From Acidobacteriota bacterium (GTDB lineage: Bacteria > Acidobacteriota > UBA890), in contig PCAP01000067.1 in the NCBI GenBank assembly GCA_002731215.1, forward strand, positions 1 through 38,709: a stretch of DNA of 38,709 bases, given 5' to 3'. How positions within the stretch are numbered: the stretch's first letter is position 1; every line of letters begins with the position of its first letter. Under the pieces are notes generated by a model that saw nothing but the letters and a program-made list of their open reading frames with translations, did not search any database and was not told the origin of the DNA. The position numbers and the translations under genes were made by a program. Of this stretch, positions 1-38,709 are shown piece after piece.

Positions 1-309
1 CAGTTTGTGGGAGCGCTAGCTGTAACATGCAGCGCAGCCCGTACTCTTCCATTGAAGTGACTTTCATGAAACACCTCAGAGTAGACCTTGGAGGCGTTGC
101 TTGACTCGATCACAGAACTCACTGTGAACACTACTAATGATAAGAAGGCAGTCTAAGAAAACCTGAAGAAAAAGTCAACTTTTAGATGGCTGCGTCTATG
201 CACCCTGCAGGTTGGCAAAACAGCCCAAGCAGATGTGTCCGGGCTGAGGTAATTCATATGCGGTAGTTGAGTTAAGGAAAGAGGCTTACCAGGAGATCAC
301 GGAAAGCTA
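1..309. other. Non-coding or unresolved left edge
   Basis: No convincing gene is visible here. A short open stretch on the plus strand (3-104) reaches the window edge but shows no recognisable protein, so it could be the tail of a gene or noise. A small AT-rich inverted repeat lies at 170-183 (AAAAGT, two-base loop, ACTTTT). Read on the minus strand it is followed by a short T run, so it could be a weak terminator for the gene ending at 310. The stem is nearly all A/T, so this is only a suggestion. Confidence 0.3.
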
Positions 310-1038
310 CTAGTACTTCTTCGACCAGGGGTACTTGGCGCTCTTGCGAGTCTCTGGTTGATAGTGCGACAGCGTTTTGATGTAGCCGAACTCTTTGGGG
401 AACGAAAGTTCGTATATCTCCGGGTTGACCTCGTCATCAAGGCAGACCTTTTTGGCTTGCCACCCTGCTCGGGTCATAAGAAGCCCTGCATTCTCAGGCT
501 CATTCTCTGGTGCCCGGGTGCAGACAAGTGGTCCATCTAAAACGGCTGCTGGCTCTAGGTAGTACTGAAAATCCGTTTCCTCAAACTCACCATTCAATAC
601 TGCTTCCCAGAAGGCCGTCAGACCTATTGCGATCGCTTGGCACGAGTTGGGGTCGAAGGCAGGCTCAGGTTCCGGTTCCTCGCCGTCCGACTTAGCATTA
701 GTTGCAGGAGCTTCGACGGCCTCTTCTGCTGCGGGCGCTTTAGTCTCGGGCGCTTCAGTGGCCTCTTCGACTGCGGGTGCTTCAGTCTCGGCAACTGCCC
801 GTGTTTCCTCTTCGAACTCGGGCTCCGAATCTGCAGTCGTCTTCTGCAGGTCGCAGTCCTTACAGCGCCACTCGCCGTCTACCTCTTCGACATGCTCGTG
901 TAAGCAGATTTCCTGGTAGTGAGAGATCTCCGCTTCAAGCGCATTTCGTTCCTCTACTTGGTTCTCATCCTTCAGGAGGTTAAGCGCTTTCTGGGCGCGG
1001 TAACGGTGGTCGCGTAGCTCTCGAGATTCGAGTTCCAT
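310..1038 (-). CDS. Acidic hypothetical protein with putative zinc ribbon
   Basis: A 242-residue protein I do not recognise. The N-terminus (1-42) is charged and probably helical. It is followed by a likely metal-binding knuckle: Cys45, His47/His49, then Cys59-x2-Cys62 after a Gly-Glu-Trp-Arg turn, resembling a short zinc ribbon. Residues 73-127 are low-complexity Glu/Ala/Pro and include a 14-residue tandem duplication (84-111). The C-terminal part (128-242) is more ordinary globular sequence ending in a basic tail. No signal peptide is apparent, so it is probably cytoplasmic. The ATG at 1038 is preceded on the minus strand by an AGGAAA about 13 bases upstream. It is transcribed away from the TPR/NHL gene. 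The function is unknown; a zinc-ribbon adaptor with a flexible acidic linker is a structural guess only. Confidence 0.65.
   Translation of the reverse strand: MELESRELRDHRYRAQKALNLLKDENQVEERNALEAEISHYQEICLHEHVEEVDGEWRCKDCDLQKTTADSEPEFEEETRAVAETEAPAVEEATEAPETKAPAAEEAVEAPATNAKSDGEEPEPEPAFDPNSCQAIAIGLTAFWEAVLNGEFEETDFQYYLEPAAVLDGPLVCTRAPENEPENAGLLMTRAGWQAKKVCLDDEVNPEIYELSFPKEFGYIKTLSHYQPETRKSAKYPWSKKY
706..789 (-). repeat. Tandem 42-bp duplication inside the acidic protein
   Basis: Two adjacent 42-bp units encode 14-residue Glu-Thr-x-Ala-Pro-Ala-x-Glu-Glu-Ala-x-Glu-Ala-Pro repeats (residues 84-97 and 98-111). The DNA copies are still similar: within them the segments 729-750 and 771-792 match at about 19 of 22 bases. 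This suggests a fairly recent duplication in a flexible linker. Confidence 0.6.
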
Positions 1039-1339
1039 GGATTCGCGGGGTTTTCCTAGAGGGTTTCTTTGGCTGGCTTCACTCGATCTCGGTGGCGTCC
1101 GTTGGCGCGTTGTCAGTCGCCATCTCCGAGTTTCACAGCATTTCGGTAAACGGTTAAAGCAGACAGTCGTTATCGTAGCTGTGACTCAAGAGACAGGAAG
1201 CATAGCATTCAAGCTACGTTCGTGCGGACGCTCGGCAGTCTAGATTGCAGAGTTATATACCCCGCTATTGAGTGCCTCTAGGTGAGTAGCGTATAACCTT
1301 TATGGTTACTTGATTAAAATCGTAGTTGGGAGTAACTAC
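1039..1339. promoter_or_regulatory. Divergent intergenic region, promoters expected
   Basis: This region separates the minus-strand acidic protein from the plus-strand TPR/NHL gene and must carry at least the promoter for each. A TATATA-like element lies near 1253-1259, but no convincing -35 partner is visible. A small hairpin (TAACC, five-base loop, GGTTA; 1294-1308) ends just before a TTG at 1310. That argues against 1310 as the translation start, because a GGGAG at 1328-1332 points to the TTG at 1340. No open frame here looks coding. Confidence 0.35.
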
Positions 1340-2650
1340 TTGAGCCATTCATGCACAACGATACGTTCTCTGATTGTCGGTTTTCTGGCAGTCGCGGGGC
1401 TCATTGTGGGTTCGACTGCCGACGGGGGGGTTGTTGAGTCGCCCCGCCAATATGCTGAAGAGCATTACAACGCTGCTGAGGCTATGCTTGCGGATGGAGA
1501 CGCTGAAGAAGCGCTCCAACTTTTTGCTGCGATTGTCGACAACTTCCCGAGGACTCAATACCCGTTGCTTTCCTGGCGTGCGGCAGCCAACCTGCGTGCC
1601 GGGCAGATCGAGATTGATCTGGGCCGTGTCGATGCCGGTACAGCTCGCTTCGTCGACGTGATTGACGGTGAACCCCCCTCTGTTTGGACGACAAGAGCAC
1701 GGCTAGGCCTAGCCAAGACTTTGCTATGGAACCGCGAGTGGCAGGCTGCTGCACGCTTGCTGCAAACTATTGTCGATGTTTCGGGAACAAGCGGCCCAGA
1801 ATCCGACATTATTGCCTACCGCGACGCCGAGGACCGGCTCACCCTCTTGCATCGTCTGTGGTTGCGTGCTGAGGCGGGCGAGAGACCTTGGCAGCAGGCT
1901 GGTCGTTACCCAGTTGATTTCACGTTTGATCGCCCGATAGGGATCGCTGCTGGCATTAATGGAGTGCTGGTGACTGATGAAGGGAATGATTCAGCTGTCT
2001 TTTTTGATTCCGTTGGCACCGCTGCTTCTTTCCGTGTTGCTGACCCACAACGGCCATGGTGGGGGACATCCGCGAACGGCTTTATAGCAGCGGGATCGAT
2101 GGTGAGCGCTCCATTAAGGACCAAGTCGTTCCAATTTGTCTATTCTGAAAGTTCTCGACAGCGACCGCTCGATGACATCCGTGCCGGTGCAGGCATGCCG
2201 GATGGTGGTTGGTACTTAGTCGATAGCGAATACCGGGGCGTGATGCGCTTTGAGCGGGATGGCACGTACGACCGCATTCTCGATACGGGTGCCAACAGTG
2301 AACCGGTTGACCTGGACCGCGGTCCTCGTGGTCGCCTATTCGTTATTGAAGAACGAAGGCGTGAAGTCTTGATTTTTGACGCTGACGGTGTTCTGTCGGC
2401 AGGTTTTGCGTATCACGATTGGCGCGAACCATATGCTCTGGCGGTTGATTCGATTGGCTATGTCTATGTGCTCGATCGTAGCCTTAAAAGGATTGACGTA
2501 TTCGACCAGGATGGCGGCTTTTTGTGGAACCTCGGGCCGGTCTTGCCGGGCGGAATAGAACTTGATGACCCGCGCGACCTCACGGTTGACAGTACGGGCC
2601 GTATCTTGATTGCGGACCGAGGGCTAAGAACCGTACTGGTGGTTGAATGA
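1340..2650 (+). CDS. Secreted TPR and NHL beta-propeller protein
   Basis: The predicted protein is 436 residues. A signal-peptide-like hydrophobic segment spans residues 8-26. It is followed by TPR-like helical repeats (about 36-180), with typical patterns such as Ala-Glu-Glu-Ala-Leu-Gln-Leu-Phe. From about 195 to the end come repeated Asp/Gly-rich strands of an NHL-type beta-propeller (for example Val-Asp-Ser-x-Gly-Tyr-Val-Tyr-Val-Leu-Asp and Val-Asp-Ser-Thr-Gly-Arg-Ile-Leu-Ile-Ala-Asp). I chose the TTG at 1340 because GGGAG lies seven bases upstream; a TTG at 1310 would add ten residues but has no ribosome site. The stop overlaps the next start by ATGA, so the two are translationally coupled. 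NHL propellers and TPRs are protein-interaction scaffolds, so a periplasmic scaffold is likely. No enzyme motif is seen. Confidence 0.85.
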   Translation: MSHSCTTIRSLIVGFLAVAGLIVGSTADGGVVESPRQYAEEHYNAAEAMLADGDAEEALQLFAAIVDNFPRTQYPLLSWRAAANLRAGQIEIDLGRVDAGTARFVDVIDGEPPSVWTTRARLGLAKTLLWNREWQAAARLLQTIVDVSGTSGPESDIIAYRDAEDRLTLLHRLWLRAEAGERPWQQAGRYPVDFTFDRPIGIAAGINGVLVTDEGNDSAVFFDSVGTAASFRVADPQRPWWGTSANGFIAAGSMVSAPLRTKSFQFVYSESSRQRPLDDIRAGAGMPDGGWYLVDSEYRGVMRFERDGTYDRILDTGANSEPVDLDRGPRGRLFVIEERRREVLIFDADGVLSAGFAYHDWREPYALAVDSIGYVYVLDRSLKRIDVFDQDGGFLWNLGPVLPGGIELDDPRDLTVDSTGRILIADRGLRTVLVVE

Positions 2651-4911
2651 GGAACTTTGTTGAGGATGTCTGCCTAGATGTGCTCAGGGTGGGGCTCAGT
2701 GTAGTTTCCAATTCCTACGTGCTTGTCCTGTTGTCTATTTTTTTGGCAGTGGTTCCTGCGGAAGCCCAACAGGTAAATGAGCGCATGCGCTCAACCTTTG
2801 CACGGGCTGAGATGCTTTACCGGACGGCCGAGCCGGATCAGGCGATCGAACCGCTTACAGATGTCATTGAGGCGTTGTTATCCAATGCGATGAGCGGGGA
2901 CATAGATGATGAGGGCCAAGCACTTTTGGTCAGGAGCCTTGCCTATCGGGCCGATGCCCTGATTTTTGCAGGAGAACGCGACGTTGCTGAATCTGATCTT
3001 GAGCAATTGCTGACTTTATATCCGCGGGTTTCAATTGAAGGATTTCGCCTTTCAGACGTTGGTGCAGACCGCTTCCAGCGTGCTGAGGCTCGGTTGGTAG
3101 GAACACTGACGCTTTCAGCAGCACCGTTAAGTGCACGTATTTTCGTTGATGGAGAGCAGCTACCAGAGGGTATTACCAGCTACGACTTGCTTGCCGGTAC
3201 CCACTTCATAGAAGCGTCGCTTCCAGGTTTTACTCGCCAGGTGCAGGAAGTGGAAATTCGAGCAGACCGGTCCACCGAGGCCGAAATTGTACTCGAGCGA
3301 ATCTCAGCGGTGGTCAGGCTGATGACGCGTCCTGTTGGTGCGACCGTCCTGATCGATGGCAAGGTTGTGGGCGAAACCTCTGGGATGCCACCGCGCGATT
3401 GGGTACCAACGGGTGACGCAGTGAGATATCCGCGTGGGGAATTTTCCTCGGTTATGGAAGTCGAGGGCCTCATGCCAGGGCAACATGAGGTGGAAGTCAT
3501 CCTCGATGGATACCGGACTTTCAGCGCGCCATTGACTATCCCTGATCTGGCCGATTATCAGGTCGGGAGCATCATCATGACTGCCAATCTTGGCCTCGTG
3601 TTGCTGCGGGACCTTGCGTCTGATTCCGAGGTTTGGGTCGATGGGCGCCGAACTCAGCCCGAAGCACCTCTACGTTCAGGTGATGAAGAAACGCTGAATT
3701 CAAATGCCTATCGGCTTTCATTGGAACCCGGGGAATATCGCATCACCGTTAGCCGGGCTGATGCTGGAGTGTTCGAAGAAATGGTGACGGTCGCCGATCG
3801 GCGCAGTGTAGCGCTTAGCGTCCGCCTTCGCCCAGCCCTGACTTTTCTTGGTGTTTTGGGCTCTGACCGGCTAGGGGCGGAAACACTCGAGACCACGCTG
3901 CGTGGTTCGTTCACAGAGTTGAATTATTGGGCCTTTCTAGATCGCACCGATGATGCAGAGGGGATTTTGCAACGGACAGGTGCCACGGAGGATCGACTGC
4001 GGGCAGCGGTGGGAGAAGGAACGACTAGCCCAAGCCCGTTCGATTGGCAGCGGCTTCAAACAACAGTCAGCCGGGAGCTTCCCGGGTCGATATTTGTTCT
4101 CGGCGTGCTTGATGATAGCGAATTGGCGGCCGACGCTGACCTTTGGATATGGCCTTCAGCTCCGGGCCCCGCGGTTGCTGAGCGTGTGCGAGTCTCGTTG
4201 GCTGATGGGGACATGCTTGAAGCGTTATCCACTAACTTGTCAGGAACTATGACGTTTCAACGGTCGTGGACTGGAATAGATCTTATTGACAGTGGAATCG
4301 CTATGTCTCCGGTAGTTGCAGCAGTTGTACGAAATGGACCTGCTGCAGAGGCTGGAGTGAGGACCGGTGACCAACTTGTTACCGTTGCCGGTAACAAAGT
4401 CGCAACAGCTGAAGGGGCGGGAAATTGGTTTGCCACTTTTCCCCCGAGCTCTATGGTTGCGCTTGGCATGGCCGGGCCGAATGGCGAACGCACAGTCGAG
4501 TTAAGAATGGGAGCTACGCCCACCGTGGTAAACCCGTCGGAGGGCGATCGGTTCTACTCAGTGGTTTGGGCAATGAGCGCTGCGGCTGCGGGACAGCGGG
4601 ACGTTGCGGTTCCAGCTTGGCTGGTGGAACTTAATCAGGCGGCAGTTTTTATGCACGTGAGCGATTGGGAGGCTGCTGTTCGAATGCTAACCAATCTGCA
4701 AGCGCCCGAGGTTACCGGCGTTGGGTATGGGTTGGCGCAGTACTGGCTTGGTGTAGCACTTAGTGAGATTGGGGACCTCGACGGCGCCCGGGCTGCTTTT
4801 GAGCGCTCTCTGAGCCAGCCTGATGCCCGCTACTTAACCAACGATGGGCTTTTTCTCGCCCCGATGGTGCGAGCCCGCCTTATTGCTCTTGGAAGTACGA
4901 ACAACCGCTAA
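2647..4911 (+). CDS. Secreted PEGA/PDZ/TPR multidomain protein
   Basis: A 754-residue exported protein. Hydrophobic residues 22-38 followed by Ala-Glu-Ala|Gln-Gln near 40 look like a signal peptide and cleavage site. Domains in order: TPR-like helices (about 44-125); three PEGA-type beta modules (about 150-215, 219-310, 312-397), each with the Val-x-Val-Asp-Gly or Leu-x-Pro-Gly-x-Tyr/His pattern; a central region of unknown fold (400-545); a PDZ domain (about 550-625) with the Gly-Pro-Ala-Ala-Glu-Ala-Gly-Val-x-x-Gly-Asp ligand loop; and a C-terminal TPR (about 655-745). PEGA modules are usually found on envelope surfaces, and PDZ domains bind C-terminal peptides. It overlaps the upstream gene by four bases and the downstream gene by one, so it sits in a coupled operon. 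It has no protease triad, so it is probably a scaffold. Confidence 0.85.
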   Translation: MRNFVEDVCLDVLRVGLSVVSNSYVLVLLSIFLAVVPAEAQQVNERMRSTFARAEMLYRTAEPDQAIEPLTDVIEALLSNAMSGDIDDEGQALLVRSLAYRADALIFAGERDVAESDLEQLLTLYPRVSIEGFRLSDVGADRFQRAEARLVGTLTLSAAPLSARIFVDGEQLPEGITSYDLLAGTHFIEASLPGFTRQVQEVEIRADRSTEAEIVLERISAVVRLMTRPVGATVLIDGKVVGETSGMPPRDWVPTGDAVRYPRGEFSSVMEVEGLMPGQHEVEVILDGYRTFSAPLTIPDLADYQVGSIIMTANLGLVLLRDLASDSEVWVDGRRTQPEAPLRSGDEETLNSNAYRLSLEPGEYRITVSRADAGVFEEMVTVADRRSVALSVRLRPALTFLGVLGSDRLGAETLETTLRGSFTELNYWAFLDRTDDAEGILQRTGATEDRLRAAVGEGTTSPSPFDWQRLQTTVSRELPGSIFVLGVLDDSELAADADLWIWPSAPGPAVAERVRVSLADGDMLEALSTNLSGTMTFQRSWTGIDLIDSGIAMSPVVAAVVRNGPAAEAGVRTGDQLVTVAGNKVATAEGAGNWFATFPPSSMVALGMAGPNGERTVELRMGATPTVVNPSEGDRFYSVVWAMSAAAAGQRDVAVPAWLVELNQAAVFMHVSDWEAAVRMLTNLQAPEVTGVGYGLAQYWLGVALSEIGDLDGARAAFERSLSQPDARYLTNDGLFLAPMVRARLIALGSTNNR

Positions 4912-5903
4912 TGCTAGTGAAGCCTCTACGTTATTTGGATGCTCACGCCTTGCGGTGCGCGTTGCCCATGGATGTTGCTATCGACGCCATCGAGGCCGTG
5001 ATGCATGCGGCGGGGAACGGAGATGCTGAGGCTCCCGTCCGTACCATGCAATCGGTCATGCGGCCTGGCAAAGAAGACTTTGTCTTTGTTGTTATGCCAA
5101 GCGTATGGAGAGGGCGCCAAGCTGCAGCAGCTAAGATCGTCTCTAACGTACCCGACAATCCCCTCGAAAATCGTGCCACTGTTCAGGGGGTAGCGGTGAT
5201 GTTTGATGTCGAGACCGGTTCGCCGAGTCTCATAGTAGACGCCGCCACGTTAACCACGATTCGAACTGGGGCTGTGGTCGGTCTAGCAACCCGTTTTCTC
5301 GCTCGATCGTCATGCAATGTGCTTGGGATCATCGGTACCGGTGGAATTGCTGCCGACCTGGTCAAAGGGGTTGCCGCCGTGCGGGGGATCGACCGGGTAC
5401 TCGTCAATGATATTCGCCCCATTGTTGCTGCTACCTTTGCGGAACAGATCCCGTTTGATGCTCAAGTTGTCAATGACAACGACGAACTCGCTTCACGATC
5501 GGACATACTAATTACTGCTACGTCGGCGACCGATCCGGCTATCTCGGCAGGGACGGTGCAGCCCGGCACACACATCAACGCGGTCGGAAACTTTTCGCCC
5601 ACTGGTCGTGAGATCCCCGGCGCAGTAGTCGCCGCGTCCACCCGCTATGTTGACGACATTAACAATGCTATGGAAGAAGCTGGTGAATTCATCTTAGCTG
5701 CGTCGGAAGGGCTGATTCCACCAGGCGCTGGTGGCATCACTGGCGACCTTCAAGGGCTGGTCCTCGGCAAAGCTGTACCACGCACCAATGAAGAAGAAAT
5801 TACCCTATTCAAGACTGTAGGAACCGCACTCTCCGATGTTGCAGGCTTGTCTGCAGCTGCAGTTGCAGCGGAGGCAGAGGATCTTGGCGTCGTGTTGACC
5901 TAA
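4911..5903 (+). CDS. Ornithine cyclodeaminase/mu-crystallin family enzyme
   Basis: At 330 residues this is the normal length for the ornithine cyclodeaminase/mu-crystallin family of NAD(P)-dependent imine-forming or imine-reducing enzymes. Visible family features are Lys75 in an Ala-Lys-Ile-Val-Ser motif, Thr-Ile-Arg-Thr-Gly-Ala at 116-121, a Rossmann Gly-Thr-Gly-Gly-Ile-Ala at 142-147, and a late Asp-Asp-x-x-x-Ala-x-Glu-Glu-Ala-Gly-Glu block. Family members include ornithine cyclodeaminase, alanine dehydrogenase and ketimine reductases. The substrate cannot be assigned from sequence alone. The ATG overlaps the previous stop (TAATG), so it is co-translated with two exported scaffold proteins, an unusual partnership for a cytoplasmic amino-acid enzyme. 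Confidence 0.9.
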   Translation: MLVKPLRYLDAHALRCALPMDVAIDAIEAVMHAAGNGDAEAPVRTMQSVMRPGKEDFVFVVMPSVWRGRQAAAAKIVSNVPDNPLENRATVQGVAVMFDVETGSPSLIVDAATLTTIRTGAVVGLATRFLARSSCNVLGIIGTGGIAADLVKGVAAVRGIDRVLVNDIRPIVAATFAEQIPFDAQVVNDNDELASRSDILITATSATDPAISAGTVQPGTHINAVGNFSPTGREIPGAVVAASTRYVDDINNAMEEAGEFILAASEGLIPPGAGGITGDLQGLVLGKAVPRTNEEEITLFKTVGTALSDVAGLSAAAVAAEAEDLGVVLT

Positions 5904-5967
5904 CATTCCACCTACTAAGATTTTCGCTCTGCTGTTGAGCAACGTGGCGAGTTGCTATGTACGCTTC

Positions 5968-7140
5968 TTACGCGTCGGCAGCGATCTCGGGTGGAGCGCC
6001 CCTCATCATATCAATGAAGCGATCGAAGAGAGGCGCCGCATCATGTGGTCCCGGGGCTGCCTCGGGGTGATATTGGACCGCAAGAATTGGCCAGTCCTTG
6101 TGCCTGATCCCTTCAAGTGTCCCGTCGTTGAGGTTCAACCGCGTGACTACAAAGCCGCTTTTCTCAAGGCTGTCGGGATTGACGGCAAAGCCATGGTTTT
6201 GAGAGGTGATCTCGACTGCACTGGTGGCTAGGACGCGGACTGGATGATTGGCTCCATGGTGGCCGAACTTTAGCTTGAAAGTTGTTCCGCCGGCTGCCTG
6301 ACCAATGATTTGGTGGCCCAAACATATCCCAAGCATTGGTAGTTTGCCGAACAGGTGCTTAGCTGCCTCGATACCATAGTCGACGGTTGCTGGGTCCCCC
6401 GGGCCGTTTGACAGTAAGACCCCATCCGGTTGGCGCTCGAGTACTTCTTCGGGAGGTGTGTTGGCCGGAACAACTGTGACCTGACATCTTCGCGCCCGTA
6501 GAGATCGTAGGATGTTCCACTTAACACCGAAGTCGTAGACTACGACCGAAAGGATATCTCCGTCGGTTCCGTCTGCAGGTTGTGGGCGAAATGCAGCGGG
6601 GTCATCTTCTACGCCAGGCGTTCCGTTCCATTCGTAAGGACCATCGCAGGTTACCGACGGCACCAAATCCTGCCCTTCCATCGACGAAATCTGCTGTGCT
6701 CGTTTGACAGCGGCGCCTAGATCCACTTCACCTTGGACGATAACGCCACGCATAACGCCTTCCTGGCGTAGCCTAGTGGTCAAGTCACGTGTGTCGATGC
6801 CCTCGATCCCTGGGACGCCTGCTTCAGCCAGGTAGTCACTAAGCGAAGCTTCGGATCGCCAATTGCTCGGTTGCCCCGTGAGTTCGCGCACGATGAAACC
6901 TTCGGCATGGATTGCGTTGCTTTCTGCATCGGCCGCGTTTATGCCGTAGTTGCCAATCTGTGGCGTCGTCATCGTGACGATTTGACCCTTGTATGAAGGA
7001 TCGGTGAGGATTTCCTGATAGCCTGTCATCCCGGTGTGGAAAACAACTTCACCTGCAGCCTGATCGGTAGCCCCAAAACTACGACCAGGGTAAGCGGTAC
7101 CGTCTTCCAGAACCAACCAGGCTGTGCCACCAATAATCAT
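5968..7140 (-). CDS. carA: Carbamoyl-phosphate synthase small subunit
   Basis: The glutamine-hydrolysing subunit of carbamoyl-phosphate synthase, which passes ammonia to CarB for pyrimidine and arginine synthesis in the cytoplasm. The N-terminal domain opens with the typical Leu-Val-Leu-Glu-Asp-Gly-Thr and has Thr-Gly-Met-Thr-Gly-Tyr-Gln-Glu. The class I glutamine amidotransferase domain follows, with nucleophile Cys273 in Gly-Ile-Cys-Leu-Gly-His-Gln and partners His358 and Glu360 in Gln-Tyr-His-Pro-Glu. Its 390 residues match the family. All catalytic residues are present. carB is not in the window, so the two subunits are not adjacent on the downstream side. The ATG at 7140 lacks an obvious Shine-Dalgarno, but the protein start fits the family. 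It is convergent with the cyclodeaminase gene. Confidence 0.97.
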   Translation of the reverse strand: MIIGGTAWLVLEDGTAYPGRSFGATDQAAGEVVFHTGMTGYQEILTDPSYKGQIVTMTTPQIGNYGINAADAESNAIHAEGFIVRELTGQPSNWRSEASLSDYLAEAGVPGIEGIDTRDLTTRLRQEGVMRGVIVQGEVDLGAAVKRAQQISSMEGQDLVPSVTCDGPYEWNGTPGVEDDPAAFRPQPADGTDGDILSVVVYDFGVKWNILRSLRARRCQVTVVPANTPPEEVLERQPDGVLLSNGPGDPATVDYGIEAAKHLFGKLPMLGICLGHQIIGQAAGGTTFKLKFGHHGANHPVRVLATSAVEITSQNHGFAVNPDSLEKSGFVVTRLNLNDGTLEGIRHKDWPILAVQYHPEAAPGPHDAAPLFDRFIDMMRGAPPEIAADA

Positions 7141-7257
7141 GAGGCGAGCGTAACACGCTGTCCATAAACCCTCGATCTGGAGCTAAACGGGCGCAGGGGA
7201 GTACTTTCAGCCGGGTGTCACCAATAAGATGGCTAGCGACCTCAGGGCACGATAAAG

Positions 7258-7271
7258 TACTCTTTAGAGTA
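7258..7271. promoter_or_regulatory. Inverted repeat in the carA / Fe-S carrier intergenic region
   Basis: TACTCT and AGAGTA arms of six bases are separated by TT. The repeat lies about 44 bases before the Fe-S carrier start and about 118 bases before the carA start on the other strand. It is well placed for an operator near the -10/-35 region of the Fe-S carrier gene. I do not recognise it as a known IscR-type site. Confidence 0.35.
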
Positions 7272-7314
7272 GGGTCTAGAGGACGCCCTGATTAGTTTTC
7301 GAAGGAGTCAATCC

Positions 7315-7716
7315 ATGGGTTCCAGCACCGAGGCACAGGCACCTGAAACGGCGCCTGGGCCGCAGCTTTCACCCAACCAGCTCATCATTTTCACGCCTGC
7401 AGCGGTGGGAAAGGTCATTAGTTTTGCACAGACCAGCCCCGAGGCCGAGGGCAAACAGCTTCGCCTCTATGTGCAGGGGGGCGGGTGCTCGGGCTTCGAG
7501 TACGGTTTTAAATTCGACGAGCGCAAGGAAGGTGACTATGTTCTGCCGCAAGGCCATGGAGAAGAGAGCATCGAGGTTCTCGTTGATCCGTTCAGTTTGC
7601 CGTTTCTCCAGAGTTGCACCATTGACTACTACGAAGACTTTGCGGGCAGTGGCTTCAAGGTAAGCAACCCGAACGCTACTGGTACCTGTGGTTGCGGACA
7701 CTCCTTCTCAACGTAG
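7315..7716 (+). CDS. erpA: A-type iron-sulfur cluster insertion protein (ErpA/IscA-like)
   Basis: A 133-residue A-type carrier that holds Fe-S clusters and hands them to apoproteins. The three conserved cysteines are Cys58 (Gly-Gly-Gly-Cys-Ser-Gly-Phe) and Cys125/Cys127 in the C-terminal Gly-Thr-Cys-Gly-Cys-Gly-His-Ser-Phe. The core is preceded by about 22 extra, probably disordered residues. The ATG has a strong GAAGGAG at 7301-7307. ErpA, IscA and SufA cannot be told apart reliably by sequence alone; the lone position, away from isc or suf genes, favours ErpA. Some HesB-like relatives carry selenocysteine, but here all three positions are Cys. It faces the Rieske gene tail-to-tail with only 23 bases between them. 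Confidence 0.9.
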   Translation: MGSSTEAQAPETAPGPQLSPNQLIIFTPAAVGKVISFAQTSPEAEGKQLRLYVQGGGCSGFEYGFKFDERKEGDYVLPQGHGEESIEVLVDPFSLPFLQSCTIDYYEDFAGSGFKVSNPNATGTCGCGHSFST

Positions 7717-7739
7717 GTTACGAGTTCGTCAGCGTTCAA

Positions 7740-8045
7740 TCAGAGCTTTATGTGGATGTCTTCGCCCTCGATGCGAACTTCGTAGGTATCGACGCTTTGT
7801 CCAGGCATGCCTTTACATTCGCCAGTGGTCATGCTGTATTCCCAGCCGTGCCATGGGCAGGTGACGGTGCCGTCGGTGCAAATGCCGTCACCGAGTGGGC
7901 CACCACGGTGAATGCAAGTGTTGTCGAGCGCGTGAAAAGTACCGTCGACGTTGAACAGAGCGATGGCCACTCCATTCACTTCGCAAACTCGGCCTTCGCC
8001 TGAAGGAATGTCGTTGGCCTTTGCAGCCCATGTAAAATCGGACAT
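7740..8045 (-). CDS. Rieske [2Fe-2S] ferredoxin
   Basis: A compact 101-residue soluble Rieske protein. The cluster ligands are complete: Cys44-x-His46 and, 16 residues later, Cys63-x2-His66 in Cys-Pro-Trp-His-Gly-Trp-Glu-Tyr. The length and lack of a membrane anchor match ferredoxin components of dioxygenases or NirD-like proteins rather than the Rieske subunit of a bc1 complex. The electron-transfer partner is unknown, since no oxygenase or nitrite reductase lies nearby. A very strong AAGGAGGAG (complement of 8053-8061) sits seven bases before the ATG. It is divergent from ubiE with a very short shared upstream region. Confidence 0.92.
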   Translation of the reverse strand: MSDFTWAAKANDIPSGEGRVCEVNGVAIALFNVDGTFHALDNTCIHRGGPLGDGICTDGTVTCPWHGWEYSMTTGECKGMPGQSVDTYEVRIEGEDIHIKL

Positions 8046-8089
8046 TCTAATGCTCCTCCTTCTGGGTTGTGCAACTCGCGGATTTTGTC

Positions 8090-8857
8090 ATGGGTGATTC
8101 TATTGGTCAAAAAGCGGCCCAGATGGCTGCTCCCGATGAGGTTGGCAATGGTGATGGTTCGTTCAGCAGTGCTGTGCGCACAATGTTCAATGCTCTGGCA
8201 CCGAGCTACGACAGCTTCAATCATTGCTCATCGCTTGGGCTCGACTATGGATGGCGCCGTGCCACAGTTCGTTCACTAAAGCTAACGAAGAGTGATCTAG
8301 TACTCGATGTCGCCACCGGAACAGGGGACTTGGCGTTCGCTACTACGCGAGTGGCTCGTGGGACAGTTGGCTGCGACTTTGCTGTCGAGATGATTCGCCG
8401 CGCGCGCGCTAAAATCCGTTCCGGCGATGGCACTTGGTTTCACGTAGGCTGCGCTGAGTGTTTGCCATACGGTGACGAGCGTTTCCAGGGTGTCGCCTCA
8501 GCATTCGCTATGCGCAATGTCAAACCGATACTTGAGGACGTGCTCGCGGAGGCTTTTCGGGTGCTTGAACCGGGTGGCCGCGTAGCGATTCTAGAATTCA
8601 GTCGGCCGCGGATGGTTCCCATTCGATGGGGGCACAGTGTTTACACTCGCTTACTGATGCCGCGGGTAGGTCGTTTTGTGACCGGCACGGTGGAGCCATT
8701 CGATTACCTATACCGCAGTATCCAAGAATGGTATTCGCCCGAAGAATTTGCCGAAATACTTCGTGCAGTTGGATTTGCAGATGTTCGTTATCGTATGATG
8801 AGCTTTGGTACAGTCGCGCTGCACAACGGAACTAAACCAACCGCTTGTCGTTCGTAG
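8090..8857 (+). CDS. ubiE: Demethylmenaquinone C-methyltransferase
   Basis: A SAM-dependent methyltransferase of the UbiE/MenG family, which methylates the ring of demethylmenaquinone in the last step of menaquinone synthesis. The family start Met-Phe-Asn-Ala-Leu-Ala-Pro-Ser-Tyr-Asp is at about residue 32. The SAM-binding motif Val-Leu-Asp-Val-Ala-Thr-Gly-Thr-Gly-Asp follows at 71-80, then Ala-Phe-Ala-Met-Arg-Asn-Val and the Leu-Glu-Phe-Ser-Arg-Pro segment. I chose the ATG at 8090 (255 residues, GCGGA upstream). A GTG at 8069 would add seven residues but has no ribosome site. The other menaquinone genes lie about 10-20 kb downstream and use the futalosine route, so menG would be the more precise name. 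Confidence 0.93.
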   Translation: MGDSIGQKAAQMAAPDEVGNGDGSFSSAVRTMFNALAPSYDSFNHCSSLGLDYGWRRATVRSLKLTKSDLVLDVATGTGDLAFATTRVARGTVGCDFAVEMIRRARAKIRSGDGTWFHVGCAECLPYGDERFQGVASAFAMRNVKPILEDVLAEAFRVLEPGGRVAILEFSRPRMVPIRWGHSVYTRLLMPRVGRFVTGTVEPFDYLYRSIQEWYSPEEFAEILRAVGFADVRYRMMSFGTVALHNGTKPTACRS

Positions 8858-8869
8858 CTTAAGGCAATA

Positions 8870-9451
8870 ATGATAAGACACATAAGAAAAATAGGGCTCG
8901 CAATGTTGGCTGTCGCTTCAGTGTTCTCGACCCTTGCCGCCGCCCATGAAGTCGCCCCGAGACAATTGTTGTATGGCGTCGACCGCGCCAAGATCACGGG
9001 CATTGCTGCGGACCATGAACCGTTTGCGCTGGACCAAACGGTTCGCGTAGCGATCGAAGTTGAGATGTTGCCCGGTATGCACGTCAACGCAAATCCGCCG
9101 ACGTTTGATTGGATGATACCTGTGGAGGTCTCGGTAAAGGGGGTCGAGGGAGTTAGTCTGGTCGAGGCATTTTACCCGGAGCCTGTAAGCGTCAAGTTCC
9201 CTTACGACGACGAACCCTATCTAGTGTACGAGGGTACTTTTGTACTCGGCTTGGTCCTGGCTATCGCCGAAGACATCCCGACAGGCGGCCGCGAGCTTCA
9301 GGTCATGCTCGATTATCAGGCGTGTAACGATGAAGCTTGCTTTGCACCCACTGACACCTCGATCAACATGCCGATTATGATGGTTGCAGACGTGGGCCAA
9401 AGCCGGGAGGTTTCCTCGCCCCTAATTGAACGGGCCCCTTTTCCACGATAA
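8870..9451 (+). CDS. Free-standing DsbD N-terminal (alpha) domain protein
   Basis: A 193-residue exported protein with a signal peptide (1-25, cleavage near Ala-Ala-Ala|His). It resembles the periplasmic alpha domain of the thiol:disulfide transporter DsbD. The redox pair is Cys152 and Cys157 in Asp-Tyr-Gln-Ala-Cys-Asn-Asp-Glu-Ala-Cys-Phe-Ala-Pro, the usual CxxxxC of that domain. The transmembrane beta and thioredoxin gamma domains of full DsbD are absent. It may therefore work with a separate CcdA/DsbD membrane protein, receiving electrons for periplasmic thiol oxidoreductases. It follows ubiE by 12 bases with an AAGG before the ATG, and a good terminator follows the stop. No partner DsbD core is in the window. 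Confidence 0.8.
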   Translation: MIRHIRKIGLAMLAVASVFSTLAAAHEVAPRQLLYGVDRAKITGIAADHEPFALDQTVRVAIEVEMLPGMHVNANPPTFDWMIPVEVSVKGVEGVSLVEAFYPEPVSVKFPYDDEPYLVYEGTFVLGLVLAIAEDIPTGGRELQVMLDYQACNDEACFAPTDTSINMPIMMVADVGQSREVSSPLIERAPFPR

Positions 9452-9452
9452 C

Positions 9453-9478
9453 CGGTGAGAAATCGCCGATGTTTTTTT
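9453..9478 (+). terminator. Rho-independent terminator after the DsbD-alpha gene
   Basis: A six-pair stem (CGGTGA with TCGCCG, one G-T wobble) closed by a GAAA tetraloop is followed within three bases by seven Ts. It directly follows the stop codon at 9451. It ends the ubiE / DsbD-alpha transcription unit and faces the oncoming EF-G-like gene. Confidence 0.8.
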
Positions 9479-9556
9479 ATAGCGTCGTGCTTCTTTCGGG
9501 CACTTACTGCTAAGGTGCGGTGCGATTGACTCATCTCAATTCGCTGGCCTCTATTG

Positions 9557-11653
9557 TCACCCCGTGTCTGCCTCGCGCTTGGCTTTGATATCGTCGATGA
9601 TCTTTTGTGAGAGGTGTGCTGGCACCTCGTCATAGTGTGAGAATTCCATCGTGTACGTGCCTCGGCCGCCGGTGAGCGAGTTTAAATCGGGAGCATAAGT
9701 AAGCACTTCAGCGAGTGGAACCTGTGCCTTGATCATTTGTTGGTCACCACCAGCCGGTTCCATCCCCTGGACACGCCCACGGCGGCTATTGAGGTCCCCC
9801 ATTACATCGCCCATCGCTTCATCGGGAATGCTGATCTCAATGTCCATCAGCGGTTCCATCAACGTCGGCTGAGCCTGTAAAGCGGCTTCTTTGAAAGCCA
9901 TCGACCCGGCGATCTTGAAGGCGATCTCGGAAGAGTCGACGGCGTGGAACTTGCCGTCGAGCAAGGCACACTTAAAATCTTCGACCGGAAAGCCACAGAG
10001 TACCCCCCGCGCAGCGGCCTCCACGACACCCTTCTGAACCGCGGGCCTGAACTGCTGTGGGATAGAACCGCCGAAGATCTTGTCCTCGAACTCGAAGCCT
10101 TCGCCAGCGTTATTCGGGGACAGTTCGATTACACAGACGCCGAATTGGCCGCGGCCGCCGCTCTGCTTCTTGTGCCGTCCTTCTGCCCGGGCTGTTCCAC
10201 GAATTGTCTCCCGATAGGGAACAGTGGGTGGTTTCAATGTCGTTTTCACGCCGAAACGTTTCTCGAGCTTTGCCACGGTCACTTCTACGTGGAGTTGGCC
10301 GAGCCCGGAAACGAGTAACTCGTGGGTCTGCGGGTCGCGGTCGACGACGATCGTTGCGTCTTCCTCGCAGAGACGTGCGAGCGCCTCACTGATTTTTTCT
10401 TCATCCGCCTGAGTTTGAGGTGCAACCGCGAACGATATTGCCGCCTTAGGAAATTGAACAGGATCGATAATTATCGGTTGAGATTTGTCGCAGAGCGTAT
10501 CGCTGGTGTGGATATCTCTGAGCTTGGCCACGGCGCACAGCTGCCCGGCAACGACACCCTGTGTGGGTTTATATTGCTTGCCTTGAACAAGTGCCAAGTT
10601 CGAAAGCTTTTCAGTGGTGTTGGTGCCCGGGTTGAGCATTGGCGCATCGGCGCTGGCCGAACCCGAGAACACCTTCATTAATGAGATGCGGCCCGCATAG
10701 GGGTCGGCCACCGTCTTGAAGACCAACGCTGCAAACGGGCCTTCTGAGTCAATCGGCCACGAGACCTCTTCTTTATCCTTGGGATTTACCCCGGTAAAGT
10801 TGGCGCGCTCATCGGGGGAGGGAAGATAGTTAGCGGTTGCCGCGAGCACCCGGTCGGTGCCTATGCCGTGTAATGCTGACGTACAAAGAACCGGAAACAG
10901 CAAACGCTCGCGCACCGCAGCACGGATGCCCGTTGCGAGTTGCTCAGGGGTCAAGTCGCCTTCTTCGAAGAAAACTTCCATAAGGGTTTCGTCACCTTCG
11001 GCGACCATCTCGACTAGCGCTTCACGCTGGCTCTCAGCGGTAGCCTGCAGTTCCTCAGGAATGTCTTCGGCCGAGGCTCTCCCGTCACCACCACGTTTGT
11101 AGCTAAAAGCTTTCATCTCAACGAGGTCAACGATGCCACTGAAATCGTGCTCCTTCCCGATGGGAATTTGTAGAGCTACCGCTTCGCGCCCGAAGCGTGC
11201 CTGTATGGCTTCAAGGGTGCGTTGGTAGGAGGAGTTCTCACGATCCAGGCGGTTGATGACGATGAACCCCGGCGTGTTGTATTCGCGCGAGTACTGCCAA
11301 GACTTGTCGCTCATTACCTGAGGGCCGGAGACAGCGTCGACTAAAAGCGCGAAGCTGTCCGCTACACGGACGGAAGCCTTCGTGTCCGGTCGAAACACAC
11401 TGTAGCCAGGTGTGTCGATAAAGGTGACGTGTTTGCCCTCGAAGTTGCAATGGGCAAGTGCTGCCTGGATTGAAATCTGTCGTTCAACCTCTTCAGGATC
11501 GTAGTCGGTCGTCGCGGTACCTTGATCTACGAGCCCCATTCGATTGACGGCGCCCGTGGTGTACAGGCACGCTGAAACAATCGTTGTTTTCCCGGTGTCT
11601 CCGTGACCTACCACAGCGACGTTGCGCAGATCAGCGGTTGTGACTTTAGCCAT
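9557..11653 (-). CDS. Elongation factor G-like GTPase (EF-G2 type)
   Basis: A 698-residue translational GTPase with the full EF-G domain order. The P-loop is Gly-His-Gly-Asp-Thr-Gly-Lys-Thr (16-23), the G3 motif Asp80-Thr-Pro-Gly, and the G4 motif Asn-Arg-Leu-Asp (134-137). Domain IV carries Lys-Lys-Gln-Ser-Gly-Gly-Arg-Gly-Gln-Phe-Gly, and domain V ends in the EF-G fold. The P-loop differs from canonical EF-G (Ala-His-Ile-Asp-Ala-Gly-Lys-Thr) and the G3 continues Tyr-Ser-Val-Phe instead of His-Val-Asp-Phe. The His after Asp-Thr-Pro-Gly that canonical EF-G uses in GTP hydrolysis is Tyr here. Both points place it in the EF-G-like/EF-G2 paralogue group, whose role is less defined than translocation by FusA. 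The start has GGGGAGG very close (two bases). It is last in the minus-strand lspA-lgt-rluD run, after an 86-base gap. Confidence 0.9.
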   Translation of the reverse strand: MAKVTTADLRNVAVVGHGDTGKTTIVSACLYTTGAVNRMGLVDQGTATTDYDPEEVERQISIQAALAHCNFEGKHVTFIDTPGYSVFRPDTKASVRVADSFALLVDAVSGPQVMSDKSWQYSREYNTPGFIVINRLDRENSSYQRTLEAIQARFGREAVALQIPIGKEHDFSGIVDLVEMKAFSYKRGGDGRASAEDIPEELQATAESQREALVEMVAEGDETLMEVFFEEGDLTPEQLATGIRAAVRERLLFPVLCTSALHGIGTDRVLAATANYLPSPDERANFTGVNPKDKEEVSWPIDSEGPFAALVFKTVADPYAGRISLMKVFSGSASADAPMLNPGTNTTEKLSNLALVQGKQYKPTQGVVAGQLCAVAKLRDIHTSDTLCDKSQPIIIDPVQFPKAAISFAVAPQTQADEEKISEALARLCEEDATIVVDRDPQTHELLVSGLGQLHVEVTVAKLEKRFGVKTTLKPPTVPYRETIRGTARAEGRHKKQSGGRGQFGVCVIELSPNNAGEGFEFEDKIFGGSIPQQFRPAVQKGVVEAAARGVLCGFPVEDFKCALLDGKFHAVDSSEIAFKIAGSMAFKEAALQAQPTLMEPLMDIEISIPDEAMGDVMGDLNSRRGRVQGMEPAGGDQQMIKAQVPLAEVLTYAPDLNSLTGGRGTYTMEFSHYDEVPAHLSQKIIDDIKAKREADTG

Positions 11654-11739
11654 TGCCTCCCCTGAGATCTTCAGAACCGTCCGATAACAAGCCGGCGCGG
11701 GCTGCGACCCTAGAATCGCCGTCTAGTCCAGCGAGAATA

Positions 11740-12732
11740 TCACGGTTCGTCCCGGGCACGTCGCAGCGTGCGGAGCAGCTCTTCGAGGTCCGATGGTAGT
11801 GGTGCGATAAATTCTAGCCGCACGCCACTGATGGGATGGTCGAGGTGCAAGCGGGAGGAATGGAGCCCCGGCCTGGGGAAGTCACGAATGGCGCGTCTTG
11901 CCTGGCCGTCAGGCACACTTTTCCACTGTGCTCCAACGTACTTCAGGTCGCCCACGCAAGGGTGATGTATCTCCTCGAGATGGGCCCGCACCTGGTGCAT
12001 GCGGCCGGTTTTAGGCCAAACGTTGAGCAACGCAAAACCGCCCAGGTCTTCGACGAACTCCCATCGAGTGAAAGCATCGCGCGGCCGGTCGGTGTTCGAT
12101 GAAATCTTTGTTCGATTGTTCCGGTCACGGCCAATGGCCAAATCGATGTCCCCAGATGATGCTCGTGGGCAACCATAAACCACTGCGGCATATTGTTTTT
12201 TGACCGTTCGAGCGGCGAACTGGTGTGCGAGTGCGGCGTGGGCCTTATCATTCCTCGCCAAAGCCATGATGCCAGAGGTTCCCTTGTCGAGACGATGCAC
12301 TATCCCTGGGCGATCGCTGCCACCGCACTGTGAAAGAGTTTTCCCATAGCGGTGTAGTAAGCCATTGACCAACGTTTCTTTGTGTCGTCCCGCGCCCCTG
12401 TGTACCACGAGCCCTGCAGGCTTGTTGATGACGGCGAGATCATCGTCTTCATAGATGACGTCAAGGTCGAGAGCTTGTGGCCGAGGCTCATCAGAAGGGG
12501 TCTTTCTAGGCAGCAAAACGGTGATTTGTTGGCCCTCTTCGACTGACAAACTCGGTTTTGCTGCCGGCACTGTGTCGATAGCGACATAGCCGTTAGCAAT
12601 GAGGCGCTGAATCTCGGAACGGGAGAGATCCGGCAACAGAGCGGCAAGGACACGATCAATACGCTGATGGGTGAGGTGGTCCGGTACGGTCACTCGGTGG
12701 TTGGGACCATTGTTCGGCAGCTTTGGCTGCAT
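11740..12732 (-). CDS. rluD: Ribosomal large-subunit pseudouridine synthase, RluD family
   Basis: A 330-residue RluA/RluD-family synthase that isomerises uridines in 23S rRNA. An S4 RNA-binding domain (about 20-75) is followed by the catalytic domain with His-Arg-Leu-Asp-Lys-Gly-Thr-Ser-Gly at 147-155; Asp149 is the catalytic nucleophile. The Ile-Asn-Lys-Pro-Ala-Gly-Leu-Val-Val-His motif is also present. The S4 domain and length favour RluD over the shorter RluA. It starts 17 bases after lgt, and linkage of lspA with rluD is common in bacteria. Exact rRNA target sites are inferred from the family. Confidence 0.92.
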   Translation of the reverse strand: MQPKLPNNGPNHRVTVPDHLTHQRIDRVLAALLPDLSRSEIQRLIANGYVAIDTVPAAKPSLSVEEGQQITVLLPRKTPSDEPRPQALDLDVIYEDDDLAVINKPAGLVVHRGAGRHKETLVNGLLHRYGKTLSQCGGSDRPGIVHRLDKGTSGIMALARNDKAHAALAHQFAARTVKKQYAAVVYGCPRASSGDIDLAIGRDRNNRTKISSNTDRPRDAFTRWEFVEDLGGFALLNVWPKTGRMHQVRAHLEEIHHPCVGDLKYVGAQWKSVPDGQARRAIRDFPRPGLHSSRLHLDHPISGVRLEFIAPLPSDLEELLRTLRRARDEP

Positions 12733-12749
12733 CGATTGTCGCTCAGCGA

Positions 12750-13652
12750 TCAGGACGTGCTCTCGGCCGGATCCATTGGCTCGTGTTTACCCTTCAAACG
12801 GGCCAGCATGCCGAGGGCGATAGTGACCCCCACGATGGCAATGAATTGGGAGGTCGATAGTGCCCCGCCGAATAAAAAGCCCCGTGGGTCAGCCCGCAAG
12901 AATTCATGGAAGAAGCGGGCCGTGGCGTAGGCGAGCACGTATGACCAGAAGATCTGTCCGTCGTATTGCTTGCGACGGAGCATCCAAATTAAGAAGCCTC
13001 CGAGCAGAAGGTTTGTAGTAGCTTCGTACAGCTGCGTCGGGTGGAGTGGGATGTTCAAAGGTACGCCAACCAGAGAACCGCTGTACGTGTCCGTGAAAGT
13101 GACACCCCATGGCAGGTCCGTAGCAATTCCGTAGCAACAGCCGGCTGCGAAACAGCCCAGACGACCAATACCATGGCCGATCGCCACAGCAGGTGCGCTG
13201 ATGTCGGCAACTTTCCATACGACTAGCTGGTAGCGACGGGTATACCAAAAAGTAGCCAAAATGGCGGCGGCGAAACCACCGTAGAAAACGCCTCCTGCCT
13301 GCAGCAAGCTCATGCCCATCTGTGCGAGGGCGCCAATGTACGCACTAGTTGAGCCGAGGAAGCCGAGGGCTTGACCTACTGCGCCTCCACCTTCTATTAC
13401 AAGTGCTCGGAACTGTCTCGAATAGACTTCCCAGTCAACCACTAACAAGAGGATCTTCGCCCCAACTAGCGCGGCGAGAATGATGTAGACACCCATGTCG
13501 ACGATCACGTCCCCATCAATCTCTTCCCGTTGTGCTAATCGTCGTGCCACCAAGATGGCTATGAGGAACGAGAAGACAAGTAGTACACCATACGTGTGGA
13601 TAGTGATCGGCCCTAAGACCGGGATCGGTAATTCAAACAGGGTAGGAAACAT
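12750..13652 (-). CDS. lgt: Prolipoprotein diacylglyceryl transferase
   Basis: The inner-membrane enzyme that adds diacylglycerol from phosphatidylglycerol to the lipobox cysteine of prolipoproteins. The 300-residue protein has about seven hydrophobic segments. The family region His-Gly-Ile-Gly-Arg-Leu-Gly-Cys-Phe-Ala-Ala-Gly-Cys-Cys-Tyr-Gly contains the invariant arginine, and the N-terminal Pro-Ile-Thr-Ile-His-Thr-Tyr-Gly is typical. The cysteine-rich form of the signature occurs in several non-proteobacterial lineages. The start has GAGG eight bases upstream. It lies between lspA and rluD, so both lipoprotein-maturation enzymes are co-transcribed; the window itself encodes at least two lipoproteins for them. 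Confidence 0.95.
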   Translation of the reverse strand: MFPTLFELPIPVLGPITIHTYGVLLVFSFLIAILVARRLAQREEIDGDVIVDMGVYIILAALVGAKILLLVVDWEVYSRQFRALVIEGGGAVGQALGFLGSTSAYIGALAQMGMSLLQAGGVFYGGFAAAILATFWYTRRYQLVVWKVADISAPAVAIGHGIGRLGCFAAGCCYGIATDLPWGVTFTDTYSGSLVGVPLNIPLHPTQLYEATTNLLLGGFLIWMLRRKQYDGQIFWSYVLAYATARFFHEFLRADPRGFLFGGALSTSQFIAIVGVTIALGMLARLKGKHEPMDPAESTS

Positions 13653-13675
13653 TGACTAGCCTCGGATTGTTTCTG

Positions 13676-14260
13676 CTAATTCAACGGAGCCATGTCATCG
13701 GCAGCCGTTTTCTCCACGGGATTATTGTCTGCCGATAAGTTGTCGCATTCTTCACTGGGCGTTTCGCTCATCGTGAGCGAAGCTTTTTCGACTTCGCCTT
13801 GTTGAGCCATGACGATGAACAAGGATATCGCGCCAACGGTAATTGCCATATCGGCGACGTTAAAGGATGGCCAATGGTAACGCCCCCAGTGCACGTCAAT
13901 GAAGTCGACGACATAGTGGAGACGTAGCCGGTCGATTAGGTTACCCAACGCACCACCGAGAATGAGGCCGAATGTAGCCATGACCCGGGGTTCGTGCCAA
14001 CTCTGGCGAGCGTAGGTCCAAATTAAACCGATAGCCAACACTGACACACCAATCAGTCCCGCCCGAACGGGAGCCACCGGTGCATCCGCAAGCAAACCGA
14101 AGGCAGCCCCTGTGTTCCTTACATGTGTTAGCGCAAGAAAGTTGTCGATTAAGTCGATACGGATCTGGAAGGGAATCCAGGCGCTCACCATAAACTTGGT
14201 AATTTGATCAAGAATCAGAACGGCTCCTGCGATGAGCAATACCCCCGTACGGTCGCGCAT
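13676..14260 (-). CDS. lspA: Lipoprotein signal peptidase (signal peptidase II)
   Basis: The membrane aspartyl protease that removes signal peptides from diacylated prolipoproteins. The 194-residue protein has four transmembrane segments. The catalytic aspartates are visible as Asp119 (Val-Val-Asp-Phe-Ile-Asp) and Asp137 (Phe-Asn-Val-Ala-Asp), and Asn-Thr-Gly-Ala-Ala-Phe-Gly lies at 49-55. It has an extra hydrophilic C-terminal tail of about 35 residues (158-194), rich in Glu, Ser and Asp, beyond the usual length of about 160. It is first in the minus-strand operon with lgt 23 bases downstream. Two AAGCTT-centred palindromes lie 20-52 bases before its start. Confidence 0.95.
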   Translation of the reverse strand: MRDRTGVLLIAGAVLILDQITKFMVSAWIPFQIRIDLIDNFLALTHVRNTGAAFGLLADAPVAPVRAGLIGVSVLAIGLIWTYARQSWHEPRVMATFGLILGGALGNLIDRLRLHYVVDFIDVHWGRYHWPSFNVADMAITVGAISLFIVMAQQGEVEKASLTMSETPSEECDNLSADNNPVEKTAADDMAPLN

Positions 14261-14581
14261 TCCTGTGTCATTCCCCCACGTTAAGCTTAAATGTGAGTTA
14301 CTGAAGCTTCAGCAAGGCGCTGTGGTACTGCATGGCCGTTGCGGTGGTCACATCGTTTCCAAGATCTTCTGAAACGAGACGGGCAAGACGTCAGCTCGTA
14401 GAATTAGAATAGGCTCGTATACATGCAGACACAAGGTTTTGGGGCGATTCATCCGTCCTGACTTGGACTCGACGTGGTGGTACTGTAATCAAGAATTGGC
14501 CCTCCCGGCCGTGAGGCCGTTCCTCCCCTGAAGTCATTGGGCCCCAGCATGTCTTTGACTGGTCAAAAGAAAGAGCGGCAC
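14261..14581. promoter_or_regulatory. Divergent intergenic region between lspA and the TolC-like gene
   Basis: No coding sequence is apparent in this 321-base gap. It carries the lspA-operon promoter on the minus strand and the TolC-like gene promoter on the plus strand. Two palindromes at 14281-14312 are listed separately. A GC-rich hairpin (CGGCC, loop GTGA, GGCCG; 14506-14519) sits about 60 bases before the TolC-like ATG and may fold in its leader. I could not assign -10 and -35 elements with confidence. Confidence 0.4.
14281..14312. promoter_or_regulatory. Pair of AAGCTT-centred palindromes, 21 bp apart
   Basis: TTAAGCTTAA (14281-14290) and CTGAAGCTTCAG (14301-14312) are both perfect palindromes sharing the TNAAGCTTNA core. 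Their centres are 21 bp apart, two DNA turns, so both would face the same side of the helix. They lie 20-52 bp upstream of the lspA start, where an operator or leader site would be expected. The binding factor is unknown. Confidence 0.45.
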
Positions 14582-16246
14582 ATGCGTATGCGACAATTTC
14601 TAGTCAGTTTTTATCCACTGATTCTTGTGGCAGCAGCGATTGGTTTCATAGTTGTTCCGGCTGTTGGTTTGGCGTCACCCGCGGCGCAGCAAGGACAGCA
14701 ACAATTCCCCAAGCTTCAACTTAGCCTTGATGATGCGGTGAAATTGGCTCTCCGACAAAACCTAGATATAGCGTTTATTGACTATGACCGTGACATTGCT
14801 CATCAGAGCATAATTACGGCGGAAGGTTTATTTGATCCGGTCGTTGGTGTTGGCACCCCTGGTACGCCGGCAGTTGTTGGAACTGTCGCTGGTGGTTTTG
14901 GTCAAACAGCTCCGCCGGTTGGAGGCGTTGGGTTTTCGTCATCGGAGAGTCCGTCGACGACAGCGCTCGCTGGTGCTCCTGTTAGCGAAAGCCAGGGTTT
15001 CAATACGCAGGTTCGTTTTACCCATCAGTTTGATTTTGGGTTCAACTACCAATTTGGCTACAACATTGGTCGTAGCACCAGCAACAGTACATTTACGAAC
15101 CTGAATCCGTCGTGGAATAACACCCTAGGGTTTGCTTTCGCTCAGCCGCTGTTGCGCGGTCGTGGAAAGGAAGCGAGCGGTGCGCAGCTACTTTTAGCGA
15201 AGCGCAACGCAGAGGTTAGTGACCACGTGTTCCGCACCCAGGTGGAAACTATCTTGTTCAGTGTCGTGCAAACCTATTGGGAACTGGTGTTCGCACACCG
15301 CAACTTGGAAGTCTCCCAACGATCGCTGCAGCTTGCGCAGGAACAGCTTGGACGAACACAGGTACAAGTTGAGGTAGGCATGCTGGCCCCGATTGAAGAG
15401 ACTCAGGCAGAAGTTGCCGTGGCGCAACGTCGCAACGAACTGATCATCGCACGAAACGGGCTTGAGGACGCTACCGACAACCTAAAGGTGTTACTCAAAG
15501 CTGAGTCTTTGCCGGGTGGCTGGGAAACTGTGATTGACCTTACTGATGCACCGGAGATCACACCACGCCAAGCTGACATTGATGAAGAGATCCAGTCGGC
15601 ACTTGCCAATCGGCCCGAAATCGCCACTGCGCGGGCCCAAATTGCCGCCAGACAAGTTGAGGTTAACGTCACACGAAACTCAATGTTGCCAGCACTCGAT
15701 GTGGTCGGTGGGGTTACGTTCGTTGGTATCGGTGGCGATACGATTGTCCGCGAACCCTTCCCCGGTCAAAAGATTATCGAAATTCTTCCCGGTGGTTATG
15801 GCGATGCTCTCAGTGCTTTGTACGGGTTTGGTTTTAGCACTTGGAGAGTTGGATTTAACTTCAGCATGCCGATTGGCAATAGCACTGCAAGAGGAAATTA
15901 CGCGCAGGCGACACTTAACGAAGACAAGGCGCGGACTGAGCTGGAGCGTACAGAACAACAAGCGATTCTTGAGGTCCGACAAGCAGTGCGTGCTGTCTCT
16001 GCAGCCGGTGAACTTGTGACCTCGATGGCAAAAACGCTCGAATTGGCAAAACAACAACTGACAATCGAACAGGATCGCTTCGATGTCGGGATGTCAACGA
16101 ACTTCGAGGTGTTGGCGTTTCAGGACGAGTTGAGGCGTGCAGAAGCACAAGAGCTTCGTGCCATGATCGACTACCGAAATGCACAGGCTTTACTGGCGCG
16201 CGTCACGGGTTCAATCGTCGAGACCTGGGGGATTCGAATTCAGTAG
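14582..16246 (+). CDS. TolC-like outer-membrane efflux protein
   Basis: An outer-membrane factor of the TolC/OEP family, the exit duct of tripartite efflux or type I secretion systems. From the ATG at 14582 it has 554 residues. A signal peptide (about 1-35, ending near Gly-Leu-Ala-Ser-Pro-Ala) is followed by the typical Leu-Ser-Leu-Asp-Asp-Ala-Val-Lys-Leu-Ala-Leu-x-x-Asn and two long coiled-coil OEP halves. An insertion rich in Gly, Ser, Thr and Pro (about residues 84-140) is longer than in classical TolC. In-frame starts at TTG 14537 and ATG 14549 exist but would put 11-15 polar residues before the signal peptide; AAAGAG six bases before 14582 supports my choice. No periplasmic adaptor or pump gene is adjacent. 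Confidence 0.9.
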   Translation: MRMRQFLVSFYPLILVAAAIGFIVVPAVGLASPAAQQGQQQFPKLQLSLDDAVKLALRQNLDIAFIDYDRDIAHQSIITAEGLFDPVVGVGTPGTPAVVGTVAGGFGQTAPPVGGVGFSSSESPSTTALAGAPVSESQGFNTQVRFTHQFDFGFNYQFGYNIGRSTSNSTFTNLNPSWNNTLGFAFAQPLLRGRGKEASGAQLLLAKRNAEVSDHVFRTQVETILFSVVQTYWELVFAHRNLEVSQRSLQLAQEQLGRTQVQVEVGMLAPIEETQAEVAVAQRRNELIIARNGLEDATDNLKVLLKAESLPGGWETVIDLTDAPEITPRQADIDEEIQSALANRPEIATARAQIAARQVEVNVTRNSMLPALDVVGGVTFVGIGGDTIVREPFPGQKIIEILPGGYGDALSALYGFGFSTWRVGFNFSMPIGNSTARGNYAQATLNEDKARTELERTEQQAILEVRQAVRAVSAAGELVTSMAKTLELAKQQLTIEQDRFDVGMSTNFEVLAFQDELRRAEAQELRAMIDYRNAQALLARVTGSIVETWGIRIQ

Positions 16247-16310
16247 GTGTCTCCTCAGACACACAAGTCATGTGAGCACCCCTCCCTGGTCTTGAGACAC
16301 AAGTTGTCTC
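16247..16310. promoter_or_regulatory. Two related hairpins between the TolC-like and VWFA genes
   Basis: Hairpin 1 is GTGTCT, loop CCTC, AGACAC (16247-16262), starting immediately after the TolC-like stop. Hairpin 2 is GAGACA, five-base loop, TGTCTC (16294-16310), ending 18 bases before the VWFA start. Both contain an AGACAC element followed by AAGT. Neither is followed by a T run, so they are not classical terminators. They could be processing sites, attenuators or paired protein-binding sites. Confidence 0.4.
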
Positions 16311-16328
16311 TCCCTATGATGACAGGGA

Positions 16329-17729
16329 ATGGACAATGCTCGCACATCCTCATTAGTCATCAGCGTGGCTATTGCTGCGGGTGCAGTGCTTGTGTTTACT
16401 GGCGCCATTTCGCAACAGAAAGACGTCCCTCCGCAGTTCGAAGCCGCCGTCAAACGTGTTCTCGTCGACGTTACGGTATTTGACAAGAAAGGTCGATTTG
16501 TTCCCGACCTGACTATCGACGATTTCGAGATCCTTGAAGAAGGCCGGCCCGTTGACCTCAGCTTTTTTGCTCTTGAAAAATTCCGCAAAGCACTCCCTGT
16601 TCGGCCGACGGAAAACGGTGCAGTGTCGAAAGAGGACCAGATGCCACCGGAGCTCGCGGAGGCGGCGCTTTTACCGCGCTATATGGTTTTGTTTGTCGAC
16701 GGATTTAATACGTCGCCACCTGATTGGGACAATGTTCGCTACGCTCTTAACGACTATTTGGATAAACACGTTCAGGAAAACGACCGTCTCCTATTAGCGA
16801 CGCTAACCCCGACCCGGAAGCTTCTCGTGGGGCCGGAATTCACCCGAGACGTCAATAGTCTTAAGCGGCTCATTAACCAACTTGCAACTGATCCATCGAT
16901 TAAGGAGCGTGAGAGGCAGAATAAGCAGGACCTGTTGACGCTTCTGTATGACGACTCGAATCAGCTTTCGGCCCTCAATGTTGCCGGGGAAAGCATTGGT
17001 TCCGACGCGCAAGGGAACGTAGCCAACGAGGCCAATATTCTCCGCCAGGGGGCCAATTTGGCGGAGGTATTTGCTGGTCAGCGCAAAGACGAGATCCTTT
17101 ACACACTGAATTCGATGACGTCGTTGGCCGAACATCTTAGTCGCACGTTTGATGTTCCAGGCCCCAAGACGATGATCATGGTGTCGGGCGGGATCTCAGA
17201 AAATCCCGGTAGTGTTTACTACTACATTCTCGATGCTCGTCTCGACCAAGCGTCCGCGGAGGCGCGAGTAGATGCACCGATGGCTGCCGAACATCCAGTT
17301 GCTTTCCGCCAGCCACACGCTCAAACGATTGATACTTACTTGCTACGAGCAATTGGCCACCTCAACCGCATGAACTACACGCTCTACACTATCGGAGCAC
17401 GGGGAACGATGATTGGTGCGTTCGACGATGTAACGGACAGATTTCGTAGCAATCTCACCCCAGGTATTTCGTCGATTGCTTATCGTGACGAAGAAGCAGG
17501 CCTGGAGATATTGTCGCGTGGCACGGGCGGTCTAGCATTTCACAACTCGGCTAATTTCTTTGGTGCCTTTGAGCGGATCGATCACGATACGGCTTTCCGC
17601 TACGTCCTTGGTTATGCGCCACCAGAACGGGCTGATAACGCGAACCCGGACAAGTTTTACCGTATTCAAGTGAAGGTCGATCGAAAACACGTTAACGTTC
17701 GCGCCCGCCGCGGTTATGTAGGAAGTTAG
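16329..17729 (+). CDS. Secreted VWFA-related protein of the acidobacterial type
   Basis: A 466-residue exported protein. An uncleaved or signal-type hydrophobic segment spans residues 8-25. The family-typical block Val-Asp-Val-Thr-Val-Phe-Asp-Lys-Lys-Gly-Arg-Phe-Val-Pro-Asp-Leu-Thr with Asp-Asp-Phe-Glu-Ile-Leu-Glu-Glu-Gly follows at about 46-74. The VWA domain begins near Met-Val-Leu-Phe-Val-Asp-Gly-Phe-Asn-Thr-Ser, a degenerate metal-adhesion site, and the protein ends in a beta-rich tail (Val-Arg-Ala-Arg-Arg-Gly-Tyr). This matches the VWFA-related family strongly expanded in Acidobacteriota. The molecular role is unknown; the family is thought to mediate protein contacts in the envelope. 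It follows the TolC-like gene by 82 bases containing two hairpins. Confidence 0.88.
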   Translation: MDNARTSSLVISVAIAAGAVLVFTGAISQQKDVPPQFEAAVKRVLVDVTVFDKKGRFVPDLTIDDFEILEEGRPVDLSFFALEKFRKALPVRPTENGAVSKEDQMPPELAEAALLPRYMVLFVDGFNTSPPDWDNVRYALNDYLDKHVQENDRLLLATLTPTRKLLVGPEFTRDVNSLKRLINQLATDPSIKERERQNKQDLLTLLYDDSNQLSALNVAGESIGSDAQGNVANEANILRQGANLAEVFAGQRKDEILYTLNSMTSLAEHLSRTFDVPGPKTMIMVSGGISENPGSVYYYILDARLDQASAEARVDAPMAAEHPVAFRQPHAQTIDTYLLRAIGHLNRMNYTLYTIGARGTMIGAFDDVTDRFRSNLTPGISSIAYRDEEAGLEILSRGTGGLAFHNSANFFGAFERIDHDTAFRYVLGYAPPERADNANPDKFYRIQVKVDRKHVNVRARRGYVGS

Positions 17730-17789
17730 TAAACTTAGTCACCCATCACTTATTACTCTTGTTTGCGTCAATCCGGGCACGAGGTCCGC

Positions 17790-18794
17790 ATGAAAGCCTT
17801 AGCGATCCGACAGCATGGTGCGCTTGACCAGGTTGCAGTGCTCGATGTTCCTCCTCCCGAGCTGGCCAGGGGTAGCGTACGGGTCGAGCTTCGAGCTGCG
17901 GCACTTAATCACCTTGACCTCTTTGTAATTGCGGGGATTCCTGGGATAGAGGTGTCGATGCCCCATGTACTGGGGGCTGATGGCGCCGGAGTGGTGAGCG
18001 AAGTAGCCGATGATGTCAACAGTGTGTCTGTTGGTGATGAGGTCGTACTTGATCCCGGTCTCGGCTCTCCTGACGAAACTGGCTATTCACTGTTGGGCGA
18101 AATGGTGCCCGGAACTTTTGCCGAGCAGATCGTGGTCCCAGCCGAGAACTGCTACCCCAAACCAGCTTCGCTGTCTTGGCCCGCTGCGGCGGCGTTTCCA
18201 CTCGTCATGTTGACAGCCTGGCGCATGATCGTGTCTAAGGCGAGCTTGCAGGCAGGGGAGTGGGTTTTGATCCACGGTATTGGTGGCGGGGTTAGCCTTG
18301 CAGCCCTTCAGATCGTCCGCCATCTCGGCGCCCGTGCCATCGTAACCAGCCATAGTGAGACCAAACGTCAGCGAGCTCGTGAGTTCGGTGCGGAAAATGC
18401 CGTTGACTATAACCATGACGATGTGGTTGCAGCGGTCCGAGCTTGTACCGAGGGGGTTGGGGCTGATGTCGTGATCGACAATGTTGGCGAAGCGACATTT
18501 GATACTAGTATCCGTGCATGTCGCAAGGGCGGCCGCATCATCACCTGCGGTGCCACGTCAGGGCCGAAAATCCTGATTGATGTGCGCCGGATTTTTTGGC
18601 GACAAGTGTCGATCATGGGGTCAACAATGGGTGATTCTGAAGAGTTTCGCTCCATGCTTGCCGTCATTGAGTCAGGTGAGATTGTGCCGGTTACCGACCA
18701 GGTGTTTCCGCTTGCTGAGGGACGCGCCGCCCTTGAACATTTGGAGACTGCCGAGCAGTTCGGCAAGATCGTTCTTGATATTGACAGTCGTTAG
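17790..18794 (+). CDS. Zinc-free MDR oxidoreductase, quinone reductase-like
   Basis: A medium-chain dehydrogenase/reductase of 334 residues from the ATG at 17790. A TTG at 17763 would add nine residues but has no ribosome site, whereas GAGG lies before 17790. An N-terminal GroES-like catalytic domain (Leu-Asn-His-Leu-Asp-Leu) is followed by a Rossmann domain with Gly-Ile-Gly-Gly-Gly-Val-Ser (about 160-166) and Gly-Ala-Asp-Val-Val-Ile-Asp-Asn-Val-Gly. The cysteine cluster of the structural zinc is missing, so it is closer to NAD(P)H:quinone oxidoreductases than to true alcohol dehydrogenases. It sits 62 bases before mqnP on the same strand and may be the first gene of the menaquinone operon; a quinone-related function is an inference from context. 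Confidence 0.85.
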   Translation: MKALAIRQHGALDQVAVLDVPPPELARGSVRVELRAAALNHLDLFVIAGIPGIEVSMPHVLGADGAGVVSEVADDVNSVSVGDEVVLDPGLGSPDETGYSLLGEMVPGTFAEQIVVPAENCYPKPASLSWPAAAAFPLVMLTAWRMIVSKASLQAGEWVLIHGIGGGVSLAALQIVRHLGARAIVTSHSETKRQRAREFGAENAVDYNHDDVVAAVRACTEGVGADVVIDNVGEATFDTSIRACRKGGRIITCGATSGPKILIDVRRIFWRQVSIMGSTMGDSEEFRSMLAVIESGEIVPVTDQVFPLAEGRAALEHLETAEQFGKIVLDIDSR

Positions 18795-18856
18795 CCGAAT
18801 ATTGACATGGTCTGTAAACCTCAAAGTACTCCGACGATCCCCCAAAGCTCTGCCCA

Positions 18857-19711
18857 ATGACAGTTACTTTCTCCCGCGTCTATACGTGGGTTTCCTTTGT
18901 AAAGTTTGAACACACGCTGTTTTCGTTACCCTTGCTGTATGCAGGCGCGGTGATCGCGGCGGGGGCTTTTCCCGACCTACGCACCGCACTGTGGATTCTT
19001 GGTGGGGGGACCGGGGCTCGAACGGCAGCAATGGGTCTTAACCGGATCATCGATCGTAATATCGACGCACGGAATTCGCGGACCGAGGATCGGGAGTTGC
19101 CGCGCAAAACTATGAATTTAGCCGAAGCCTGGGGAATTGTGGCAGCGGGGCTAGCTCTCTATCTTTTCTCTTGCTTCATGCTTTCGCCGTTTGCGTTGTC
19201 TTTGTCACCGGTGCCGCTGATCGTCTTTGTAGTCTATCCGTATATGAAACGTTTCACGTCGCTGGCCCATTTTGGTGTAGGCACTGCTCTGGCGTTTGCG
19301 CCGCTAAGTGGTTTCATTGCCGTTACTGGGAGCATTGCTGATTCTGCCGCCGTTCTCTGGCTCGCTGCTTTCACCCTTTTTTGGGTGGCTGGGTTCGACA
19401 TTATTTACGCCACTCTAGACATCGAGTTCGATCGCACGGAAGGGTTGCGAAGCCTTCCAGTGTGGCTCGGTCGCCACACGGCACTGGGGGTTTCGATGTT
19501 CACGCACCTGCTTGCTATAGGGTGTTTAGTAGGATTGTTTGTCGAGGATCTTAGTGGTGTGATAGCAATCACGGGAATCATGGCGACTGGTGTCGTGCTG
19601 GCCGCTGAGCATTGGCTCGCTGAGCGGGTCAACCTGGCGTTTTTTCAACTGAACATCATCGTCGGATTTTTGGTGTTCGGTATCGTATTCGCAGGCAAGC
19701 AGGGTTGGTGA
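18857..19711 (+). CDS. mqnP: UbiA-family prenyltransferase of the futalosine pathway
   Basis: An integral membrane prenyltransferase (284 residues, about eight hydrophobic segments). In the futalosine pathway this enzyme attaches the isoprenoid chain to the naphthoate ring precursor. The first aspartate-rich motif is Asn62-x3-Asp66-x3-Asp70 in Gly-Leu-Asn-Arg-Ile-Ile-Asp-Arg-Asn-Ile-Asp. The second is Asp-x3-Asp in Thr-Leu-Asp-Ile-Glu-Phe-Asp-Arg. It resembles 4-hydroxybenzoate prenyltransferase (UbiA), but position directly before ubiX, ubiD and mqnE/A/C indicates the menaquinone role. No clear Shine-Dalgarno precedes the ATG. ubiX starts 7 bases after its stop. Confidence 0.92.
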   Translation: MTVTFSRVYTWVSFVKFEHTLFSLPLLYAGAVIAAGAFPDLRTALWILGGGTGARTAAMGLNRIIDRNIDARNSRTEDRELPRKTMNLAEAWGIVAAGLALYLFSCFMLSPFALSLSPVPLIVFVVYPYMKRFTSLAHFGVGTALAFAPLSGFIAVTGSIADSAAVLWLAAFTLFWVAGFDIIYATLDIEFDRTEGLRSLPVWLGRHTALGVSMFTHLLAIGCLVGLFVEDLSGVIAITGIMATGVVLAAEHWLAERVNLAFFQLNIIVGFLVFGIVFAGKQGW

Positions 19712-19718
19712 GCGGACG

Positions 19719-20291
19719 ATGAGCGATACAACAGCTAACAGTAAGCGGATATTGGTCGGGGTGACTGGGGCCTCTGGGGCACCCTACGCGGTGGCGTTTC
19801 TTCGGCGGCAGCTCGGAGATGTCTATCTGGCGCTGTCGAATTGGGGTCGTATGGTAATGCTTGAGGAAACGGGGCTACAGGAAGATGACTTGCGGCCACT
19901 GGTTCAGAAAATTTTCTCTGACAAGGATCTCGCCAATCCGTTTTCGTCTGGATCCAATACCTTCGATGCGATGGTGATCATTCCGTGTTCTTTGACAACC
20001 ATGGCCAAGATTGCTTCTGGGATTGGAGACACGTTGATTACGCGCTCCGCCATCGTCGCTCTCAAGGAGCGACGTAGACTCGTGATGGTTGTGCGGGAAG
20101 CACCCTGGCCGACGACTGCGTTCGAAAATGCGGCCCGTTTGTCTCGTGATGGTGTCATTGTCATACCAGCGTCGCCTCCCTTCTACCACTCTCCTGGAAC
20201 CCTCGACGAATTGGTTGAGCAGTTCGTGGACAAGGTAGTCGGGGTGCTTGGTTTCGAGCCGCGCAAGAAATGGCGGGAAGATGCCTTATAG
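19719..20291 (+). CDS. ubiX: Flavin prenyltransferase UbiX
   Basis: A 190-residue enzyme that prenylates reduced FMN to make prenyl-FMN, the cofactor needed by UbiD decarboxylases. The family N-terminus Val-Gly-Val-Thr-Gly-Ala-Ser-Gly-Ala-Pro-Tyr is at 13-23. The Ile-Pro-Cys-Ser-Leu-Thr-Thr-Met-Ala-Lys-Ile-Ala-Ser-Gly block and Val-Val-Arg-Glu-Ala-Pro-Trp follow. The length is normal. Its stop lies 11 bases inside the following ubiD gene, so the cofactor maker and the cofactor user are co-translated. A GCGGA precedes the ATG. Confidence 0.95.
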   Translation: MSDTTANSKRILVGVTGASGAPYAVAFLRRQLGDVYLALSNWGRMVMLEETGLQEDDLRPLVQKIFSDKDLANPFSSGSNTFDAMVIIPCSLTTMAKIASGIGDTLITRSAIVALKERRRLVMVVREAPWPTTAFENAARLSRDGVIVIPASPPFYHSPGTLDELVEQFVDKVVGVLGFEPRKKWREDAL

Positions 20292-22206
20292 CAACCTACA
20301 GAGCTTTGTCTCGGCGTTGGAATCGGCCAATGAACTTCGCCGCATTGACGCCTTAGTTGATCCGTATCTCGAGATCGCGGAGATATACGATCGAGTGGTT
20401 AAACAGGAAGGGCCGGCTCTTCTTTTTGAAAACGTGCGTGGCTCTGACTATCCGTTGCTGATCAATCCCCTCGGAAGCGCTCGACGTATCGAGTTGGCTC
20501 TTGGGCGCCACCCCAGCGAAATTGGTGCGTCGTTGCTCGAATTGGCACAGGCGGCACAGCCGCCACAGCCGCGAAAATTGTGGAAACATCGATCGACGAT
20601 ACGAGAGGTGCTCTGGAACATGCGCGTATCGCGCGTCCGTCGGGCGCCAGTCCATCAAGTGATAGAGAATCCGGATTTGTCACGGCTCCCCGTGCAGACA
20701 TGTTGGCCTGAGGACGGCGGTCCATTTATCACCTTTGGACTGGTAATTACCAAGGATCCGGAGACCCGCCAGCGTAATGTTGGTCTCTATCGAATTCAGG
20801 TGTATGACGCCACAACCGCGGGCATGCATTGGCAGATCCAGAAGGGGGGAGGGTTCCATTACAACAAGGCTGAACGTTTGGGAATTCCGCTTGAAGTTGC
20901 TGTAGTTATAGGTGCCGATCCCTACTTATTGATCGCGGCAATCACTTCGCTGCCCGAGGGCATAGACGAGATTGCCTTCTCAGGCCTCATGCGCCGAGCA
21001 CCATGCAAGCTGGTTCGCTGCAAGACTATTGATCTTGAGGTTCCCGCCGAGGCAGAGATAGTTCTTGAAGGCGTTGTCCCACCCCGAGAGCGGCGTCTGG
21101 AAGGCCCGTTTGGTGATCACTTTGGCCATTATAGTCACGCTAGCGACTTCCCCGTCTTCCACGTCAAGCGCTTTACCCGAAGACGGGCTCCCTTATATCT
21201 GTCAGCAACGGTCGGTAAACCACCCCAAGAAGATAAGCATATCGGTAACACGGTGCAGGAAATGATTGGGCCACTCATCAAGTTAATCCATCCCGAGATC
21301 AAGGACCTGTGGGCCTACTACGAAACTGGTTTCCATAACCTTTTGGTGATGTCGATGGATGAGCGTTATTACAAGGAATCAATGCGCACCGCGCTGGCAT
21401 TGATGGGCACCGGACAGTTGTCGCTTACAAAGTGCGGTGTGTTGGTGGATGGCAACGTCAACGTTAGCGATTTCGATGCTGTGTTGCGGGAGATTCGTGA
21501 CAACTTTGACCCTGCTAGTGATTTCCTGTTACTACCGGGAGTGCCGCAAGACACCCTCGACTTCACCAGTTTCAAGATGAACCTTGGTAGCAAGATGGTG
21601 CTCGACGCAACCTCGGGTGCGAAGGGCACGCTGCACGGGACGCCCGGTTCCGACGCAGCCGCGGTCGCTTATGCAGCCGGTGGTGACATCCCAAGTATTG
21701 AAGGCAATTTCTCGGGTCTGGTCGTCCCTGGATTCAGTTCAGCTGATTTCGGCGATGAGGCCATTAAGTCGAGTTCAAGGGATGAACAAAACAGTGAACT
21801 GGCAAGTCATCTCTGTGTAGAAGATCCTTGTGAAATCGATTCCCGGATCCTCTCTCACATAATTCTTCAGGATTCTCTTCTTGTTGTTCAAGTTGAAGTC
21901 GGAGGACGAGAGGTTGTCGAACGCTTAGTTCAGGCCCCTCTTGGCTCGGTCAAGATGGTTGCCACAGTGAGCCCAGATGTGCCATTGGATAACCGAGATC
22001 TTTTGCTCTGGGGGATCTTTACTCGCTTCGACTGCGCCCGCGACATTGTCTTTACCGAAGTACAACGACGTGGTGCGTGGACCACCTGTCACGGTGTAAT
22101 GGGAATCGATGCGACCTTCAAGCCCGGCTATCCAAAACCGTTAGATATGGACCCAGATATCGTTGAGAAGGTGGACAGACGATGGGCTGAATACGGGATA
22201 GACTAG
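20281..22206 (+). CDS. ubiD: UbiD-family decarboxylase of menaquinone synthesis (MqnL-like)
   Basis: A prenyl-FMN-dependent decarboxylase that removes the carboxyl group from the (prenylated) dihydroxynaphthoate in the futalosine pathway. From the ATG at 20281 it has 641 residues, longer than E. coli UbiD (about 497) but like the long menaquinone-type members. The family core Glu-Gly-Pro-Phe-Gly-Asp-His-Phe-Gly-His-Tyr-Ser lies near 275-286, and Asp-Phe-Thr-Ser-x6-Gly-Ser-Lys-Met-x-Leu-Asp-Ala-Thr follows later. An upstream in-frame GTG at 20248 lies inside ubiX and has no ribosome site. It overlaps ubiX by 11 bases, and mqnE follows after four. The order of decarboxylation and prenylation is taken from general knowledge of the pathway. 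Confidence 0.93.
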   Translation: MPYSNLQSFVSALESANELRRIDALVDPYLEIAEIYDRVVKQEGPALLFENVRGSDYPLLINPLGSARRIELALGRHPSEIGASLLELAQAAQPPQPRKLWKHRSTIREVLWNMRVSRVRRAPVHQVIENPDLSRLPVQTCWPEDGGPFITFGLVITKDPETRQRNVGLYRIQVYDATTAGMHWQIQKGGGFHYNKAERLGIPLEVAVVIGADPYLLIAAITSLPEGIDEIAFSGLMRRAPCKLVRCKTIDLEVPAEAEIVLEGVVPPRERRLEGPFGDHFGHYSHASDFPVFHVKRFTRRRAPLYLSATVGKPPQEDKHIGNTVQEMIGPLIKLIHPEIKDLWAYYETGFHNLLVMSMDERYYKESMRTALALMGTGQLSLTKCGVLVDGNVNVSDFDAVLREIRDNFDPASDFLLLPGVPQDTLDFTSFKMNLGSKMVLDATSGAKGTLHGTPGSDAAAVAYAAGGDIPSIEGNFSGLVVPGFSSADFGDEAIKSSSRDEQNSELASHLCVEDPCEIDSRILSHIILQDSLLVVQVEVGGREVVERLVQAPLGSVKMVATVSPDVPLDNRDLLLWGIFTRFDCARDIVFTEVQRRGAWTTCHGVMGIDATFKPGYPKPLDMDPDIVEKVDRRWAEYGID

Positions 22207-22210
22207 TGGC

Positions 22211-23593
22211 ATGGGCAGCCCTGCAAGTATCGACACAAGCGGTTTACGCAATTTAACTGACCCGGCGCTTGAGCAAATCGTCGCCAAATTGGAAGCTGGT
22301 GAGCGGCTCGATCGTGTCGACGGACTTGCGATACTTAATTCGCAGGACTTGATCGGTGTGGGCCGTCTCGCCAACGCAGTTAAGGAAATGCGATCGGGTC
22401 CCTATGCCTTCTTCGTGCTGAATCGTCAGATTAACCCGACGAATATTTGCGTGATTTCGTGCAAGTTCTGTGATTTTGCCGCTAAAGCGGGGGACGATGA
22501 TGCCTATGAAATGACAATGGGCGAGATCCTTGAAAAGGTCCGGGAGCCGATCCACGAGGTGCATCTGGTTGGGGGCTTGCACCCAACTTGGCCGTTTGAA
22601 TACTACGAAGAAATGCTTCGTGCCATTCGCCGTGCCAATCCGACGGTTCAGATCAAGGCGTTCACGGCTGTTGAAATCGAGTTTTTCTCTAAGCTTGCCA
22701 AGATTTCCATTGAGGACGTTCTCAATCGATTGGTTGCTGCTGGACTCGATACGATGCCAGGTGGTGGGGCAGAGGTTTTCTCGGACAGGGTCCATGATGC
22801 GTTGTACCGAGAGAAAATGGGTGCCGAACAGTGGCTTGAGATTCACCGAATAGCACACTCCAAGGGGATTCCTACCAACGCAACATTGTTGTACGGTCAC
22901 ATCGAGACCCATGAGGAACGCGTAGAACACTTGATGTTGTTGCGCGACCTACAGGACGAAACCGGCGGCTTTTTGTCGTTTATCCCGCTCGAGTTTCAGC
23001 TTGGTTACACGAACCTTGTAGCTCGCCAAGCCTCAGCCCTTGATGGCTTGAAAACAATCGCCGCTTCCCGCTTACTCCTCGACAACTTTCCGCATATCAA
23101 GGCCTACTGGGTCATGCTCGGTGAGGAGACGGCATCGATGGCGCTGCAGTGGGGAGCTGATGACCTCGATGGGACCATTGGGGAAGAAAAAATCGCCCGT
23201 GCTGCTCTCGCCTCGAGTCCGCTCGGCTTGACGGCACATAACATGCTGAAGTTGATGCGGGAGGCAGGACGCGTTCCGGTACAGCGTGACGCACGTTACC
23301 GTGCTTTAACATTGTTTCCACCGCCGCCATCACCTACACACTGGTCACAACGGGGTGCCCGGGACGTTACCGCGATGATTCCGTCGAAAATTGATCCGAT
23401 GATCGCAGACACTGGCGCGGTGAGTCTTGAAAATGAGGAGCTTTACTCGTGGGACCTAGCTGGAATAAGCCCTGACCAATTGGCGGAGCGAGGAACGCTT
23501 GCCCGTGGAGACGCTCTTGCCGCTTACGATGCTACAGGCGCAAGTTTGCCGACCGTGCCCCCTGCCATAGCCGAGAGCGAAGCTTCTCGATGA
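22211..23593 (+). CDS. mqnE: Aminodeoxyfutalosine synthase (radical SAM)
   Basis: The radical SAM enzyme that joins the MqnA product 3-[(1-carboxyvinyl)oxy]benzoate to the adenosyl group of SAM, giving 6-amino-6-deoxyfutalosine. The 4Fe-4S ligands are Cys80-x3-Cys84-x2-Cys87 (Cys-Val-Ile-Ser-Cys-Lys-Phe-Cys-Asp-Phe). Val-Gly-Gly-Leu-His-Pro and Thr-Met-Pro-Gly-Gly-Gly-Ala-Glu-Val-Phe distinguish MqnE from MqnC. At 460 residues it is longer than usual (about 370-390). The extra C-terminal segment from about residue 370 starts with a Pro-rich stretch and ends in low-complexity sequence. It overlaps mqnA by four bases (ATGA). Confidence 0.95.
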   Translation: MGSPASIDTSGLRNLTDPALEQIVAKLEAGERLDRVDGLAILNSQDLIGVGRLANAVKEMRSGPYAFFVLNRQINPTNICVISCKFCDFAAKAGDDDAYEMTMGEILEKVREPIHEVHLVGGLHPTWPFEYYEEMLRAIRRANPTVQIKAFTAVEIEFFSKLAKISIEDVLNRLVAAGLDTMPGGGAEVFSDRVHDALYREKMGAEQWLEIHRIAHSKGIPTNATLLYGHIETHEERVEHLMLLRDLQDETGGFLSFIPLEFQLGYTNLVARQASALDGLKTIAASRLLLDNFPHIKAYWVMLGEETASMALQWGADDLDGTIGEEKIARAALASSPLGLTAHNMLKLMREAGRVPVQRDARYRALTLFPPPPSPTHWSQRGARDVTAMIPSKIDPMIADTGAVSLENEELYSWDLAGISPDQLAERGTLARGDALAAYDATGASLPTVPPAIAESEASR

Positions 23594-24462
23594 GTCGTCT
23601 GCGCATCGCCCACATTTCCTATTTGAACTCGGCCCCATTTTTTACCGGCATGGGAGACGAGATCTTTGAGATGGTCGAAATGGATCCGCGGGCATTGGGC
23701 CAAGCAGCTGAGCAGGGTGAAGTTGATGCTGGTCTGATGTCAATCGTGGACACATTCCGTAACCTGCAGTTCGAGCCGCTCGGAGATCTGGGTATAGCTC
23801 TTTACGGTGCTTCTCACTCGGTGTTGCTCTTCTCTAATAGACCAGTGCAAAAACTTAATGGGGCGACGATCGGTATTACGGGTGAGACGAGTACTTCGTA
23901 TCCGCTGTTGCGATTGTTACTCAATGGTTACTTCGGGGTGAATCCCGCCGCCTATGTCCGGAGACCGAACGGTCCGGAGGTTTCCGATGACGCGCTCCTC
24001 TTGATTGGGGATTCAGCCTTAAGGCGTGCGGCGCGGAGTGGGCAGGAGCCTGGCCTCCGTGACTACACTGCTGGCATATTGGAGCTTGAGGCTAGCCGCT
24101 TCGAGGAGCCCTACAAGCACGTGCTCGATCTCTCGGCAGCCTGGCGCGAGTGGCAAGGGATGCCATTTGTCTTTGCTCGTTGGATGGTCCGCCGCGAAGT
24201 TGCGCGGGAAGATCGGATCACGCTGTTGGGGGCATTGCTATCCAGCTTTGATGCCAACATGCGCCGTCTAGAAAAATTGGCAGCAGATAATGCTGATCGT
24301 GCGGGCATCTCAGCTGATGCTGCATATGCCTACCTCATGGGGTTCATTTATCGCTTCGGGGACCATGGAGAGGAAGCGATTGAAAGTTTTCGAGAATTAC
24401 TAGAGTCGACCCACTGGTGGGAAACGGCGCCACCCATCGCCCTCGAAAGGGAGGGGACATGA
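23590..24462 (+). CDS. mqnA: Chorismate dehydratase
   Basis: The first enzyme of the futalosine pathway, dehydrating chorismate to 3-[(1-carboxyvinyl)oxy]benzoate. It has a periplasmic-binding-protein-like fold but is cytoplasmic. The family N-terminus His-Ile-Ser-Tyr-Leu-Asn-Ser-Ala-Pro-Phe is at 8-17, and Glu-Val-Asp-Ala-Gly-Leu-Met-Ser and Pro-Phe-Val-Phe-Ala-Arg-Trp are present. Its 290 residues match the family. The start overlaps the mqnE stop by ATGA, and its stop overlaps the mqnC start in the same way, so mqnE-mqnA-mqnC are tightly coupled. Confidence 0.95.
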   Translation: MSRLRIAHISYLNSAPFFTGMGDEIFEMVEMDPRALGQAAEQGEVDAGLMSIVDTFRNLQFEPLGDLGIALYGASHSVLLFSNRPVQKLNGATIGITGETSTSYPLLRLLLNGYFGVNPAAYVRRPNGPEVSDDALLLIGDSALRRAARSGQEPGLRDYTAGILELEASRFEEPYKHVLDLSAAWREWQGMPFVFARWMVRREVAREDRITLLGALLSSFDANMRRLEKLAADNADRAGISADAAYAYLMGFIYRFGDHGEEAIESFRELLESTHWWETAPPIALEREGT

Positions 24463-25667
24463 GCTCACCGGATCTGGTGGAAAAGGCGCGTGATCGAGTA
24501 CGGCTGGCACGGTCCGAAGGTGGAGAGAATGCCGTTCCCGGATTGGTGTTGGAGCGCCTACTGGATCCGGCGGCGACGAACGGCGTCGAATTGAAGACAA
24601 TCGTTGACAAAGTTGATGCCGGTGGGCGTATAACTCCGGAAGAAGGACTCTGGTTGCTGACCGATGCACCGCTACTGATGCTGGGCGAAATGGCGCGAAT
24701 ATGGCAGCGACGGCACAATCCTGAACCGCGGGTGACATTCGTTATTGATACCAACCCGAATTACACAAACTTCTGTGACGCTGACTGCCTGTTTTGCGCT
24801 TTCTACCGGAAGCCCGGTGACACCGAAGAGGGCTATTCACACAGCGTCGACGAACTCATGGAACTTGTTGGTCGCTCTGTGGACCGGGGGGCAACCACGG
24901 TCCTACTGCAAGGTGGTTTGCACGATGATCTGTCAATGGACTATTACCTCGACGTTATTCGTGCCTTTGTTGAGCGTTACCCGGGTGTACATCCGCATCT
25001 GTGGTCGGCGCCCGAGATCGGTAAAATGCGCGAAGTCTCCAGCCTGACTTACAACGAGATTTTTGCCCAGCTATACGAAGCAGGACAGCGAACTATGCCC
25101 GGTGGTGGTGCAGAGCTTCTATCTGATCGGGTACGTGCTCGCATTTCACCTAAAAAGCAAAGCTCTGCGGAGTGGCTCGACATTCACCGTGCAGCTCACC
25201 GCCAGGGCCTCAAGACCACTGGCACGATGATGTATGGCCACGCTGAACAGCCCCCCGACATTATCGAACACCTCGAATGTTTACGGGCCCTACAAGACGA
25301 TACCGGCGGTTTCACAGCCTTCATTCCCTGGTCTTATAAGCCCGGACACACACCTATGCAGAGGCAGTTCCCAGAGTACCCGGGTCCAACGGTTTACCTT
25401 CGCATGCTTGCCTTGTCCCGCGTTTATCTGGACAACTTCGCCCACGTCCAGGCGTCGTGGTTTTCCGACGGGAAAAAGGCGGGGCAGGCTGCTCTTCACT
25501 TTGGTTGCGATGATTTTGGTGGGACGTTGATTGAAGAAAATGTGCTTTACGAGGCTGATCACGACGTATCAACGACGCCCGACGAGACAATTGAGATCAT
25601 TCGCGAGGCTGGTTTCACGCCCGCGCGCAGGCGAAACCCTCTTTACGATGTCGTCGAAACATATTGA
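24459..25667 (+). CDS. mqnC: Cyclic dehypoxanthine futalosine synthase (radical SAM)
   Basis: The second radical SAM enzyme of the pathway, cyclising dehypoxanthine futalosine. From the ATG at 24459 it has 402 residues. The cluster motif is Cys106-x3-Cys110-x2-Cys113 (Cys-Asp-Ala-Asp-Cys-Leu-Phe-Cys-Ala-Phe-Tyr-Arg). Val-Leu-Leu-Gln-Gly-Gly-Leu-His and Thr-Met-Pro-Gly-Gly-Gly-Ala-Glu-Leu-Leu fit MqnC rather than MqnE. A strong AGGGAGG lies just before the ATG, while the in-frame GTG at 24417 has none. The start overlaps the mqnA stop by four bases, and a cyclophilin gene begins inside its last 20 bases. Confidence 0.95.
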   Translation: MSSPDLVEKARDRVRLARSEGGENAVPGLVLERLLDPAATNGVELKTIVDKVDAGGRITPEEGLWLLTDAPLLMLGEMARIWQRRHNPEPRVTFVIDTNPNYTNFCDADCLFCAFYRKPGDTEEGYSHSVDELMELVGRSVDRGATTVLLQGGLHDDLSMDYYLDVIRAFVERYPGVHPHLWSAPEIGKMREVSSLTYNEIFAQLYEAGQRTMPGGGAELLSDRVRARISPKKQSSAEWLDIHRAAHRQGLKTTGTMMYGHAEQPPDIIEHLECLRALQDDTGGFTAFIPWSYKPGHTPMQRQFPEYPGPTVYLRMLALSRVYLDNFAHVQASWFSDGKKAGQAALHFGCDDFGGTLIEENVLYEADHDVSTTPDETIEIIREAGFTPARRRNPLYDVVETY

Positions 25668-26265
25668 GACGCTCGCGTTACTGACGCTGCTGCTATTGAT
25701 AGTGTCGGCCTGCACCTCGGAGACAACGATGACCGAAAATCCCCAGCCGCCTGAAGGCGCCGCGCGCGTTGTTGTTAAGACTAGTCTTGGCAGCTTCATT
25801 ATCGGCTTGTACGAAGAGCATTCGCCGGTCACGGTCACGAATTTCCTGTCTTACGTCAATGCTCAACATTTCGATCGTACGGTGTTCCACAGGGTGATCC
25901 CTGGGTTCATGATCCAGGGTGGAGGTTTTGTTCATCAAGGTAGTCAGTTTGTACGCAACGACGTTGATCCACCGATCATCTTGGAATCAAATAACGGCTT
26001 AAAGAATTACCGAGGTGCTGTTTCAATGGCCCGCACACAGATGCCTGACAGCGCTTCAGACCAGTTTTTTATTAACTTGGATCACAACCAGTTCCTTGAC
26101 CGCTCCGACATCGAGATCGGCTATGCGGTGTTCGGGGTAGTGCAGGAGGGCATGGACGTCGTTGACGCAATTGCTGCCGTCGAGACCCATCGGATCCGGC
26201 CTTTTCCTGAACCGGCGACTCCAGTGGAAGATGTGTTGATCTTGTCGGTTCGTCTTCAGCGCTGA
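25648..26265 (+). CDS. Cyclophilin-type peptidyl-prolyl isomerase lipoprotein
   Basis: A 205-residue cyclophilin (PPIase) with a lipoprotein signal: hydrophobic residues 9-21 and lipobox Val-Ser-Ala-Cys22, so probably anchored on the periplasmic side. The catalytic core has Phe-His-Arg-Val-Ile-Pro-Gly-Phe-Met-Ile-Gln-Gly-Gly (80-92) and Asp-Gln-Phe-Phe-Ile-Asn. It catalyses proline cis-trans isomerisation during envelope protein folding. The ATG at 25648 lies within the end of mqnC (20-base overlap). Upstream in-frame codons back to 25531 lie deep inside mqnC and would bury the lipobox. It has no obvious tie to menaquinone; coupling to mqnC may only set expression level. Confidence 0.9.
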   Translation: MSSKHIETLALLTLLLLIVSACTSETTMTENPQPPEGAARVVVKTSLGSFIIGLYEEHSPVTVTNFLSYVNAQHFDRTVFHRVIPGFMIQGGGFVHQGSQFVRNDVDPPIILESNNGLKNYRGAVSMARTQMPDSASDQFFINLDHNQFLDRSDIEIGYAVFGVVQEGMDVVDAIAAVETHRIRPFPEPATPVEDVLILSVRLQR

Positions 26266-26288
26266 TCCTGGTTCTGGGGAGATATCTT

Positions 26289-27140
26289 CTAGCGAGCTTC
26301 CAGTTCTTCCCGCAGAAATGCCACTGTTGCCGGCCAAGCTATTTCTGAGGCGGCCATATTGGCCCCGTCACGGTCAGCTTGCGCTCTCAGGAAGCCGTGC
26401 CCGGCGCCTTCGTAGATGTTGGCTTCGTAAAGCTTACCTAGTCTCTCCATCTCAGCCTGAGCAGGCTCGATCGTTGCGTTGACTCGCTGGTCATCACCCC
26501 CGTAGAAACCCTGTATAGGAGCTTGTACACGGCGTAGAGATTCCTTCGGTGGCGATGTTCCGTAGTAGACGACGGCGGCTCCCAGGTCATCACGAGTAGT
26601 TGCAAAGTTGAAACTCGCACTACCCCCCCAGCAAAAACCTATGATGCCGAATCGTTGGGTAGCTGCTGGCAGCATTGTGGCGTACTCGACGCTCATGTTG
26701 ATACGCCGGATCACTTCGGTGGGCTGCAACGAGCGCATTAAGCTCACCGCTGACTGTCGGTCGAGCTGCGTTGAGCCTGTGTTGTTCGGCCCTTTTCCAG
26801 ACAGCATGTCAGGAGCTATGGCAATGAACCCTTCTGCAGCAAGCTGGTCGGCGACACTACGCGCCCAATCATTGAGGCCATAGATCTCGTGGATGACGAC
26901 CACGATGGGTGCGTTGCTGGAACGCTCGGGATACACGACATAGGCTTCGATTTTGTCTCCTCGAGACTCGATAGTGACCCATTCGGTGTGTCGTGGTGAA
27001 TTCGCGAGACGGGACCTGGCGTCATCACCGGACGCAGGCAGAGCAATCTGAACGCCCAAGGCGGTTAGGTTTGTAATCATCGTCATTACAAAGAACAGGA
27101 TGGCGTAGCGGGTGGCTGTCAAACTGGGCGAGGGCAGCAT
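26289..27140 (-). CDS. Dienelactone hydrolase family protein, exported or membrane-anchored
   Basis: An alpha/beta hydrolase of the dienelactone hydrolase family, 283 residues. The catalytic triad is Cys170 (Gly-Phe-Cys-Trp-Gly-Gly), an Asp in Tyr-Gly-Gly-Asp-Asp-Gln-Arg-Val (216/217), and His248 (Gly-Ala-Gly-His-Gly-Phe). A hydrophobic segment at 11-33 suggests a signal peptide or anchor, so it may act outside the cytoplasm, unlike classical dienelactone hydrolase of chloroaromatic degradation. The true substrate is unknown. It is convergent with the cyclophilin gene (23-base gap) and divergent from bcp. Confidence 0.88.
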   Translation of the reverse strand: MLPSPSLTATRYAILFFVMTMITNLTALGVQIALPASGDDARSRLANSPRHTEWVTIESRGDKIEAYVVYPERSSNAPIVVVIHEIYGLNDWARSVADQLAAEGFIAIAPDMLSGKGPNNTGSTQLDRQSAVSLMRSLQPTEVIRRINMSVEYATMLPAATQRFGIIGFCWGGSASFNFATTRDDLGAAVVYYGTSPPKESLRRVQAPIQGFYGGDDQRVNATIEPAQAEMERLGKLYEANIYEGAGHGFLRAQADRDGANMAASEIAWPATVAFLREELEAR

Positions 27141-27272
27141 GGTTATCTCCGGAGTTTAATCAAGTCGAAAAACGCGATCAGGGAAGCTTGCCAAGACTCT
27201 GATTATAGCGAAGCGGCAGACGATCTTTGCCGAACTCCAGTATTATGAGTCGCACTTGTACATTTGTTGTGG

Positions 27273-27303
27273 TCAAGGGTTTCTACCACCCAAGAAACCT
27301 TGA
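27273..27303. promoter_or_regulatory. Long inverted repeat upstream of bcp
   Basis: TCAAGG plus TTTCT pairs with AGAAA plus CCTTGA, an 11-bp stem with one bulged G (27279) and an eight-base loop. It lies 66 bases before the bcp ATG in the 229-base divergent gap with the dienelactone hydrolase gene. It could be an operator or a leader structure. A T-rich stretch follows only at about 27314-27319, so it is not a canonical terminator. Confidence 0.4.
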
Positions 27304-27369
27304 GAAGTCTCTGTATTTTTGGCAATAACGCTCGTATTTTCGAGCCATTCGGCAAAGTGGATTTTCACC

Positions 27370-27837
27370 ATGAATAATGACCTCTCCACTGGCGAGGCCG
27401 CACCCGATTTCACTACCACTACCGATACTGGCGAGATCGTCAGCCTCTCGGACTTGCGTGGTAAGAAGGTAGTGCTGTACTTCTATCCGAAGGACGATAC
27501 GCCTGGCTGTACCAAGCAGGCCTGTGGGTTTCGCGACAGTTACGCGGACTTCGAGGCCCACGGAGCCTTGGTCTTTGGCGTCAGTCCGCAGGGTAAAGAG
27601 AGCCACGCTAGATTCCGTGCCAAGTATGACCTGCCGTTCACTCTTCTGGTGGACGAAGATCATGCGATTGCTGATGCCTACGGAGTGTGGGGTGAGAAAA
27701 AGATGTATGGGCGAAGTTATATGGGAGTAACCCGCAGTCATTTCGTCATCGATGAAGCGGGCATAATTGTTGATGCGCAAGCGAAAATCTCTCCAAAGGA
27801 GAGCCCGGCCAAAGCTCTAGCGAGCGTTTCTGGCTAG
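27370..27837 (+). CDS. bcp: Thioredoxin-dependent peroxiredoxin (BCP/PrxQ)
   Basis: An atypical 2-Cys peroxiredoxin that reduces hydrogen peroxide and organic peroxides using thioredoxin. From the ATG at 27370 it has 155 residues, normal for the family. The peroxidatic Cys47 and resolving Cys52 appear in Thr-Pro-Gly-Cys-Thr-Lys-Gln-Ala-Cys, preceded by Tyr-Phe-Tyr-Pro-Lys-Asp-Asp. An upstream in-frame ATG at 27319 would add a hydrophobic 17-residue piece, so a longer form cannot be fully excluded; I prefer 27370 because it matches the family N-terminus. Neither start has a strong ribosome site. Confidence 0.94.
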   Translation: MNNDLSTGEAAPDFTTTTDTGEIVSLSDLRGKKVVLYFYPKDDTPGCTKQACGFRDSYADFEAHGALVFGVSPQGKESHARFRAKYDLPFTLLVDEDHAIADAYGVWGEKKMYGRSYMGVTRSHFVIDEAGIIVDAQAKISPKESPAKALASVSG

Positions 27838-27921
27838 TTTCCTAGCTGTTGCGCCGTCCATTGCGTGCCGAGCTAGGTACCCAAAGCAGCCCGGATTTGC
27901 TTAGGTGCCGATCGATCGTCG

Positions 27922-28779
27922 TCAGAGCAGGTCCAAAGGAGGCATGGTTTGGAGCAGTCCCTTGTTTACGGCACCTTCGTATAGTTTCGTCAGGGCTTCG
28001 ACCCCTATGTTGCCCATGTCGGTCGTGATGTCGTCAACGTATTGATCGATGAAGGTACGCAAGATGTCTTTATCAAGGCCACGCCCGTGGGTTGTCGCGA
28101 AGGCAAGAGCGGCCTCTGGATTGGCTCGGGCAGCCTCAATGCTGGATTCAAACGCGGCCGCAAGCTTGCCGCAAAGCCGGTCGCCAAGAGAGCGTTTCAC
28201 TGCGACGACACCGAGAGGTACCGGCAAACCCCTGTCTTTATGCCATGCTCGCGCTGGCTCGAAAATTGCGTGTAAGCCGTGGTCGCGGTAGGTCAGCTGT
28301 GCTTCATGGATAACTAAACCGGCGTCCACATAGCCTTTTGACACGGCGTCAATGATCGTGTCGAAACGCATTGGCACTGGTTCGAAGCTGTTCCCTGCGT
28401 AGGTTCGGAGTAGCAAGTAGGCGGTGGTCAGCAAGCCTGGGACGGCGACCCGCATACCGGAAATGGCGGCCGCTCCCCGCTTTTCGGTTGGTTCCCGACT
28501 GACTACGAGTGGTCCATAGTTTTCCCCGAAACTTGCACCAGCACGGAGCAGGCGATACTCGGATGCAACAGATGGATACGTACCGGCCGACAACGCGGTT
28601 AGATCTAGTCGTGCCTCCATAGCCCATTCGTTAAGCGTCTCTATGTCGTCAAAGATGCATTCCGTATGGATGCCTTCGAGATCGACTGTGCCGCTCGCCA
28701 GTCCCCATGCCATGAAGGCGTCATCAGGGTCCGCACTTTGGCCGATCATTACCGTTGGGATATTTGTAGTGTGACTCAA
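27922..28779 (-). CDS. mqnD: 1,4-dihydroxy-6-naphthoate synthase
   Basis: The futalosine-pathway enzyme that converts cyclic dehypoxanthine futalosine to 1,4-dihydroxy-6-naphthoate. The 285-residue protein has a periplasmic-binding-protein fold. Diagnostic features are Gly-Gln-Ser-Ala-Asp-Pro-Asp-Asp-Ala-Phe (13-22), Asp-Asp-Ile-Glu-Thr-Leu-Asn, the Leu-Thr-Ala-Leu-Ser-Ala-Gly-Thr-Tyr-Pro segment, and Gly-Ala-Ser-Phe-Gly-Glu-Asn-Tyr-Gly-Pro-Leu-Val-Val. It is separated from the main mqn operon by three genes and is on the opposite strand, so it is transcribed independently. It shares a 99-base divergent promoter region, containing an 8-bp inverted repeat, with the PLP-enzyme gene. Confidence 0.95.
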   Translation of the reverse strand: MSHTTNIPTVMIGQSADPDDAFMAWGLASGTVDLEGIHTECIFDDIETLNEWAMEARLDLTALSAGTYPSVASEYRLLRAGASFGENYGPLVVSREPTEKRGAAAISGMRVAVPGLLTTAYLLLRTYAGNSFEPVPMRFDTIIDAVSKGYVDAGLVIHEAQLTYRDHGLHAIFEPARAWHKDRGLPVPLGVVAVKRSLGDRLCGKLAAAFESSIEAARANPEAALAFATTHGRGLDKDILRTFIDQYVDDITTDMGNIGVEALTKLYEGAVNKGLLQTMPPLDLL

Positions 28780-28825
28780 TATTGTGGGCCCCTGATCTAG
28801 ATGGGTGTCAAAAGGGTCTAACTTT

Positions 28826-28846
28826 TGCCAATCCCGGCGATTGGCA
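28826..28846. promoter_or_regulatory. Perfect 8-bp inverted repeat between mqnD and the PLP-enzyme gene
   Basis: TGCCAATC and GATTGGCA arms are separated by CCGGC in the 99-base divergent gap. The dyad is perfect and lies 46 bases from the mqnD start and 32 bases from the other start. That is the usual place for a repressor or activator site controlling both genes. There is no T run, so it is not a terminator. Confidence 0.5.
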
Positions 28847-28878
28847 CTCAGTGAATGGAGGTGTAGTTTAGCTTTTCC

Positions 28879-30030
28879 ATGAGTAACGATCTTCTAATTT
28901 GGCGGGACCAATTTCCGATATTGTCTCGCACGACCTATCTCATCTCTAATTCGTTGGGGGCTATGCCGCGTGGTGTGCCTGAGGCCTTGGGTAATTACAC
29001 AGACGACTGGGCCAACGAGGGTGTCAGATCCTGGGAAACTCGTGACTGGTTGAATCTGCCGTTGAAAATCGGTAATCAGGTCGCCTCGCTACTCGGAGCT
29101 CCGGCAGGGAGTGTCTCGACCCACGCTAACGTCACCCTGGCTTCGGCAGTCGCGGCCTCGTGCTTCGATTTTTCTCTCAAACGGAACAAGATCGTATGCT
29201 CGTCACTCAACTTTCCATCATTAATCTATCTATATCGACAGCAAGAGAAACAGGGAGCAAGGTTACATCTCGTGGATTCGCCCGACGGTGTCCACGTGCC
29301 ACTAGAAGCGTTGCTTGAGGCCATCGATGAGCGCACCGTCCTGGTACCAATCTCCCATATAATATTCAAGAGCGCCTTTATCCAGGACGTCCAAGCTGTT
29401 GTCCAGCGTGCCCACGAAGTTGGGGCTAAGGTCGTGCTCGATGTTTACCAGTCCGCCGGCGTAGTCCCTATCGATGTGACCCGTTTGGAAGTCGACTTCG
29501 TTGTCGGCGGAACACTGAAGTGGCTCTGTGGGGGCCCGGGGGTTTCCTACCTTTATGTAAAGCCCGAGCTCGCTGACACCCTTGAGCCGACACTTACGGG
29601 CTGGATGTCTCATACTAAACCGTTTGCTTTCGACCCGAGCCCCATCGAACGTAGCACAGGCGCCGGGCGATTCATGAACGGTACCCCAGCGATCCCGGCG
29701 TTATTTGCTTGCGGTCCGGGCCTCAAAATTATCAATGAAATTGGCGTGGAAGCAATTCGTTCGAACTCGATACGGCAGACACAGCACCTGATCGATGCTT
29801 CCGATAAGCACGGTTGGAAGGTTAATACTCCACGGGATGATGGAACACGTGGTGGCACCGTTTCAATTATGGTTCCTGATTGCGAAAATGTTAGTCGTGA
29901 ACTTCTAGCACGAGATATCTTGATCGACTTCCGGCCCGGCGCCGGGATCCGTTTGTCGCCACATTTTTACACTACGAACGACGAAATGGATCACGCGATT
30001 GAGACGATTTCTGAGATTGTTGCAGGCTAG
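28879..30030 (+). CDS. PLP-dependent class V aminotransferase, kynureninase-like
   Basis: A 383-residue fold-type I PLP enzyme. The cofactor lysine is Lys214 in Val-Gly-Gly-Thr-Leu-Lys-Trp-Leu-Cys-Gly-Gly-Pro-Gly, and Asp188 in Leu-Asp-Val-Tyr-Gln-Ser-Ala-Gly contacts the pyridine ring. The C-terminal Phe-Arg-Pro-Gly-Ala-Gly-Ile-Arg-Leu-Ser-Pro-His supplies the carboxylate-binding arginine region. Spacing and motifs resemble kynureninase, but tryptophan-catabolic neighbours are absent, so the substrate is open. A GGAGG at 28857-28861 lies 17 bases before the ATG, further than usual. It is convergent with the dehydrogenase gene (12-base gap). Confidence 0.85.
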   Translation: MSNDLLIWRDQFPILSRTTYLISNSLGAMPRGVPEALGNYTDDWANEGVRSWETRDWLNLPLKIGNQVASLLGAPAGSVSTHANVTLASAVAASCFDFSLKRNKIVCSSLNFPSLIYLYRQQEKQGARLHLVDSPDGVHVPLEALLEAIDERTVLVPISHIIFKSAFIQDVQAVVQRAHEVGAKVVLDVYQSAGVVPIDVTRLEVDFVVGGTLKWLCGGPGVSYLYVKPELADTLEPTLTGWMSHTKPFAFDPSPIERSTGAGRFMNGTPAIPALFACGPGLKIINEIGVEAIRSNSIRQTQHLIDASDKHGWKVNTPRDDGTRGGTVSIMVPDCENVSRELLARDILIDFRPGAGIRLSPHFYTTNDEMDHAIETISEIVAG

Positions 30031-30042
30031 GGCCGGGTTGGC

Positions 30043-31053
30043 TCAGTAGCCGCGCCTACGATCCACCTCATTCAGCAGGGAATCACCTGCCACGTACCGC
30101 CGATAGTTTTTGGTGAACTCATCGGCTATAACTTCGATCTCGCTGGGAGCAGCAATGTGCGGTGTGATCCAGGCTCGGGATTGATCCCACAATGGGTGGT
30201 CTTCTGGAAGTGGCTCGGCAGCGAACACGTCGAGCACTGCGGCGCCTAAGTGGCCACGTTCAAGAGCCTCAAGCAATGCATCTTCGTCGATTAGCTCGCC
30301 TCGAGAAATGTTAATAACAATGGCGCCTTTGGGTAAGGCGTCGAGAGCGCTCTGATCAATCATACCAACAGTTTCGACGGTCTTGGGCGCGGCGATTACT
30401 AATGCATTACATTCTGACAGCATGTTTCGCCAGCTGCTGGCAGAGAAGACATTGTCGATGCCTGGGACCGCGAGACCGGAATGGCTAGCGCCGAGGACAC
30501 GCGCGCCAAGCGCTGTCAGTGCTTTGGCCGTTGGAAGGCCAAGCGAACCGAGGCCGATAATTCCGACCGTTCGATCTGCCAACAGCGGCCGATTGTTTCG
30601 AGCCCACTCGTGTGACATTTGCTTCTCGCGATAAGTGTCTATCCCGATGAGATGGTGTAACAGGTAGCCGATTATGTACTCGGAGATCTGTATGCCGAAT
30701 CGACCAAGAGAACGAGTCACAGTAACTGCAGCAGAGAGCTCTGTGCTCTCCAGGAAATGATCCACCCCGGCGCCGGTGACCTGCACCCAACGAAGAGCTG
30801 GCATGCTCGTTAGGGTTCTGGGTGGAACCTTCCACGCGAGTAAGATTTCTGCTGAGCTTATGGCATCGGCTATCAAGGATGTGCCGTGGCTCGCCACTGG
30901 CCCAGAATCCGGAGCACCAAGCACCGCTTCGCCGGTTTCATGCGTCGCTGCGTTGATTGCCTCGATAGGGGTATCAGGCAAACGTTCCCGGAGAGCATCA
31001 CGATAGGTATCACCCTGAGTATGCCATACGCAAATTCGTGGAAGTTTGTTCAT
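30043..31053 (-). CDS. D-isomer-specific 2-hydroxyacid dehydrogenase
   Basis: A 336-residue NAD(P)-dependent D-2-hydroxyacid dehydrogenase. The Rossmann motif is Gly-Leu-Gly-Ser-Leu-Gly (167-172). The catalytic set is Arg251 (Ile-Ser-Arg-Gly-Glu-Leu-Ile-Asp), Glu280 (Phe-Ala-Ala-Glu-Pro-Leu) and His299 (Ile-Thr-Pro-His-Ile-Ala). Family members reduce glyoxylate, hydroxypyruvate, phenylpyruvate or similar 2-oxo acids; the substrate cannot be decided here. The gene is divergent from the STAS gene with a 94-base shared upstream region. Confidence 0.9.
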   Translation of the reverse strand: MNKLPRICVWHTQGDTYRDALRERLPDTPIEAINAATHETGEAVLGAPDSGPVASHGTSLIADAISSAEILLAWKVPPRTLTSMPALRWVQVTGAGVDHFLESTELSAAVTVTRSLGRFGIQISEYIIGYLLHHLIGIDTYREKQMSHEWARNNRPLLADRTVGIIGLGSLGLPTAKALTALGARVLGASHSGLAVPGIDNVFSASSWRNMLSECNALVIAAPKTVETVGMIDQSALDALPKGAIVINISRGELIDEDALLEALERGHLGAAVLDVFAAEPLPEDHPLWDQSRAWITPHIAAPSEIEVIADEFTKNYRRYVAGDSLLNEVDRRRGY

Positions 31054-31147
31054 TCGTAATAAGTCCTGACCGATGATTCATTATCTCTCGTTACGATAGT
31101 CTATGAGTCTTTGGCACGTCTGAGCGCGACAGGAGAAGTATTTACTC

Positions 31148-31516
31148 TTGGCCTCTAGGTCGATGAAGTGGGTAGAGCGTAGAAACAAAGACGTCGTTGT
31201 CATTGATTTGATGGGCGAGTTCAAACCTGAGTCCAGAGACGTTCAACTGCGTTCGATCATTCTCAATTTGTTGGACCGCGATGAAAAAAAGATCCTCCTC
31301 AACTTCGACAAAACGTCCTATATGGATAGTGTTGGCATTGCGGAACTCATTGTTAGTTACACCACGGCTTCTACCCGTGGAGCCGAACTTAAGCTCCTTA
31401 AGCTGCCCCGGCAAATTCACGACTTGCTTCACTCCACACAGCTCATCAGCGTGTTTGAGTACTTCAGTGACGAAACCAAGGCTGTCGAGAGCTTCAACAC
31501 GCCGGCAACCTCCTAA
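31148..31516 (+). CDS. STAS-domain anti-sigma factor antagonist-like protein
   Basis: A 122-residue single STAS domain. The motif Tyr-Met-Asp-Ser61-Val-Gly-Ile-Ala-Glu-Leu matches SpoIIAA/RsbV-type antagonists, where that serine is phosphorylated by a partner anti-sigma kinase to switch partner binding. I chose the TTG at 31148 because AGGAGAAG (31131-31138) lies nine bases upstream. The ATG at 31163 would remove five residues and has only a short AGG close by. No kinase, phosphatase or sigma gene is adjacent, so the partner is unknown. Its tail faces the outer-membrane protein gene. Confidence 0.88.
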   Translation: MASRSMKWVERRNKDVVVIDLMGEFKPESRDVQLRSIILNLLDRDEKKILLNFDKTSYMDSVGIAELIVSYTTASTRGAELKLLKLPRQIHDLLHSTQLISVFEYFSDETKAVESFNTPATS

Positions 31517-31560
31517 ACGCAGTTATTCTGAGATCACGCTGCCGCCAATAGGTGACTTTG

Positions 31561-32301
31561 TCAGAAGTTGAAGCGGATGCCTGCAGCAAGCCAAAATCCG
31601 CCGAGATCGAGCGACGAGATTTCGCGAGACACCTTTTCATTCAGTTGGTCGACTAAAGTTGAAACGACGTTTGCTTTAGCGACCATGTACTTAACATCGA
31701 CATTGAAGTTAGCGGGGCCACGCTGCCACTCCACCCCGCCAGCGCCGTGAAACCCAAACGCCGGATTGACGTTTACGGCTGTTGCGAAGCCAGTGGTTGC
31801 GAGTTCCGCTGCAACCGACTCGTCGACGTCAAATCTGTTGAGGTATACGCCGATTCCACCTCCAGCATAGGGCTTCGCGCCCCCAAACCTCCAGAGTTGG
31901 ACCCGTAAGGTCGCCCGGAGCGGGAACATTGACATATGACCTAAGGGCAGGAGGCCGTCAGTCTTCGGACTCATGATGAGCCGACCGATCTCGGTTTCAA
32001 GCTCTAAATCAGCAATAAGCCGACGTACTGAGAACACCGTGAAACCCAAACCTGAGTCAAGATTTTCCTGGCCTGACCTGCTTAAGATTCCACGCCCACC
32101 ATACGACCACCCAGAGATCCAGCCGATACGGGAATCCTGTAATTCAGGAGGTTGTGGTTCCTGGTGCCTATTGACCTCCACTGTATCAGTCCCTGATAAC
32201 TGGGCCGCATGAGCCTTGGGTGCTGCTACCGCCGTCCACATGCTCATGCCAAGCAGGCAAAGAAATGCCTGGCTCACCACTCTCGTTGCTCTATGGTTCA
32301 T
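31561..32301 (-). CDS. Outer-membrane beta-barrel protein
   Basis: A 246-residue exported protein. The signal peptide (1-32/33, Ala-His-Ala-Ala) is followed by alternating amphipathic strands, and it ends in Gly-Ile-Arg-Phe-Asn-Phe; a terminal Phe is the usual outer-membrane assembly signal. Glycine-rich turns such as Tyr-Ala-Gly-Gly-Gly-Ile-Gly-Val-Tyr recall small eight-stranded barrels (OmpW/OmpA-like), but I cannot name the family. The function is unknown. It stands alone, convergent with the STAS gene and divergent from the glycosylase gene. Confidence 0.78.
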   Translation of the reverse strand: MNHRATRVVSQAFLCLLGMSMWTAVAAPKAHAAQLSGTDTVEVNRHQEPQPPELQDSRIGWISGWSYGGRGILSRSGQENLDSGLGFTVFSVRRLIADLELETEIGRLIMSPKTDGLLPLGHMSMFPLRATLRVQLWRFGGAKPYAGGGIGVYLNRFDVDESVAAELATTGFATAVNVNPAFGFHGAGGVEWQRGPANFNVDVKYMVAKANVVSTLVDQLNEKVSREISSLDLGGFWLAAGIRFNF

Positions 32302-32510
32302 GCCCCCTCCGTTGGCAGATTACGTGGAGCGCGACCTTACCACTCGTTTTTCATTGCCAGGGGGGGTGGGTGGACGCCTGACGCCACAGATTGTAACAAG
32401 TTTCATACTGTCTCCAATGGTCTATTGCCAGGTCTTTAAAGTGTGATCTCGAAGAATTGTGTGCGCTCTGGAGGCAAAGGCGATAGCATCAGTTGAGCTG
32501 TCGCCCCGTA

Positions 32511-32527
32511 ACTTTTCGACGAAAAGT
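32511..32527. promoter_or_regulatory. Hairpin just before the glycosylase start
   Basis: ACTTTTC and GAAAAGT form a perfect 7-bp stem with loop GAC, ending 11 bases before the ATG at 32539. An alternative pairing (CGAC with GTCG, 32517-32529) overlaps it. The start lacks a Shine-Dalgarno, so this structure occupies the place where one would be. Confidence 0.4.
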
Positions 32528-32538
32528 CGTAGCTATGT

Positions 32539-33444
32539 ATGCATGAGTATCGCGTCAAGCCCACGCCACCGTTCAACTTTGAGCTGACGGCTTCTTTCTT
32601 GTCACCTGGTCCCACGGACCAGGTCGACGTTTTCGACGGCAAGCGATACATGCGATTACTTGAGTTGGACAGCTCATCGCGCCTTGCGCTTGTAAGCAGC
32701 CTTGGGTCGGAACAGCGCCCGGAACTGATTATCACTCTGATGAACGGCGCGGAAAAAGACGAGCGTCCGACTGGGCGGGTTCTGAATCGCATGCTAGGGC
32801 TGGATTTTGATCTCGGCCCCTTCTACGAGTTGTGTCAGCGTGACCAACAGCTCTACGCTCTCAGTCGTGACCACTATGGTCTTAAGCCGATACAACGTTT
32901 GCGGCCGTTCGAGTCGCTGGCGTTGGCGATTGCCAGCGAAGGGCAAAAAAAGCATATGTTCCGTGCGACCCTATCATCGATAGCCACGGTTCACTCCTAC
33001 ACTGTCAACTGTGCAGGGGAACTGTTTTGTTCATTTCCAAACGTTGCTACCTTTGCTGGGCATGAGGTGAAAGAGCTCACGCACGATCCGGTAGATAGTA
33101 TCCAGGCTGAGCAGCTACAAAGTCTCGCGGCAGTGGTGACGCACGGTGACATCGACCTGAAGGCTCTGCGCCGCCGGCCCACCGACGAGCTTCTTGCTAC
33201 ATTAAAATCGATCAGTGGTGTCAGCACATTGGGTGCACAGCTAACGGTTCTTTGCGGTTACGGTCGCTTGGAGTGTTTTCCGATCGCCGATACCCTGTTG
33301 CAGCGCTGGATTGCTCGAAATGTTTATGGCAGCGACAACGTTGATCTCTCGGCGATCGAGGTATGGGCTGAGCAATGGGAAAATCTACGTGGCCTGGTAG
33401 CGTTGTACATTTACGCTGAATTGGCGAAGAACGGGGAACTTTAG
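32539..33444 (+). CDS. HhH-GPD DNA glycosylase (AlkA-like)
   Basis: A 301-residue base-excision repair glycosylase of the helix-hairpin-helix/GPD superfamily. The hairpin segment Leu-Lys-Ser-Ile-Ser-Gly-Val-Ser-Thr-Leu-Gly-Ala (222-233) leads into Cys-Phe-Pro-Ile-Ala-Asp251-Thr-Leu-Leu-Gln-Arg, where Asp251 is the expected catalytic aspartate. The lysine of bifunctional Ogg/EndoIII enzymes is absent, so it is probably monofunctional, as in AlkA. The usual Ile-Leu-x-Gln-Gln motif is replaced by Ile-Ala-Ser-Glu-Gly-Gln (131-136), a divergence that could change substrate range. The N-terminal domain (about 12-110) matches AlkA/Ogg-type layouts. Damaged-base specificity is unknown. Forty bases separate it from the Fur-family gene. 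Confidence 0.8.
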   Translation: MHEYRVKPTPPFNFELTASFLSPGPTDQVDVFDGKRYMRLLELDSSSRLALVSSLGSEQRPELIITLMNGAEKDERPTGRVLNRMLGLDFDLGPFYELCQRDQQLYALSRDHYGLKPIQRLRPFESLALAIASEGQKKHMFRATLSSIATVHSYTVNCAGELFCSFPNVATFAGHEVKELTHDPVDSIQAEQLQSLAAVVTHGDIDLKALRRRPTDELLATLKSISGVSTLGAQLTVLCGYGRLECFPIADTLLQRWIARNVYGSDNVDLSAIEVWAEQWENLRGLVALYIYAELAKNGEL

Positions 33445-33455
33445 CGGAAATTATC

Positions 33456-33473
33456 AGCCTAAAATCTTAGGCT
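33456..33473. promoter_or_regulatory. Inverted repeat upstream of the Fur-family gene
   Basis: AGCCTAA and TTAGGCT are perfect 7-base arms around AATC, ending 11 bases before the Fur-family ATG. There is no T run, so it is not a terminator. Fur proteins often bind 7-base-arm inverted repeats and often autoregulate, so an autoregulatory operator is plausible. The arms are not a canonical Fur, Zur or PerR box. Confidence 0.45.
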
Positions 33474-33484
33474 CCAAAATTTAT

Positions 33485-34039
33485 ATGGCTACGAGAGCTA
33501 AACCTAAGGATGATCGCTACAGGCTACCGGCCGCGGCTGAGCGCCGTAGTCGCAAGCTTGCCGAAGAACGCTTTGGTCGTTACCTCAGCGAGCATGACCT
33601 GAAGCTGACACCGGAACGCCGGGAGATTCTCCAGGAGTTCTATCGTATCCACGAACACATCGAAGCTGACGAACTGATGTTTCATTTGCGCCGTGCTGGA
33701 GTGCGGGTGTCGCGCGCCACAATCTATCGGACGCTTGATCTTCTAGTGCAAGCGGGGTTAGCACGCCGTATCAGCCTGGGCAAGGATCACTCTTATTACG
33801 AACACATTCTCGGCCGTGAAGCACACGAGCACATGGTTTGCCTCGGTTGCGATCGCATCATCGAATGGCTGGACGCGGAGCTTACCCGATTGGTATTCCG
33901 TAACTGTGCTGAGCAAAGCTTCTCGCCCGCTCGCCACAGCTTGCAGGTGTTCGGCTATTGTCAGGATTGTTCCAAGACCAGCGAAGCCCACAAGGCTCTC
34001 GAGTTGGGTGAAGATGCCAACCTGTCGTCCGGCGATTGA
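33485..34039 (+). CDS. Fur-family metal- or peroxide-responsive regulator
   Basis: A 184-residue transcription factor of the Fur/Zur/PerR family. The winged helix spans about 35-100, with Leu-Thr-Pro-Glu-Arg-Arg-Glu-Ile-Leu and recognition-helix sequence Val-Ser-Arg-Ala-Thr-Ile-Tyr-Arg-Thr-Leu. The structural zinc site is Cys119-x2-Cys122 plus Cys159-x2-Cys162, and His114/His116 in Glu-Ala-His-Glu-His are likely regulatory-metal ligands. Which metal it senses cannot be read from sequence. It has an extra basic N-terminal tail of about 30 residues. It overlaps thrC by TTGA, and an inverted repeat lies just upstream. Confidence 0.92.
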   Translation: MATRAKPKDDRYRLPAAAERRSRKLAEERFGRYLSEHDLKLTPERREILQEFYRIHEHIEADELMFHLRRAGVRVSRATIYRTLDLLVQAGLARRISLGKDHSYYEHILGREAHEHMVCLGCDRIIEWLDAELTRLVFRNCAEQSFSPARHSLQVFGYCQDCSKTSEAHKALELGEDANLSSGD

Positions 34040-35265
34040 CGACTGAGGAGGCGCTGCGTTGCTCAGCGTGTAAGCGGGCAGCAGTGTACGACCCTTTTTC
34101 TCCTCGATGCACCAATTGCGGCGAAGCCCTGGAATTTGTACTCGCAACGACAGAGATGTCTTCGGTGTTGCCTAAGGGTAAATCTCGAATGCCAAACTTT
34201 GGCACTGATGAGGGAATGTGGCGCTATCAAGCGTTGCTTCCCAAGACTGACCGGAAGTTGGTCAGGCAGCGCGTGTTTATGGGAGAGGGAGGAACTCCTT
34301 GCCTCCGTGCTCGGCGCATCGAACGGGATTTGGGATGTCGAGAAGTATGGCTTAAGGACGAAACTTGTAACCCCACTGGCTCGTTCAAGGACCGTGGAAC
34401 GGCCTTGGGCGTAGCGGTGTTGGCACGTCTAGGGTTTTCCGCTCTGGGGACGGTGAGCACCGGCAATATGGCGAAATCCGTAGCCGCCTATGCTGCAAGG
34501 GCAGGCATGGAAGCCACGATCTGGGTCGGAGCTTCCACCCCGATTCAAAAGCTTGCTCCGGTTGCGGTCCACGGTGCTTTGCTCCTCCGGATCGATGCAT
34601 CCTACGGGGAAATCTATAACGCGAGTATTGAGTGGAGCCGGCGCACTAACGTACCGTTCATCAATTCCGATTCGGCGCTTCGGGTGGAGGGTCAAAAAAC
34701 CATCGCTTACGAGATCGTCGAGCAGCTTGGGGGGCGTGCCCCTGATTGGCTTATAGTGCCTACCAGTAGCGGCGGCAACTTCTCTGCTATAGCTAAGGGC
34801 TTGCAGGAGGCATCGGACGGTGGGTGGCTTGGTGGCCACTGTCGGTTGGTAGCGGTTCAGGCGGCCGAATGCGCGCCGATTTCCAGAGGTTGGAAGGAAG
34901 GATCGAACAAGCCAATCAAAGTCCCGCCGTCGACCACCATTGCGGGAGCCATTTCGAATCCTTCCCCACCTAGTGGAGCGCGGGTATTGCGTTGGTTGCG
35001 TCAGACCAACGGGTGCGCAATTGCCGTGTCCGACCGCGATATCGAAGCAGCACAGTTCCGGTTTGCCTCAAAATCGGGCCGTTTCGTCCAACCTGCTTCG
35101 GCGGCCTGTCTTGCCGCACTTGAGCGTCTGCGGAACGATAACGTTGTGAAGTGTGAAGACTCGGTGGTTTTGCTGTTGACTGGCTCCGGGAGCAACGCGC
35201 CTCCAGTAGCTATCGAAGTTGCGGAGCCTTGTTCGCTGACTCAAGTCATGGCGGAACTCGACTAA
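34036..35265 (+). CDS. thrC: Threonine synthase
   Basis: A PLP enzyme converting O-phosphohomoserine to threonine. The 409-residue protein begins with a zinc-ribbon pair (Cys9-x2-Cys12, Cys25-x2-Cys28), seen in archaeal and some bacterial threonine synthases. The cofactor lysine is Lys118 in Asn-Pro-Thr-Gly-Ser-Phe-Lys-Asp-Arg-Gly. Ser-Thr-Gly-Asn-Met-Ala and Pro-Thr-Ser-Ser-Gly-Gly-Asn bind phosphate and substrate. The TTG at 34036 overlaps the upstream stop (TTGA); later starts would destroy the zinc ribbon, which supports this choice. No other threonine-pathway gene is nearby. Threonine dehydratase or cysteate synthase are less likely given the zinc ribbon and length. Confidence 0.9.
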   Translation: MTTEEALRCSACKRAAVYDPFSPRCTNCGEALEFVLATTEMSSVLPKGKSRMPNFGTDEGMWRYQALLPKTDRKLVRQRVFMGEGGTPCLRARRIERDLGCREVWLKDETCNPTGSFKDRGTALGVAVLARLGFSALGTVSTGNMAKSVAAYAARAGMEATIWVGASTPIQKLAPVAVHGALLLRIDASYGEIYNASIEWSRRTNVPFINSDSALRVEGQKTIAYEIVEQLGGRAPDWLIVPTSSGGNFSAIAKGLQEASDGGWLGGHCRLVAVQAAECAPISRGWKEGSNKPIKVPPSTTIAGAISNPSPPSGARVLRWLRQTNGCAIAVSDRDIEAAQFRFASKSGRFVQPASAACLAALERLRNDNVVKCEDSVVLLLTGSGSNAPPVAIEVAEPCSLTQVMAELD

Positions 35266-35330
35266 GTAGCAAGCTCCTGCTGTGAGTTGTTCACCGTTTA
35301 TTCTGCCTTGCACCCTCGGAGCGCCCGTGT

Positions 35331-36392
35331 TTGCATCGCTCTATGTGTGAGAAGCCAGCCAGCAACAATCTTAAACGGAGCTCGGCGATTCTGGTTGTGG
35401 CCATGTTCACCCTGGCTTGCCAAGATATGGACCGGCTTGAGCCAGACCCTATCGTTGTTGCTTCCGACTCCGATGGCCGGGGAACAATTCTCGGCACGAC
35501 GACAGCCCCCGACTACGGCAGTGGAGCACGGCTGACTGAAGAAATTGCTCAGCGAAGAGTCCGCGAGATTATGGGTGCTCGTGGCGAAGATCGCCTTGAG
35601 CTCGCGACCACGTTCCTCCGCGAATATCCGATGGCCAGAGTTATCGCGAAGCTCCACGAGCTGATGGGCGATGCTTACGCTGAACTTGCGGAGCCTGAAT
35701 TGGCGGCAGAAGCGTGGGAGAAGGCACTGGAGACATCCCAGCCACCAAACGACATTCTGGGCCTACCGCAAATGAACATAGATCTTCCTTATCAGATTGG
35801 CTGGGCTCACACTGAAGCTGGTAACCCGATAATCGGTGCGGAATGGCTTACTCGAGCGACTTTTATTAGTGACAGAGTGCAACTTGAGCAGGGCCTGCGA
35901 TTTGTCTACGCGGAGCTTGGCTCTCCAGGCGTTGGTTTTGATGAATGGTTTTCAACAAACCGACTAAATACTGCTGTGCAAGCCCCAGATTTCGAACTTC
36001 CCGGTTACGGTTTTGACTCTTTGCGGTTGTCGGATGTCGATGCGAGCCTCACGTTAATTAACTTTTGGACGCCGACGTGACCAGCCTGCCGTGAGGAGTT
36101 TCCTCACCTCGATGCTCTATACCGGGAGTTGAAAGACGATGGTTTTTCCGTCGTTGCCGTCGATGTGCGTGACGACCGGCCGGGCACGGACGCTTTCTAC
36201 AAGGAGTTCGGCTTCGAAATTCCTAACGTTTTTGACACCCAAAACATTGCGGTGGCTCGATATGGGGTTAGTGCAACACCAACGACCTACCTGGTTGATG
36301 AGGACGGTCGTATTCTTTGGCGGCGCTACGGATACTTGCCAGGTGAAGAAATTCGGCTAAGAGAGCAGGTCGAGGTTCTGTTGGACCATTGA
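35331..36392 (+). CDS. Selenocysteine-containing TlpA-like thioredoxin lipoprotein
   Basis: One frame runs 35331-36392 with a single in-frame TGA at 36078-36080, read here as selenocysteine 250. The protein (353 residues) has a lipobox Thr-Leu-Ala-Cys30, a TPR-like helical region (about 75-175), and a TlpA/ResA-type thioredoxin domain (about 220-353). The active site Asn-Phe-Trp-Thr-Pro-Thr-U250-Pro-Ala-Cys253-Arg-Glu-Glu-Phe aligns with the classical Asn-Phe-Trp-Ala-Thr-Trp-Cys-x-x-Cys-Arg, placing the TGA exactly on the nucleophilic cysteine. After the TGA the fold is intact, including the cis-Pro loop Ala-Thr-Pro-Thr-Thr-Tyr. A SECIS-like hairpin follows. It should act outside the inner membrane as a thiol-disulfide oxidoreductase. 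The TTG at 35331 has GGAG nine bases upstream; the ATG at 35343 is the alternative. A nonsense mutation or sequencing error is the rival reading. Confidence 0.85.
36078..36080 (+). other. In-frame TGA, predicted selenocysteine codon
   Basis: This TGA replaces the first Cys codon of the thioredoxin CxxC motif and is followed by C (TGAC), a stop context known to terminate weakly. The reading frame is unbroken on both sides and encodes conserved thioredoxin sequence. Confidence 0.82.
36091..36107 (+). promoter_or_regulatory. Bacterial SECIS-like stem-loop
   Basis: GTGAGGA (36091-36097), loop GTT (36098-36100) and TCCTCAC (36101-36107) form a perfect 7-bp hairpin. It starts 10 bases after the TGA, and its loop starts 17 bases after it. 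Bacterial SECIS elements lie inside the coding region directly downstream of the UGA, with a short apical loop carrying a G in its first positions, so both spacing and loop fit. SelB would bind it to deliver Sec-tRNA. A further AGC/GCT pairing (36083-36085 with 36114-36116) could form a lower stem. Confidence 0.75.
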
Positions 36393-36408
36393 GGAGAAAA
36401 CGCGGCAA

Positions 36409-36540
36409 GTGGACAAAGAAGTGGCCCGGGTGCTCGCCACGATTGGCCTGCCAACGAAAATCTCCGCTTCTCCTCCAGCTGTGTGCCTCGAGTGCCACTC
36501 TCGCCATTTCGCCCAGACCAGATGGGTAGCAAAACGATGA
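36409..36540 (+). CDS. Possible small protein with a CxxCH motif
   Basis: A 43-codon frame starting with GTG and ending in TGA that overlaps the next gene's ATG (ATGA at 36537-36540). GAGGAG at 36391-36396 is a strong ribosome site but sits 12 bases from the GTG. The peptide contains Ala-Val-Cys-Leu-Glu-Cys-His-Ser-Arg-His. CxxCH is the heme c attachment motif and could equally bind zinc. No signal peptide is visible, which argues against cytochrome c maturation. It lies between the selenoprotein and HEAT genes, a gap with no other convincing coding frame. It may be a real small gene, a coupling leader, or chance. Confidence 0.35.
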   Translation: MDKEVARVLATIGLPTKISASPPAVCLECHSRHFAQTRWVAKR

Positions 36541-38709
36541 AATCTCCTTGCTCGACCCTGGCGATAGGCATGTTATGTGTTGTCGGTTCCGGAGGCTTTA
36601 CTCCAGTTTCTACGATGGGTGTGGCGGCTTATCCTGCCCAGAAGAGTGAGCAACTAACGGCCGCCATACTTCCTCTCGGACTTCCTGCTGACCTTAACGC
36701 TGCTTCTACAATTCTCCAGGCGGAAGATCGTCGCGACCTTACCGAAGCATTACTGCGGTTATCCGAGTCACCAGAACCGCTGGTCCGCGGGCGCACGGCC
36801 TTGGCGATTGGCCGGGTTGGTCTGCCGGCCGGCTACCTTCGATTGATAGAGATGGCCAGGGACCCAGTACCCTCGGTACGGGCACTGGCGGCGTTCGGCC
36901 TGGGTTTGCTCGAGCTTGACCTCGAACCAACACTGAGCGTTGCCATCCGGACCCGGATAGCTCAGCGTCTTGTTACGTTGCTGAACGACCCCGAGCACTT
37001 GGTGGTCGTCCAAGCCTTATGGGCATTAGGTATTCAGAAAGATCCTTTGGCGATACCAGCGATCACGCTGATTCTGGAAGACACATCCCGCCCACCACAT
37101 GTGCTCGAAGCAGCTCTAGGAGCTTGGTGGCGGCTTCCGGGTGCTTCAACGCAAATCGCGGTTCCACATCTAGCATCGGAGGAAGGGTCGGTGCGGTTAG
37201 CGGCCGCCACGACGTTACGGCGTCTTGCTGACCCAGATGCTATGCCGGCACTGGCCACAGCTTTAGAGGATACAAACCCCTTAGTTCGCATTGCGGCGAT
37301 GAGGGGTCTCTATGACGCTCCTGTAGGAGTAGCAAATCGGTTCTTAACCACATTCCTTGACGACGATGATTGGCGTGTGGTTTGCGCAGCACTGAACTGG
37401 ATTATTGCCTTATGGCAGAGGGAAGCTGAAGTAGATGACCAGGTGTTCACGGCTGTTTTAAGAGCGTCAGCGAATCGCGATCGCCATGTGCAACGCCTGG
37501 CCCTGAAAACACTTGCCTGGGCTCCGGGGAGGTTCTCGGTCCCGGAAGACCGTGTCGTTATGGACATTCATAGCGACGATGCTGCCAAGCGTTCGTCGGC
37601 GGTTTCGGCGCTTTCCGTGGCTGATGGAAGCCTAGCTGAGAAGGGTCTTGATGCAGTACGCGATGTTTACGGCATTGAGGCATCTCCAGGGGGATCTGGC
37701 TCCTATAAAGTCCCCGCCATTCTTAGTGCTGCTCCGTTGGAGGCAGCTGAAGTAGTTCGAGCCCTAGTTGCTGCTGGTGATGCTGATGCCGATGGTTGGT
37801 TCTCGGCCCTGGCTACTTATGGGCCGGAAGCAGCTCGTGCGGAGGCACTTCGGCAGATTGAGAAATTTGATCCGGAACAAGCGGGAATAGCAGCTGCGCA
37901 ACTCCTACGGGATGGGAGCCCAGTTCTGCAGGCAGTGGCAGGCGAGGTTATTGCTCGGTTGTGGGCGGCAAGTGAGCTTCTGGGGGAAGGTTCACAGGCG
38001 CAATGGACCAACGCGATATGGGACGCTCAGCGTGATCTAGCGGGCACCGGTTCACTTGAACCACGTTTGATCTTGCTTGGCGCAGCGCACAGCATTGACC
38101 CCATGACGATGCGCTTACGTGCGTCGGCTTTGCTTCCCGACCCCGACCGTAATGTCCGCCTTTGGTCCTTACGTAACGCGCCCCCTGAGGCAGGTTCAAG
38201 GGCTGAAGAGTTAATGAAACAAGCTGCCGGGCCAGTCGATACCGGGCGGACACTGGACGACTACCGGAAACTTGCCGAAGATTTACTTGTCTTACAGCAG
38301 GCGCCGCCACGGTTGGTGGTTGAAACATCGCGCGGTGCGATCGTCTGGGAACTCCAAGCAGCTTGGGCGCCGCTTACTGCAAATGCCTACCTAGAGTGGG
38401 CAAAAGAAGGCTTTTTCAGCGACATGGTGTTCCATCGAGTAGTGCCCGGTTTCGTTATTCAGGCGGGTGACCCGACGGCCGTGGGATATGGAGGGGCTCC
38501 GGGGAGTCTAAGGAGCGAAGAAACCCCGATCCCGTATACCCGTGGGACGGTCGGGTTAGCTCTGGCTGGCCGGGATACTGGGGGCAGTCAATTCTTCATT
38601 GTCCATTCCTTGGAGCCGCACCTGACGGGTATTCACCCTGTTCTCGGTCACGTCGTCGAGGGGCGCCGAATCGTCGACCGTATTCAGCCAGGAGATTCTT
38701 TGCGCATTA
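36537..38709 (+). CDS. Exported HEAT-repeat protein with C-terminal cyclophilin domain (3' end missing)
   Basis: The frame is open to the window edge: 724 codons without a stop. It starts with a signal-type segment (about 1-35) and continues as many HEAT-like helical repeats (about 45-570), with recurring patterns such as Pro-x-Val-Arg-x-x-Ala-Ala-x-x-Leu. It ends in a cyclophilin-type PPIase domain (about 592 onward) with Phe-His-Arg-Val-Val-Pro-Gly-Phe-Val-Ile-Gln and Ser-Gln-Phe-Phe-Ile-Val-His. Only a few residues are probably missing. I prefer the ATG at 36537, which overlaps the small frame's stop; the ATG at 36522 is an alternative. HEAT scaffolds bind proteins, so this could be an envelope chaperone presenting clients to the isomerase. 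It is the second PPIase in the window. Confidence 0.88.
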   Translation, partial: MKSPCSTLAIGMLCVVGSGGFTPVSTMGVAAYPAQKSEQLTAAILPLGLPADLNAASTILQAEDRRDLTEALLRLSESPEPLVRGRTALAIGRVGLPAGYLRLIEMARDPVPSVRALAAFGLGLLELDLEPTLSVAIRTRIAQRLVTLLNDPEHLVVVQALWALGIQKDPLAIPAITLILEDTSRPPHVLEAALGAWWRLPGASTQIAVPHLASEEGSVRLAAATTLRRLADPDAMPALATALEDTNPLVRIAAMRGLYDAPVGVANRFLTTFLDDDDWRVVCAALNWIIALWQREAEVDDQVFTAVLRASANRDRHVQRLALKTLAWAPGRFSVPEDRVVMDIHSDDAAKRSSAVSALSVADGSLAEKGLDAVRDVYGIEASPGGSGSYKVPAILSAAPLEAAEVVRALVAAGDADADGWFSALATYGPEAARAEALRQIEKFDPEQAGIAAAQLLRDGSPVLQAVAGEVIARLWAASELLGEGSQAQWTNAIWDAQRDLAGTGSLEPRLILLGAAHSIDPMTMRLRASALLPDPDRNVRLWSLRNAPPEAGSRAEELMKQAAGPVDTGRTLDDYRKLAEDLLVLQQAPPRLVVETSRGAIVWELQAAWAPLTANAYLEWAKEGFFSDMVFHRVVPGFVIQAGDPTAVGYGGAPGSLRSEETPIPYTRGTVGLALAGRDTGGSQFFIVHSLEPHLTGIHPVLGHVVEGRRIVDRIQPGDSLRI

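Follow-up and report, generated by a model that had tools for sequence, protein, structure and literature searches.

A TlpA-like lipoprotein gene of Acidobacteriota with an in-frame UGA that is very probably read as selenocysteine

Introduction

The question raised by positions 35331–36392 of the DNA analysed here is whether the gene lying there is broken or whether it encodes a selenoprotein. The whole stretch, hereafter the window, comprises 38,709 nucleotides of contig PCAP01000067.1 and belongs to an Acidobacteriota MAG of 1.22 Mb that is 72.6% complete. Because of an internal TGA the gene looks broken, and a selenoprotein of this kind would come out of standard gene callers in two pieces or cut short. 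An earlier note on this DNA, made from the letters alone, proposed that the TGA encodes selenocysteine (Sec) in the redox motif of a membrane-anchored, TlpA-like lipoprotein. We followed this proposal through the reading frame, the protein architecture, the orthologues, the RNA downstream of the UGA and the genes for Sec decoding.

Results

Reading frame and protein architecture

On translation, positions 35331–36392 of the forward strand form a single frame, of which the TGA at 36078–36080 is the sole interruption and the TGA at 36390–36392 the terminator, in agreement with the earlier note. The frame proposed there stands; as its start, ATG 35343 is preferred to TTG 35331 because it is common to both congeners. 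Delimited by the frame, the orthologues and Pfam, the gene (35343–36392) would, with the TGA as Sec, give a product of 349 aa in which a lipoprotein signal, a TPR-like helical region and a TlpA/ResA-like UxxC thioredoxin domain follow one another. Sec246 would hold the nucleophile position of the motif U-P-A-C, and the resolving Cys249 (36087–36089) lies in an invariant column. The placing of the TGA at a nucleophilic Cys was correct, as the U is matched to the leading Cys of CxxC when ResA and DsbE structures are aligned to it. Thioredoxin sequence, including the cis-Pro loop, does continue beyond the TGA: P313 (codon 36279–36281) is invariant, and with the TGA taken as Sec the Pfam matches to AhpC-TSA (2.5e-20, the best), Redoxin and Thioredoxin_8 span both of its sides.

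The predicted lipoprotein signal peptide (35343–35420) ends in the lipobox L-A-C, whose Cys26 (35418–35420) is invariant in the eight members of the order, which speaks for the membrane anchoring that had been claimed; a lipobox-like motif occurs in most of these members. The TPR-like region proposed for the N-terminal part also finds support. It covers residues 66–210 (35538–35972) and consists of eight helices, arranged in helical hairpins, in an AlphaFold model built with 8 sequences, where it reaches a pLDDT of mostly 86–97; the mean for the model is 81 and the N-terminus is of low confidence. By profile the window protein stays under the Pfam cut-off for TPR, and seven of the eight members give a weak TPR_2 match. 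The thioredoxin-fold domain (residues about 213–348; 35979–36386) is delimited by Pfam, TM-score and profile. Its target-normalised TM-score to ResA and DsbE chains is about 0.8–0.9 (Foldseek), and the profile search matches it to DsbE 3gl3 and to ResA. With its AhpC-TSA/Redoxin domain, redox pair and cis-Pro, the protein thus takes its place in the TlpA/ResA-like family.

Conservation of the UGA and selection around it

Among the eight closest relatives sampled at the level of the order (two congeners, two genomes of the same family and four of the same order), seven carry full-length orthologues with 35–90% identity, and each of these has one in-frame TGA at the identical codon; in G003 (83% complete), unlike the other seven, the orthologue was not found. 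Seven orthologues with exactly one TGA each, always at the same codon, argue that its presence is not due to chance. Since two of them come from different MAGs with public contigs (PBML01000032.1 and JADFNY010000376.1), a sequencing error is very improbable. Comparison with the two congeners by simple counting gives dN/dS estimates of 0.085 and 0.048 for the part downstream of the TGA (99 and 103 codons) and of 0.144 and 0.060 for the part upstream. Such strong purifying selection 3′ of the TGA (0.05–0.09) argues against a pseudogene. The close relatives therefore keep the TGA, and decay beyond it, which would have spoken against the earlier note, is not seen in the seven orthologues; a UGA kept in orthologues with both flanks under selection is what a bacterial selenoprotein would show.

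Searching 396 Acidobacteriota genomes by profile added ten further ones with TGA at this codon (G373, G155, G379, G293, G103, G163, G241, G257, G202 and G055); a second TGA match in G155, from which the motif was not recovered, was left out of the count. Together with the eight order members, the window gene included, these make up the 18 sequences used below. Cys-bearing homologues of the thioredoxin domain are common in the phylum, and in the alignment of TlpA homologues that had been suggested as a check, Cys occupies the U position in the more distant ones. In a tree of 40 domains, which is an uneven sample because its rows were picked by similarity to the window family, 17 of the 18 Sec rows cluster with moderate support (87/78) and that of G055 stands apart. 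A single origin of Sec is compatible with this tree, as are several. This G055 protein (L035), placed outside the main Sec group, is a TPR protein of considerable length whose thioredoxin domain has UGPC and whose gene has a similar hairpin.

The SECIS-like hairpin

Bacterial Sec insertion uses a SECIS near the UGA, as the earlier note stated, and a SECIS-like hairpin of the bacterial type with compensatory changes is present downstream at 36091–36107 (GUGAGG-AGUUU-CCUCAC, loop at 36097–36101), beginning 10 nt past the UGA. Its figures (loop AGUUU, 6 bp, 16 nt, and −11.2 over the 45 nt that follow the UGA) fall within the published bSECIS rules (PMC13188914). Over 48 nt from the UGA onward the 18 sequences can be aligned gap-free, with columns 14–19 pairing with 25–30. 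Of the 108 cells of this stem 107 are paired, the exception being a U-U at pair 14–30 in G241. Both sides have changed in pair 15–29 (U-A or C-G) and in pair 17–27 (A-U, U-A or C-G), and three pairs are uninformative because they never vary among the 18. The covariation score is 0.377. Shuffles, which do not keep the relatedness of the sequences, give 0.137, and slid controls, which do, never exceed 0.157; RNAalifold recovers the same six pairs. The loop opens with an A-G-U common to all 18 sequences (columns 20–22), has U in column 23 except for A in G257, and is variable in column 24. At each of the positions +4 to +9 (R-E-E-F-P-H) the eight genomes of the order share a single codon, and at each of −9, −8 and +21 they use four different codons for an unchanged residue. 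Folded as a single sequence, a stretch of 61 nt does not exceed its shuffles in stability (z 0.20), so the support for the hairpin comes from conservation and covariation.

At the gathering score nothing in the window was found by Rfam, and a scan by motif and hairpin of the other TGA-interrupted frames in the window yielded none that combined a UxxC-type motif with a hairpin of the matching kind. The MAG was also scanned with the SECIS pattern TGA-N14-GGAGTTNCC, the reversed pattern serving as control. The SECIS pattern matched two extra sites. The frame around the first runs for 2 codons ahead of it and 5 beyond, that around the second for 9 and 83, and both are taken as chance matches because the reversed control yielded two as well.

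Genes for Sec decoding

The search for sel genes, proposed as a check, was borne out in part. The MAG contains a tRNA-Sec with anticodon TCA, which at 70.5 bits lies above the gathering score, and a full-length selB of 634 aa (387 bits), but at its 72.6% completeness selA was not found and selD is represented by sub-cut-off matches only. Of the eight relatives, seven have a full-length selA above cut-off and all have selD above cut-off, so the gaps in the MAG are best read, though this is unproven, as a consequence of its incompleteness. A TGA in Sec-type context is also carried by one selD gene of each of five relatives, and these genes are independent evidence of Sec decoding in the lineage. 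The selD loci with in-frame TGA (L060, L061, L062, L067 and L068) have the context GUAAK or GUASK, and the hairpins after their TGA are unlike the A-G-U-[U/A]-N loop. In G004, which has the gene and is 81% complete, a tRNA-Sec match was not found. The ten further TGA genomes all have selB-like and tRNA-Sec matches, the selB-like match of G241 being below cut-off with an internal TAA. As selB is common across the phylum sample (27 of 30 Acidobacteriota genomes tested), its presence in the TGA genomes is supportive, not specific. Two selB matches above cut-off, of 387 and 283 bits, were observed in G202 (G202:C3:24786-26669 and G202:C19:227772-229676).

Discussion

Taken together, the sequence comparisons make us highly confident that the UGA at 36078–36080 is read as Sec and that the gene is an intact selenoprotein gene. 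Were the TGA instead a nonsense mutation or a base-call error followed by a decaying 3′ part, the missing selA and clear selD of the MAG would be in keeping with it; the codon, however, is kept in 18 sequences from many families, the part beyond it is under strong purifying selection and the SECIS-like hairpin is both conserved and covarying, and the chance of such a loss of function or error is negligible. Readthrough of the UGA, or its reassignment to Trp or Cys or suppression by a near-cognate tRNA, could appeal to the Cys of the distant homologues at this position. It is nevertheless very improbable, as TGA terminates this same gene and several of its orthologues, tRNA-Sec and SelB are encoded in the genome, the hairpin obeys the bSECIS rules, and the first position of CxxC is a usual Sec site in the table of PMC13188914.

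If the UGA is decoded as Sec, SelB with its Sec-tRNA would bind the hairpin and the 349-residue protein would be completed. The lipobox would then hold the protein at the membrane on its exported side, and the eight-helix TPR-like region would probably bind a partner or client. In the C-terminal domain Sec246 would attack a substrate disulfide as part of the redox pair U-P-A-C, Cys249 would resolve the mixed selenenyl-sulfide, and a DsbD/CcdA-type transporter would re-reduce what would most probably be a periplasmic disulfide reductase or isomerase. We infer the exported location, the redox direction, the client and the electron donor in this scheme, as well as Sec insertion itself. The electron path in particular is inferred because proteins with DsbD_TM are present in four of the eight relatives and none was found in the source MAG at its 72.6% completeness.

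The fold in the structural model and the motif make reduction of exported disulfides a reasonably probable role. The selenoprotein might instead be a Sec-based peroxidase serving oxidant defence, possibly linked to a Fur-family regulator, a role in favour of which it can be said that AhpC-TSA tops the Pfam matches and that a Fur-family gene is conserved directly upstream in G005, G006 and G007 (sister family) and lies two genes away in G002. This we consider unlikely, the site being a ResA/TlpA-like UxxC with a resolving Cys, as opposed to the TxxU of Sec peroxiredoxins (PMC13188914), and the nearest structures being disulfide reductases.

To what extent the protein is new can be judged against the 2026 inventory of prokaryotic selenoproteins (PMC13188914), which lists AhpC-TSA, cd02966 and redoxin domains that carry Sec in UxxC, and whose text does not mention lipoprotein, tetratricopeptide or Acidobacteria. 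The predicted Prx-like thiol:disulfide oxidoreductase of its table 1 (PF00578, UxxC) shares the AhpC-TSA/thioredoxin fold and the Sec nucleophile with our protein; compared by description only, it is defined by domain and motif in a table without the lipoprotein-TPR layout. Sec in a TlpA or redoxin active site is likewise found in the thiol-disulfide isomerase-like proteins (cd02966, UxxC), the Redoxin family (PF08534, UxxC) and the UGC-containing TlpA family of the same inventory, the last having the motif UGC in contrast to the UxxC seen here. The disulfide reductases ResA, DsbE and TlpA are similar in fold and in the position of the redox pair, but have Cys where the window protein would have Sec, and the matched structures comprise the thioredoxin domain without a TPR-like region. 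In NCBIfam the selenoprotein reached the cut-off of no model; the C-terminal domain weakly matches two Sec/Cys thioredoxin-fold families, the ResA-like NF041054 WAxxUGC_long (39.9 bits, cut-off 300) and NF053656 redoxin_TUGYCR (17.6, cut-off 100). The one Acidobacteriota genome tested in the deep-Sep paper gave, according to that paper, no new selenoprotein gene. A description of the lipoprotein-TPR-TlpA architecture was not found in the open-access literature, and an earlier one may exist under a generic name. Sec at the UxxC of TlpA/AhpC-type folds has been catalogued before (PMC13188914); what looks new is confined to the architecture, which the earlier note did not know as described, and to the lineage-specific subfamily.

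We tentatively propose, at slightly less than even chances, that these genes form a phylum-wide subfamily of membrane-anchored TPR-TlpA proteins, a Sec-only clade with a single SECIS class (A-G-U-[U/A]-N, G-C-closed), whose members would act as exported reductases and help to keep the Sec trait. The conserved selenoprotein subfamily belongs to a phylum that goes unnamed in the main text of the 2026 inventory. The covarying hairpin provides a natural series for probing the requirements of SelB, and the split between Sec and Cys among the homologues a test of what Sec contributes to exported disulfide chemistry.

Upstream of the selenoprotein gene the window contains a Fur-family regulator (33485–34039, two genes away) and a PALP enzyme. 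In the sister family three loci (G005, G006 and G007) were of sufficient length for the comparison, and a PALP match was not found in them. A HEAT-repeat/cyclophilin gene lies downstream in the window, as it does in G002 and G004. The ORF with CxxCH that follows the gene (36406–36537) was rejected as it is not conserved. Directly 3′ of the selenoprotein gene, a conserved non-coding block was observed at 36412–36480, for which there is no Rfam match of note; in a scan of seven genomes it was not detected in G003, G005 and G006, and it is present as a single copy in G000, G001, G002 and G004.
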